Assembly (NCBI GenBank): GCA_944381555.1 | Contig: CALWLL010000044.1 | Span: 1-48,896 of the forward strand | From: an uncultured Agathobacter sp. | Lineage (GTDB): Bacteria; Bacillota; Clostridia; Lachnospirales; Lachnospiraceae | Direction: 5' to 3' | Length of the DNA: 48,896 nucleotides | Part shown: positions 1 to 48,896 of the stretch, piece after piece | Position numbering within the stretch: the stretch's first letter is position 1 | How the letters are laid out: each line of letters starts with the position of its first letter | Position numbers and translations under genes: made by a program | Notes under the pieces: model-generated | Databases searched by the model: none | What the model saw: the letters and a program-made list of their open reading frames with translations, nothing else | What the model was told of the DNA's origin: nothing

Positions 1-1
1 T

Positions 2-364
2 GTGCCTGTTGATGGCGAGGAAGTGAAAGAACTTCCCTTGGAAACTGAAACAACCGTCGAGACGGTTGTTCTTTTGTCCCAACAAAAACCGGATGATAGG
101 ATTGAGGTTGAGATAGAACTGGATGAGCTCGATTTGACTTCAGCAGAAAGTAAAGCAACTTATGCAGAGATTAAGGATTATGTGTTAAAGGAGCATGGGT
201 TGAAGGTTTCTAGTCTTTATATTTCACAGGTAAAAAGAAAGTGCGGAATAGAGGTTGGGGAGAATTACAATCTTCCAAAATCAGAAGATAGTAGGCAGCC
301 TCAGTGTCCGGCGGAGAAGGAAAAGGCGATAATGGATGCACTGGAGCATTTTGGGATGATTTAG
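2..364 (+). CDS. serine recombinase tail fused to RlmD C-terminus (partial)
   Basis: The reading frame enters from outside the window, so the true start is not visible. Its first 26 or so residues (PVDGEEVKEL...TTVETVVLLS) resemble the C-terminal tail of a large serine recombinase; compare FPVFFDGQEITEL...STVETVVQLS at the end of the recombinase at 17331-19010. The rest, from about residue 27 to the end GMI, is the usual C-terminal extension of the 23S rRNA (uracil-1939) methyltransferase RlmD/RumA of Lachnospiraceae. VETVVLLS is a conserved near-C-terminal motif of RlmD itself, so the join lies within the shared motif. The simplest reading is that a mobile element lying to the left has integrated inside rlmD, and this is its right junction. 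The methyltransferase catalytic domain is not in the window. Confidence 0.75.
   Translation: MPVDGEEVKELPLETETTVETVVLLSQQKPDDRIEVEIELDELDLTSAESKATYAEIKDYVLKEHGLKVSSLYISQVKRKCGIEVGENYNLPKSEDSRQPQCPAEKEKAIMDALEHFGMI
53..79 (+). other. attachment-junction-like sequence in rlmD
   Basis: These codons (T-V-E-T-V-V-L-L-S) are where a recombinase tail and the rlmD tail meet. Codon by codon they match the end of the second recombinase at 18975-19001 (ACC GTn GAG ACn GTn GTn ... TCC), differing mostly at third positions. Large serine recombinases use short att cores, and a junction inside rlmD at this motif is inferred from the chimeric protein, not from a seen pair of repeats. Confidence 0.45.
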
Positions 365-411
365 AGGATTATTAGGAATGAAATTTGAAATACGAAAGAA
401 GGAGAACTTTT

Positions 412-1332
412 ATGATGCTTGATACAATTCTATCAAAATGTGATGAGAGATATGAAAAACCAGAGTGCGGAGAATGTATGGATTGCATATTTGAAGAATA
501 TTGTCCGGGAGATTGTGAAGTTTGTTTAGATTATATACACAATCCGTCTCATTCACCAGTAAATGCTCCTGAGCGCAAATATGATTGTGTCCATATGGCG
601 GACGTGTATGCATGTAAATATTCATGCCGATATACATCAGAAATAATTTATGCGCTTAAAAGATGTAAAGATATGTGGGATGTTGATGAATTAAAGGTAT
701 TGTCATTTGGTTGTGGTCCATGCACAGATTTATTTGCAATTGATTATCTGCATTCGCTAGAGGAATTAAAATACGGTAGATTAGAATATCGAGGAGTGGA
801 TTATAGTAAAGATGTTTGGAAAAATATACATCGAGATATAAAACAATTTGAAAATTTTGAACGGAAAATCAGATTCTTTTATCAAGATGCGTGTGAACTT
901 ATTACTCAAATAGAGCGAGGTACTTGGGTGCCTAACCTTATAGTGTTTCAGTATGTATTTTCTGATATGCAAAAACATACGGACGAGCAAGATATAAACT
1001 ACTTTATGGATACTTTTGCACAATATTTTAATGAAAAAGTAAGTTCAAACACTTATATAATACTGAATGACATTAATTTAGGACGAGATTACGGCGGTGG
1101 ACGAGAATATTTTGACCAATTATATAGAAAACTCAGAGATTCTATTTCGAGGAAGGGACGTTTTTGCAATGACAATTCAAGAAGTGAGTATTATCCTAGA
1201 GGATATACATATGGAGAAAACTCAGATGGAGAATTTGCGCAAAATAAGAATTTTTTTGATATAAGGAAATGGAAAAAATATTCGCCATTTGATACATGTG
1301 CTAGTGCCCAAATGTTAATAAAAAAGAGGTGA
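412..1332 (+). CDS. Cys-rich class I SAM-dependent methyltransferase-like protein
   Basis: A protein of about 306 residues. The start at 412 is chosen because GGAG sits 7 bases upstream; the TTG at 385 has no ribosome site. The N-terminal 30 or so residues hold a dense cysteine cluster (CGECMDC, then CPGDCEVC) that could bind zinc or an iron-sulfur cluster. A Rossmann-type SAM motif (VLSFGCGPCTD) follows near residue 108, then an acidic strand end (YRGVDYS), as in class I methyltransferases. The substrate is unknown. The stop is 4 bases before the DUF1848 gene, so the two are probably co-translated. The coding DNA is visibly more AT-rich than the flanking rlmD and two-component genes, which suggests transfer. 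The methyltransferase fold is well supported, the function is not. Confidence 0.6.
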   Translation: MMLDTILSKCDERYEKPECGECMDCIFEEYCPGDCEVCLDYIHNPSHSPVNAPERKYDCVHMADVYACKYSCRYTSEIIYALKRCKDMWDVDELKVLSFGCGPCTDLFAIDYLHSLEELKYGRLEYRGVDYSKDVWKNIHRDIKQFENFERKIRFFYQDACELITQIERGTWVPNLIVFQYVFSDMQKHTDEQDINYFMDTFAQYFNEKVSSNTYIILNDINLGRDYGGGREYFDQLYRKLRDSISRKGRFCNDNSRSEYYPRGYTYGENSDGEFAQNKNFFDIRKWKKYSPFDTCASAQMLIKKR

Positions 1333-1336
1333 TTTA

Positions 1337-2278
1337 ATGATTATTAGTGCCAGCAGACGTACAGACATACCATCCTACTATTCAAAATGGTTGATTAATA
1401 GATTAAAAGAGAAATATGTATTGGTTAGAAATCCGATGAATATACATCAGGTAAGTAAGATAGATTTATCTCCAGATGTTGTTGATGCAATCGTATTTTG
1501 GACAAAAAATCCAACTCCAATGTTGCCATATCTGGAGCAAATTAAAGATTATACATATTATTTTCAATTTACATTAAGTGCATATGGTCCAGATGTAGAA
1601 AAGAATTTGCCATCAAAAAATAAAATTATTATTCCAACATTTCAACAGTTGTCTAGAGAAATTGGTAAAGAAAAGATTATATGGAGATATGATCCAATCT
1701 TCTTTAATGAGCAGTATTCAATGGAGTATCATTGTAAGTATTTTGAAGTATTAGCTTCAAGATTGGGTGATTATACAGAGAAGTGTACTGTGAGTTTTAT
1801 GGATATGTATAGAAATACAGAGCGAAATGTAAAGAATTTAAGTATTGTCAAAGATACATATGAAATGCAGGTAGAATTATTGCAAAGATTTGTAGAAATA
1901 GCAAGGAAGTATGGTTTGTATATTGATACCTGTGCTGAAATTGGGGATTTTCATAACATAGGAGTTGAGCACGCTCATTGTATTGACAGAGAGAGAATAG
2001 AGAGAATTGGTGGATTCAAGCTTAATGTTAATAAAGATGCAAATCAAAGAGCAGAATGTGGATGCGTGGCAAGTATTGATATAGGGGCTTATAATACATG
2101 TAAAAATGGATGTTTGTATTGTTATGCAAATTATAGTTCCAATACTGTAGAAAAGAATTTTGGTATGCATAATCCAAAGTCACCTTTGCTGTTTGGTGAA
2201 ATAGATAGTACAGATGTAATCAAGGAAAGAAAAGTAAAGTCACTTATTGATAATCAGATGAATTTGTTTGATATTTAG
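1337..2278 (+). CDS. DUF1848 family protein with C-terminal radical-SAM-like cluster
   Basis: A protein of 313 residues starting MIISASRRTDIP, the signature opening of DUF1848, with the internal IVFWTKNP motif also typical. Near the C-terminus (about residues 241-263) are CGC and then CKNGCLYCYAN, a Cx3Cx2C arrangement like that which binds the 4Fe-4S cluster in radical SAM enzymes, but near the end of the protein rather than the start. The activity of DUF1848 is not known. The start has GAGGTGA 5 bases upstream. It follows the Cys-rich methyltransferase by 4 bases, so both products may use S-adenosylmethionine in one pathway. Family assignment is firm; catalytic role is inference. Confidence 0.8.
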   Translation: MIISASRRTDIPSYYSKWLINRLKEKYVLVRNPMNIHQVSKIDLSPDVVDAIVFWTKNPTPMLPYLEQIKDYTYYFQFTLSAYGPDVEKNLPSKNKIIIPTFQQLSREIGKEKIIWRYDPIFFNEQYSMEYHCKYFEVLASRLGDYTEKCTVSFMDMYRNTERNVKNLSIVKDTYEMQVELLQRFVEIARKYGLYIDTCAEIGDFHNIGVEHAHCIDRERIERIGGFKLNVNKDANQRAECGCVASIDIGAYNTCKNGCLYCYANYSSNTVEKNFGMHNPKSPLLFGEIDSTDVIKERKVKSLIDNQMNLFDI

Positions 2279-2294
2279 GGAAAAGAGGGATTTT

Positions 2295-2534
2295 ATGAAA
2301 TACAATTTGTATTTTTATGATAGCAGCAGGAACGAAGTTGTTATGACAGATATGGCTGGCAAGGAGTTAGTGATTAACTGCGATAAGGCAGAGGAGCAGG
2401 TTGTGTTTGATGAATCAGAGGGCGCTGGAATCCTTGCTAGGCTGGCAAGAGAGGAGCCGGCAGGTTATGTGAGCTTTGCCATGCGTCCGGGCGGATTACA
2501 GGATTATGTGGATGTGTGGAATGAGTTGAATTAA
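2295..2534 (+). CDS. small DUF6061-like protein
   Basis: A protein of 79 residues starting MKYNLYFYDSSRNEV, with a GAGGGA ribosome site 5-10 bases upstream; the upstream ATG in the same frame overlaps the previous gene and is less likely. The pattern of a short beta-rich start, a central INCDKAEE segment and a C-terminal PAGYVSF...LQDYVDVW is like small DUF6061 proteins of Lachnospiraceae, whose function is unknown. It is acidic with no membrane segment. It sits between the AT-rich methyltransferase/DUF1848 pair and the two-component system, and its base composition is closer to the latter. The family call is tentative. Confidence 0.6.
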   Translation: MKYNLYFYDSSRNEVVMTDMAGKELVINCDKAEEQVVFDESEGAGILARLAREEPAGYVSFAMRPGGLQDYVDVWNELN

Positions 2535-2553
2535 AGTGTAAAAGGAGCAGCAC

Positions 2554-3216
2554 ATGTTAGACATTTTAATTGTAGAAGATAATCATGAAATTGCTATGCT
2601 TCTACAGGATTTTTTAAGGAAAGAAAATTATATAGTCAGCGTGGCAGAGAATGGTGAAAAAGCCTTTGATTTGTTTGAGAGGTACGGTGCAAAGCTAATT
2701 ATCTTAGATATTATGCTTCCGGGTTTGGATGGGTTTGTGGTATGTTCTAAAATCAGGGAAAGCTCAAATGCACGTATCATGATTACCAGTGCTAAGAATC
2801 AAAAAGAGGATAAGCTCAAGGGCTTGAATCTTGGGGCAGACGATTATATTGAAAAACCTTATGATATAGATATTCTTCTGGCGAAGGTGAATGGTATTTT
2901 TAAGCGGAAGTATGGAATGGAAGAAATCGTTGAAGGAAATCTTACTTTAAACGCTGTAACACGCACCTTGAAAAAGGGTGGACAATATATAAATGTTACC
3001 GAGAAAGAGTTTGAACTTCTAAAGCTTCTTATTGAAAATAAAAATGTTACCATGAAAAAGGAGTACCTATTTAACAACATTTGGGGAAGCGACAGTGATT
3101 CAGAGATTCAAACAGTGGCAGTACATATCAGATGGCTTCGTGAAAAAATAGAAGAGGATTCTAAGAAGCCAAAACATATTATTACAGAGTGGGGAGTAGG
3201 TTATAGGTTTGAATAA
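2554..3216 (+). CDS. OmpR/PhoB-type response regulator
   Basis: A protein of 220 residues. The receiver domain (about 1-115) has the acidic pair in VEDN, the phosphoacceptor aspartate in LIILDIMLPG, the switch residues ITSA and the lysine in YIEKPYD. A C-terminal winged-helix DNA-binding domain (about 125-220) has the typical FELLKLL, AVHIRWLREKIE and GVGYRFE motifs. AAAGGAG precedes the start by 8 bases. The histidine kinase gene overlaps its stop by 8 bases, so the pair is co-translated. It most likely controls the ABC exporter genes just downstream, as in Bce-like or VraSR-like modules. Confidence 0.95.
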   Translation: MLDILIVEDNHEIAMLLQDFLRKENYIVSVAENGEKAFDLFERYGAKLIILDIMLPGLDGFVVCSKIRESSNARIMITSAKNQKEDKLKGLNLGADDYIEKPYDIDILLAKVNGIFKRKYGMEEIVEGNLTLNAVTRTLKKGGQYINVTEKEFELLKLLIENKNVTMKKEYLFNNIWGSDSDSEIQTVAVHIRWLREKIEEDSKKPKHIITEWGVGYRFE

Positions 3217-4429
3217 ATTTCGTAAAATAACAGTATTTGTCGTTTTCGTAGAAATAGTGATGATTACACTGTGTAATGTAATCTTTGCAGTTAAATCCGC
3301 TGATGATTCCGGCAAAATTTATCGTGTGGAAGCACAGAGAGTAGCAAAAAAGTTGCAAAATGCTTCTTTACAGGAGTTGGATTTATCTGAGTATGAAACT
3401 ATTGTAGCAGTCAGTGCGTTTATAGAGGATGAAGTTTGTAATAATCATTATGTAGTGGAAAAAATTAATGGGAATTTATACCGAATTGAGTATGAGGCTA
3501 AGCAGCAGGATAATCAGGTATGGATGTTTAATGTATGTCTGCTCCTTATGCTATTTGTAACCATTGTAGTATTTTGGTATATCTCACAGAAAGTATTACA
3601 GCCTTTTCATAAAATGAGCGAATTGACTTATGAACTTGCAAAAGGAAATTTATCGATGCCGATAAAAGCAGAAAAGAGTAAATTCTTTGGTAAGTTTCTA
3701 TGGGGAATGGATATGCTTAGAGCAACTTTAGAGGATAATAAGGAAAGGGAACTGGAACTGCAAAAAGAAAAAAAGACACTGATACTTTCCCTATCTCACG
3801 ATATAAAAACCCCGCTATCAGCCATTGATTTATATGCAAAGGCATTATCTGAAAATTTATATGATACGGAAGAAAAGCGAACGGAGGCTTTACAAGGGAT
3901 TGCAAGAAATGTTCAGGAAATCAAAGGCTATGTAAATGAAATTGTAACAGCGTCCAGAGAGGATTTTTTGAACTTAGAAGTTAAGGAGGGAGAATTCTAT
4001 CTTTCTTCGCTATTGAAAGATATTGAAGTTTATTATAAGGATAAACTGTCAATTTTACATACAGTGTTTACCATTGATAACACGGAAGATTGTCTCCTAA
4101 AAGGAGATATCAACCGAATAATAGAGGTACTGCAAAATATTATAGAAAACGCCATTAAGTATGGTGATGGAATTGCTATAGGAATTTCTTTTGATGATGA
4201 AGAGGATTGTAAATTAATCTCAGTTACCAATACCGGTTGCATCTTAAAGGAGGAGGAACTGCCTAATCTTTTTGAATCCTTTTATAGAGGCAGTAACAGT
4301 CAGGGTGTAAAAGGAAGCGGATTAGGACTTTATATAGCAAAAAAACTTATGAAAAAAATGGATGGAAACATATTTGCTGCGATTATGAATAGTGAATTTA
4401 CCGTGACGATAGTTATAAGAAAAGCATAA
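3209..4429 (+). CDS. sensor histidine kinase
   Basis: A membrane kinase of 406 residues starting at a TTG that overlaps the regulator gene. It has two transmembrane segments (about residues 7-27 and 107-127), an extracytoplasmic loop of about 80 residues between them, a HAMP-like linker, the H-box SLSHDIKTPLSA (about 197-208), and the ATPase part with N-box IIENAIKYG and G-box KGSGLGLYIAKK. It should phosphorylate the partner regulator. The moderate sensor loop separates it from the short-loop BceS kinases that rely wholly on the transporter for sensing, so the ligand could be sensed directly. The signal is not evident from sequence. Confidence 0.93.
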   Translation: MNKFRKITVFVVFVEIVMITLCNVIFAVKSADDSGKIYRVEAQRVAKKLQNASLQELDLSEYETIVAVSAFIEDEVCNNHYVVEKINGNLYRIEYEAKQQDNQVWMFNVCLLLMLFVTIVVFWYISQKVLQPFHKMSELTYELAKGNLSMPIKAEKSKFFGKFLWGMDMLRATLEDNKERELELQKEKKTLILSLSHDIKTPLSAIDLYAKALSENLYDTEEKRTEALQGIARNVQEIKGYVNEIVTASREDFLNLEVKEGEFYLSSLLKDIEVYYKDKLSILHTVFTIDNTEDCLLKGDINRIIEVLQNIIENAIKYGDGIAIGISFDDEEDCKLISVTNTGCILKEEELPNLFESFYRGSNSQGVKGSGLGLYIAKKLMKKMDGNIFAAIMNSEFTVTIVIRKA

Positions 4430-4435
4430 AGTAAT

Positions 4436-4471
4436 GCCTTCTTCAGAGCTTCAAAAATTTCTGAAGGAGGC
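4436..4471 (+). terminator. hairpin after histidine kinase
   Basis: GCCTTCTTCAGA and TCTGAAGGAGGC form a 12-bp stem with one mismatch around a loop of about 12 bases. The following sequence is AT-rich but has no clean T-run, so it may only attenuate read-through from the two-component genes into the ABC genes. A TATAAT box at 4501-4506 suggests a separate promoter for the exporter. Confidence 0.5.
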
Positions 4472-4537
4472 ATTTAATGATTGTTTAATAATTTCCCTTG
4501 TATAATCCACTTATAATTAAGAGGAAGGAGCAAAAGA

Positions 4538-6910
4538 ATGTATTTAAACATACTAAAAAAAGATTTAAAACGAAAAAAGGCAATGAATATAATACTTCTG
4601 CTGTTTATTATTCTTGCCACAATGTTTGTGTCGTCAAGTGTAAACAACATTATCAATGTTACTACGGCACTGGACAATTATTTTGAAATGGCAAATGCAC
4701 CGGATTATTTATTGGCTACTATGAATAAAACTCTTACGGTTGACGTTGACGAAACGGTAAGCAAGGTCGGTGCAGTAGAGAGCTATGCGACAGAAAAAGT
4801 ATTGTTTATGACTACGTCTAATTTAACTTATGAGGACGATACCATTATCAGCGAAGGTGGTACTCATTTGCTTCATAGCGATATCGGTATGAATTACTTT
4901 CTATCTGATGGTAGTATCTTGGATATGGTAGAACCGGGTAAGTTTTATATGACAGAAGGTAAAGCAGAGAATCTTGGTGTTGAGGTGGGGGACAAACTTA
5001 CCATAGAATTAAATGGCGTCAGTCGGGAATTTGTTCTTGGAGGTAAAATAAAAGATGCACTTTTCGGCTCGAATCAGATGTCCTTTACACGTTATATTAT
5101 AAATGAGGAGGATTTTGAGTATTTTCTTTCTGCAGAAAATACAGAAGAATTTTATGGTGGTACTTTAGTTTACATACATTCTTCAAATATAGAAACGGTG
5201 TTGCCACAGATAAAGCTGCTTGTAGATAATAGTATTCTTACAATGGACAGAGACTTTATGGAATTCTGCTATGTTTTTGATATGGTAGTGGTGGGAATTC
5301 TGCTAGTGGTAAGCATTATTCTTATTATAATAGCATTTGTTGTACTTCGTTTCACAATCACCTTTACACTTTCGGAAGAATTCCGTGAAATTGGTGTAAT
5401 GAAAGCGATTGGTATCAGCAATTTTAAAATCCGTGGACTATATCTCGTAAAGTATATGGGGCTTTCCATAATCGGTGCAGCTATCGGTCTTGTCCTTAGT
5501 TTTCCATTTGGTGAGATGCTTATGAGTGTTTCCTCACAGTCAATTATTATGGGAAATCAGAGTCCGATTTTGGTAAATATTTTCTGCGCAATTCTTGTTA
5601 TCGCAGTCATTTTATTGTTCTGCTATGGTTGTACAGGTAAGGTTAAGAAACTGACGCCAATTGATGCTATCAGAAATGGTCAGACAGGTGAGCGTTTTCG
5701 GAAAAAGACACTTATGAATATAGGAAAATCAAAGCTTTCTGTAACACCGTTCTTAGCACTCAATGACATTGTAAGTAGTCCAAGACGTTATGGTATTATA
5801 AGTTTTACTTTTTTCCTTTGTCTGTCTCTTTTGATTATGCTTTCGGCAACTGTCTCCACTATGAATAGTGGCAGTCTTTCGGCAACATTTGGATGGGCAG
5901 ATTGTGACATATATCTTAGCAATGATAAAATAATTATGGAATGGATGCTGGAAGACGGACATGAGAAACTTGAGAAGCACCTTGATGAAATGGAGCAGAC
6001 TCTAGTAGAAAATGGGATTCCTGCAAAATGCTATCAGGAAATGATGTTCAACTTACCTGTAGCTTTTGGCGAAAACGAGTGTAATATTACTATCTATCAA
6101 GGCACGGGAACGACAATGGATATGTACGAATACACAGCAGGAATGGCGCCGCAGAACACCGATGAAATTGCAATTACACGAATTGCTGCGGATAAGTTGA
6201 ATGCAAATATTGGTGATACAGTTACGATTAAAACGGTTGACGGAGAAAAGGAGTATATTATTTCGGCGTTTTTTCAAGGTATGAATATGCAGGGTATCGG
6301 TATCAGACTGCACGCAGATGAGTACATAAATTATGTTCAGGCACAGGGAGGTATCAATACGCAGATTATGTTTACAGATAACCCTGACAGCAAAGAGATT
6401 AATCGGAGAATGGAAGAAATTCGGAGAATTTTCCCAGACTATGAAAATGTAGAAACCTGTGCCGAAACTGTAAAGGATATGTTAGGTGTTGCGGATACTC
6501 TTGCTGCAGTAAAATCTCTTATCGTTATCCTTACAATTGTTTTGGCTGCACTAATTACCGTGCTTATGGAGCGTTCCTTTATTGCAAAAGAGAAGGGGGA
6601 AATTGCACTTATGAAAGCCATAGGAACACGAGATGAAAAAATTTACACATACCATGTATTGAGGTTTTTATTCGTTGGAATAATTGCAGTGGTGCTTGGC
6701 GAAATTTTTGCTATGCCACTTACGCACCTCTGTATTGACCCGATATTTAAAATGATGGGTATGGAATTAGCAGTTGATTATGTGATAAATCCGGTTGAAA
6801 TGTATCTGATTTTCCCACTTGTAATTCTTGTTACAACAGCTGTAAGTGCGTTCCTGACTTCGCTTTACGCAAGAAAAATCAAATCATCCGACACTGCTAG
6901 CATAGAATAA
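4538..6910 (+). CDS. FtsX/MacB-type ABC transporter permease
   Basis: A membrane protein of 790 residues with two FtsX-like halves. There is an N-terminal membrane anchor (about 17-37), a large extracytoplasmic region, three membrane segments (about 248-370), a fourth near 420-440, a second extracytoplasmic region, and three more segments at the C-terminus (about 660-785). The motifs EEFREIGVMKAIG and KEKGEIALMKAIGTRDEKI are the coupling segments that contact the ATPase in each half. AAGGAG lies upstream of the start. With the ATPase at 6925 it forms an exporter or a mechanotransmission complex for antimicrobial peptides or lipid-linked compounds. The upstream two-component system is the likely regulator. 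Confidence 0.92.
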   Translation: MYLNILKKDLKRKKAMNIILLLFIILATMFVSSSVNNIINVTTALDNYFEMANAPDYLLATMNKTLTVDVDETVSKVGAVESYATEKVLFMTTSNLTYEDDTIISEGGTHLLHSDIGMNYFLSDGSILDMVEPGKFYMTEGKAENLGVEVGDKLTIELNGVSREFVLGGKIKDALFGSNQMSFTRYIINEEDFEYFLSAENTEEFYGGTLVYIHSSNIETVLPQIKLLVDNSILTMDRDFMEFCYVFDMVVVGILLVVSIILIIIAFVVLRFTITFTLSEEFREIGVMKAIGISNFKIRGLYLVKYMGLSIIGAAIGLVLSFPFGEMLMSVSSQSIIMGNQSPILVNIFCAILVIAVILLFCYGCTGKVKKLTPIDAIRNGQTGERFRKKTLMNIGKSKLSVTPFLALNDIVSSPRRYGIISFTFFLCLSLLIMLSATVSTMNSGSLSATFGWADCDIYLSNDKIIMEWMLEDGHEKLEKHLDEMEQTLVENGIPAKCYQEMMFNLPVAFGENECNITIYQGTGTTMDMYEYTAGMAPQNTDEIAITRIAADKLNANIGDTVTIKTVDGEKEYIISAFFQGMNMQGIGIRLHADEYINYVQAQGGINTQIMFTDNPDSKEINRRMEEIRRIFPDYENVETCAETVKDMLGVADTLAAVKSLIVILTIVLAALITVLMERSFIAKEKGEIALMKAIGTRDEKIYTYHVLRFLFVGIIAVVLGEIFAMPLTHLCIDPIFKMMGMELAVDYVINPVEMYLIFPLVILVTTAVSAFLTSLYARKIKSSDTASIE

Positions 6911-6924
6911 GAAAGGAAACTATT

Positions 6925-7686
6925 ATGAATATTTTAGAAGTGAAAGACCTCTGTAAAACATATATTGTAAACAAACGCCAGAACAACGTTCTGAAAAATG
7001 TAAACTTTACCGTTTCGGAAGGCGAAATGGTAGCCGTTATGGGGCCATCAGGCTCCGGTAAATCAACTCTTCTTTATGCAGTTTCCGGTATGGATTCCAT
7101 TACCGCAGGCGAAGTGAAATTCTGTGGAAATGACATTGCAAAGTTAGGGGAGAAAGAACTTGCGGATTTACGTCTTGATGAAATGGGCTTTATTTTTCAG
7201 CAAATGTATATGATGAAAAATCTTACGGTTTTGGATAACATTATTCTTCCGGCAGTTCAGAGAAAAAAGACAGATGAATCTAAAAAAGAGAAGATTGTCC
7301 GTGGCGAAGAATTAATGAGAAAGTTGGGTATTATTGAAGTTGCTGATAATGATATTAATGAAGTGTCCGGCGGTCAGTTACAGCGTGCCTGCATCTGCCG
7401 AAGCATGATTAACAAACCGAAGATTCTATTTGCGGATGAACCGACCGGTGCATTAAATCGAACAGCCTCCAATGAAGTGATTGAAGAATTGGTAAAACTA
7501 AACGAGGAAGGAACCACAATTATGATGGTAACTCATGATGCGAAAGTAGCGGCAAAGTGTGGAAGAGTTCTTTATATTGTGGATGGAAATATTAAGGGTG
7601 AATTTGTGAATGATAAGCGAAAAGAACTTTCTGAAAAAGAAGTAGAAAGAAATTTGAATAATTGGTTGCTCGATTTGGGTTGGTAA
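6925..7686 (+). CDS. ABC transporter ATP-binding protein, LolD/MacB type
   Basis: An ATPase of 253 residues with Walker A (GPSGSGKST, about 40-48), Q-loop (IFQQMYMM), the signature SGGQLQRA, Walker B (ILFADEPTGAL) and H-loop (MVTHD). The family type is the one that pairs with FtsX-like permeases. It starts 14 bases after the permease stop with GAAAGGAAA as ribosome site. After the canonical core it has a short acidic and lysine-rich tail. A strong terminator follows at 7715, closing the two-component/exporter region. Confidence 0.95.
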   Translation: MNILEVKDLCKTYIVNKRQNNVLKNVNFTVSEGEMVAVMGPSGSGKSTLLYAVSGMDSITAGEVKFCGNDIAKLGEKELADLRLDEMGFIFQQMYMMKNLTVLDNIILPAVQRKKTDESKKEKIVRGEELMRKLGIIEVADNDINEVSGGQLQRACICRSMINKPKILFADEPTGALNRTASNEVIEELVKLNEEGTTIMMVTHDAKVAAKCGRVLYIVDGNIKGEFVNDKRKELSEKEVERNLNNWLLDLGW

Positions 7687-7714
7687 CCAAGCGAAGAGTA
7701 ACTATATTAGCAAA

Positions 7715-7748
7715 CCAGAGTGGAGAAATCTGCTCTGGTATTTTTTTT
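7715..7748 (+). terminator. rho-independent terminator after ABC genes
   Basis: CCAGAG...CTCTGG forms a 6-bp GC-rich stem around a 12-base loop, followed by TA and an eight-base T-run. It separates the exporter genes from the mobilizable element genes. Confidence 0.8.
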
Positions 7749-7749
7749 C

Positions 7750-7782
7750 TCAATTTCCGCTCAATTTCCATTCAATGTAGGT
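7750..7782 (+). repeat. triple 11-bp direct repeat upstream of parM-like gene
   Basis: Three adjacent 11-base units: TCAATTTCCGC (7750), TCAATTTCCAT (7761) and TCAATGTAGGT (7772). The 11-base period puts the TCAAT cores on one face of the helix. A TATATC box begins 24 bases after the start of the last unit, so the array covers the -35 region of a likely promoter for the partition genes. A matching triple array lies at 15115-15147. Confidence 0.7.
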
Positions 7783-7851
7783 TGGGTGGATTTTTTATAT
7801 CCTATACCTACAAAACAAAACGCCCGCAGGGCAGAAAGGCAGGTACAGGAT

Positions 7852-8775
7852 ATGTACGAAAACAATTTTACAGCAGAGTCGATAGTAATCGGTATCGATC
7901 ATGGATTTTCAATGATGAAAACCAAGAATCACATTTTTAGCAACGGAGTCAGTAAAAGTAATGGTAAGCCGCCGGTGGTAGAGAACAGTCTCTATTATGA
8001 AGGCAGTTACTATTGCGTTGGCGGAGAGAGGAAGACGGTAGTAGAGGATAAGACTGCAACGGAAGATTTCTTTTTGCTCACTTTGGTGGCAGTTGCAAAG
8101 GAACTGAGGACAAGGGGGCTGTCTCATGATGCAATCGTAACGCTTGGAGTTGGAGTTCCATTTAAGAGATTTGGTGCAGAGGCAGCGAAGTTTATTGCGT
8201 ACCTGAAACGAAGTGGTATCCATGATTTTGTATTTGAAGAAGAGGAATATTCCATAGCAATTGAAAATGTATTTTGCTTTCCGCAATGTTTTGCAGCGGT
8301 CGCAGATCGTATCGGAAATATGGAGGGCAGATATGTTGTGGCAGATATTGGTTCCTGGACTAAGGATGTTATCAGTATCGCGGATAAGAGGATTGATACG
8401 GAAAATTCCATAACGGTGCCTAATTCCATTATTACTCTTTTTAGAGATATAAATGATGTGGTAATGCAGACCGGGGCAAGACAGGTTCCGGAAAGTGTGT
8501 TGCAGGATTTTATAGCAAGCAAAAATGTTGTAATTCCGGAGAATGTACAGGCGATTATTGTTTTCAAATTAAAAAAGTTTGCCGGTGAGACGGAAGGGAT
8601 GCTTTCAGAAAGTGGCTTTGACCTTACTTACTGCAACATTCTCTATATCGGCGGCGGAGCAACCATTATGAGAAGGTTTGGGGAGGCAAGAGATAATGTG
8701 GCTTACCTTGAAGATATCAGGCTGAATGCAAAAGGCTATGAGCTTCTTGCCGGGCATCAGTTAAAAAGGGGATAG
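7852..8775 (+). CDS. ParM/StbA-like actin-family partition protein
   Basis: A protein of about 307 residues. The start MYENNFTAE is chosen because the actin-like fold begins right after it (IVIGIDHGFSMMKT, phosphate 1 motif); the longer upstream frame runs through the promoter and repeat array. Other actin-family motifs are VVADIGSWTKDV (phosphate 2) and LYIGGGATIM (adenosine motif). Such proteins form filaments that push DNA copies apart and need a small DNA-binding adaptor, which the next gene may encode. In integrative elements they stabilise the excised circular form. The stop is 5 bases before the next gene. Confidence 0.85.
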   Translation: MYENNFTAESIVIGIDHGFSMMKTKNHIFSNGVSKSNGKPPVVENSLYYEGSYYCVGGERKTVVEDKTATEDFFLLTLVAVAKELRTRGLSHDAIVTLGVGVPFKRFGAEAAKFIAYLKRSGIHDFVFEEEEYSIAIENVFCFPQCFAAVADRIGNMEGRYVVADIGSWTKDVISIADKRIDTENSITVPNSIITLFRDINDVVMQTGARQVPESVLQDFIASKNVVIPENVQAIIVFKLKKFAGETEGMLSESGFDLTYCNILYIGGGATIMRRFGEARDNVAYLEDIRLNAKGYELLAGHQLKRG

Positions 8776-8780
8776 GCATT

Positions 8781-9203
8781 ATGCAGAAAACAGAGGAGGG
8801 ATACCGTTGGACAATTCGCTTGAGCAAGAAAGATTATAGCCAGAAGGAAATATTGAGGATGTTTGAATATCTGCTCGGTACCGGGGAATATGCAACTGAA
8901 TCAGATATTTTCAGAGAGGGTATAAAAAGTCTGTATCGGGAGAAAACGGAGTCGGACAAAGTGATTGACCGGGATAACAGAATACAGGAATGTGCGGTAG
9001 CTACAGCAGATGTAATCATGGAACGGATGAGAGTGATGCTTGAAGGTATTTCTATAGTAAATATATCGAAATCAGTGACAGGGGCTACAGCACAAGCAGA
9101 TGTTCCTGCAACGGTATCAGAAGGCATGAAGCCACCGCAAGCATCAGAGAAACTGGGAGAAGGTGTAAGTGATTTCCTAAGTAGTCTGTATGGAGATATA
9201 TAA
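8781..9203 (+). CDS. ParR-like small DNA-binding adaptor
   Basis: A protein of 140 residues directly behind the ParM-like gene. The first 60 residues (WTIRLSKKDYSQKEILRMFEYL...ESDIFREGIKSLY) look like a ribbon-helix-helix domain: a basic beta strand followed by two helices. The C-terminal half is low in complexity (Ala/Ser/Pro/Thr) and ends in a short acidic helix, ending SDFLSSLYGDI, which would fit a ParM-contacting tail. The role as centromere-binding partner is inferred from position and fold pattern. Confidence 0.65.
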   Translation: MQKTEEGYRWTIRLSKKDYSQKEILRMFEYLLGTGEYATESDIFREGIKSLYREKTESDKVIDRDNRIQECAVATADVIMERMRVMLEGISIVNISKSVTGATAQADVPATVSEGMKPPQASEKLGEGVSDFLSSLYGDI

Positions 9204-9224
9204 CATTTTCTTCAGCTGTTGTTA

Positions 9225-9525
9225 AGGCTGACAAAGTGGCGTCAGGCAATCGCTTCCGGCGGTTGGCTGTACGCCTACTTGTCAGACGGTGTTGCATAAG
9301 CAAGTAGCAGATTTCGTATGAAGCTAGGGTTTGGGGATGTCAAATCCCCAACAAGTTCCTGCCCCTGTGTCTACACGGGGCGGAACTTGCTCTCATATCC
9401 GCGACGCATGGAGCGTATCCGCAAGCGTAAGCGCGCGTATTCGTGAACGACCTTAGGGGAGTGAGCGTAGACCGGAGGGAGGAGCGATAGCGACGGCGAA
9501 AGACAAGTGCCGTATCCGGCATCGG
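9225..9525 (+). other. oriT-like region with nested inverted repeats
   Basis: The 351 bases between the ParR-like gene and mobC hold no gene but several strong inverted repeats: 9229-9242 with 9271-9284 (TGACAAAGTGGCGT type, near perfect), 9331-9338 with 9344-9351 (TTGGGGAT/ATCCCCAA), 9352-9365 with 9377-9389 (CAAGTTCC...GGAACTTG), and TGCCG/CGGCA near 9510. The 9390-9500 stretch is GC-rich and unlike the surroundings. The position just before mobC and the relaxase gene, and the inverted repeats, fit an origin of transfer. The nic site cannot be placed from sequence alone. Confidence 0.65.
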
Positions 9526-9554
9526 ATAAAAAGAGAATGTAGGAGGATTTTTAA

Positions 9555-9914
9555 ATGGCAAGAAACGGAGTTCAATTTAATGTCTGGCTTTCTGAGGAAG
9601 AAAAGTCAAAGATACAACAAAAAGCAAATAAGGCGGGCATTACTATGTCGGAGTATGTAAGACGTTGTGCTTTGGGAAAAAGGATTCCCAGCTATGGGGA
9701 TGTGACGATTTTACAAGGGATTTCGGCAGAGCTTGGAAAGATTGGTTCTAATCTGAATCAGATAGCACATCATCTGAATGCAGGTGGCAGCGTTTATTCC
9801 GTGTATTATGATTTGCTGGAAGTGATTAAAGATTGGAATGATTTCAGATTTATGGCGATGAAGCTGTTGGAGGATTTCTGCTGTGGGAAGTACCGCAGGA
9901 AAAGAGGTGCGTAA
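9555..9914 (+). CDS. mobC: MobC-type relaxosome accessory protein
   Basis: A protein of 119 residues starting MARNGVQFNVWLSEEE. It has a ribbon-helix-helix-like N-terminus, the segment AGITMSEYVRRCALG and the typical GxxLNQIAHHLNAGG motif of the MobC family (here IGSNLNQIAHHLNAGG, about 71-86). MobC proteins bind oriT DNA and help the relaxase open the strands. The relaxase start overlaps its stop, so the two are translationally coupled. An AGGAGG site precedes the start. Confidence 0.9.
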   Translation: MARNGVQFNVWLSEEEKSKIQQKANKAGITMSEYVRRCALGKRIPSYGDVTILQGISAELGKIGSNLNQIAHHLNAGGSVYSVYYDLLEVIKDWNDFRFMAMKLLEDFCCGKYRRKRGA

Positions 9915-11737
9915 TGGCGATTATTAAGCATATAGCAGTAAAGAACAGATATTATTCAGCGGCGGTGGAATATCTGACATGTAAATTTGATGAGCATACC
10001 ATGAAGCCACTGGTGGATGACAAGGGCAGAATTATGATGCGTGACAGCTTTCTTATCGAGGGTATCAATTGCATGGTTGATACCTTCGGTGCAGAATGTA
10101 TTGAAACAAATCGGCATTATGGTAAAAATAATGCAGCGAAGGATGTAAAGGCGCACCACTATATCATCAGCTTTTCGCCGGATGACAATATTACCATGCA
10201 GGAGGCAATGGATTTTGGCAAACAATATGTGGAGAAGTTTCTGCCGGGGCATCAGGCAATTTTGGCGGTGCATCCGGATGGTCACAACGGCACCGAGAAT
10301 GTTCATGTTCACATTGTAATCAATTCTGTGCGTAAATTGGAGGGGAAGAAGGAACGCTGGCAGGACAAAACCTGTGAATACAGGCAGGGCTGCAAGCATA
10401 AAAGTACCGGGACATTTATGCGAGCCACAAAGCAATGGGTAATGCAGGAATGTATGGTAAGAGGTTACAATCAGGTGAATCTGCTGGCTCGTTCCGATGC
10501 TCATAATTATTGGGTGGAAAAGCGGGGAAAGGAAAATAATCCCGACTTTAAGACGGATAAGGATATGATTCGTGAAAGGCTGGATGATCTGGTAGAGAAG
10601 GCGGATGACTTGGAGCATCTGACATATTATTTGGAGAATGTGGAGTACTGGCACATCCGTGTTACAAACAAAACCATTTCTTTTCAGATGCCGCATATGA
10701 GGAAACCGATTCGAGGGAAGTCTCTGGGGGAGGCATATGATAAGGCAGCTCTGGAGCAGAGGATAGAAAAGGCAATCGAGGCTAAAGAAGAAGTGGAAAG
10801 GGAACGAAGATTAGAAGCGGAACGAATTAGACAGGCAAGAGAGGAGGCAAGCCGAAGAGAGCAGGAAAAACAGCGTCAGATTGAAGCAAAGTCTAGGCAA
10901 AGTGGAGGGAGGACACAGCCGGATACACAGTTGAAAGAGCAGATGGAAGCTCCAGTGCAAAAGGAACCTGTTGCTAGAATTGATGCGCTTTCAAGTGGTG
11001 AATATGATGAGAACATGCCTACAGAGGCGGTAGAATCTGTAGTAGTACAGCCGAATATGGAAGCTATATCAGAGCTTGTGGATATAAGGGGAAAGCTCAT
11101 ATGTCTAGCGTATGAAAGGGAATATAATCTGAATAAGATTTCTGATTTGGATTATGACATCAGGTATTATAATCCGGATTATCAGTCTTATGTAGAGAAT
11201 CAGATACGTATAACGCAAAAACAGTCCTATATCAACCAGTGGACGAGGGAGCTTGTCAAGTGCAATTTTTCCCAGAGAGATTTGAAAAAGATGTATAATG
11301 AGCAGATTAAAGATGCGGAGGGTGAGATTGCGGAACTAAAGGTGGCTAATCAGAAAATTCTTTCAAAAGCCAGTTGTGGAAGTGAGGAAGAGCTTCGAAG
11401 CTGTCAGAATGATTATGAGCAGAAAAGGAAGTACCTTGATACACTGGCACAGAGGAACCAGAGCATTAACAGGGAATGTGAAGCGTTAAAAGAAAAGTAT
11501 AGGAACCTTATCTCACAGTTAGACGAGGCTACAAGTGAAAAGCTTATTACAGATAAAAAAGAATACCAGAAAAGCAGCGATGCCAAGGTAGAGGCAGTTT
11601 TGAAGGATATGTATGCAGAGGCATATTCCGGAATGGATGCACAAACTGCCATGCTAAGCGTGGAAACCGAGTTGCAGGAAATTACAGGAACCGTAAGGGT
11701 TGCAGATGGCATGGTCAGAAGCAGAGGCGGAAGATAG
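9914..11737 (+). CDS. MOBP-type relaxase/mobilization nuclease
   Basis: A protein of 607 residues. The N-terminal relaxase domain (about 1-250) has a candidate catalytic tyrosine in the YYSAAVEYL segment near residue 13 and the metal-binding histidines in ENVHVHIVIN (about 129-138), the HxH motif of VirD2/MobA-like relaxases. Residues 275-340 are a highly charged coiled coil rich in Glu, Arg and Gln, and a second coiled-coil region covers about 410-560. It should nick oriT and pilot the strand into a helper secretion system. No coupling protein or secretion genes are near, so the element is mobilizable and not self-transmissible. Confidence 0.92.
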   Translation: MAIIKHIAVKNRYYSAAVEYLTCKFDEHTMKPLVDDKGRIMMRDSFLIEGINCMVDTFGAECIETNRHYGKNNAAKDVKAHHYIISFSPDDNITMQEAMDFGKQYVEKFLPGHQAILAVHPDGHNGTENVHVHIVINSVRKLEGKKERWQDKTCEYRQGCKHKSTGTFMRATKQWVMQECMVRGYNQVNLLARSDAHNYWVEKRGKENNPDFKTDKDMIRERLDDLVEKADDLEHLTYYLENVEYWHIRVTNKTISFQMPHMRKPIRGKSLGEAYDKAALEQRIEKAIEAKEEVERERRLEAERIRQAREEASRREQEKQRQIEAKSRQSGGRTQPDTQLKEQMEAPVQKEPVARIDALSSGEYDENMPTEAVESVVVQPNMEAISELVDIRGKLICLAYEREYNLNKISDLDYDIRYYNPDYQSYVENQIRITQKQSYINQWTRELVKCNFSQRDLKKMYNEQIKDAEGEIAELKVANQKILSKASCGSEEELRSCQNDYEQKRKYLDTLAQRNQSINRECEALKEKYRNLISQLDEATSEKLITDKKEYQKSSDAKVEAVLKDMYAEAYSGMDAQTAMLSVETELQEITGTVRVADGMVRSRGGR

Positions 11738-11757
11738 ATGGAGTGAGCAGGAAAAGA

Positions 11758-11793
11758 TTATTGGGACTTTTAACAGCCCCAATAATTATTTTT
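11758..11793 (+). terminator. terminator between convergent relaxase and PBECR4 genes
   Basis: TTATTGGG and CCCAATAA form an 8-bp stem (extended by imperfect pairs) around a loop of about 12 bases, followed on the plus strand by a T-rich run. It ends the mob operon and overlaps the stop of the convergent minus-strand gene. Confidence 0.7.
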
Positions 11794-12439
11794 CTGTATA
11801 ATTTTCCAAACTAATAAGAGCAGATAATTCGTTGGATAGTTTTAGAGTAGATAATTTTACACCCTTTGCCACATAGCGGATATCTTTATAAATAGGCGTA
11901 TTTTTTGTCGCAGGTTTTGAAAAAATAGCTAAAATTTGAAAGGTCACATCCGCAAGATTTCGTATGTCTTCAAGTAAACATGAGCTTGGCACATAGTAAT
12001 GCTTGTCCTTGGTAAAACCAAGACAGAAATTAGTGGTTCCTGCCAATCTGTCAACGGATAACTTAGGACGGATTGAATTATATATTGCTGTCATTTTAGA
12101 TGATTTCAAGAAATTAACAATTAGTGGCAGTGCCTGCAATTTTAAATCAGTAGTGCCATCGGATTTGAAGGCAATATCACTTTCCTTTAAGCTGCTGTTA
12201 ATACATTTCTGATAGAATTGCGTAGGGTTATGTAGAATATTTCCCTGTGCATCAAGAAAATCTATCCCGGTAAGGTGTTGAAAATTACGTGGGAGAAATG
12301 CACTTTCAAAATATTCAATTTTATTATTTTGGCGGTTCTTATATATGAAGATGTAGTTGTAACCATTAAGAGCATTATCGTAATCCTTAGCGGCTTTTGA
12401 TATGATGCGAATGGCATCTTTTAACTTCTGTTGTTCCAT
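11786..12439 (-). CDS. PBECR4-type (Barnase/EndoU/RelE-like) nuclease-fold protein
   Basis: A protein of 217 residues. The segments FLPRNFQHLTGI (about 47-58), FYQKCINSSLKESDI, SIRPKL and YYVPSSCLLEDIRN match the pattern of PBECR4 proteins, predicted RNase-like folds found in phages and mobile elements of Firmicutes. There is no signal peptide or membrane segment. Catalytic residues are not established for this family; the conserved histidine in QHLTG is a candidate. Upstream on the same strand, in order, are a consensus promoter, a repeat RNA and a terminator, as for the toxin gene of a type III toxin-antitoxin locus. The toxin role is inference. A GGAAAGGATAT sequence precedes the start. 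Confidence 0.7.
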   Translation of the reverse strand: MEQQKLKDAIRIISKAAKDYDNALNGYNYIFIYKNRQNNKIEYFESAFLPRNFQHLTGIDFLDAQGNILHNPTQFYQKCINSSLKESDIAFKSDGTTDLKLQALPLIVNFLKSSKMTAIYNSIRPKLSVDRLAGTTNFCLGFTKDKHYYVPSSCLLEDIRNLADVTFQILAIFSKPATKNTPIYKDIRYVAKGVKLSTLKLSNELSALISLENYTEK

Positions 12440-12476
12440 AATGATATCCTTTCCGGAACAGTGTGTTTCAAGCGTT

Positions 12477-12519
12477 AAAAAAGAGAGTTATAATACCGCA
12501 GCATTATCAACTCTCTTTT
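12477..12519 (-). terminator. rho-independent terminator between repeat RNA and PBECR4 gene
   Basis: Read on the minus strand, AAAAGAGAGTT and AACTCTCTTTT pair into an 11-bp stem, with further inner pairing of GATAAT and ATTATA, ending in a run of six T. It would end most transcripts from the promoter at 12707 before the PBECR4 gene, leaving read-through to express the protein. Confidence 0.85.
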
Positions 12520-12528
12520 AATGGCTAA

Positions 12529-12630
12529 TTTTTCTGTTGTCCGCCAACGGCTGGCACATTCGTCCAGTAAGGCTTCAGGTTTTTCTGTTGCCTGCCAACG
12601 GCCGGTACATTCGCCCGGTAAGTCTTTCGG
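12529..12630 (-). repeat. two tandem 51-bp repeats inside the small RNA
   Basis: Copies at 12529-12579 and 12580-12630 abut exactly. By hand alignment they match at 42 of 51 positions. The paired-base segments CCAACGG and ACATTCG are identical in both, and differences fall mainly in loops or as a compensating pair (plus-strand T to C at unit position 24 with A to G at unit position 38). Confidence 0.8.
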
Positions 12631-12678
12631 ATTATGGTGTTAGCCCACCTGAAACAGCACGCTGTTTCTTCTACTATT

Positions 12679-12707
12679 ATTATACGAATGAGTTGATTTT
12701 ATGTCAA
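12679..12707 (-). promoter_or_regulatory. consensus sigma-A promoter for the repeat RNA
   Basis: On the minus strand TTGACA (12707-12702) and TATAAT (12684-12679) are separated by exactly 17 bases. This perfect promoter lies just after the STAND gene stop and fires towards the repeats, giving a start near 12672. Its strength suggests the RNA is made in excess of the downstream mRNA. Confidence 0.85.
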
Positions 12708-12735
12708 TAATGATTTCGAATTTTGTTTGCTAATT

Positions 12736-15042
12736 TTATGCAATAATTTTTTCTGCCATTTCAGGCACATTCATCAGTGAAATCTTATCTGTCATATTCA
12801 GGTTGTGCGCCTGTTCGTGGCATTGTAACACGTCCTCGTGTTCGCCACCAAGGTGCTTAGCTAAAATAGTTTCAGCCTGTGCATACATAAGACTGGCGCT
12901 TTTAACATTGCGGAGTATATGATACAACGCTGCAAGATTCTGGGTAATATATCCTGCCATTAAGGAGTCAGCTCCATATACATTTTTTACAAGACCAAGG
13001 CAGTTTGTGTAAATGCGGAGGGCTTCTGTGAAGCTGCGTTGGTCAAAGAGTAATCTTGCATATTGAATCAGGCAGCTGATACCATGGGGAGAACATTGCA
13101 TTTTCGTATATTCAAGAAGTTCATATGCCTTTTGAATATACTCCAGTGCCTTCGTGCTCTTTCCCTGTATGTGATAATAGCGTCCGGCATCCAGATATAA
13201 GGTGGAAAACTGCAGTATATCGGAACCATTTTTTCCTGCCAGAAAGACTGCCTTCTCCTCGAACTCTATGGCTTTGTTAATGTTTTTATGAATATTCCAA
13301 GCCTCTATTGCTTTGAAATGCTCCAGTAAATAGCAGTCAGAGTTGTTTTCAAAGTCTGATTTGATGCAAAGGTATTCATATGTGCTGAGCAACCGTGAAA
13401 AACTGCGGTAGCGGTGATAACGGTTATTAAACTCTAATGATGCCCGCACGATGGAAAGCCAAAGAGCGGAAGACTCATATGTCGTAAAGCGGTCAATCAT
13501 ATCCACCATATAAAGCGAAAACCGTATCACCTCGGAATTGTCAGTTGAGAAGCTATTTTTTATGTTTACCAAAAGAGGCTCGCAATCCTTTGTGGTAAGG
13601 AATTTCCCTGCATTTGTAAGTTTTCGAATATAAGGCTTTATGGAAACGACACCACATCCGATAGTCACTAATCCTTTAAAAATCAGATTTTCCAGCTGGT
13701 CGGTGTGATTGGCACACCATTTATGCAGGAGCTTTAGCGGAAATCCATTCTCAGGGGCAAGTGCAATATAGGATAATAACTGCTGTTCTCTTTTCGGCAG
13801 GTCATTATATCCAAGCAATTGCAGCATATGTGTCTGGAATACATCCTTTAGCCGATGATTGTCCTTTGTCAGAGTCAGGGCACTTGTTTCAGCAGGGAGA
13901 AGAATGTTTTCCTTTAGGTCGTTCTTTAACACGTCTGGAGTCATGATTTGGTAAGCCAACAGCCTTCCTACAAGCTCTGTTGCCACAAGGTTGTAGTTAA
14001 TGGTTTCCAATATGGTATTCAGTTCATCTTTATAAGAGACCATAAGCTCCGATGAAGCATTTGTAAGTGTGTTCTCTAATAATGTGAGAGCAACCGCATC
14101 CGAAGGCTCCAGATGATAGTGGGCATAGGTATCATTACAGCTACGGCATGTCACTAACACGGAGCATTTCAGTGAGCATATCTGCTGTAACAAGGAATCT
14201 TCCGCTTCTAAGGTGTAGAAATTATCTATGATTAGTAGAGAATCCTCCCGCAAAGTTTTCAGAAAACGATAATGCTTTCTAAAACGGTCCTTTTCACTTA
14301 AAGAATCTGTATCATCTACAAAATCAAGGCCCGCAATCATTTCATAAAAGCTTCCGGTGTATTCCAAGTAAAGAATATTGGTATATTCCTTCTTATGTTC
14401 CTTGGCATATTGCTTGGCAAGCTCGCTTTTCCCAATGCCAGGCAAACCTGTGATAAAGAGAGTCCTGTGTTGTTGTAAAAAGGTTGAGACTGCTGATATA
14501 TCCTCATCCCTGTTGATAAAATTCTTTATCGGTTTTGGAACATCTGTCGTTAATATAACGTCGGTAATGTCAGGGGATGGGGAAGAGCTATTTTTCGTTG
14601 CCTTTATAAATGCTCTGGATATTCCGAAGAGAAAGCAGGAGCATAAAAATTCTGCGATAGCAATATTATCCACATCATTATAAAGTTCTAAAAGTCCGTT
14701 CTTCTCATAATCAGAGATGGAACAGTCCTGTATTAACAGCTTTTTCGTATCAGAAGCTAATTTCCCCCAGTCACTGATAATGGGAAAGAGTTTGTTGACA
14801 AAATCCTTCTTCATAAGCTCCTGATGCTCTGGTGCAACATAAAAGCTTACAATCTTTGGACTGATGCGCTGTCTGCCATTAATCCAGTGACAGACTTGTC
14901 CGTTGTCAAACACGAAATCCGTGTGTTCATCTTCTATAAATGCTTCAAATATATAATATAGCAGGTCAACCTGCGTTATATCAGCTGCCTTTAAATGTTG
15001 CATGATAATGGTTATCGTCGTATGAAAATCAAGTCGTAACAT
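12736..15042 (-). CDS. STAND NTPase (NB-ARC-like) with C-terminal TPR repeats
   Basis: A protein of 768 residues; the start MLRLDFHTT is chosen because AAGGAG sits 9 bases upstream, while the longer frame has no such site. An N-terminal domain of about 170 residues is unrecognised. The nucleotide-binding part has Walker A GLPGIGKS (199-206), Walker B LLIIDNF (269-275) and a sensor arginine in LVTCRS. A helical middle follows, then TPR-like repeats from about residue 590 (YLDAGRYYHIQGKSTKALEYIQKAYELL and later copies). Such proteins switch on when the C-terminal sensor binds a ligand; known roles include transcription control and phage defence (Avs-like). No effector domain is recognised, which leaves the N-terminal domain or the neighbouring PBECR4 protein as possible outputs. 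Confidence 0.8.
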   Translation of the reverse strand: MLRLDFHTTITIIMQHLKAADITQVDLLYYIFEAFIEDEHTDFVFDNGQVCHWINGRQRISPKIVSFYVAPEHQELMKKDFVNKLFPIISDWGKLASDTKKLLIQDCSISDYEKNGLLELYNDVDNIAIAEFLCSCFLFGISRAFIKATKNSSSPSPDITDVILTTDVPKPIKNFINRDEDISAVSTFLQQHRTLFITGLPGIGKSELAKQYAKEHKKEYTNILYLEYTGSFYEMIAGLDFVDDTDSLSEKDRFRKHYRFLKTLREDSLLIIDNFYTLEAEDSLLQQICSLKCSVLVTCRSCNDTYAHYHLEPSDAVALTLLENTLTNASSELMVSYKDELNTILETINYNLVATELVGRLLAYQIMTPDVLKNDLKENILLPAETSALTLTKDNHRLKDVFQTHMLQLLGYNDLPKREQQLLSYIALAPENGFPLKLLHKWCANHTDQLENLIFKGLVTIGCGVVSIKPYIRKLTNAGKFLTTKDCEPLLVNIKNSFSTDNSEVIRFSLYMVDMIDRFTTYESSALWLSIVRASLEFNNRYHRYRSFSRLLSTYEYLCIKSDFENNSDCYLLEHFKAIEAWNIHKNINKAIEFEEKAVFLAGKNGSDILQFSTLYLDAGRYYHIQGKSTKALEYIQKAYELLEYTKMQCSPHGISCLIQYARLLFDQRSFTEALRIYTNCLGLVKNVYGADSLMAGYITQNLAALYHILRNVKSASLMYAQAETILAKHLGGEHEDVLQCHEQAHNLNMTDKISLMNVPEMAEKIIA

Positions 15043-15114
15043 GGCATGCGACTCCTTTCGTAAAACTTCTATTAAAATCATACTACAAACATATGTTCGA
15101 AACAAGTGAAACCT

Positions 15115-15147
15115 TCAATTTTTACTCAATTTCTGTTCAATGTGGAT
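15115..15147 (+). repeat. second triple 11-bp direct repeat, STAND/15205 intergenic region
   Basis: Units TCAATTTTTAC (15115), TCAATTTCTGT (15126) and TCAATGTGGAT (15137) repeat the pattern at 7750-7782, including the changed third unit TCAATGT. A TAGAAT box begins 26 bases after the start of the last unit, close to the geometry at the parM-like promoter. It lies 57 bases from the plus-strand gene at 15205 and 72 bases from the start of the divergent STAND gene. Confidence 0.7.
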
Positions 15148-15204
15148 TTTACTGCAATTTTGTAGAATGAAATCAACAGAGATAAAAGCGGAAGGAGGGT
15201 AGCA

Positions 15205-15399
15205 ATGCAGAAGGACTTTGAACGATGTTGCCATTTTCTTGCACAGATGATGGAGAAGTATGGTGCAGAGGTTTTGGCGGAAATTGCGGCGGAGCTGGAA
15301 TATGAGCCGGAATTATGGGTGTTGGATGCAGATGGTAAGAAATCCAGACTGATAGCATATGCAAGGGGATTTGTGCCTTATCAGAAAAAGGCAGCGTAA
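15205..15399 (+). CDS. small hypothetical protein of the element
   Basis: A protein of 64 residues with a strong ribosome site (GGAGGG, about 6 bases before the ATG). It is mostly helical and acidic in the first half (ERCCHFLAQMMEKYG, EVLAEIAAELEYE), and has a basic end (GKKSRLIAYARGFVPYQKKAA). I do not recognise a family. It stands alone, downstream of the 11-bp repeat array and before a hairpin terminator, so it may be an early regulatory or excision-related protein. Confidence 0.6.
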   Translation: MQKDFERCCHFLAQMMEKYGAEVLAEIAAELEYEPELWVLDADGKKSRLIAYARGFVPYQKKAA

Positions 15400-15406
15400 G
15401 GAAATG

Positions 15407-15440
15407 GGAAGGTGTTTGGGGAGTGTGACCAAAACCTTCC
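15407..15440 (+). terminator. hairpin after the 15205 gene
   Basis: GGAAGGTGTTTGG pairs with CCAAAACCTTCC around a loop of about 9 bases. There is no long T-run after it, so termination efficiency is uncertain. Confidence 0.55.
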
Positions 15441-15530
15441 TGCTACATAAAAGTTCTTATTGAATACGAGTTGGAACAATGATAGAATGAAGTTGGGACT
15501 GTTAAAAATATAAGAATGGAGATGAAGAAT

Positions 15531-15851
15531 ATGGATGTATCGAAAGCAGATTGGAAGTTATATAGAAGCCGTATCGGAGAATGGCAAGAGGCGTATATGG
15601 AAAAATTGATTCAAGAATATATTCAGTTACTTAGTACAGAAGAGAAGGCTTCGGATAAATTTTGGAATCTTGAAAAGAGAATCAAACAGGATAGAAGACA
15701 TCCGGGCGTAATAATCGAATTGAACAAAGGAAATATGATTTTTGACATTGTTTCCTTGATAAAGCTTGGTGTGATCACAATGGAAAATCTAGATGGGTTT
15801 AGTGCTGAATTAAAAGAAAGAGTTGAATTTCTTCTCGGCAGGGAGTGGTGA
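15531..15851 (+). CDS. small conserved hypothetical protein of mobilizable elements
   Basis: A protein of 106 residues. The start at 15531 (MDVSKADWKLYR) has GGAG 9 bases upstream; the ATG at 15516 has none. It is helical and charged, with the segments GEWQEAYMEKLIQEYIQLL, DKFWNLEKRIKQDRRHPGV and a C-terminal ITMENLDGFSAELKE. I recall similar proteins in Firmicute mobile elements but know of no function. It ends 4 bases before the membrane protein gene, so the two probably act together. Confidence 0.65.
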   Translation: MDVSKADWKLYRSRIGEWQEAYMEKLIQEYIQLLSTEEKASDKFWNLEKRIKQDRRHPGVIIELNKGNMIFDIVSLIKLGVITMENLDGFSAELKERVEFLLGREW

Positions 15852-15855
15852 TAAC

Positions 15856-17298
15856 ATGAATAAATTAGTTGAATTTTATAAGAAGCATTGGGGTGTATCG
15901 GTGTTACTTGTAGGAATGTTAGCTTTGTTGATAATGAAAATCATCATGTATTTGTTTAAGAAAACAATTGTTTTGGTGATAGGAAAGGCTAATGCCATGA
16001 TATATTATTTTGCATCTCAACAATTTGCAAATCAACTGATAGAATTTAGCAATATAACAGATTATACATGGGTTAATGCAGTTATTAGTTATTTAGAATT
16101 GTGTATTTTATTCATTGTAATATGGTTCGTAATCGCGGTAATTATGGCAATTTTAGTTACAGTTATTGAAAATATTGGGGAAGTGCTTAAGAAAAGAATT
16201 TTGGGTAAAAATCATGAGAAAAGTTTGAGGTATAATACTTTTCAAGTATGGTTTTTGAAGGTAAGTGCAGATACTAATATATTGCTATTCTGGATTAAGT
16301 TTTATATATGTGGTGTCAGAACTTCTAGAGAAACAGATTTGTCGATAGTAAGGAAGGCTAAATTTTTCACACTGGAAAGTATAATTTCATTAGTGAAAAA
16401 TTGTTTGGGATTCTTTTTTGAGTTTTCGTTGTTACATCTAGTCTTTGCAATATATGTAGTTTTTATTTATTATTCGCAATCGTTTTATGACTATTTTGTG
16501 CATTTTTGTGAATTTTTAAAAACAGGAATTTCAATTTCTGATTCAATAGAATTTTTTGAATTGATTTCAATTATCTTTTTGCTAGCATACATATTTCTTG
16601 ATGTAAGGCATAAAGCAACTGGTTACTCAGAAATAAGAACGGAACGTTTTAAGGAATTATTTCAAATGGAGGAGAAACTTCTAAACATTTTGAGAAATAT
16701 TAACTACGCACTAGAAACAAATATAGAGGTCATTGCTGATAGAAAACCGTATATTTTACAGGATGGTGCAAAGAATCTTACAGGAAAAGATTGCTATATT
16801 TATGGTGGAAAAATAGAATATGAAGATAAAAAGTATTGGAGTAGTTTTAATCGGGATGATACATATTTTCAGTTGTGCAACCTAATAGAAATGAACGAAG
16901 AATTTGATAGCCTTAGTGAGTTAAATGAAGAGTTTAAGAAATCCTCACTTAGTTATTCAAATATATATTTGATTGATCATGAAACGATGTTGACTAAACT
17001 AATTCATTTTTATTTTCCGGGACGAGAGAATTTTGAATATAAAAAAATGCAATTGTTTTGTAAAAGTAGTATGGAAAAATGGTTTGAAAGACGTTTTATA
17101 AAACCAATCATGTATGACGATGAGAAAAAATATTATACAGAGGAACAAGCAAATGCAGTGATTTTGGATGCATCAAATGCCTTAGATTTTGAATTAATGC
17201 AAGCATTTGAGTTAGAAGTATATTTAAGGCGTTATGAGAAGAAGATGATAAAACGGTTTAAAAAGATTAATAAATTTTCTAGGTTTAACGTTAACTAG
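15856..17298 (+). CDS. multi-pass membrane protein of unknown function
   Basis: A protein of about 480 residues. The start MNKLVEFYKK follows the previous stop by 4 bases with GGGAGTGG upstream; the longer frame overlaps that gene. Membrane segments are predicted by eye at about residues 12-33, 73-107, 188-216 and 235-256, with a basic linker near 108-130. The C-terminal half is soluble, charged and rich in Asn, Glu and Lys. The DNA is clearly AT-rich compared with the mob genes. I recognise no family. A role in the cell envelope as element cargo, such as superinfection exclusion or defence, is possible but not shown. Confidence 0.6.
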   Translation: MNKLVEFYKKHWGVSVLLVGMLALLIMKIIMYLFKKTIVLVIGKANAMIYYFASQQFANQLIEFSNITDYTWVNAVISYLELCILFIVIWFVIAVIMAILVTVIENIGEVLKKRILGKNHEKSLRYNTFQVWFLKVSADTNILLFWIKFYICGVRTSRETDLSIVRKAKFFTLESIISLVKNCLGFFFEFSLLHLVFAIYVVFIYYSQSFYDYFVHFCEFLKTGISISDSIEFFELISIIFLLAYIFLDVRHKATGYSEIRTERFKELFQMEEKLLNILRNINYALETNIEVIADRKPYILQDGAKNLTGKDCYIYGGKIEYEDKKYWSSFNRDDTYFQLCNLIEMNEEFDSLSELNEEFKKSSLSYSNIYLIDHETMLTKLIHFYFPGRENFEYKKMQLFCKSSMEKWFERRFIKPIMYDDEKKYYTEEQANAVILDASNALDFELMQAFELEVYLRRYEKKMIKRFKKINKFSRFNVN

Positions 17299-17330
17299 TG
17301 TTTTTGGGTACTGGAATGGAGGAAATGATT

Positions 17331-19010
17331 TTGAAAACAAAACAACAGAGATGCTACATCTACACCCGTGTATCCACCTCCATGCAGGTAGATGGCTATA
17401 GTTTAGATGCGCAAAAAGATAAATTGCATAAATACGCAGACTACCAGGATATGATTATTGCTAGGGAATCCTCCGACGAGGGTAAATCCGGTAAAAGTGT
17501 AGAGGGAAGACCGCAGTTCCAACAGATGCTTGCTGATATTGAAACAGGTAAAGACAATGTGGATTTTGTGCTTGTATTTAAATTATCCCGATTTGGTAGA
17601 AATGCAGCGGATGTATTATCTTCTCTTCAGAGAATGCAGGATTTTGGCGTCAATCTTATCTGTGTGGAAGATGGTATCGACAGTTCCAAAGATGCAGGAA
17701 AACTTATGATTTCCGTATTATCGGCGGTGGCTGAAATTGAGCGTGAAAATATATTGGTGCAGACAATGGAAGGTCGTAAGCAGAAAGCCAGAGAAGGCAA
17801 GTGGAATGGTGGTTTTGCACCTTACGGTTATCAGCTTATCAATGGAGAACTGCACCCTGCTGAGGATGAAGCAGAGATAATTCGTATTATTTATGATAAG
17901 TATGTGAATACCACCATGGGAGTTGCGGCGATTGCAAATTTCTTGAACAATAGTGGATACAAGAAAAAGCTACGTCAAAATAATACAATAGAAGGATTCT
18001 CAACATCATTTGTAAAAGGTGTGTTGGATAATCCAGTGTACTGTGGCAAGCTTGCCTTTGGCAGAAGAAAGAATGAAAAGATACCGGGAACCCGTAATGA
18101 GTATCATGTGGTAAAGCAGGAAAACTATATGTTAAATGACGGAATTCATGAGGGCATTGTGTCAGAGAAATTATGGAATCAGGCACATAAAAAGAGAAAA
18201 GAAACCGGTATTGCCAATGTAAAAACCCATAGCTTAGATCATGAGCATATTTTATCCGGTATTATTAAATGCCCTTTTTGCGGTAGTGGAATGTATGGCA
18301 ATGTGAATCGTAAGAAGCATCCGGATGGTGGACATTATCGGGATTATTTCTACTATGCCTGCAAGCACAGAACCTATGTGAATGGTCATAAATGTACTTA
18401 TCGCAAGCAGTGGAATGAGGATAAAATAAATGATGCTGTGGAGGAAGTAATCCGTAAGCTTGTGAATAATCCGAAGTTCAAAACAGAGATTCAAAAGCAC
18501 ATTGGCAATAGTATTGACACAGCGGAATTAGACAGGGAACACGACGGATTGAAGGAACAGTTAAAGCAGGTGACCGGAGCCAAGAATAAGCTGGCATCAC
18601 AGATGGATAACTTATCTGTATCAGACAGGCATTATGACAAGAAATATGATGATATGCAGGAACGTCTGGATAAGCTTTATGATGAGATGGAAGACATCGA
18701 AACTTTGATTGAAGAAGTGGAAACCAGACTGTATAATATTAAGCAGGAGAAAATTTCAAGCGACAATGTATATCAGTTCCTTTTATTCTTTGATAAGCTG
18801 TATGACAGATTTACGGATATAGAGAAGAAAACTTTTATGAAGAGTTTCCTTGATTCTGTATATATTTATGAGGAAGCAAAAGAGGGCGGAAGAATATTAA
18901 AGAGCTTGAAGTTTAAGTTTCCGGTATTTTTCGACGGACAAGAAATAACGGAACTAGATTGGGACAATGAAAGTACCGTTGAGACAGTAGTACAACTTTC
19001 CTACAAATAG
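17331..19010 (+). CDS. large serine site-specific recombinase (integrase)
   Basis: A protein of about 560 residues. TTG at 17331 is the likely start, with GGAGG 8 bases upstream; the in-frame ATG at 17325 is only 2 bases from that site. The catalytic domain opens with YTRVSTSMQ (nucleophile Ser) and includes KLSRFGRNAADV and the conserved segment AEIERENI. The recombinase domain follows, then the zinc ribbon (CPFCGSG ... CKHR ... KC, about residues 315-365) and a coiled coil (about 395-475). The tail STVETVVQLSYK matches the peptide at the rlmD junction at 53-79, so the attachment core probably overlaps the end of this gene. It should integrate and excise the element unaided by a transposase. 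Confidence 0.93.
   Translation: MKTKQQRCYIYTRVSTSMQVDGYSLDAQKDKLHKYADYQDMIIARESSDEGKSGKSVEGRPQFQQMLADIETGKDNVDFVLVFKLSRFGRNAADVLSSLQRMQDFGVNLICVEDGIDSSKDAGKLMISVLSAVAEIERENILVQTMEGRKQKAREGKWNGGFAPYGYQLINGELHPAEDEAEIIRIIYDKYVNTTMGVAAIANFLNNSGYKKKLRQNNTIEGFSTSFVKGVLDNPVYCGKLAFGRRKNEKIPGTRNEYHVVKQENYMLNDGIHEGIVSEKLWNQAHKKRKETGIANVKTHSLDHEHILSGIIKCPFCGSGMYGNVNRKKHPDGGHYRDYFYYACKHRTYVNGHKCTYRKQWNEDKINDAVEEVIRKLVNNPKFKTEIQKHIGNSIDTAELDREHDGLKEQLKQVTGAKNKLASQMDNLSVSDRHYDKKYDDMQERLDKLYDEMEDIETLIEEVETRLYNIKQEKISSDNVYQFLLFFDKLYDRFTDIEKKTFMKSFLDSVYIYEEAKEGGRILKSLKFKFPVFFDGQEITELDWDNESTVETVVQLSYK
18975..19001 (+). other. candidate attachment site inside recombinase 3' end
   Basis: Codons for TVETVVQLS at the recombinase end align with the rlmD junction at 53-79. 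No second copy was found within the window near the element's left side, so its use as an att core is inferred from the family habit. Confidence 0.35.
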
Positions 19011-19020
19011 GAGAAAAGGA

Positions 19021-19806
19021 ATGAAGAAAACATTACTGAATCAAATACCGAGCGAAATGCCGCAGGATATCCGGCATTTTGTATCAGGAGCAAATATTTA
19101 CGATAGTTCCTGCTCACCCGAAGCAAGGGTATATTTTATTGACAAGGGAAATGGGTACTACTTAAAATGCTCAGGCAGAGGAAATCTTGAAAGAGAAGCC
19201 GGAATGACAAAGTACTTTTACTCAAAAGAGTTAGGTGCAGAGGTGTTGGAATATATTTCAGATGATAGCGATTGGCTTTTAACAACCGCCGTTATCGGGG
19301 AGGATTGCACGCACGAACGGTATCTTATGAACCCCAAACGGCTATGCGATACTATCGCATATGAATTAAGAAAACTGCACGAAACGGATTATACCAATTG
19401 TCCGGTAACCGACAGAATGACAGAATATCTTACCACTGCTGAAAAGAATTATCGCACAGGAAATTATGATATATCACACTTTCCTGACAGTTTTGGTTAT
19501 TGCTCGGCTAATGAGGCTTATGCCGTCCTGACTGCGGAAAAAGAGGCTTTACGAAGCAAGGTTTTACTTCACGGCGACTATTGTCTGCCAAATATTATTC
19601 TTGACAACTGGAAATTCTCGGGATTCATTGATGTTGGTAACGGTGGCGTTGGCGACAGGCATATAGATATATTTTGGGGAGCTTGGACACTTTGGTTTAA
19701 TTTGAAAACAAATAAGTATTGTGAGCGTTTTCTTGATGCATATGGAAGGGATAAGGCAGACGAATCAATGTTAAAAATCGTTGCTGCGGCTGAAGTTTTT
19801 GGCTGA
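19021..19806 (+). CDS. APH(3')-like aminoglycoside phosphotransferase
   Basis: A protein of 261 residues, the usual size for this family. The catalytic loop is HGDYCLPN (about 179-186) and the metal-binding DFG-like motif is FIDVGNGGVGD; both match APH(3') kinases. Such enzymes transfer phosphate from ATP to kanamycin-type drugs, though more distant members may have other substrates. A strong site (GGAGAAAAGG) precedes the ATG, 10 bases after the recombinase stop. Whether it is inside or just outside the element is unclear. Confidence 0.8.
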   Translation: MKKTLLNQIPSEMPQDIRHFVSGANIYDSSCSPEARVYFIDKGNGYYLKCSGRGNLEREAGMTKYFYSKELGAEVLEYISDDSDWLLTTAVIGEDCTHERYLMNPKRLCDTIAYELRKLHETDYTNCPVTDRMTEYLTTAEKNYRTGNYDISHFPDSFGYCSANEAYAVLTAEKEALRSKVLLHGDYCLPNIILDNWKFSGFIDVGNGGVGDRHIDIFWGAWTLWFNLKTNKYCERFLDAYGRDKADESMLKIVAAAEVFG

Positions 19807-19979
19807 AGATGCTTTAACAGTTAAAAACGTCTTTCCAAGCACTAAATTGGAATAGTTTAATTTGCTGTATTCTTAGTTTTGTGCAAAAAATCATGTGGAA
19901 AGCTGTGTGACAGTGGGTTGCGTAGTATTGTTGTCAAAGAGAAATTGAAAAACAGGTATTTTATTTAGGAGAAAACAAA

Positions 19980-20525
19980 ATGGACATTACGAAACTTTCA
20001 ACAAAATATAAGGTTTGCAGATTGACAGAAAAGGATATTGACATCGTATTGGAATTGTGTATGGGAAATCCTTTGTTTTATCAGTATTGCCCGCCTGCGC
20101 CCACCAAAGAAAGCATTGCCCATGATATGGCTGCTTTGCCACCGGGAACAAAAAACGAAGATAAGTATTATTTAGGAATATACGAGGAAGATAAGTTAAT
20201 TGCAGTATTGGATCTGATATTGAATTATCCAAATGAAAACACAGCATTCATTGGTTGTTTTATGGTTTCATCAGAGCGTCAGAAAAAAGGTTTGGGAACA
20301 ATGCTTATAAAAGAAATGATAGATTGTCTGTTGATAAATGGTTATGCGTTTACTAAACTTGGATATGTGAAAGGAAATCCGCAAGCAAAAGCCTTTTGGT
20401 TTAAAAATGGGTTTGTTGAAACAGGTCTGGAAACCATTACCGAGGACTATACCATTGTAATATTACAGCGAAGTAACGAATCTAAAGCAAGGCAGCCATT
20501 CGTTCCAGTGCGGCAGAATAACTGA
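19980..20525 (+). CDS. GNAT-family N-acetyltransferase, odd C-terminus
   Basis: A protein of 181 residues with a TAGGAG site. The acetyl-CoA binding region is QKKGLGTMLIKEMI (about 101-114), followed by GYVKGNPQAKAFWFKNGF, as in GNAT enzymes. The natural end is probably near VILQRS. The following 15 or so residues (NESKARQPFVPVRQNN) look like non-homologous read-through, because the DNA there, read on the minus strand, gives a protein tail ending YSAALERMAALL and a stop. So this 3' end is likely a recombination join. The substrate is unknown. Confidence 0.75.
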   Translation: MDITKLSTKYKVCRLTEKDIDIVLELCMGNPLFYQYCPPAPTKESIAHDMAALPPGTKNEDKYYLGIYEEDKLIAVLDLILNYPNENTAFIGCFMVSSERQKKGLGTMLIKEMIDCLLINGYAFTKLGYVKGNPQAKAFWFKNGFVETGLETITEDYTIVILQRSNESKARQPFVPVRQNN

Positions 20526-20558
20526 TTTACGCTGCTTCCATCGGCGCTGGTAATAACT

Positions 20559-20903
20559 TTGCGATGTTTTAAAAAACGCTGGGCTAACTATGATCATCAT
20601 GAAGATGGAGGTAAGTCTGTTGCTATGCTTCAAGGACGCAACATAGAAGTATTAAACGAAATTTTATCGGATAATCAGGATAAAGAAATTGTTGTAGGAA
20701 CTCATGGTACTGTTCTTAGCACAATACGGAATTATTATGATAATAATTTCGGTTGTGAAGATTTCTTAAGAATTATAGACTGGATGCCATATATTATCGA
20801 ACTGGAATTTGAAGGTAATAAACTGGTTGGTAAGTACGGGCATTGTTATGTAGAAAAGGAGTTCAAGGATAATCAGCGAAAATTTGAACTTTGGCGAGGA
20901 TAA
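20559..20903 (+). pseudogene. histidine phosphatase family remnant, 5' end missing
   Basis: From about residue 7 onward (KRWANYDHHEDGGKSV, then VVGTHGTVLSTI) this matches the C-terminal half of phosphoglycerate-mutase-like histidine phosphatases, including the second catalytic histidine (GTHGT). The N-terminal half with the RHG motif is absent, and the apparent TTG start has no ribosome site. It joins the GNAT tail region within about 40 bases, so one deletion or recombination probably damaged both. Confidence 0.75.
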
Positions 20904-20942
20904 GGGAAAGGTGAACACTTTATTAAGGGCGTTTGGAATATT

Positions 20943-21905
20943 ATGAAAATACGAAGGATAAGTAAAGTTTGGCAAAGGTGTTGTGTGATTTTGGCAGCAG
21001 GTCTGATTGGAATGACGATGGGCTGTGAGCAGACCGGAAGTGGCGGAAACATAGATACAGAAACGGAGCGTTTCATAGCTGCAAGCACGGAATCAGAAAG
21101 CACGGAATCAGAAAGTACAGAATCAGAAAGTACAGAACCGAGACAGGCAGAAACAGATGTAACAGCCCCGGTATTGACAGGGGTTAAAAATCTGACCGTT
21201 GAGGTGGGCAGTACGATTTCTTATAAAGCGGGTATTTCTGTAACGGATGACAGTGGTGAGTGTACGCTTGAAATTGATGCGACAGGGGTTGACTTAAATA
21301 CTGTCGGAATCTATGAAGCAATCTATATTGCGACGGACAAAGCAGGAAACTCTGTCACTCAGACAATCATAGTAAGTGTGGTGGAACCGGCACAGGTGAC
21401 AGAGGAAGAGGTTTATGCGCTCGCAGATGCAGTGATAGCGGAAGTGACAAACCAGAATATGAGCGCTTTTGAAAAGGCGAAGGCATTGTGGAACTGGTGT
21501 CATGATCAAATCAGGTATAGCTATAATGCAGGCGACCGGAATGTTCTATCGGGAGCATATGATGGGCTGTACCACAGACAGGGAGATTGTTATGTCTATT
21601 ATGCGACCTATGAAGTGCTTTTAACCAGAGTAGGAATCGAAAATATGTGTGTTACCAGAATCGGAGGAAACAGTAATCACTGGTGGAATCTGGTTAATTT
21701 GGGAGATGGATGGTATCATTGTGATACCAGTCCAAGAAGAATCGGACATAAATATATATGTTTTATGCAGACGGATGAGCAGATTGCGGCTTATGAGGAG
21801 GCCTATACAAAGCAATTTCCAGACCATCCGAATTATTATACATTTGAGCCGGACCTATACCCAAAGAGAGCGGCCAAAATAATTGTGGAAAGTGCTCTCC
21901 CCTAG
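20943..21905 (+). CDS. transglutaminase-like surface lipoprotein
   Basis: A protein of 320 residues. The N-terminus is a lipoprotein signal (basic start, hydrophobic core, then GMTMGC lipobox near residue 29). A Ser/Glu/Thr repeat linker follows (about 48-62), then a bacterial Ig-like domain (about 75-150), then a transglutaminase-like domain with catalytic Cys in GDCYVYYATYEVLL, His in NHWWNLV and Asp in HCDTSPR. The triad is complete, so it may act as a protease or cross-linker at the cell surface. Many clostridial relatives are of unknown substrate. Confidence 0.85.
   Translation: MKIRRISKVWQRCCVILAAGLIGMTMGCEQTGSGGNIDTETERFIAASTESESTESESTESESTEPRQAETDVTAPVLTGVKNLTVEVGSTISYKAGISVTDDSGECTLEIDATGVDLNTVGIYEAIYIATDKAGNSVTQTIIVSVVEPAQVTEEEVYALADAVIAEVTNQNMSAFEKAKALWNWCHDQIRYSYNAGDRNVLSGAYDGLYHRQGDCYVYYATYEVLLTRVGIENMCVTRIGGNSNHWWNLVNLGDGWYHCDTSPRRIGHKYICFMQTDEQIAAYEEAYTKQFPDHPNYYTFEPDLYPKRAAKIIVESALP
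21086..21130 (+). repeat. 15-bp tandem repeat in lipoprotein linker
   Basis: Three copies of YACRGAATCAGAAAG in a row encode the repeated peptide STESE. The reading frame is kept by the 15-base period, so copy number can change without breaking the protein. It forms a flexible acidic spacer between the lipid anchor and the folded domains. Confidence 0.8.
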
Positions 21906-21978
21906 GGGAGATAGGAGGATAAAGAATACTTCATCCCAATGTGAAGTGCGGATATTAACAGAACAGGATATGGAATTG

Positions 21979-22023
21979 AAAAGAGCTATCGGTTTAAAAA
22001 CGAACAAACCAATAGCTCTTTTT
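21979..22023 (+). terminator. bidirectional terminator between lipoprotein and ADH genes
   Basis: AAAAGAGCTATCGGTTT pairs with AAACCAATAGCTCTTTTT, giving about 15 bp of stem with a T-run on the plus strand and an A-run that serves the minus strand. It lies between two convergent genes. Just upstream (about 21930-21976) the frame CEVRILTEQDMELK resembles the start of a GNAT gene and may be a remnant. Confidence 0.85.
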
Positions 22024-22053
22024 GAGATTCAACAGTTGTAAGTACTATGTAGT

Positions 22054-23235
22054 TTAGAAATCTACCTCTGTTCCATAGTAAATGCAGGTAAATAGTTTTT
22101 CCATAGTTGCTGGGTCAATTGTTCTTGGATTAGAACCTGTGCAGGCATCACCAACTGCATTTTCAGAAATTGCCGGAAGTTTTTCCTTAAATTCGTCCTC
22201 CTGAATTCCAAACTCCTTCAAAGTAGATGGAATACCAAGGATTTTATTGAAGTCATTAATCTTTTTGCAGAGGCTGTTAATCAAGGATTTTTCAGACGCG
22301 CCCTCCAGACCGACTTTTCTTCCGATTTCTGCATATCGTTTTGCTGCGATAGGATCCTTTGCATTATACTGAATGACATATGGAAGATACATTGCGTTTG
22401 CAAGACCATGTGTAATGTGTCCGGTGGAGAAAGCGGCACCGGTTTTATGAGCCATAGAATGTACGATTCCAAGCAATGCGTTGGAGAATGCCATACCTGC
22501 AAGGCACTGTGCATCATGCATTTTTTCTCTTGCGTCCATGTTTCCACGGAAGGAAGCAGGAAGATAATCAAATACCATCTCAATGGCCTGAATTGCAAGA
22601 GGGTCGGTATATACGCAGTTTAATGTTGATACATATGCCTCAATTGCATGGGTAAGTGCATCCATACCGGTATAAGCTACCTGATGTGCAGGAAGTGCTT
22701 CTACAAGTTCGGAATCTACAATAGCAACATCCGGTGTGATGTTAAAGTCAGCCAGAGGATATTTGATTCCTTTTGCATAGTCTGTAATAACAGAAAATGC
22801 CGTAACTTCAGTAGCAGTACCGGACGTAGATGGAATTGCACAGAATTTTGCTTTCTGTCGAAGTTCCGGGAAGTTAAAAGGAGTAATTAAATCTTCAAAT
22901 GTTGTTTCAGGGTATTCATAGAATGCCCACATTGCTTTTGCTGCGTCGATTGGAGAGCCCCCGCCCATAGATACAATCCAATCCGGCTCGAATCTGCGCA
23001 TAGCTTCGGCGCCTTTCATAACGGTTTCAACGGAAGGATCCGGTTCAACACCTTCAAAAAGTTCTACCTCCATGCCGGCTTCTTTCAGGTAATTTACAGC
23101 TTTGTCAAGAAAACCCTGACGTTTCATTGAACCGCCGCCAACTACAAGAATAGCTTTTTTTCCTTTCAGATTTTTGAGCTCTTCCAGACATCCTTTTCCA
23201 TGATAGATGTCTCTTGGTAAAGTAAATCTTGCCAT
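22054..23235 (-). CDS. iron-containing (type III) alcohol dehydrogenase
   Basis: A protein of 393 residues with the NAD(P)-binding motif GGGSMKRQG, GGGSPIDAAKAMW (about 94-106), the family signature around STSGTATEVTAFSVIT, and metal ligands in the HAIEAYVS and HSMAHKTGA/HGLANAMYLP segments. It interconverts alcohols and aldehydes, probably NAD(P)H-dependent and fermentative (ethanol or butanol type). AAAGGAG lies 7-12 bases before the ATG. A Rex-like operator at 23260-23277 suggests control by the NADH/NAD ratio. It is a single-gene unit. Confidence 0.93.
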   Translation of the reverse strand: MARFTLPRDIYHGKGCLEELKNLKGKKAILVVGGGSMKRQGFLDKAVNYLKEAGMEVELFEGVEPDPSVETVMKGAEAMRRFEPDWIVSMGGGSPIDAAKAMWAFYEYPETTFEDLITPFNFPELRQKAKFCAIPSTSGTATEVTAFSVITDYAKGIKYPLADFNITPDVAIVDSELVEALPAHQVAYTGMDALTHAIEAYVSTLNCVYTDPLAIQAIEMVFDYLPASFRGNMDAREKMHDAQCLAGMAFSNALLGIVHSMAHKTGAAFSTGHITHGLANAMYLPYVIQYNAKDPIAAKRYAEIGRKVGLEGASEKSLINSLCKKINDFNKILGIPSTLKEFGIQEDEFKEKLPAISENAVGDACTGSNPRTIDPATMEKLFTCIYYGTEVDF

Positions 23236-23259
23236 AATTCCTATCTCCTTTACATGATA

Positions 23260-23277
23260 TTGTTAATAATTTATCAT
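23260..23277 (-). promoter_or_regulatory. Rex-like operator upstream of ADH gene
   Basis: TTGTTAA-TAAT-TTATCAT matches the Rex consensus TTGTTAA-N4-TTAACAA at 12 of 14 fixed positions and lies about 25 bases before the ADH start. Rex represses fermentation genes when NADH is low, so this site fits the product. Confidence 0.6.
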
Positions 23278-23410
23278 AGTCAATATTATACATCCGAAAG
23301 AAAAATATGACAAGATAATATACATGAAATTTCTGAAAAAAGCAGAGTTGAAAGAAAATGTCGAATATGGTAATATTATATAAAAATATGAGGAGAAAGA
23401 AGGGGTTATT

Positions 23411-25132
23411 ATGGTAAAGAAAGATAATGGGATACAGAGGAAAAAGGAGTCAGGCTTTTTCAGCAGCCTGCGTTTTAAAATGCTGTTATGCGTTCTGATT
23501 ATTACCTTGCTTGTTGGTGCAGTTATGGTATTGATTGCTATCCCTGCCATGTCGGAGCAGATGACCGGTATTACACAGAACTATATTTATGACCTTAGCA
23601 TACAGGTCGGACAGCAGATTGATATACTTCAGGAAAATGGAAACAGTACCCAGCAGATGGAGGAAAAAATCCCGGGAATCGTGCAGGACGTTTCCGTAGA
23701 GAATGTCGAATCCAGCTATTGTTATGTTGTAGACAGCAACGGCACGATGCTATACCATCCTGTTGCGGAAAAAATAGGGCAGCCCGTAGAAAACGATGTT
23801 ATTAAAGATGTAGTTAAGAGATTACAGAATAAGGAAATGCCGGAACCGGCAGTAGTGGTATATGATTATCACGGGGAAGTCAAATATGCAGGTTACAGTG
23901 TGACGGAAAGCGGGGAATACATAGCGGTCATTACGGCAGATGAGGCTGAAATTCTCGCTCCGGTCAACATTGTAATCGGCATCATTATTGCGGCTGCGGG
24001 CTTTGCGTTGATTATCAGCCTTGTTTTGGCAGCTTTTTTACTTACTTTCCTGCTAAAGCCTTTAGAGGTAGTAAGTGAGGTAGTGAACAGATTTTCCAAT
24101 ATGGATTTCAGGGAATCGGAAGATGTTAAAAGATATATGAAGCGCAAGGATGAAGTGGGAACTATCGGGAAAGCCACAGAGGAACTGCGCCGTCATCTGG
24201 TACTGGTTGTGGAGAATCTGCAGGAACAGAGCGCAACGCTTTATGAAACCTCCAGAAAGCTGCAGACAGAAGCAGAAGATACGGTAAGCGTTATCAATCA
24301 GGTGGATAACGCAGTGCATGATGTGGCGGATGGAGCTTCCTCACAGGCAGGCGAAACGCAGACTGCAACGGAAAATGTTCTTCTGATGGGCAATATGATT
24401 CAGGATAATAATGAGAGTATCCGCGAAATCAAAGGAAATTCAGATAAAATCAATGAATCTGCAAAGAATGCGGGAGATACATTAAAACAGCTTACCGAAA
24501 TCAATACTCAGGTTAAGGATGCGATGGAAGAAATTTACCATCAGACAAATACAACAAACCAGTCGGCTGTTAAAATTAACGAAGCTGCGGCATTGATTAC
24601 AAGTATTGCAGAGGAAACTAATTTACTGTCATTAAACGCTTCCATAGAGGCCGCGAGGGCAGGCGAACACGGCAGGGGCTTTGCGGTGGTTGCCGGACAG
24701 ATTCAGAAACTGGCCGAGCAGTCAAATGAATCGGCAGTCCGCATCGGCAGAATCATTACGGAACTGATTGGTGAAGCGGAACGTTCTGTTGACATTATGG
24801 AAGAAGTTCGCCGTATTGTAGAGCAACAGGATATCAGTGTTAAGAAAACGGACGAAATCTTTATGGGTGTGCAGAATGGCATTCAGGAAACTTTGACAAG
24901 CATCGAAAAGATGGCAGACAAGACGGCACAGATGGAAAATGCCAGAGAAGGAGTCACGGATACAGTGCAGAATCTGTCTGCAATTGCTGAGGAAAATGCG
25001 GCAAGTGCAGAAGAAACATCTGCTTCTGTTACAATGGTTCGAAGCTCTATTGACTCTATCGCAGACAGTGCAAATAATCTGAAAGATATTGCGATGAAGT
25101 TAGAGGATACCATGAAGGAATTTCAGATTTAG
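23411..25132 (+). CDS. methyl-accepting chemotaxis protein
   Basis: A receptor of 573 residues. A first membrane segment (about 20-42) and a second (about 180-210) flank a periplasmic-type sensing domain with single-Cache features ([15 protein letters not shown]). A HAMP region follows ([15 protein letters not shown]), then a long coiled-coil signalling domain with the conserved hairpin tip [25 protein letters not shown]. It feeds CheA/CheW. The ligand is not predictable, although Cache domains often bind small acids or amino acids. It is divergent from the ADH gene and closed by a terminator. Confidence 0.95.
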
Positions 25133-25135
25133 ATA

Positions 25136-25163
25136 AAAAGGGCGGCGTGATAGTCGCCCTTTT
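25136..25163 (+). terminator. rho-independent terminator after chemotaxis gene
   Basis: AAAAGGGCG and CGCCCTTTT form a 9-bp stem with a loop of about 10 bases. Confidence 0.85.
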
Positions 25164-25194
25164 ATCTCATAGGAAAGACAGTGATTCATTAACG

Positions 25195-25300
25195 TGTGGA
25201 AGAGAGCGACTGTCCCTCGATATAGGAACGCTTCGCTAAGGATGTGAACCTCGCGGGAAGGAAATAATCGTTTTGCGATACCGCCCGGATGTAAAAACAT
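25195..25300 (+). ncRNA. structured leader RNA candidate upstream of PurF-like gene
   Basis: The gene-free stretch 25164-25441 has a folded-looking block: AGCGA...TCGCT closing a hairpin (about 25205-25237), a short GG-ATGTGAA-CC loop, then CGGG ... CCCG around an ATCG-TTTTG-CGAT hairpin (about 25253-25289). The pieces GACTG, CGGGAAG and CCGCCCGG recall the pfl/ZTP riboswitch, and the downstream gene is a purine-pathway homologue, but the outer P1 stem and the pseudoknot partner are not evident. So a riboswitch is possible and the class is not established. A terminator hairpin follows at 25336. Confidence 0.35.
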
Positions 25301-25335
25301 GAAAAGCATTATTTATAAGCATAATTAATAATTGA

Positions 25336-25368
25336 ATTCGTCAACAATTATTTGACGAATAGTTTTTT
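25336..25368 (+). terminator. terminator hairpin in PurF-like leader
   Basis: ATTCGTCAA and TTGACGAAT form a perfect 9-bp stem around 7 bases, followed by AG and six T. It sits about 70 bases before the gene and could be the switching element of the leader RNA. A TATAAT box at 25396-25401, after the terminator, may give a second, constitutive promoter. Confidence 0.7.
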
Positions 25369-25441
25369 GCGTATTAACATTAGGTGTAATCGTGTTATAA
25401 TAATTATGTGCATTATGCCGTAAGAAATAGGAGGCAGTTTC

Positions 25442-26845
25442 ATGGGCGGATTTTTCGCAGTGGCGTCAAAAGAATCTTGTATATTGGATTTGTTTTATGG
25501 AACAGATTATCATTCTCACTTGGGAACGAGAAGAGCTGGTATGGCTGTATATGGGGAGAACGGTTTTGACCGTGCAATCCATAACATCCAGAATTCTCCA
25601 TTTCGTACCAAATTTGAAAAAGATGTTGAAGAATTAAAAGGACACCTCGGAATCGGGTGTATTTCCGATTTTGAACCTCAGCCTCTTTTGGTAAATTCAC
25701 ACCTTGGCAGCTTTGCAATTACTACCGTAGGCAAAATAGCCAATGCAGAAGCTCTTGTAAAAGAATGTTATGATTCCGGAAAGACACATTTTCTGGAAAT
25801 GAGCGGCGGAAATATCAATCCGACAGAAGTTGCAGCGGCGATTATTAACCAAAAAGATTCTATTTTGGATGGTTTAAAATATCTGCATGAGAAAGTTATT
25901 GGCTCTCTTAGCGTACTTATTTTAACGCAGGATGGAATTTATGCATCCAGAGACCGGTTCGGGAGGACTCCTATTGTCGTAGGACAAAAAGAAGGTGCAT
26001 TCTGCCTTTCTTTTGAGGATTTTGCATATTTTAACCTTGGATATAAAGCCTGTAAAGAGCTTGGACCGGCAGAGATTGTATTTATGACGGCAGACGGTGT
26101 AGAGACTTTAAGCAAGCCTCAGGAAGAAATGAAAATGTGTTCTTTCCTATGGGTTTATTACGGATATCCTACATCCAGCTATGAGGGTGTTAATGTTGAA
26201 GAAATGCGCTACGAAACAGGCCGCCGGATGGCGAAACGCGACAATGTGCAGACAGATTATGCGGCAGGAGTACCGGATTCGGGAGTACCCGCTGCTATCG
26301 GCTATTCGAATGAAGCAGGAATTCCGTTTGCGCGTCCGTTTATTAAATATACACCAACCTGGCCGCGTTCTTTTATGCCAACCAGTCAGGAACAGAGAAA
26401 CATGATTGCGCGTATGAAACTGATTCCGGTACAATCTCTGATTAAAGACAAGAAATTGTTATTAGTGGACGATTCCATTGTTCGTGGAACACAGTTAGGC
26501 GAGACAACGGAGTTTTTATATGAAAGCGGCGCGAAAGAAGTACACGTCCGCCCGGCTTGTCCGCCAATTATGTACGGATGTAAATATTTGAATTTCTCCC
26601 GCTCTACATCAGAAATGGATTTGATTACCCGCAGAATTATTCTTGAAAGAGAAGGAAAGATTACAGACAAATTATTAGAAGAATATTCCGATCCGGACAG
26701 TGAAAGCTATCAGGCAATGGTGCAGGATATTTGTAAGAGATTAGGCTTTACATCTCTTCAATATGCCCGTTTGGATGATATTATCGATGCTATCGGTATT
26801 TCGCCATGTAAGCTGTGTACATACTGCTGGAACGGGAAAGAATAA
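25442..26845 (+). CDS. PurF-like amidotransferase without the catalytic N-terminal cysteine
   Basis: A protein of 467 residues with both PurF parts. The N-terminal Ntn glutaminase-like domain has TRRAGMAVYG, HLGIGCISD and ASRDRFGRTPIVVG. The C-terminal phosphoribosyltransferase has the PRPP loop LLLVDDSIVRGTQL (about 340-353) and ends in CKLCTYCWNGKE. True PurF begins (M)CGIFG with Cys as glutaminase nucleophile; here the protein starts MGGFFAVAS, so residue 2 is Gly and the first Cys is at 13. It is therefore probably unable to use glutamine in the standard way. It may use free ammonia, or have a regulatory or different role. AGGAGG precedes the start. Confidence 0.8.
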   Translation: MGGFFAVASKESCILDLFYGTDYHSHLGTRRAGMAVYGENGFDRAIHNIQNSPFRTKFEKDVEELKGHLGIGCISDFEPQPLLVNSHLGSFAITTVGKIANAEALVKECYDSGKTHFLEMSGGNINPTEVAAAIINQKDSILDGLKYLHEKVIGSLSVLILTQDGIYASRDRFGRTPIVVGQKEGAFCLSFEDFAYFNLGYKACKELGPAEIVFMTADGVETLSKPQEEMKMCSFLWVYYGYPTSSYEGVNVEEMRYETGRRMAKRDNVQTDYAAGVPDSGVPAAIGYSNEAGIPFARPFIKYTPTWPRSFMPTSQEQRNMIARMKLIPVQSLIKDKKLLLVDDSIVRGTQLGETTEFLYESGAKEVHVRPACPPIMYGCKYLNFSRSTSEMDLITRRIILEREGKITDKLLEEYSDPDSESYQAMVQDICKRLGFTSLQYARLDDIIDAIGISPCKLCTYCWNGKE

Positions 26846-26857
26846 TAAGCAGAAAGG

Positions 26858-26892
26858 CAGGCATATGATGAAAATCGTATGCCTGATTTGTT
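26858..26892 (+). terminator. hairpin after PurF-like gene
   Basis: CAGGCATATGA pairs with TCGTATGCCTG (11 bp, one T-G pair) around a 6-base loop, followed by ATTTGTT. It probably ends the PurF-like transcript, and lies only 6 bases before the next start codon, so it may also hinder translation from read-through RNA. Confidence 0.6.
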
Positions 26893-26897
26893 AAATC

Positions 26898-27815
26898 ATG
26901 GAGAAGAAACAATTGAACCAAAATATGACGATTTATGTAAATAATGATGAGCTTGAGAAGCTTGTATCGGAGCATATTAGAAATAATAACGCAGATAGCC
27001 TGAATAAGCTGTTAAATCATCTGGTAACTTGCAGAGTCCTGATTCCGGCGACGCCGGGGAAAGACCGCTCTAAGCCGATGCCATGTCTCTTGCAGACAGG
27101 AAGCGGGGAGAAGCTGCTTCCTGTCTTTACCAGCTTAAAACAGACACAGAATGCGCCAAAGAGTCAGGGAATCATCAATATGCCTTTTGTCGGCGCAAAT
27201 GATATGGCAGCAAAGTCCGATGGAAAAATTACCGGAATTGCGATTAACCCGTTTTCTGAAAATTTAATCTTTAAGACAGAACTGGTTCAGAAAATTGCAG
27301 AAGTAGAAGAGATGAAGAAAAAGGGCATAAAGCAGGTAAAAATGACGGGTGCACAGTATGCTGTTTTTGAAAGAATCCAATATGAAAAAAGATTCTTACC
27401 AAAGAAACTTTTTGAAGGTGGAAAAGAATTTATGCAGCATCTCGATGAACGGAAAGAAACGTATCTGGATGTATTGTTTGAGCAATCGTATCAGCAGAAG
27501 AGAATGTATCCGTATTTAGAAGAGGACTTTTCTGTTATGATGATGAACATATCAGAGGATTTGACCATTGCCCGCATAGAATTTCCGAATAAGGACTTGA
27601 GCGCAGGAGTGAGTCTTCGTGCGTTTCTGGCATGGAATGATAAGAAAAAAGAAGCCAGATATTTTACCATTGATATGGGAAAAGAACCGGGAACCCGCCT
27701 GTTTGCTGAGGTCACAAAGGATTTGAACGTGATAAGTCTTGGCGCTGCACCAATAGACGGAACAGAATTACAGCGCGTGGTGGATTTGATTGAGGATGCG
27801 GGAATCACCAGTTGA
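26898..27815 (+). CDS. SseB family protein
   Basis: A protein of 305 residues. The N-terminal half (about 20-150) has the SseB-type pattern: a helix with LNKLLNHLVTCRVLIPATP, then LLPVFTSLKQ, and GIAINPFSENLIFKTELVQ. The C-terminal half (about 190-300) resembles the second SseB domain. It is cytosolic, with no membrane segment. The ATG at 26898 has no good ribosome site because it abuts a terminator. The role of bacterial SseB-like proteins outside of type III secretion is unclear. It precedes a small gene and a radical SAM gene on the same strand. Confidence 0.8.
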   Translation: MEKKQLNQNMTIYVNNDELEKLVSEHIRNNNADSLNKLLNHLVTCRVLIPATPGKDRSKPMPCLLQTGSGEKLLPVFTSLKQTQNAPKSQGIINMPFVGANDMAAKSDGKITGIAINPFSENLIFKTELVQKIAEVEEMKKKGIKQVKMTGAQYAVFERIQYEKRFLPKKLFEGGKEFMQHLDERKETYLDVLFEQSYQQKRMYPYLEEDFSVMMMNISEDLTIARIEFPNKDLSAGVSLRAFLAWNDKKKEARYFTIDMGKEPGTRLFAEVTKDLNVISLGAAPIDGTELQRVVDLIEDAGITS

Positions 27816-27854
27816 CCAATAAGATAAAGATTATACCGGAGAAGGAATAAAGAT

Positions 27855-28085
27855 ATGAGAAGAATGGAATTTAAGATGGAGCGTCAGGGATTGACGAAGG
27901 TGGGAGAGCGCCTTTGTGTAATCGAAGGAAAGCTTCCCACTTCCTATTATTATACAATTGAACATGCAATCGCGATGTCTGGAAATTATGCGGTAAGCGA
28001 GCGGCTGAAATCAACAGAAGGCGTTGTGGTAGACATAAAGGAAACAGAGAAGGGATTCTTTGTAACAATGGAGTTTGACGAATAA
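27855..28085 (+). CDS. small conserved hypothetical protein
   Basis: A protein of 76 residues with GGAGAAGGAA before the ATG. It has a mixed beta-alpha pattern (MEFKMERQGLTKVGERLCVIEGKLP, then YYTIEHAIAMSG, then VVVDIKETEKGFFVTMEFDE). I know of no function. Its stop overlaps the start of the radical SAM gene by one base, which implies coupled translation and a shared task or regulation. Confidence 0.7.
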   Translation: MRRMEFKMERQGLTKVGERLCVIEGKLPTSYYYTIEHAIAMSGNYAVSERLKSTEGVVVDIKETEKGFFVTMEFDE

Positions 28086-29821
28086 TGAAAATAGTATTGA
28101 CAGCGGTAAATGCAAAATATATCCACTCAAATTTAGCGGTATATTCGCTTAAGGCTTCGGCAGGGGCGTATGCCGATATGGTGGAAATTGCAGAATTTAC
28201 CATTAACAATCAGACAGACTATATTTTGAAACAAATTTATAAAAGAAAACCCAAGGTGCTTTGTTTTTCCTGTTATATCTGGAATATCAGTATCATTGAA
28301 GAGGTCATTTGCGAGTATCATAAGCTGTGCCCGCAGGTGCCTATCTGGGTAGGCGGACCGGAAGTATCCTTTGAGGTGGAAGAATTTTTAAAAGCACATC
28401 CGCAGGTAACAGGAGTTATGATGGGAGAAGGAGAGGAAACCTTCCGCCAGTTGTGTGAGTACTATGATGCAAAGCGGAATGTGGATTTGAAAGATATTCT
28501 TGGAATTGCCTATCGTGTCGGCGAAAAGAATGATGAAAAAATTCTGATGAACGGATGGCGCGAGATGCTCTCTATGAACGAGATTCCTTTCTGTTATGAT
28601 ACACTGGAGAATTTCTCCAATCGGATCATCTATTACGAGAGCAGCCGGGGCTGTCCGTTTTCGTGCAGTTATTGTCTGTCCTCTGTGGATAAGAAGCTGC
28701 GTTTCCGTGACATAGAATTAGTAAAAAAAGAATTACAGTTTTTTATTGACCGGAAAGTGCCGCAGATTAAGTTCGTGGACAGAACATTTAATTGCCGCCA
28801 TGAACATGCGATGGCTATTTGGCGTTATATCAAAGAACATGATAATGGAGTGACAAATTTCCATTTTGAAATATCGGCAGATTTGCTGAATGAAGAAGAA
28901 TTAGAGCTTATGTCGGATATGCGTCAGGGATTGATACAATTGGAGATTGGCGTGCAATCCACCAATGAAGCAACGATTCGGGAGATTCATAGAACAATGA
29001 GGCTGGAGCGTCTGAAGGAGATGGTGGGGCGGATAAAATCCTTCGGCAATATTCATCAGCATCTGGATTTGATTGCAGGACTTCCGTATGAGGACTATGC
29101 GGCCTTCCGAAGGTCCTTTGATGAGATTTATGAATTACAGCCGAACCAACTGCAAATGGGCTTTTTAAAAGTGCTAAAAGGTTCATATATGCATGAACAT
29201 GCCGGGGAATACGGTATTATTTATCATAACAAACCGCCATACGAGGTGCTGGCAACAAACTGGCTATCCTATGAGGATATTTTAAACATGAAGCATATTG
29301 AGGAAATGCTGGAGGTGTATTACAACAGCGGACAGTTTGAGATTGCCATGAAAGTGCTAAAGCATAAGTTTGACAGCGCTTTTGATATGTTCCGGAAGAT
29401 GGGGGATTACTATGAGATACATGGTTATTTTGGTACGAGCCATTCACGCATTAAGCGGTGCGAAATATTACTGGATTTTGTAAAGGAAGAATGGAAGGGC
29501 TGTGAGGATGCCGAATCTGTATGCGAATGTATCAGACAAGCGCTGGTATTTGACTTGTATTATAGGGAAAACAGCAAGAGCCGTCCTGTCTGGGCGGGAG
29601 ATAGCGGAGCATTTAAATCCGTTACGCATTTCTACTGCAAGAATGGTAAAATGTCTCATATAGAACCGTTCCACTATGATTTTCTGGGGAATCTTTGTGC
29701 CTTCCCGGAATATCAGGACGAGGTTTTCTGGGTATTGTATTCTTATGACAGAAGAGACCCGTTAAATCATCAGGCACATGTGGAGTATGTATATCCCAAA
29801 GAGGATATGAAGGAACTGTAA
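28085..29821 (+). CDS. B12-binding/radical SAM protein with DUF4080 C-terminus
   Basis: A protein of 578 residues. An N-terminal cobalamin-binding-like Rossmann domain (about 1-135, VLTAVNAKYIHSNLAVYSLKA) is followed by a radical SAM core with the cluster motif CPFSCSYC (about 191-198) and GxIxGxPGE-like elements (EIGVQSTN, LDLIAGLPYEDY), and a DUF4080 C-terminal region. Such enzymes often carry out methylation or methylthiolation reactions; the substrate of this family is not established. It is common in Firmicute genomes and here heads towards nth. Confidence 0.9.
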   Translation: MKIVLTAVNAKYIHSNLAVYSLKASAGAYADMVEIAEFTINNQTDYILKQIYKRKPKVLCFSCYIWNISIIEEVICEYHKLCPQVPIWVGGPEVSFEVEEFLKAHPQVTGVMMGEGEETFRQLCEYYDAKRNVDLKDILGIAYRVGEKNDEKILMNGWREMLSMNEIPFCYDTLENFSNRIIYYESSRGCPFSCSYCLSSVDKKLRFRDIELVKKELQFFIDRKVPQIKFVDRTFNCRHEHAMAIWRYIKEHDNGVTNFHFEISADLLNEEELELMSDMRQGLIQLEIGVQSTNEATIREIHRTMRLERLKEMVGRIKSFGNIHQHLDLIAGLPYEDYAAFRRSFDEIYELQPNQLQMGFLKVLKGSYMHEHAGEYGIIYHNKPPYEVLATNWLSYEDILNMKHIEEMLEVYYNSGQFEIAMKVLKHKFDSAFDMFRKMGDYYEIHGYFGTSHSRIKRCEILLDFVKEEWKGCEDAESVCECIRQALVFDLYYRENSKSRPVWAGDSGAFKSVTHFYCKNGKMSHIEPFHYDFLGNLCAFPEYQDEVFWVLYSYDRRDPLNHQAHVEYVYPKEDMKEL

Positions 29822-29857
29822 AATAAGAGATTGGAAGGTCTTAGTAAAGGAGAGCGT

Positions 29858-30496
29858 ATGGCTGCGAAAAGAACCGAAGAGATTTTAAAACGTCTGGATG
29901 AAGTATATGGAACGGAGTATATCTGCTATCTGAACCATGAGAATCCTTGGCAGTTGCTCATTGCAGTAATCCTTAGCGCCCAGTGTACGGATGCACGCGT
30001 TAATATTGTGACGAAGGATTTGTTTGCAAAGTATGATACTTTAGAGAAATTTGCGAATGCAGATTTAAAGGAATTGGAAATGGACATTCGCCCGACAGGC
30101 TTTTTTCACAATAAGGCAAAAAATATTATCGGATGTGCGAAGCGGCTTATCGAGGTCTACGGCGGAGAGGTTCCGTCCAAACTGGAGGAGCTGCTTACCC
30201 TTCCGGGGGTTGGAAGAAAAACCGCCAACGTAATACGCGGGAACATCTACCATGAACCAAGTATTGTAGTGGATACTCATGTAAAAAGAATATCGAACCG
30301 GCTGGGATTTACCAAAGAAGAGGATCCGGAAAAAATCGAGTTTGAACTGATGCGGAAGCTCCCAAAAGAACATTGGATACTGTATAACATTCAGATTATT
30401 TCTTTTGGACGGAATATCTGTTTTGCAAGAAGTCCGAAATGCAGTGAATGCTTTTTGTATGATTTATGTAAAGCAAAGGATAAGAGGACAAAATGA
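29858..30496 (+). CDS. nth: endonuclease III
   Basis: A protein of 212 residues. The start at 29858 has AAAGGAG 6 bases upstream; the longer frame lacks this. The helix-hairpin-helix is LPGVGRKTANV with the catalytic lysine, the catalytic aspartate is in VVDTHVKR, and the C-terminal 4Fe-4S ligands are in CFARSPKCSECFLYDLC (Cx6Cx2Cx5C). It removes oxidised pyrimidines and cuts at abasic sites. The next gene starts 4 bases before its stop (ATGA overlap). Confidence 0.97.
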   Translation: MAAKRTEEILKRLDEVYGTEYICYLNHENPWQLLIAVILSAQCTDARVNIVTKDLFAKYDTLEKFANADLKELEMDIRPTGFFHNKAKNIIGCAKRLIEVYGGEVPSKLEELLTLPGVGRKTANVIRGNIYHEPSIVVDTHVKRISNRLGFTKEEDPEKIEFELMRKLPKEHWILYNIQIISFGRNICFARSPKCSECFLYDLCKAKDKRTK

Positions 30497-31218
30497 TACA
30501 GGAATATGTAGTATTGGATTTGGAAATGACGGGTTTATCCCCAAAAACAGACCAGATTATCGAAATCGGTGCAATTAAGGTGTGTGGAGAGCAGATTGTA
30601 GACATATTTGCCTGTATGGTAAATTCTCACTGTAGTGTTCCTAAGCGGATCATGGAACTGACGGGTATTACGGATGAAATGGTGAAAAGCGGCATAGAGC
30701 GTGAAGAAGCTCTTATACAGCTTCTGGATTTTATAAACGGGTATACGCTGGTTGGACAGAATCTGAATTTTGATTATGGGTTCTTAAAGCAGTGGGCCAT
30801 AAACCACAAGATTCCTCTGGAAGCGAAGGCTTGCGACACCTTAAAAATTGCAAGGATTCTGCTTCCGGCGGAGCAATCGAAAAGATTATCATCACTATGT
30901 GAATATTTTGGAATCGAAAGACAGCGGGAGCATAGAGCCTTAGATGACGCAATGGAAACATGGAAGGTGTACGGGAATCTGGTGGAACTGGCAAAATCCA
31001 AAAAAGACATCGATGACAGACAATTAGAAGAGATTTTTTCGCCAAAACCGCTTATTTATCAGGCAAAAAGACAGACGCCGGCAACTGCGCATCAGTTACA
31101 GCGTCTGAAAGAGTATCGTGAAAAACATCAGATTACGGAACCTGTCGAATGGGAGAATTTAACGAGAAGCGAGGCTTCCCGGATGATGGATAAATATGTG
31201 CTAAAATACGGACGATAA
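30493..31218 (+). CDS. DnaQ-like 3'-5' exonuclease
   Basis: A protein of 241 residues. The exonuclease motifs are Exo I VVLDLEMTGL, Exo II VGQNLNFDYGFL and Exo III HRALDDAMETW (DEDDh type). It resembles the epsilon-like exonuclease domain of PolC but is free-standing. Beyond residue 175 is a C-terminal region (RLKEYREKHQ...SEASRMMDKYVLKYGR) like the helical tail that follows BRCT or DNA-binding segments in such proteins. Overlap with nth suggests a small DNA repair operon. Confidence 0.9.
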   Translation: MIQEYVVLDLEMTGLSPKTDQIIEIGAIKVCGEQIVDIFACMVNSHCSVPKRIMELTGITDEMVKSGIEREEALIQLLDFINGYTLVGQNLNFDYGFLKQWAINHKIPLEAKACDTLKIARILLPAEQSKRLSSLCEYFGIERQREHRALDDAMETWKVYGNLVELAKSKKDIDDRQLEEIFSPKPLIYQAKRQTPATAHQLQRLKEYREKHQITEPVEWENLTRSEASRMMDKYVLKYGR

Positions 31219-31219
31219 A

Positions 31220-31810
31220 TCAGTTTTCTATAAGTTCGCTAAGTTCTTTCTGAATTGTGCGTTTAGTGAGCACAGGCAGTTGTTCGGAAGCTTCTATAAG
31301 TTTCCTGAGGTTGTCCGTTTCGTTATGTGATTTATATATGGCTGCAAGCTGGCTGTAAATTTTTCGTGAGTCTGCATTGCAGGAAACCGCAAATTCCAAT
31401 AGCTCTCTTGCAGTGTTTTCCTGTCCGGCTTCTAAGAGTTCGCCGGCATATTTTGGAAGAAGCGCTACCATTTCCGTAAAGTTGGCATCACACGCAGATA
31501 AAAAGGCCAGATTTGCGGCCCCATATTGCAACTTTAAGTCGGTATTGCTTATTCCGGTGAGGTTTAGCATATTTTTTTCCGCTAAAGAGAAAAATTCCTC
31601 TTCCGTAGATGTGTGAAGCTGTTGTGGTATTTTCTCGAAAGGTATGGTAATATAATCAAGCCTGGCAATATCTTTTTTGCGAACGGCATTGGACTTTCGC
31701 TCTTTTTCCCAGAAATCCTCGTGCGCCTTATTTTGGGCGGCGTTGCTTTTTTTGATATAGTAAGATAAAATGATTAAGAATACAATGAATATAGTAAATA
31801 TAGGAAACAT
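31220..31810 (-). CDS. membrane-anchored protein with helical (TPR-like) repeats
   Basis: A protein of 196 residues. One N-terminal membrane segment (about 3-19) anchors it, and the rest is soluble and helical. The segments QYGAANLAFLSACDANF, ENTARELLEFAVSCNAD and SRKIYSQLAAIYKS have the spacing of TPR-like repeats. It is convergent with the exonuclease gene, with the stops 1 base apart. The function is unknown, and the C-terminus is cytosolic if the positive-inside rule holds (KK after the segment). Confidence 0.75.
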   Translation of the reverse strand: MFPIFTIFIVFLIILSYYIKKSNAAQNKAHEDFWEKERKSNAVRKKDIARLDYITIPFEKIPQQLHTSTEEEFFSLAEKNMLNLTGISNTDLKLQYGAANLAFLSACDANFTEMVALLPKYAGELLEAGQENTARELLEFAVSCNADSRKIYSQLAAIYKSHNETDNLRKLIEASEQLPVLTKRTIQKELSELIEN

Positions 31811-31911
31811 AACCTATTCCTTTCTGTATATGGTACATATAGTATAACAGATTTTCTAAGAGATGAGTATAGTGTGAAAAATAAATTTATCACACGGAAA
31901 TGGAGATTAAA

Positions 31912-32022
31912 ATGAGTAATTATAATGGAAAAAAAGGAAAACAGCGTTTATATGCAATTATCGGATTGTTGTTAGTAGCAGCGATGTTAGTTACAACCTT
32001 CGTATCCGCATTGTTTGTATAA
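31912..32022 (+). CDS. small single-span membrane protein (36 residues)
   Basis: A short frame encoding MSNYNGKKGKQRLYAIIGLLLVAAM and so on: a basic start, then one hydrophobic helix of about 20 residues, then stop. AATGGAG lies about 8 bases upstream of the ATG. Its codons look natural, and a promoter for the VanW gene starts right after it. I do not know its function. It is easily missed by gene finders. Confidence 0.6.
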   Translation: MSNYNGKKGKQRLYAIIGLLLVAAMLVTTFVSALFV

Positions 32023-32032
32023 ATAATTTGCC

Positions 32033-32060
32033 TTGAAAAAGTGAATAATTATGTTAGAAT
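32033..32060 (+). promoter_or_regulatory. sigma-A promoter of vanW-like gene
   Basis: TTGAAA and TAGAAT are separated by 16 bases, 44 bases before the ATG at 32104, with GAGGAAG as ribosome site. Confidence 0.65.
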
Positions 32061-32103
32061 AAATAGTTGATACTTAAAAATAGTTTTTCAATAGAGGAAG
32101 AGT

Positions 32104-33708
32104 ATGAAAAAAAGTAGAATTATCGCAATTGCTTTGTGCGTTCTTTTGGCAGGAGGATTTTTCTTTGCAGGACAGCACCTTCTCATGGCAGATAATACAG
32201 AGGAACTTACAGTAGATAAGGGCGTATTTATTGGCGGAATTGATGTCGGCGGAATGAGCGCAAAGGAAGCGACAGACACACTAACGGCATATGTGGAAGA
32301 TTTGAAAACAAAGACAATTACATTTAAGGGACCAAAAGGCAATATCGAATTGACTTTAGGAGATATGGGGCTGACAGCAGATATTGAAAAAGCGGTAGAT
32401 AAGGCAACCGGAACAGCAAAGGCTGGAAACTTAATTTCCCGTTTTATGCTTCTTAAAGACCTTGAAAGTGAAAATGCCGTAATTGATATGGGGCTATCCA
32501 TTGACAAGCAGGCAACGGGCAATTTACTTTATAATCAGTCAGATAAAGTAAATATTGCAGCAGTTGACTGGAAGATTGAGAAAGAAGACGATCAGTTTAC
32601 TTACATTGAGGGCAAATCTGGAGAAGAGGTTGATATTGTGGCTTCTGTAAATGCCCTGAGTGAACATATTGCAAAGGATTGGCAGAATGGTCCTATTGAA
32701 GGTGCAGAATTTACGCTTACAAGTGTAGTGACCAATCCGCGAGGTTCTAAAGAAGAACTTGCACAGGTGAAAGACTTACTTGGAACTTTCAGCACCGACT
32801 TTAGCAGTTCGAATGCAGGAAGAAAGAAAAATGTTACAAATGGATGTTCTAAGATTAACGGAACGCTTCTTTATCCGGGGGATACTTTTTCTGCATATAA
32901 AGCTACCAGTCCATATACGGAGAAGAACGGATATGGCATTGGCGGCGCATATAGCGGCGGTAAATTAGTAGAATCTATGGGCGGGGGTATCTGTCAGGTT
33001 TCTACGACTTTATATAACGCGGTAATTCGCGCAGAGCTTAAGGTTACCCAGAGAAATGCCCATTCTATGGTGGTAAGCTATGTAGACCCATCGGTAGATG
33101 CTGCGATTGCCGGAACATACAAAGATTTGAAATTCAGAAATGATTATGATTTCCCTGTTTATATTGAAGGATACTGTAAGAATGGTATTATTACCTTCAA
33201 CATCTACGGAGTGGAAACGAGAGCTGCAAATCGTACAATCCGTTTTGAAAATGAAATTTTATCCACAAACGATCCAGACACGGTTTATACACTCTCTTCG
33301 AATGTGGAGCTGGGAACCTATAAGAAAACGAGCAGTGAATATATTGGGTATACTGCAAGGCTTTGGAAAATTATCTCCATTGATGGTGTAGACCAGGAAA
33401 AGGTTCAGATGAATCGCAGCACCTATAAAGCCGCAGCGAAAGAAGTTACCATCGGTACAAAGGGGGCGACAGCAGAACAGTTAGCAACCATTCAGGCAGC
33501 TTTGGAAACAAAGGATGATGCGTATATCAAGCAGGTGGTTCAGAATATTAACAAGGAGCCGGAACCAACCCCGGAACCGACACCAGAACCAACTCCGGAA
33601 CCAACCCCGGAACCGACTCCGGCCCCAACGCCTGATAGCGAACAGATTCCGCAGGAAGGAACAGGAGACAGCCAGACGCCATCAGAACAACCAACTGGCA
33701 CAGTATAA
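32104..33708 (+). CDS. VanW family cell-wall protein
   Basis: A protein of 534 residues. An N-terminal signal or anchor segment (about 5-24) is followed by a peptidoglycan-binding-like domain (about 35-210, VFIGGIDVGGMSAKEATDTL) and the VanW core (about 235-370) with GCSKINGTLLYPGDTFS and MGGGICQVSTTLYNAV. A C-terminal Pro/Glu/Thr repeat of about 26 residues ends the protein. It is exported and likely wall-bound. The VanW domain is linked to glycopeptide resistance clusters but its activity is unknown, and this gene is a chromosomal relative, not part of a van operon. Confidence 0.92.
   Translation: MKKSRIIAIALCVLLAGGFFFAGQHLLMADNTEELTVDKGVFIGGIDVGGMSAKEATDTLTAYVEDLKTKTITFKGPKGNIELTLGDMGLTADIEKAVDKATGTAKAGNLISRFMLLKDLESENAVIDMGLSIDKQATGNLLYNQSDKVNIAAVDWKIEKEDDQFTYIEGKSGEEVDIVASVNALSEHIAKDWQNGPIEGAEFTLTSVVTNPRGSKEELAQVKDLLGTFSTDFSSSNAGRKKNVTNGCSKINGTLLYPGDTFSAYKATSPYTEKNGYGIGGAYSGGKLVESMGGGICQVSTTLYNAVIRAELKVTQRNAHSMVVSYVDPSVDAAIAGTYKDLKFRNDYDFPVYIEGYCKNGIITFNIYGVETRAANRTIRFENEILSTNDPDTVYTLSSNVELGTYKKTSSEYIGYTARLWKIISIDGVDQEKVQMNRSTYKAAAKEVTIGTKGATAEQLATIQAALETKDDAYIKQVVQNINKEPEPTPEPTPEPTPEPTPEPTPAPTPDSEQIPQEGTGDSQTPSEQPTGTV
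33556..33633 (+). repeat. EPTP-encoding tandem repeat in VanW protein
   Basis: Six consecutive 12-base units encode EPTP, the last one turned into APTP. The third bases vary between units. It makes an extended spacer at the wall. Confidence 0.85.
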
Positions 33709-33769
33709 GATTATATGCAGGCTGTAGCTTTCGGGCTATGGCCTTGAGTACTATATACGAGGTAGAAAA

Positions 33770-34753
33770 TTGAAGGCAGGAAAATTAAAGGAGTCTGTAT
33801 TAAAACGCTCTTTATTAAGACAACTGCATACGAGAAGAACGGATGTCATAGCGGGGCCGGCAGTAGGGGCAGACTATGGTGCGATGTCTGTAGATGAAGA
33901 GACGGCAATTGTTATGGCCTCTGACCCTATCACGCTGACGAAGGATGCAATCGGCAACAGCGCAGTTATAGCTGCCTGTAATGATGTGGCGTGTTCAGGA
34001 GCAGTGCCAATGGGGGTTTCTGTTACAATGCTGCTTCCCACTTCATTTAACGAAAAGGAACTTTGTATCCTGATGAAGGACATAGACAATGCCTGTGAAA
34101 CATGCGGCGTGGATATTATCAGCGGACATACAGAAGTAACCCGCGCCGTGAAGGAGCCTCTCGTTATGGTCACGGCTATAGGAACTGTAAATAAAAAGCA
34201 AATGGTACATAGCAGCAATGTGCGTGCGGGAATGGACATTGTTGCAACAAAATGGGCAGGCTTAGAAGGTACTGCGATTCTTGCTAAAGAGAAGGAAGCA
34301 GAGCTTCGGACCAGATATACCCAGCCATTTATCGATAATGCGAAAGTATTTGAACAGATGATGTCTATTATTCCGGAGGCCGCAGTCGCCATGAAGTCTG
34401 GCGCCCGTGCCATGCACGATGTGTCAGAGGGCGGCATTTTTGGTGCGCTTTGGGAGCTTGCCGAGAGTGCGGGCGTCGGACTGGAAATTGTTTTAAAGAA
34501 AATTCCAATTCGTCAGGAAACAATTGAAATATGTGAATTTTTTGATATCAATCCTTATATGATATTGTCGGGAGGATGTCTGCTGATTGCCACATATGAT
34601 GGAAATGGTATGGTCCATGAAATGGAAAAGGCAGGGATTCCGGCCGTTGTGATTGGAAAAGCAACGGAGGGCAACGACAGAGTATTGCTTCATGAGGATG
34701 AACGACGTTTTTTGGAAAAAACACAGACCGATGAGTTATACAAGCTGCATTAA
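33770..34753 (+). CDS. AIR synthase-related (HypE/ThiL-like) protein
   Basis: A protein of 327 residues, probably starting at TTG with GAGG 8 bases before. It has the AIR synthase N-terminal pattern (VGADYGAMSVDEE, MASDPIT, NSAVIAACNDVACSGAVPMGVSVTMLLP) and C-terminal SGARAMHDVSEGGIFGALWELAE, like HypE and PurM. HypE normally ends in a conserved cysteine used to make the CN ligand of hydrogenase; here the end is ELYKLH and no hyp genes are near, so it is not a proper HypE. It probably binds ATP and an unknown substrate. It may be co-transcribed with the Lrp gene. Confidence 0.85.
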   Translation: MKAGKLKESVLKRSLLRQLHTRRTDVIAGPAVGADYGAMSVDEETAIVMASDPITLTKDAIGNSAVIAACNDVACSGAVPMGVSVTMLLPTSFNEKELCILMKDIDNACETCGVDIISGHTEVTRAVKEPLVMVTAIGTVNKKQMVHSSNVRAGMDIVATKWAGLEGTAILAKEKEAELRTRYTQPFIDNAKVFEQMMSIIPEAAVAMKSGARAMHDVSEGGIFGALWELAESAGVGLEIVLKKIPIRQETIEICEFFDINPYMILSGGCLLIATYDGNGMVHEMEKAGIPAVVIGKATEGNDRVLLHEDERRFLEKTQTDELYKLH

Positions 34754-34792
34754 AATTTTGCAGAGACTTGCAAACAGGAAAGGAATAGTAGT

Positions 34793-35272
34793 ATGAGAGA
34801 TAAGATTTTAACTTTAATTGAGAAAAACTCAAGAATAGATATAGCTGAGCTTGCTATGCGGGCCGGCTGCGACGAGGCAGAGGTGCTTAATGAATTAGAA
34901 GCAATGGAGCAGGAAAGAATCATCTGTGGCTATCATACACTGATTGATTGGGATAAGGTTGGAGTAGAAAAAGCAACAGCGCTCATTGAGGTTCGTGTAA
35001 CACCGCAAAGAGGTATGGGATTTGATAAAGTTGCAGAGCGAATCTATAACTATCCGGAGGTAAGCTCGATTTATCTCATTTCCGGCGGTTTCGATTTCAT
35101 GGTTATCATTGAAGGAAAAACACTCCGTGAGGTGGCACAGTTTGTATCGGAGAAGCTGGCGCCGATGGATACGGTGCTTAGCACCAAGACGAACTTCATT
35201 TTAAAGAAATACAAGGACTATGGAACGATACTTGCAAAACCGGGAAAAGATGAAAGAGAGTTGGTGAACTAA
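34793..35272 (+). CDS. Lrp/AsnC family transcriptional regulator
   Basis: A protein of 159 residues. The N-terminal helix-turn-helix (about 1-55, SRIDIAELAMRAGCDEAEVLNEL) is followed by an AsnC-type ligand-binding domain (about 65-145, ALIEVRVTPQRGMGFDKVAERI). GGAAAGGAA lies upstream. Its stop overlaps the aminotransferase start (35272), so the two are coupled; the regulator probably senses an amino acid and controls that operon. Confidence 0.9.
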   Translation: MRDKILTLIEKNSRIDIAELAMRAGCDEAEVLNELEAMEQERIICGYHTLIDWDKVGVEKATALIEVRVTPQRGMGFDKVAERIYNYPEVSSIYLISGGFDFMVIIEGKTLREVAQFVSEKLAPMDTVLSTKTNFILKKYKDYGTILAKPGKDERELVN

Positions 35273-36441
35273 TGAGAAATCCGTTATCAAAAACTATCGT
35301 AGAGATTAAGCCATCCGGAATTCGTAAGTTTTTCGATATTGCAAGCGAAATGGACGATGTAATTTCTCTTGGCGTTGGAGAACCGGATTTTGATACCCCC
35401 TGGCATATCCGTGACGAGGGGATTTATTCTTTAGAAAAAGGCAAAACCTCCTATACCTCAAATGCAGGGTTAAAGGAGTTAAAAGAAGAAATTGTAAAAT
35501 TCTTAGAGCGCCGCTATGATCTTAGCTATGATCCAATCAGAGAAACTATCGTTACGGTAGGCGGAAGTGAAGCTATCGACATTGCTATGCGTGCAATGCT
35601 TGATCCGGGTGATGAGGTATTGATTCCGCAGCCGAGTTATGTGTCTTATGAACCGTGCTGCATTCTGGCAAACGGAACGCCGGTTATCATTGAATTAAAG
35701 GCAGAAAATGAGTTCCGCCTTACTGCGGCAGAACTGGAAGCTGCCATCACACCAAAGACAAAGCTCTTAGTACTTCCTTTTCCAAACAACCCAACAGGGG
35801 CTGTTATGGAAAGAAAAGATTTAGAGGCAATTGCAGAGGTTATTGAAAAATACGATTTGTATGTACTAAGTGATGAGATTTATTCGGAACTTACCTATCT
35901 GGATAGGCATGTATCAATCGCATCCCTTCCGGGTATGAAGGAGAGGACTATTTTAATCAACGGTTTTTCAAAATCCCATTCCATGACAGGATGGAGACTC
36001 GGTTATGCATGTGGGCCGGAACTGATTATTAAGCAGATGCTTAAGATTCATCAGTTCGCGATTATGTGTGCGCCGACCACCAGCCAGTATGCAGCCGTAG
36101 AGGCAATGCGTAACGGTGATGAAGACGTGGCAAAAATGAGGGAAGAGTATGATGTACGCCGTAAGTACCTGCTCCGTCGTTTCAAAAATATGGGACTAGA
36201 GTGTTTTGAACCTTTTGGAGCATTTTATGTCTTCCCATGCATTAAGCCGTTTGGTATGACGTCTGATGAGTTTGCAACGGAATTGCTGAAGAAGAAGAAA
36301 GTGTGCGTAGTACCCGGAACAGCATTTGGCGATTGCGGAGAAGGCTTTCTTCGTATTTCGTATGCATACTCTTTGGAAAACTTAAAGATTGCATTGGACA
36401 GAATGGAAGAATTTGTAAAAGAGTTAAATGAAAAGAGATAA
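35272..36441 (+). CDS. class I/II PLP-dependent aminotransferase
   Basis: A protein of 389 residues. The PLP lysine lies in NGFSKSHSMTGWRLGY (about 221-236), the cofactor aspartate/tyrosine segment is LYVLSDEIYSELTY, and GVGEPDFDTPWHI and the substrate arginine in GFLRISYAYS fit aspartate/aromatic family aminotransferases of the PatA/AspC type. Specificity cannot be read from sequence. It is coupled to the upstream Lrp gene and followed after 2 bases by trmL. Confidence 0.92.
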   Translation: MRNPLSKTIVEIKPSGIRKFFDIASEMDDVISLGVGEPDFDTPWHIRDEGIYSLEKGKTSYTSNAGLKELKEEIVKFLERRYDLSYDPIRETIVTVGGSEAIDIAMRAMLDPGDEVLIPQPSYVSYEPCCILANGTPVIIELKAENEFRLTAAELEAAITPKTKLLVLPFPNNPTGAVMERKDLEAIAEVIEKYDLYVLSDEIYSELTYLDRHVSIASLPGMKERTILINGFSKSHSMTGWRLGYACGPELIIKQMLKIHQFAIMCAPTTSQYAAVEAMRNGDEDVAKMREEYDVRRKYLLRRFKNMGLECFEPFGAFYVFPCIKPFGMTSDEFATELLKKKKVCVVPGTAFGDCGEGFLRISYAYSLENLKIALDRMEEFVKELNEKR

Positions 36442-36443
36442 GT

Positions 36444-36944
36444 ATGGCGTTAAATATTGTGTTATATGAGCCGGAGATTCCGGCAAATACAGGGAATATC
36501 GGACGTACCTGTGTGGCGACGAATACACGTCTGCATTTAATTGAACCATTAGGCTTTTCGTTAGAGGAAAAGCATCTTAAACGTGCAGGCATGGATTATT
36601 GGAAAGAGCTGGATGTAACCACCTATGTAAACTGGGAGGATTTCACAAGAAGAAATCCGGATGCAAAAGTCTACTATGCGACGACCAAGGCACGTCATGT
36701 GTATTCCGAAGTAAATTATGAGCCGGACTGCTACATCATGTTCGGGAAAGAAAGCGCAGGGATTCCGGAGGAAATATTAAAGGAGAACCCGGAAACTTGC
36801 ATCCGTATCCCGATGGTAGGAGAGACGCGTTCACTGAACCTGTCAAATTCGGTTGCAATTGTATTGTACGAAGCCTTAAGACAGAATGATTTTTCCAATA
36901 TGAAGCTAGAGGGAGAGCTTCACCGGCTTCGCTGGGAAGATTAG
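36444..36944 (+). CDS. trmL: tRNA (cytidine-34/uridine-34)-2'-O-methyltransferase TrmL
   Basis: A SPOUT-fold protein of 166 residues: NIVLYEPEIPANTGNIGRTC at the start, MFGKESAGIPEEIL in the middle and the knot motif IPMVGETRSLNLSNSVAIVLYEALRQ near the end. It methylates the wobble base of certain leucine tRNAs. It starts 2 bases after the aminotransferase stop. Confidence 0.95.
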   Translation: MALNIVLYEPEIPANTGNIGRTCVATNTRLHLIEPLGFSLEEKHLKRAGMDYWKELDVTTYVNWEDFTRRNPDAKVYYATTKARHVYSEVNYEPDCYIMFGKESAGIPEEILKENPETCIRIPMVGETRSLNLSNSVAIVLYEALRQNDFSNMKLEGELHRLRWED

Positions 36945-36959
36945 TTCGGAGGAAAACAG

Positions 36960-37826
36960 ATGAGTATAGTTAAGACAAAAGGTCTTGTGCATGAATTTAT
37001 CCGCCGTGATGAAGAAGACAATGTAGAATCCATTACAACGGCATTAGACCATGTGGATTTAAGAGTGGAGCAAGGAGAGTTTATTGCTATTTTAGGACAT
37101 AACGGTTCCGGCAAATCGACTCTGGCAAAACATATAAATGCATTGCTTGAGGCTACAGAGGGAACTATCTGGGTAGATGGAATGGATGTATCAGAGGAAG
37201 AAAATGTAATGCCTGTCCGTAAGGTGGCAGGAATGGTATTCCAGAACCCGGACAATCAGATTATCGCCAGTGTGGTAGAAGAGGATGTGGCGTTTGGACC
37301 CGAGAATGTGGGCGTTCCTACGGATGAAATCTGGGAACGTGTGGAAAAAAGCCTAAAGGCAGTGGACATGACAAAATACCGGAACCACTCTCCGAATAAA
37401 TTATCCGGAGGACAGAAACAAAGAGTGGCGATTGCCGGTGTTATGGCAATGGAACCAAAGTGTATCGTGTTTGATGAGCCAACGGCTATGCTTGATCCAA
37501 GCGGGCGTAAGGAGGTGCTGGCAGCAGCACATGAATTAAACCGCCAGAAAGGTGTTACCGTAATTTTGATTACACACTACATGGAAGAGGTCGTAGATGC
37601 AGACTACGTCTATGTTATGGAAGACGGCAAAATCATCATGGATGGAAAACCGCGTGAGATTTTTTCTAAAGTAGATGAGTTAAAGGCGCATCGTCTGGAT
37701 GTTCCGCAGGTAACATTGCTGGCAGATGAATTAAGAAAATCAGGTCTTCCGATTCCAAAGGGAATCCTTACAAGAGAAGAGCTGGCGGATGCAATACTAA
37801 AATGCGCAAGTGATTTTAGGAGATGA
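36960..37826 (+). CDS. ecfA1: ECF transporter ATPase EcfA1
   Basis: A protein of 288 residues with Walker A GHNGSGKST (about 44-52), Q-loop VFQNPDNQI, signature LSGGQKQRVAIAG, Walker B CIVFDEPTAMLDP and H-loop LITHYM. The FQNPDNQ loop is typical of the first ATPase of energy-coupling factor transporters for vitamins and metals. It forms a heterodimer with EcfA2, next downstream, and contacts EcfT. Confidence 0.96.
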   Translation: MSIVKTKGLVHEFIRRDEEDNVESITTALDHVDLRVEQGEFIAILGHNGSGKSTLAKHINALLEATEGTIWVDGMDVSEEENVMPVRKVAGMVFQNPDNQIIASVVEEDVAFGPENVGVPTDEIWERVEKSLKAVDMTKYRNHSPNKLSGGQKQRVAIAGVMAMEPKCIVFDEPTAMLDPSGRKEVLAAAHELNRQKGVTVILITHYMEEVVDADYVYVMEDGKIIMDGKPREIFSKVDELKAHRLDVPQVTLLADELRKSGLPIPKGILTREELADAILKCASDFRR

Positions 37827-37827
37827 A

Positions 37828-38697
37828 ATGTCGATTATATTAGATAAGGTAAACTTCAGTTATAGTCAGGAAACGGCTTATAAGATTCAGGCATTAAAGG
37901 ATATAAACTTAAAAATTGAAGATGGAGAGTTTATTGGAATTATCGGTCATACGGGTTCGGGTAAATCAACTCTGATTCAGCATCTGAACGGTCTGGTTAA
38001 GGCAACTTCCGGTGGGATTTATTTTAACGGACAGGATATTTATGATGAAGATTTTAATATGAAAGAGCTTCGCAGCAAAGTCGGACTGGTGTTTCAGTAC
38101 CCGGAGCACCAGTTGTTTGAAACGACGATTTTTGATGACGTCTGTTTTGGGCCGAAGAATCTTGGACTGGATAAAAAAACGGTAGAGCTTCGTGCATATG
38201 AGGCGCTTCGCAGTGTGGGATTTCCCGAAGCGCTTTATTTTCAGTCGCCGTTTGATTTGTCTGGTGGGCAGAAGAGACGTGTTGCAATTGCGGGTGTTCT
38301 TGCTATGAAGCCGGAGGTGCTGATTTTGGATGAACCGACGGCAGGATTGGACCCGGCGGGACGTGACGAGATTCTTGATTTGATTTCCAAAATGCATAAA
38401 GAACTCGCAATTACGGTTATTCTGGTATCCCACAGCATGGAAGATGTGGCAAAGTATGTGGACAGAATCATCGTGATGAATCAGGGCTCTGTGATGTATG
38501 ACGGTACACCCAAAGAGGTATTCCGTCAGTATAAATATTTGGAAGAAGTAGGACTTGCTGCGCCTCAGGTAACCTATCTTATGCATGAACTCCATGAGAA
38601 AGGACTTCCGGTAAACCTTGATGCAACAACTGTAGAAGAAGCAAAGGAGAGTATTCTTTGCGCGTTAAGAAATAACGAAGCGAAACGGCTTCAATAA
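37828..38697 (+). CDS. ecfA2: ECF transporter ATPase EcfA2
   Basis: A protein of 289 residues. The start at 37828 has TAGGAG upstream and follows the EcfA1 stop by one base; the longer frame overlaps that gene. Walker A GHTGSGKST, Q-loop VFQYPEHQLF (the EcfA2 form), signature LSGGQKRRVAIAG, Walker B VLILDEPTAGLDP and H-loop LVSHSME are all present. It is the second ATPase of the module. Confidence 0.96.
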   Translation: MSIILDKVNFSYSQETAYKIQALKDINLKIEDGEFIGIIGHTGSGKSTLIQHLNGLVKATSGGIYFNGQDIYDEDFNMKELRSKVGLVFQYPEHQLFETTIFDDVCFGPKNLGLDKKTVELRAYEALRSVGFPEALYFQSPFDLSGGQKRRVAIAGVLAMKPEVLILDEPTAGLDPAGRDEILDLISKMHKELAITVILVSHSMEDVAKYVDRIIVMNQGSVMYDGTPKEVFRQYKYLEEVGLAAPQVTYLMHELHEKGLPVNLDATTVEEAKESILCALRNNEAKRLQ

Positions 38698-38710
38698 GAG
38701 AGAGGAAACT

Positions 38711-39529
38711 ATGATTCGAGATATTACAATCGGACAGTTTTATCCGGCAGACTCTGTCATACATAAACTGGATCCGCGTGTAAAATTATTCGCTACAATG
38801 ATATATATTATTGCTCTTTTTGTTTTTAAAGGAATTCTCGGACTTGGAATTATTACACTTTTTCTTGCAGGAATAATCCGAATGTCTAAAGTACCGTTTA
38901 AATTCATGACAAAGGGTTTAAAAGCGATTGTGCTGTTACTTATAATTACTTCTGTTTTCAATCTTCTGGCAACGCCCGGCGATATAGTATTCTGGAAGTG
39001 GGGAAGCCTTCAGATTACGGATAAAGGAATTATCAATTCAGTGCTTATGACAATCCGCCTTGTATATCTGATACTGGGAACATCACTTATGACCTTAACC
39101 ACTACGCCGAATCAGCTTACGGATGGTCTGGAAACGGCACTAAAACCATTAAACAAAATTAATGTTCCGGTGCATTCCATTGCAATGATGATGTCGATTG
39201 CGCTTCGTTTTATCCCGATTCTGATTGAGGAAACGGATAAAATCATGAAGGCGCAAATGGCACGCGGTGCTGATTTTGAAAGTGGAAATCTGATTCAGAA
39301 AGCAAAGAGCATGGTGCCATTATTAGTCCCGCTTTTTGTATCGGCATTCCGCAGAGCAGAGGATTTGGCAATGGCGATGGAAGCAAGATGTTACAATGGT
39401 GGTGAAGGACGAACCAAGATGAAGCCTTTAAAATACGGTAAGTGTGATTATATATCATACGGAGTTGTGGTTGGATTTTTAGTTTTGGTTATTGTGGCAG
39501 CAGTATTGTTACCATTTCCACAGGGGTAA
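38711..39529 (+). CDS. ecfT: ECF transporter transmembrane protein EcfT
   Basis: A membrane protein of 272 residues beginning with FYPADSVIHKLDPRVKL, the usual EcfT opening, with four to five membrane helices (about 28-62, 76-95, 112-130 and 243-265) and the coupling helices with MARGADFES and MEARCYNGGEGRT. It couples the two ATPases to exchangeable S-components encoded elsewhere. No S-component gene is in the window, as is usual for group II ECF modules in this position. Confidence 0.95.
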   Translation: MIRDITIGQFYPADSVIHKLDPRVKLFATMIYIIALFVFKGILGLGIITLFLAGIIRMSKVPFKFMTKGLKAIVLLLIITSVFNLLATPGDIVFWKWGSLQITDKGIINSVLMTIRLVYLILGTSLMTLTTTPNQLTDGLETALKPLNKINVPVHSIAMMMSIALRFIPILIEETDKIMKAQMARGADFESGNLIQKAKSMVPLLVPLFVSAFRRAEDLAMAMEARCYNGGEGRTKMKPLKYGKCDYISYGVVVGFLVLVIVAAVLLPFPQG

Positions 39530-39532
39530 TGT

Positions 39533-40348
39533 ATGATGCGGATAAAGTTAGTGGTTGCCTATGACGGCACCGGGTATAGTGGCTGGCAGCTACAGAAAAA
39601 TGCAGTTACGATTGAACAAAAATTGAATGAAGCTTTAACAAATCTGCTTGAAGAAGAAATTACTGTGACCGGTGCCAGCCGTACGGATGCGGGAGTGCAT
39701 TCACTTGGAAATGTATGTGTTTTTGACACAGAGACGCGTATTCCGGCCGAGAAAATATGTTTTGCGCTAAATGCGAGACTTCCTGAGGACATCGTAGTAC
39801 AAAGTTCCTGTGAGGTTGCGGCAGATTTTCATCCAAGGGCAGGCAAAAGCAGTAAGACATATGAGTATCGTATTTTAAACAGAATATTTCCTGACCCGAC
39901 AAGAAGACGGGATACGTACTTTTATCATTATCCGTTAGATATAAAGGCAATGCAGAAAGCGGCTTCTTACTTAGAGGGTGAGCATGACTTTAAAAGCTTT
40001 TGCTCTGTGCATGCACAGGTTGAAACAACGGTAAGAAGCATTTATAGCTGCACGGTGGAAAAAGAGGAGGATGTCATAAAAATACGCGTGACTGGAAACG
40101 GCTTTTTGTATAATATGGTTCGAATTATTGCAGGAACTTTAGTTGAAGTGGGCGCCGGAAAACGAAAACCGGAAGATATTCCGGTTATCTTGGCGAAGAC
40201 AGACCGGAATACCGCAGGACCAACAGCACCGGCACATGGGCTTACCATGATAGGAATTCAATACGAAGACAAGATTGCAGACGGAAGAGCTTCAGATATA
40301 CTAAATCTAGAGGAAAATTCGTCGAAAAAATCTATAAAATGTATTTGA
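39533..40348 (+). CDS. truA: tRNA pseudouridine synthase TruA
   Basis: A protein of 271 residues (starting at 39533 or the next codon). It has the TruA core AYDGTGYSGWQLQ, the catalytic aspartate in GASRTDAGVHS (about 48-58), and GNGFLYNMVRIIAGTLVEVG. It makes pseudouridines at positions 38-40 of tRNA. It follows ecfT by 3 bases, the usual order in Firmicutes. The C-terminus (from about 248) is short and charged, with no motif. Confidence 0.95.
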   Translation: MMRIKLVVAYDGTGYSGWQLQKNAVTIEQKLNEALTNLLEEEITVTGASRTDAGVHSLGNVCVFDTETRIPAEKICFALNARLPEDIVVQSSCEVAADFHPRAGKSSKTYEYRILNRIFPDPTRRRDTYFYHYPLDIKAMQKAASYLEGEHDFKSFCSVHAQVETTVRSIYSCTVEKEEDVIKIRVTGNGFLYNMVRIIAGTLVEVGAGKRKPEDIPVILAKTDRNTAGPTAPAHGLTMIGIQYEDKIADGRASDILNLEENSSKKSIKCI

Positions 40349-40373
40349 CACAGCCGGATTCGTGTACTATAAT
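40345..40373 (+). promoter_or_regulatory. consensus promoter of rplM-rpsI
   Basis: TTGACA and TATAAT are separated by exactly 17 bases, and the -35 box overlaps the truA stop. Confidence 0.9.
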
Positions 40374-40379
40374 ATGTAA

Positions 40380-40522
40380 GTCTGCGAAAGTATGAAAATG
40401 CAAGCCATAGCCCCGGCGAGCATTTTATATAGAGTAAACATCGGATAAGAGAAGGATAGCGTCCGGACATACGAGATTCTAAATTATCCAAAGTTAGTTA
40501 TCGTTATTTTATCAAGGAGGAA
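40380..40522 (+). ncRNA. rplM leader region
   Basis: The 5' untranslated region of about 150 bases before rplM has short complementary segments (TGCAAGCCATAG/CCCCGGCGAGCA and TCCGGACATA region). L13 leaders that autoregulate rplM-rpsI are known in Bacillus; a similar role here is plausible, but the known motif cannot be verified by eye. AAGGAGG follows just before the ATG. Confidence 0.35.
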
Positions 40523-40528
40523 AACCAA

Positions 40529-40957
40529 ATGAAAACATTTATGGCTAGTCCTGCTACAATCGAAAGAAAATGGTATGTAGTTGACGCTGAAGGTAAGACA
40601 TTAGGACGTTTAGCATCAGAAGTTGCTAAAGTATTAAGAGGAAAAAATAAAGCAATCTTTACACCACACATTGATACAGGTGATTATGTAATCGTAATCA
40701 ACGCTGAGAAAATCAAAGTTACCGGAAAGAAGCTGGAACAGAAAATCTACTATCGTCACTCTGACTATGTAGGTGGTATGAAAGAAACCACATTAAAAGA
40801 AATGTTAGCAAAACATCCTGAAAGAGTTATCGAGTCCGCTGTAAAAGGTATGCTTCCAAAAGGACCTTTAGGACGTGAAATGTATACAAAATTATTCGTA
40901 TATGCTGGACCTGAACACAAACACGCAGCTCAGAAACCAGAAGTATTGACATTTTAA
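40529..40957 (+). CDS. rplM: 50S ribosomal protein L13
   Basis: A protein of 142 residues with the standard L13 sequence ([39 protein letters not shown]). It is the usual full length with an AAGGAGG site. It is the first gene of the rplM-rpsI operon. Confidence 0.99.
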
Positions 40958-40974
40958 TTAGGAGGTAAATTACA

Positions 40975-41367
40975 GTGGCTACTACAAAGTATTACGGAAC
41001 CGGAAGAAGAAAATCATCTGTTGCCAGAGTATACTTAGTACCTGGAACAGGTAAAATCACAATTAATAAAAGAGATATTGATGAATATTTAGGATTAGAG
41101 ACATTAAAAGTGGTTGTTCGCCAGCCATTAGTTGCAACAGAAAACGTTGACAAATTTGACGTATTAGTAAACGTAAAAGGTGGCGGATACACAGGACAGG
41201 CTGGAGCTATCAGACATGGTATCGCCCGTGCATTACTCCAGGTAGATGCAGAATACCGTCCAACACTTAAAGCTGCTGGTTACTTAACACGTGACCCTCG
41301 TATGAAAGAACGTAAGAAGTACGGTCTTAAGGCAGCTAGACGTGCTCCACAGTTTAGTAAGAGATAA
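40975..41367 (+). CDS. rpsI: 30S ribosomal protein S9
   Basis: A protein of 130 residues starting at GTG with AGGAGGT upstream, 17 bases after rplM. It begins [14 protein letters not shown] and ends in the conserved QFSKR, whose last residues reach the tRNA in the P site. Confidence 0.99.
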
Positions 41368-41410
41368 GCAGTTATCTGCGAACAAATGCGTATATACAAA
41401 GCCCCGAAAT

Positions 41411-42893
41411 GGAGACCGTTTCAAGTTTTGTGTAAGCTCTAAAAACCAACATAAGATATGTGAATAAGTTACGAATGGGCAGAGCCGAATCTTTCGGTTT
41501 CTGCCCATACCTGCATTATACAGGGATTTTGTGGTATGTCAACAAGACCTGCCAAATCAGGTCATTTTACAGGTTTCTTCCTGCCAGACGTTCTTCAAAA
41601 TAAATCTCTAACTGGGAGTGAATCTGTCCCCAGTCCTGACGATGTCCTGTCCATTTCTTTGTGATGTCCATCATCGCCAGGTACAGCATTTTAAGTAAGC
41701 TGTCATCTGTCGGAAATACGGTTTTCGACTTGGTTACTTTCCGAAGCTGGCGGTTAAATCCTTCGATAGCATTGGTCGTGTATATAAGCCTTCTGACCGC
41801 TTCCGGATACTTAAAATAAGTGGATAACGCTGCCCAATTATCACTCCATGACTTGTAGATTTTGGGATATTTGGAATCCCATTTATCTCGGAACAATTCC
41901 AGTTCATTTAAAGCAGTTTCTTCTGTCGGAGCTGCATAGACACGTTTCAAATCTGTCATTAGTTTTTTGATATCCTTGTAAGAAACGAATTTAGTGGAAT
42001 TACGGATCTGATGAATAATACACTGCTGTATTTCTGTCTGTGGGTATACGGCATCGATTGCCTGTGGGAAGCCACTAAGCCCGTTCACACAGGCAATCAG
42101 TATGTCTTCCACACCACGGTTCTTTAATCCGTTCATGATGGAGAGCCAGAACTTGGCGCTTTCATTTTCCCCTACATACATTCCAAGAACGTCTTTCCGT
42201 CCGTTCATATCAATACCAAGTGCTATGTAGACAGCACGTTTTACAATGCGTCCTTCACTTCTCACATGATAGTGTATGGCATCCATGAATACTACAGCAT
42301 AAACTTCTTCCAGCGGTCGTTCCTGCCATTCTTTTACGATAGGCAGAATCTTATCTGTAATCCGGCTGATGGTACTGTCAGAGATATCCATGTCGTAAAG
42401 TTCTTTCATGTGGGATTCAATATCCCCGGTAGTCATACCTTTTGCATACATGGACAGAATTTTTTCCTCCATATCCTGAGAAATGGTATTTTGATACTTT
42501 TTAATGAGTTGTGGCTCATACTCACCATTACGGTCACGAGGAATGGAAATATCCATATCTCCATAACTGGTATGCATGGTTTTCTGGGAGTGACCGTTGC
42601 GGCTGTTGTCCGTTTCTTTGTTCCGGTAGTCATACTTGGAATAGCCTAGCTCTTCATCCAGTTCCTCGTCTAATGCACCTTCTAAAAGAACGGACATCAT
42701 GTCACGCATGATGGAGTTTACATCGGTTCCGCTTTTGATGCTGATATCATTATTTTTCAGATAATCGCGCATCATTTCTCTCATTGCTGCTTTTTGTGGG
42801 CTGTCATTTTTTCTTGCCATAAATAAAACCTCCAAACTGAGTAATTTTATCTTACATCAGTTTAGAGGTTTACACAAACTTTAGGATAGCCCC
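41411..42893 (-). mobile_element. IS256-family insertion sequence
   Basis: The ends are imperfect inverted repeats: 41411-41440 (GGAGACCGTTTCAAG and so on) against the reverse complement of 42864-42893 (GGGGCTATCCTAAAG and so on), sharing TTTGTGTAA and CTCT blocks. The single transposase gene lies between. No target duplication is evident: the flanks at 41401-41410 and 42894-42903 differ, so one side may have been rearranged. The 156 bases left of the transposase contain a hairpin (41475-41508, ATGGGCAGA/TCTGCCCAT). Confidence 0.75.
41567..42820 (-). CDS. IS256-family (mutator-type) transposase, second catalytic Asp replaced
   Basis: A protein of about 417 residues. The start MARKNDSPQ is chosen because GGAGG lies 8 bases upstream. 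The family pattern is complete: GALDEELDEELGYSKY, the first catalytic aspartate in VVFMDAIHYHVR, QQCIIHQIRNSTKFV, and the last acid in YTTNAIEGFNRQLRKVTK. The segment where relatives read CVDGL (second catalytic Asp) here reads CVNGL, from codon AAC, at about residue 235. This single change would disable a DDE enzyme. Confidence 0.9.
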   Translation of the reverse strand: MARKNDSPQKAAMREMMRDYLKNNDISIKSGTDVNSIMRDMMSVLLEGALDEELDEELGYSKYDYRNKETDNSRNGHSQKTMHTSYGDMDISIPRDRNGEYEPQLIKKYQNTISQDMEEKILSMYAKGMTTGDIESHMKELYDMDISDSTISRITDKILPIVKEWQERPLEEVYAVVFMDAIHYHVRSEGRIVKRAVYIALGIDMNGRKDVLGMYVGENESAKFWLSIMNGLKNRGVEDILIACVNGLSGFPQAIDAVYPQTEIQQCIIHQIRNSTKFVSYKDIKKLMTDLKRVYAAPTEETALNELELFRDKWDSKYPKIYKSWSDNWAALSTYFKYPEAVRRLIYTTNAIEGFNRQLRKVTKSKTVFPTDDSLLKMLYLAMMDITKKWTGHRQDWGQIHSQLEIYFEERLAGRNL

Positions 42894-42934
42894 GTAAGTC
42901 CAGTAAATTTAGCAAGTTCATTTATTGTAAACAT
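42881..42934 (-). pseudogene. MerR-family regulator, N-terminal stub cut by IS256
   Basis: The minus strand has ATG at 42934 with AAAGGAG 10 bases upstream, then MFTINELAKFTGL, the standard start of a MerR-type helix-turn-helix. Homology stops at the IS end (42893) after 13-14 codons, and the frame closes inside the IS. The remainder is not at the other IS end, which is rpsI downstream DNA, so it was deleted. Confidence 0.7.
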
Positions 42935-43093
42935 TTTATCCGATGCTCCTTTTTAACTTTTTCGATATTCTTACAGCGCAAAAAAATTTGTTGCTTCTTT
43001 CGGCAGTTTTTCTTTTTAATAATAATATTGAAAAGATTAAACATATTTGAACAACTTGAACAAACACGTTTTGAAAACGCAGTAACCTTATAT

Positions 43094-43492
43094 CTATTCC
43101 TCAACAGAAATCAAATTGCTGAAATACTTGGTTTTACCGGATAATACATCATCATAAAAACTCTGTTTCCAGTCAATGTAGTCAATACTGTCCTGCACTC
43201 GGGTTAGCTGAAGGAGTAAGTTCTCTCTTTTCTTAGCAAGCATAATCTTACGCTTAGGAATGGTTGCCTCACCATCAAGGCAGAGCGCAATATATTCTTT
43301 CATTTCAGAAATGCTCATACCACAGTTTTTCAGGCAGTTAAGACTTTGAATCCAGGCATGGTCGCGGTCATCAAAGATACGGTGATTGTTTTTATCCCTC
43401 TTGACGTTAGGGATAAGTCCCTGATTGCAATAGAACTTAAGTGTTTCGTATGAAAGTCCTGTAATTTCACAAGTTTGCTTCATGGTATACAT
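43094..43492 (-). CDS. MerR-family transcriptional regulator
   Basis: A protein of 132 residues with AAGGAG upstream. The N-terminal winged helix (MKQTCEITGLSYETLKFYCNQGLIPNVKRDKNNHRIF) is followed by a coiled coil for dimerisation (about 80-110). There is no metal-binding cysteine cluster at the end, so it is not a metal sensor. It is divergent from the aldo/keto reductase gene, and the promoter between them has the MerR-type 19-base spacer, so it likely activates that operon, perhaps in response to aldehyde or redox stress. Confidence 0.92.
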   Translation of the reverse strand: MYTMKQTCEITGLSYETLKFYCNQGLIPNVKRDKNNHRIFDDRDHAWIQSLNCLKNCGMSISEMKEYIALCLDGEATIPKRKIMLAKKRENLLLQLTRVQDSIDYIDWKQSFYDDVLSGKTKYFSNLISVEE

Positions 43493-43517
43493 TGTTGAAA
43501 ATCTCCTTAAAAAGCGC

Positions 43518-43548
43518 TTGACCGGTAGTAACTACCGATTGATACACT
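43518..43548 (+). promoter_or_regulatory. MerR-type promoter with embedded operator
   Basis: TTGACC and TACACT are separated by 19 bases, too long for normal recognition. Within the spacer CGGTAGT-A-ACTACCG (43523-43537) is a perfect dyad. This is the classic geometry of promoters that MerR-family proteins untwist. Confidence 0.9.
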
Positions 43549-43577
43549 AAGAGTAACATAAGAAGGAGGTATATGCA

Positions 43578-44465
43578 ATGGACTATATTGTTTTACGTAA
43601 CGGTATAAAAATGCCACAGCTTGGATATGGGGTATATCAGGTAACAAAGGATGAGTGTGAGCGCTGTGTATCAGATGCTTTAAAGGCGGGGTATCGTTTG
43701 ATTGATACGGCACAGTCTTATTTTGACGAGGAAGAAGTTGGAAATGCTATTAAGAAAAGCGGTATTCCAAGGAAGGAGATTTTCTTAACCACAAAGGTCT
43801 GGATTGAGCATTATGGCTATGAAGCAAGTAAGGCATCCATAGAGGAATCTATGAGGAAGTTACAGACCGATTATCTGGATTTGCTTTTACTTCATCAGCC
43901 ATTTGCAGATTATTATGGTGCATGGAGGGCGTTAGAAGAATATTACGAAGCGGGTAAAATCAGAGCAATTGGTATTTCGAATTTTTATCCGGACAGAATG
44001 GTTGATATTGCAACGTTTGCAAAGATAAAACCAATGATTAACCAAGTGGAAATTCATCCATATCATCAACAGCAGGAAGCGAAGAAATGGCATGATAAAT
44101 ATGGCATTCAGATGGAAGCGTGGGCGCCTTTTGGAGAAGGTAGGGGAGATATGTTTACGGACCCTATACTTTCAGAAATTGGAGAAAAATATGGGAAAAC
44201 AGTAGCACAGGTTATTTTGCGGTGGCATTTGCAGAGAGGAATTGTGGTTATTCCCAAATCCGTACATTATGACAGGATGGTTGAAAACTTTGATGTTTTT
44301 GATTTTGTCTTGTCAGAAGAAGATATGAAAACTATTACAGTATTGGATAAAAAACAGAGTGCGTTCTTCTCACATTATGACCCGAACATGGTAGAATGGT
44401 TTGGCAGGATGGTGGAAGAGCGAAAGAAACAACAGGATTGCACCAAGGAAAAGAAGGAGTGGTAA
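43578..44465 (+). CDS. aldo/keto reductase
   Basis: A protein of 295 residues with an AAGGAGG site. The TIM-barrel motifs are LGYGVYQV, the catalytic Asp/Tyr in GYRLIDTAQSYFDEE, Lys in FLTTKVW, His in LLLLHQPF, and the cofactor motif IPKSVHYDRMVEN. It reduces aldehydes or ketones using NADPH. It lies under the MerR-type promoter and is followed by a flavoprotein gene after 3 bases. Confidence 0.94.
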   Translation: MDYIVLRNGIKMPQLGYGVYQVTKDECERCVSDALKAGYRLIDTAQSYFDEEEVGNAIKKSGIPRKEIFLTTKVWIEHYGYEASKASIEESMRKLQTDYLDLLLLHQPFADYYGAWRALEEYYEAGKIRAIGISNFYPDRMVDIATFAKIKPMINQVEIHPYHQQQEAKKWHDKYGIQMEAWAPFGEGRGDMFTDPILSEIGEKYGKTVAQVILRWHLQRGIVVIPKSVHYDRMVENFDVFDFVLSEEDMKTITVLDKKQSAFFSHYDPNMVEWFGRMVEERKKQQDCTKEKKEW

Positions 44466-44468
44466 AGG

Positions 44469-45005
44469 ATGAGTAAAAAGGTATTGATATTATCAGGAAG
44501 TCCCAGAAAGGGCGGTAATTCTGATTTGCTATGTGATGAATTTATGAAAGGTGCTCTTGAAGCCGGACATGATGTAGAGAAAATCCGCGTGCAGGAAAAG
44601 AAGGTGGCTTGTTGTATGGGCTGTTATGTATGTAAGGATAGTGGTGTATGTGCCATTAAGGATGACATGACAGAGATTATGCAGAAGATGATTGATTGCG
44701 ATGTTATGGTTCTTGCAAGCCCTGTGTACTTTTATTCCATAGATGCACAGCTGAAAGCAGTTATTGACAGAAGCGTGTGCAGGTGGACAGAGGTTAAGGA
44801 TAAGGAATTCTATTACATTGTGACTTGTGCAGATACCGAGAGAGCATCTACAGACACAACCATAGCCTGCTTTAGAGGATATGCGGATTGTGTAGAAGGA
44901 GCAGTAGAAAAGGGTGTTATTTATGGAACCGGAGTGTATCAGACCGGAGAAATAAGAAATACCAAGGTAATGCGGGAAGCATATGAGCTGGGCAGGTATG
45001 TGTAG
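44469..45005 (+). CDS. flavodoxin-like NAD(P)H-dependent reductase with cysteine motif
   Basis: A protein of 178 residues. It opens VLILSGSPRKGGNSDLL (FMN phosphate loop) and has MGCYVCKDSGVCAIKDDM (about 50-67), the Cys-rich segment typical of iron-sulfur flavoprotein-like reductases, then ASPVYFYSIDAQLKAVIDR. It probably acts on quinones, azo or nitro compounds. It is co-transcribed with the aldo/keto reductase, suggesting a detoxifying pair. Confidence 0.9.
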   Translation: MSKKVLILSGSPRKGGNSDLLCDEFMKGALEAGHDVEKIRVQEKKVACCMGCYVCKDSGVCAIKDDMTEIMQKMIDCDVMVLASPVYFYSIDAQLKAVIDRSVCRWTEVKDKEFYYIVTCADTERASTDTTIACFRGYADCVEGAVEKGVIYGTGVYQTGEIRNTKVMREAYELGRYV

Positions 45006-45207
45006 CAGATAAAAACGGTTGTAGGAGCCTCATGCACAAAAAATAGTATTTGATTTTGTGTTATCAAAAAGTATTATACTGTGAAACACCTTATTTCTTA
45101 CGACAATATAAAATGGTACGGCAAATATAAGGGAATATAATAATTAGTGCAAGGATATCGTCGTTTTCGCTTTCTAATCTGTTATTTCGTATAGGGTAGC
45201 AGTATGA

Positions 45208-45236
45208 TTGACAAATTTCTATATGGATTCTATGAT
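45208..45236 (+). promoter_or_regulatory. sigma-A promoter of phosphodiesterase-like gene
   Basis: TTGACA and TATGAT are separated by 17 bases, 44 bases before the ATG at 45280. Another possible box pair (TTGATT, 16 bases, TATTAT) is at 45050-45077. The rest of the 274-base gap shows no gene. Confidence 0.75.
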
Positions 45237-45279
45237 ATATGGTATAAAAATCAATATCTAAATTTGCAGAGGAAAGAAA

Positions 45280-46386
45280 ATGAAAGTCAAATTCCCGGAT
45301 TACAATAATTGCATTACAAACATCCCTAATTCCATACTGAAATATTTTGGAAATGAGGAAGGACGAAAAACAAGCAGTGTCTTAGATTCCTATCTAAAAA
45401 AAGAATATGATAATGTCGTTGTTCTATTATTAGATGGTATGGGAAAATGTATAATTGACGGGAATCTTGATAAGGAGGGCTTCTTTCAGAGTCATTTGGA
45501 AGCGGTATATAGTTCTACATTTCCGCCAACGACAGTGGCAGCAACGACATCTATGCTTAGTGGAATGAATCCGTGTGAACATGGTTGGCTTGGCTGGGAT
45601 TGTTATTTCCCACAGATAAACAAGAATGTAACTGTTTTTTTGAATAAGGAGATGCAAACAGGTCTGTCTGTAGCTGATTATAATGTTGCATTCAGATATT
45701 GCGGATATGAAGACATTGTTCAAAAAATTAATCGAATGTGTGGAAAAGAAACAGCGTATTACGATACTCCTTTTTTCGCTCCTTATCCGCGAACATTTGA
45801 AGATATCATCAACCGCATTACTGATTTGTGCAATCAGCCTGGCAAAAAATTTATCTATAGTTATTGGAGTGAGCCGGATACTACGATGCATAAAAAGGGA
45901 TGCTATAGCGAAGAATCAAAGCAACTCCTTCAAAATATTGAGTCTGCGGTAGAAAAAATGTGCAGTGGACTTGATAAAACACTGTTTATAATTACTGCGG
46001 ATCATGGCCATATGGATTCGAAATGTGTTGCAATCGGAGATTACCCAAAGATTCGGGAATGCCTTGTTAGGTTACCATCGATTGAACCAAGAGCTTTGAA
46101 TCTCTTTGTTAAACCGGAGAAAAAAGAACAATTTCTCAGTGAGTTTCAAAAAGAATTTGGGGAGAAATTTTTATTGATGTCAAAGGAAGAAGTAATTCAA
46201 AGGCAATTGTTTGGACCAGATGCAGAGCATCCTTCTTTTAGGGACATGTTAGGGGACTACCTTGCAATTGCAGTAAGTGACTTAACCATTTGCTGTACAA
46301 AGGAAGAGGCTGATATTTTAATCGGTGTACATGCCGGAATGACAGATGTGGAGATGGAAATTCCTTTGATTATCATTGAGAAATGA
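45280..46386 (+). CDS. alkaline phosphatase superfamily phosphodiesterase/nucleotide pyrophosphatase
   Basis: A protein of 368 residues with no signal peptide. The two-metal site is visible: VVLLLDGMG (about 48-56), nucleophile region SSTFPPTTVAATTSM, SEPDTTMHKKG, TADHGHMD and IGVHAGMTDVEM. This layout matches type I phosphodiesterase/nucleotide pyrophosphatase proteins. It is probably cytosolic, acting on a phosphoester or phosphonate. It stands alone with its own promoter and terminator. Confidence 0.88.
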   Translation: MKVKFPDYNNCITNIPNSILKYFGNEEGRKTSSVLDSYLKKEYDNVVVLLLDGMGKCIIDGNLDKEGFFQSHLEAVYSSTFPPTTVAATTSMLSGMNPCEHGWLGWDCYFPQINKNVTVFLNKEMQTGLSVADYNVAFRYCGYEDIVQKINRMCGKETAYYDTPFFAPYPRTFEDIINRITDLCNQPGKKFIYSYWSEPDTTMHKKGCYSEESKQLLQNIESAVEKMCSGLDKTLFIITADHGHMDSKCVAIGDYPKIRECLVRLPSIEPRALNLFVKPEKKEQFLSEFQKEFGEKFLLMSKEEVIQRQLFGPDAEHPSFRDMLGDYLAIAVSDLTICCTKEEADILIGVHAGMTDVEMEIPLIIIEK

Positions 46387-46456
46387 AGCGATTTTAACTC
46401 ATATGCAGCACCAGCCAACGTGATAATTTCTTTAAACAGAATAAACGATATTACAG

Positions 46457-46491
46457 AGTCCCTGAAAACGGCAGGTTTTTAGGGACTTTTT
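46457..46491 (+). terminator. terminator after phosphodiesterase gene
   Basis: AGTCCCT and AGGGACT form a stem (with inner AAAAC/GTTTT pairing), followed by TTTTTG. Confidence 0.85.
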
Positions 46492-46541
46492 GTGTGTTAC
46501 TTTCTCCCGGATATACGGAAGGGGAAAATGGCTGCTATAAA

Positions 46542-46772
46542 TTCTGCCCATAAGACAAGTATAGGGCTTCATGGGTAGAAAAAAATGGATAATCAGCCAT
46601 GATAATCTGCCCATGAAGTATGATATAAGGCTTCATAGGTAGAAAAAAACAGCTATGAACCGAGAAATTTCTGCCTATAAAACCAAATAAATGTGCTATG
46701 GGTAGAAAAATACGGTTACTCACTTACAAAATTCTTCCCATGAAATATAATTTGAGGTGTTATGGGAAGAAA
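46542..46772 (+). repeat. array of four 63-bp tandem units, each an inverted repeat
   Basis: Units start at 46542, 46606, 46669 and 46732, so the period is 63-64 bases. Each unit has the left arm TTCTGCCCATA (or variants TCTGCCCATGAAG, TTCTGCCTATA, TTCTTCCCAT) and the right arm TATGGGTAGAA (or CTTCATAGGTAGA, TATGGGAAGAA), with a loop of about 17 bases. The last unit has changed on both arms (G to T, T to A), so pairing is kept. The spacers between hairpins differ in sequence. It fills most of the 470-base gap between 46387 and 46857. The function is unknown; protein coding is unlikely. Confidence 0.8.
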
Positions 46773-46856
46773 ACAGACTTGAGCGACCTACCTTGCAGTG
46801 ATATAATGAATACCAAATTTTCGGAGACTCATAAAGAAGCAGGAGGAAATAAGCCC

Positions 46857-47354
46857 ATGAGACATTGTGGAACTCAAAGAATAGAAACGGATAGATTAAT
46901 TTTAAGAAGATTTGAGAGCAAAGATTCCGCTGCCATGTATAATAATTGGGCATCGGATGAAGAAGTAACGAAATATTTGACATGGCCAGCCCATTCGAGT
47001 CAGGAGGTAAGCCAAAAAATAATAGAAGACTGGATAGGACAATATTCCAATGAAAATTACTATCATTGGGCTATCGTTTTGAAAGATAATGCAGATGAGC
47101 CTATTGGCGATATTGCGGTAGTAGGCATGAAAGAAAATGTTTCACTAGCACATATCGGGTACTGTATCGGAAGGAATTGGTGGCATAAAGGGATAACTTC
47201 AGAAGCGCTCAGAGCAGTTATGGATTTTCTTTTTGATGAAGTAGATGAACTGGAACGTTTACGCAGGGAAAGTATTCGCTTAAAGCGACAGCTTGAAGAA
47301 AAAGATATGTTGACTGAACTGCTAAAAAAAGTGCAGGAATTCGAAAGGATGTGA
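46857..47354 (+). pseudogene. GNAT acetyltransferase truncated and fused to IS3 OrfA tail
   Basis: The start at 46857 has AGGAGG 10 bases upstream. Residues 1 to about 126 are the N-terminal part of a RimJ-like GNAT enzyme (ETDRLILRRFESKDSAAMYNNWAS, HIGYCIGRNWWHKGITSEALRAVMDFLF). From about residue 127 the frame continues as the C-terminal coiled coil of an IS3-family OrfA (ELERLRRESIRLKRQLEEKDML). So the acetyltransferase lost its C-terminal strands and the IS lost its left end and the OrfA helix-turn-helix. Confidence 0.8.
47324..47330 (+). promoter_or_regulatory. A7 slippery sequence for IS3 frameshift
   Basis: Seven A in the frame cta-aaa-aaa-g sit just before the end of the OrfA frame. 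The -1 frame is open from here into orfB, so programmed -1 frameshifting could make an OrfA-OrfB fusion, as is usual in IS3 elements. Confidence 0.6.
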
Positions 47355-48316
47355 GGTTTGGCAAACTACGTTATTACTCGAAGTTTGCAGCAATAAAGTT
47401 TTTCTATGAGACAAAGAACTGGAGTATTAATTGGATGTGTAAGCAGCTTGAAGTTTCAAGAGCCGCCTACTATAAATGGTTACATCGTGAGATACCCGAG
47501 CAGGAACAGGAAAATATAAGGTTGGCGGAACTTATAAAAGAGTATGATGAGCGTTTCCGCCACATTTTAGGCTATCGAAGAATGACAGAATGGATTAATC
47601 ATTTCAATCAGACGAAATACAGTAAAAACCGTGTACATCGTATTATGAAGAAGCTGGGGATTCATTCTGTAATCAGAAAGAAAAAGAAAAAATATAATTC
47701 TTCAACACCCGAAGTCATCACTGAAAATTTACTTTGCAGGAATTTTTATGCTACAGCACCTAATCAAAAATGGGCAACTGACGTGACGGAGTTTAAGGTT
47801 CCCGGTGAAAAGAAAAAGATTTATCTTAGTACAATTCTTGATTTATACGATCGGTATCCCGTAGCTTATGTAATAAGTACAAGGAATGACAATCGCCTTG
47901 TATTTAAAACTTTTGATAAAGCTATAACGAAAAATCCTGATGCAAAGCCAATCTTTCACAGTGATCGAGGTTATCAATACACAAGCAAGGTTTTTCAATA
48001 TAAATTAAAAGAACATCAAATGAAACAGTCTATGTCAAGAGTTGGACATTGTATTGACAATGGCCCGACCGAAGGTTTTTGGGGAATTATAAAAACAGAA
48101 ATGTATCAAATGTATGAAATCATCGACGAACAGTCGCTAAGAACCGCCATTCGAGAGTATATGAAGTTTTATAGTGAAGAACGCCCACAAAGCAGATATC
48201 AATGCAAGACTCCACTTCAAGTGCGAACAGAGGCATTGCATGCCGATAAACCACAAGAATATCCTATTCCGGTAAATAAAAGAGTTCAAAAATACAAGCA
48301 AAAATGGTGCGCATAG
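47351..48316 (+). CDS. IS3-family transposase OrfB (DDE integrase core)
   Basis: A protein of 321 residues starting at GTG in a TGTGA overlap with the OrfA frame. The N-terminal HTH_21-like domain (GYRRMTEWINHF) precedes the rve core with acids in WATDVTEF, FHSDRGYQY and NGPTEGFWGIIKTE. All three catalytic acids are present, but the element lacks its left end so it cannot move itself. Confidence 0.93.
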   Translation: MRFGKLRYYSKFAAIKFFYETKNWSINWMCKQLEVSRAAYYKWLHREIPEQEQENIRLAELIKEYDERFRHILGYRRMTEWINHFNQTKYSKNRVHRIMKKLGIHSVIRKKKKKYNSSTPEVITENLLCRNFYATAPNQKWATDVTEFKVPGEKKKIYLSTILDLYDRYPVAYVISTRNDNRLVFKTFDKAITKNPDAKPIFHSDRGYQYTSKVFQYKLKEHQMKQSMSRVGHCIDNGPTEGFWGIIKTEMYQMYEIIDEQSLRTAIREYMKFYSEERPQSRYQCKTPLQVRTEALHADKPQEYPIPVNKRVQKYKQKWCA

Positions 48317-48399
48317 AAAAACTGCCATGTGTTTGCGTGGCAGTTCCGTTGGTCACTATTTTAGATATTTAACCTGTCTACTTGACAGAGGGCTGATCA

Positions 48400-48618
48400 G
48401 AAAGCTATGATACAATTCTCTTGTCAATTCAAAAAGATTACGGAATTAGTGAGTTTTTAGCAAAAAAGCTATATCATCACCTTTGGACTTATACACACGG
48501 CATTGCAACGCTTTGCGCCACCAAAATGTGCCGCTTTACGGATTCTGAAATCAGTTCAATGCTTACAGAGGTATGTGCAAGTATTTTGAAAAATATAAAT
48601 GGGGGTGAAAAACCATGA
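48400..48618 (+). pseudogene. TetR-family regulator, C-terminal remnant
   Basis: The frame gives SYDTILLSIQ...LWTYTHGIATLCATKMCRFTDSEISSMLTEVCASIL, the last two helices of a TetR/AcrR-type ligand domain. The DNA-binding half is missing, cut by the IS3 element 6-10 bases before. Its stop overlaps the next ABC gene, so it was probably the regulator of that transporter, which may now be unregulated. Confidence 0.75.
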
Positions 48619-48896
48619 TTAAAGTGAAAAATATAATAAAATCATATGGAAACGGCGAGAGCCGATCTCAGGTTTTACAAAGTATCAGTCTTGAAATTAA
48701 AGAGGGAGATTTTGTAGTTATTCTCGGTGCGTCCGGATCGGGAAAGTCTACTTTTTTGAATATCATTTCAGGACTTGAACGCCCCGATAGTGGTAAAGTG
48801 TTTTATGATGGGGTAGATATTACTGCCCTTTCTGATGATAAATTAACTGCATTCCGTAAGGAAAACATAGGTTTTATTTTTCAGCAGTATTATTTG
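48615..48896 (+). CDS. ABC transporter ATP-binding protein (partial, runs off window)
   Basis: The 94 residues seen have Walker A LGASGSGKST (about 39-48), the D-loop start and Q-loop FIFQQYYL, of the LolD/MacB/FtsE type. GGGGGTG precedes the ATG, which overlaps the TetR remnant stop. The signature and Walker B lie outside the window. Confidence 0.92.
   Translation, partial: MIKVKNIIKSYGNGESRSQVLQSISLEIKEGDFVVILGASGSGKSTFLNIISGLERPDSGKVFYDGVDITALSDDKLTAFRKENIGFIFQQYYL

Follow-up and report, generated by a model that had tools for sequence, protein, structure and literature searches.

A putative RNA-inhibited toxin locus with a PBECR4 protein and a closed two-unit pseudoknot RNA in an uncultured Agathobacter

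Introduction

The type III toxin-antitoxin families were sought as structural homologues of the toxin ToxN, and the ToxIN, AbiQ and TenpIN loci have a characteristic gene order with an RNA to protein ratio set by a terminator (PMC5086642). The repeat numbers of their RNAs are different: ToxI has 2.8-5.5 near-identical monomers, TenpI about 2.1 and CptI about two (PMC12373285). In the CptIN system of Eubacterium rectale, a ring is built from two RNAs and two toxins (PMC4627078). RNA-inhibited toxins other than ToxN already have precedents. For example, the RNA RCd22 of C. difficile neutralises the AbiF toxin by direct binding, and no cleavage was seen between its two motifs (PMC12373285); another is AvcID, a type III system whose toxin is unrelated (PMC10511110). 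A human-microbiome RNA survey also names ToxN-linked RNAs.

The PBECR domains of polyvalent proteins form a predicted nuclease group, and the active site proposed for five of its six families consists of a His and a Ser/Thr; most described members belong to phages or conjugative elements, and many are multidomain or likely injected (PMC5512222). The term PBECR4 was not found in the published literature searched (preprints aside), and annotated plasmid records name PBECR4 genes by their domain only.

The window analysed here is the whole stretch of 48,896 nucleotides from an uncultured Agathobacter sp. It contains a PBECR4 gene preceded by a repeat RNA, which a sequence-only reading had taken for a new type III-like toxin-antitoxin locus. 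Our analysis indicates that the locus is probably an RNA-inhibited toxin module of a type III-like kind. It shares the gene order and probably the terminator-set ratio with ToxIN, AbiQ and TenpIN, whereas the family of its predicted toxin is different and its RNA consists of two units with a closing helix. The AbiF/RCd22 locus also has a two-motif RNA and a terminator ahead of a protein gene; however, the protein is of the Abi_2/AbiF type and the RNA is unrelated. Judged by this layout, AbiF/RCd22 is the nearest tested precedent.

Results and discussion

Anatomy of the locus

The locus lies on the minus strand, and its order is promoter, leader hairpin, two 51-nt units, terminator with T6 and PBECR4 gene. 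The features are as follows:

12679..12707, minus strand: promoter, -35 TTGACA (12707-12702) and -10 TATAAT (12684-12679) with a 17-base spacer, 12/12 consensus bases
12651..12668, minus strand: leader hairpin GAAACAG/CTGTTTC, 7 pairs, loop CGTG, from the sequence and the MFE fold
12636..12649, minus strand: hairpin H0, GGTG(GGCTAA)CACC, whose loop L0 (12645-12640) pairs with tail 3
12580..12631, minus strand: unit 1, with tail 1 UCCG (12631-12628), stem CCGG/CCGG, hairpin H1 GUUG(GCAGG)CAAC (12599-12587) and A-rich linker AGAAAAA
12529..12579, minus strand: unit 2, with tail 2 CCUG (12579-12576), stem CUGG/CCAG, hairpin H2 GUUG(GCGGA)CAAC (12548-12536) and A-rich linker AGAAAAA
12523..12528, minus strand: tail 3, UUAGCC, which pairs with loop L0 and closes the RNA
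12477..12519, minus strand: intrinsic terminator, 17-pair stem with tetraloop UGCG and T6 at 12482-12477, the first T's within the stem; fold -16.6 kcal/mol
11786..12439, minus strand: PBECR4 open reading frame of 217 aa, a predicted nuclease toxin (PF18813, E 3.2e-29)

The perfect sigma-A promoter, the leader hairpin, the rho-independent terminator with six T and the 217-residue PBECR4 gene named by the sequence-only reading were all recovered. The two 51-base tandem repeats that it reported are present at 12529-12626 (1.9 copies, 85% matches), and the stem pair said to have changed on both sides is the difference between CCGG/CCGG in unit 1 and CTGG/CCAG in unit 2. The type III arrangement of promoter, repeat RNA, terminator and gene was also claimed there, and this order proved to be conserved in relatives. 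On the evidence of this anatomy, the locus would work like a type III module. The window RNA folds more stably than its shuffles (z -3.4). Four promoter-like sites (at least 9/12) were found in 11700-12900 vs 4.3 in shuffles, so that simple scans alone give no strong evidence, although a single site reaches 12/12; it is the conservation and covariation in relatives that raise the locus above chance. A search of Rfam with the window RNA gave no match at gathering score, and a relaxed search gave five matches far below the gathering scores. In the window's own genome, the RNA class and the PBECR4 gene each occur once.

Among 25 class-A RNAs, the promoter scores at least 10/12 in 17 and exceeds all 200 shuffles in just 12, and a hairpin followed by T4 or longer is present in 22. 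The T-run of L011, L014, L016, L022 and L030 lies some bases past a stem ending in TTT or CTCT. The leader position of the relatives is occupied by sequence-variable hairpins, as judged by eye. The promoter scan found no promoter-like match in the interval between terminator and gene, and the gene therefore probably depends on read-through. The one strong promoter would give an abundant RNA of about 195 nt ending at the terminator, and occasional read-through would supply the PBECR4 mRNA; RNA should thus exceed protein.

An RNA in the 5' region of a gene that ends in an intrinsic terminator might also be a cis-regulatory leader, namely a riboswitch or an attenuator that responds to a ligand or to PBECR4 and thereby governs how much transcription continues into an ordinary gene. 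Conserved pseudoknots, moreover, occur in riboswitches too. However, an alternative pairing of the terminator 5' arm with the RNA core was looked for in the 25 RNAs and rejected (mean z +0.3). The lack of such an antiterminator pairing, together with the persistence of RNAs without the gene (see below), disfavours an attenuator, and the leader explanation as a whole is unlikely; a feedback leader that binds PBECR4 is possible, and this idea overlaps with the toxin-module reading.

Pairing and covariation of the RNA

The units of the RNA share a common plan, which is a 5' tail, a variable stem, a hairpin (mostly GUUG..CAAC) and an A-rich linker. Three helices connect tails and loops. A helix was counted when it had at least four Watson-Crick pairs. 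On this criterion, all 23 distinct RNAs have tail 1 paired with loop 2 (shuffled mean 11.9, highest 19) and the H0 loop paired with tail 3 (shuffled mean 12.0, highest 19), and 21 of them have tail 2 paired with loop 1 (23 if G-U is counted; shuffled mean 4.7, highest 12). The partners were exchanged among loci in 5000 shuffles, none of which reached the observed count for any of the three helices. The loop/tail combinations vary widely, including CAGG/CCUG, CGGA/UCCG, GGAG/CUCC, AGAG/CUCU, CGAG/CUCG, UAGG/CCUA and CAGA/UCUG. Pairing of a tail with the loop of its own unit was rejected: where the two loops differ, it was found in 0 of 19 RNAs, or in 1 of 19 with G-U.

The alignment of the 25 RNAs gave the same picture. 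The full structure pairs 93.3% of cells vs 81.5% in shuffles, both sides have changed in 22 of 34 pairs, and the covariation score is 0.391 vs 0.171 shuffled, a value that none of 500 shuffles attained. When the structure is slid along the alignment, pairing is 26-48%. The compensatory changes indicate selection on the RNA. Two helices are weaker, the unit-1 stem (72%) and H0 (82%), the latter because the alignment misplaces H0 where its loop has seven bases.

From 25 further RNAs that had not been used before, 13 were taken as a held-out set, although some of them are close to training ones (for example, L074 to the window's RNA); 11 could be segmented. Nine of the 13 keep all three helices, and among these nine are phage records of Erysipelothrix and Enterococcus whose stems or loops have changed. 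The RNA of Erysipelothrix phage phi1605, which is not close to the training set, has all three helices with different stems and loops. In L124 two helices are kept and the third has three pairs, L081 has just three pairs in two helices, and the hairpin is broken in L069 and L116.

Comparative evidence of this kind shows that three pseudoknot helices tie the two units together. Tail 2 and the unit-1 hairpin form what reads as an ordinary H-type pseudoknot, whereas the pairings of H2 with tail 1 and of H0 with tail 3 close the molecule. The units are thus not free monomers. The RNA is predicted to fold as two linked units, with the loop 2-tail 1 and loop 1-tail 2 helices each beside an A-rich linker, and to be closed by the pairing of the leader loop with the last tail. 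The idea of a type III-like RNA made of repeats is therefore upheld in its order and its pseudoknots; however, the units are not independent 51-nt monomers, given the inter-unit pairing and the leader closure. A three-unit form of the window RNA is found at locus L085, where it adjoins a PBECR4 gene remnant.

The comparison with CptIN is informative. Both systems have about two pseudoknot units (45 nt in CptIN), an A-rich loop by the hairpin stem, a terminator and a toxin gene. In contrast to CptIN, the candidate toxin here is of the PBECR4 sequence family, and the units are tied by inter-unit pairing and closed by the leader hairpin, so that the window RNA looks built to stay in one piece. 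By analogy, it might be a tethered form of the CptIN ring, which assembles from cut RNAs. The ToxI and CptI RNAs are pseudoknotted too, whereas the helices here link units, unlike those of ToxI monomers.

The PBECR4 protein

The window protein matched PF18813 (PBECR4) with 103.1 bits, far above the cut-off of 27. No other Pfam match was found up to E 0.01, including ToxN-type and Abi_2/HEPN families, and NCBIfam, PADLOC and PHROGs gave no match to it. H55 is conserved in 36 of 36 proteins and lies in helix 50-56, and position 153 is S or T in 35 of 36 and lies in strand 148-155. These residues match the proposed PBECR active-site pattern, and the protein is a candidate nuclease on this basis. 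It belongs to the same predicted nuclease group as the PBECR domains of polyvalent proteins; however, it is single-domain and linked to an RNA.

The AlphaFold2 model of the protein has a pLDDT of 94.5. Foldseek against the PDB gave nothing at E <=0.001, and the top matches were unrelated. No ToxN, CptN or AbiQ chain was among the best 50 matches listed in each of two fold searches, and no clear structural match to solved RelE/colicin-type nucleases was seen in these searches. A protein profile searched against PDB sequences found no ToxN-type toxin, and its one match was unrelated (E 0.079). Two good matches (TM 0.68 and 0.66), both without names, came from a fold search of viral models. Because a structural relation to ToxN is not established for PBECR4, the locus is not filed as a member of ToxIN, CptIN or TenpIN.

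In the proposed mechanism, the one-piece RNA would bind PBECR4, probably two molecules of it (a 1:2 ratio of RNA to protein), and would block the active site with His55 and Ser/Thr153.

Relatives and RNA classes

PBECR4 relatives occur in 25 of the 397 genomes sampled from the family, 29 of the 391 from the class and 4 of the 398 from the phylum, the own genome being counted each time. Inspection by eye showed nearly all genes to be preceded by non-coding sequence, in most cases with a promoter and a terminator. A covariance model, R1, was built from 25 RNAs of the window class and found this class at 37 of the 66 PBECR4 loci scanned. These 37 comprise the 25 training loci, three that repeat training RNAs (L002, L003 and L048), and L009, L010, L012, L024, L031, L045 (weak, E 0.0045) and the viral L124-L126. 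One PBECR4 match of the class sample, with two stops (G412:C39), lies outside the scanned 66. At a further 15 of the 66 (7 + 4 + 4), the drum RNA (RF02958) lies immediately before the gene with a score above gathering; the Rfam scan covered 60 loci, and the other six carry the window class. The sequence-only reading had named homologues that never carry the upstream repeats as evidence that would count against it; instead, recognised RNAs precede the gene at these 37 and 15 loci.

Of the remaining 14 loci, L026 is at a contig edge, L027 and L061 hold gene fragments, L043 has an incomplete gene, and ten (L028, L041 and L052-L059) have an intact gene behind an upstream stretch of another kind. 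L061 has a sub-threshold drum match (41.6 bits). R1 without filters gave no convincing match at the 14 loci (best E 0.15). All ten stretches have a promoter-like site (9-11/12), and such sites are common by chance; in eight, a script found a hairpin and then a T-run before the gene. The stretches of L052-L055 are alike, as are those of L028 and L056. L052-L055 seem to carry a further common RNA class before PBECR4, with UUUGUCAGGUAG ... CUCCUGAAUAGG ... CCGAGAAA, and the fold z is -2.1 to -3.2 for three of the four. By eye, the RNA of L028 and L056 resembles two tandem H-type pseudoknots, in which the loops of GGUC/GACC-type hairpins could pair with nearby downstream bases on the far side of an A-rich linker.

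The phylum sample of 398 genomes added two further loci, one with drum RNA (52.3 bits) and one with an unclassified stretch. The plasmid collection gave no match to the window protein or the L040 protein; L038, a drum-type protein, matched 20 records, four of which were retrieved. The phage collection gave three records with the window protein (two retrieved), one with L040 and none with L038. Among viral contigs, none was found with the window protein and one with alignment A1. The same order and strand are kept down to about 30% protein identity, across many bacterial families, plasmids and phage records.

A phylogenetic tree was reconstructed from 42 PBECR4 proteins, which were selected from loci whose genes were judged intact. 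The tree splits at a branch supported 100/100. One side has the drum loci, the L053-L055 class and L058. The window class is on the other side together with L041 and the L028/L056 class, and the proteins there come from several bacterial families, from one viral contig and from two phage records. The places of L126, L058 and L031 are unsure because of their long branches. The RNA class, with labels assigned by the authors, changes 5 times on this tree (minimum 4, shuffled mean 15.8), which shows, at the level of sequence comparison, that RNA class and protein are co-inherited. One protein family is thus preceded by RNAs of at least two well-modelled sequence classes, besides two or more others, and the classes follow its tree; this fits protein binding better than the ligand sensing expected of a regulatory leader.

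The 224-RNA paper is reportedly the source of the drum RNA, which received just a passing mention in relevant work of the published literature searched (preprints aside). The window RNA is different from it in sequence and model: RF02958 did not reach its gathering score anywhere in the window, and at 12400-12800 it gave no match even with the limit set to E 5. However, drum RNA occupies the same place ahead of PBECR4 genes of a sister protein clade, which suggests that it may be the antitoxin of that clade. The drum-PBECR4 loci (L033, L034, L036-L039, L044, L049-L051, L062 and L127-L131) belong to Clostridia and to plasmids of Enterococcus and Streptococcus.

Altogether 23 drum RNAs were found in 18 of the 391 class genomes, followed by a long PBECR4 frame in 11 cases, by a fragment in 3 and by neither within the bases examined in 9 (one at a contig end). 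Genome G630 has six drum RNAs, at L097 with a PBECR4 gene, at L111-L114 with none downstream and at L115 at the contig end. Such orphan copies, and the six drum RNAs of one genome, might be taken for a mobile or selfish RNA cassette, or for co-inherited neighbours with no functional link to the protein. This is very improbable, since order and strand are constant over the range given above and the compensatory changes reveal selection on the RNA.

The notion of a new PBECR4 branch is supported, but it was drawn too narrowly, for the branch extends far beyond this locus and has several RNA classes. On balance, it seems likely that the PBECR4 proteins of Bacillota are a new and mobile superfamily of toxins, inhibited by antitoxin RNAs of at least four unrelated classes, drum among them, that follow the protein tree; the window class would be a single RNA with two units in a closed ring, a built-in version of the ring that CptIN makes from cut pieces. 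If true, a toxin family would be added to the RNA-inhibited (type III-like) toxin-antitoxin systems, and drum RNA, an Rfam family, would gain a function. The window RNA would be a natural single-molecule RNA inhibitor, whose pairing code of freely covarying tails and loops is directly testable. Phage-defence or element-stability modules would also be predicted on Clostridia chromosomes, enterococcal plasmids and phages; these bear a domain name and have no described function so far.

RNAs beside broken or absent genes

R1 found 45 RNAs in 38 of the 397 family genomes, vs 25 genomes with PBECR4. No PBECR4 locus of the family search is directly downstream of 22 of the 45. Among these 22, five have a PBECR4 match (E <1e-7) within the downstream 1.5 kb, namely remnants at L079, L085, L090 and L091 and, at L092, a neighbouring gene on the other strand; L116 has a weak downstream match (E 0.003). 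RNAs that retain every pairing are present even at sites where no gene was found, which also speaks against a regulatory leader.

At ten loci the RNA is present and the gene is apparently broken (L004, L006, L009, L013, L014, L018, L020, L024, L025 and L060), a tally affected by the false frameshifts that draft assemblies can give. In G302 (L009), an insertion lies between the RNA (153580-153706) and the gene, and the gene lacks residues 85-148. The one-unit RNAs of L024 and L090 accompany damaged genes. In contrast, every intact gene seen had an upstream non-coding stretch; by our own count of 51 intact genes, 41 have an RNA of a recognised class and ten an unclassified stretch. Such an asymmetry accords better with a protein that is dangerous on its own than with one that is inert on its own.

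These observations also bear on a ribonucleoprotein effector, in which the RNA would be a stable cofactor or sensor that activates or aims PBECR4 and not an antitoxin; for example, it might be a decoy disrupted by a phage nuclease or an anti-RNA factor. The RNA, with its closed two-unit pairing, is indeed more elaborate than ToxI repeats, and AbiF/RCd22, of related layout, has been linked to Cas13 ancestry (PMC12373285). However, RNAs lacking the gene are common, and intact genes were seen only with an upstream stretch, which makes an effector of this kind improbable.

Genomic setting

On one flank of the cassette are a relaxase and its NikA-like partner (9555-11737, plus strand). On the other is a large serine recombinase (17298-19010, plus strand), which in NCBIfam comes closest to the SCCmec Ccr proteins, with scores below the cut-off. 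Since it lies between these genes and beside an NTPase, the locus looks like cargo of a mobilisable integrative element. Under the RNA-inhibited toxin reading, if the RNA were lost or lagged behind, through loss of the element or phage shut-off of host transcription, free PBECR4 would cut RNA and growth would stop. The likely use would be stabilisation of mobile elements, abortive infection, or both.

Several neighbouring genes and RNAs were also observed. The NTPase (12736-15105, minus strand) adjoins the RNA upstream, has weak nSTAND3/NB-ARC-like matches and C-terminal TPR repeats, and is possibly a defence gene; by eye, a gene end similar to it also lies upstream of the RNA in L002 and L003. 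The Enterococcus phage record L126 has three RatA-type (type I antitoxin) RNAs around the PBECR4 locus, at 1619-1706, 2696-2781 and 3136-3221. In L127, from an Enterococcus faecalis plasmid, an AbiH family gene (3305-4495) follows PBECR4.
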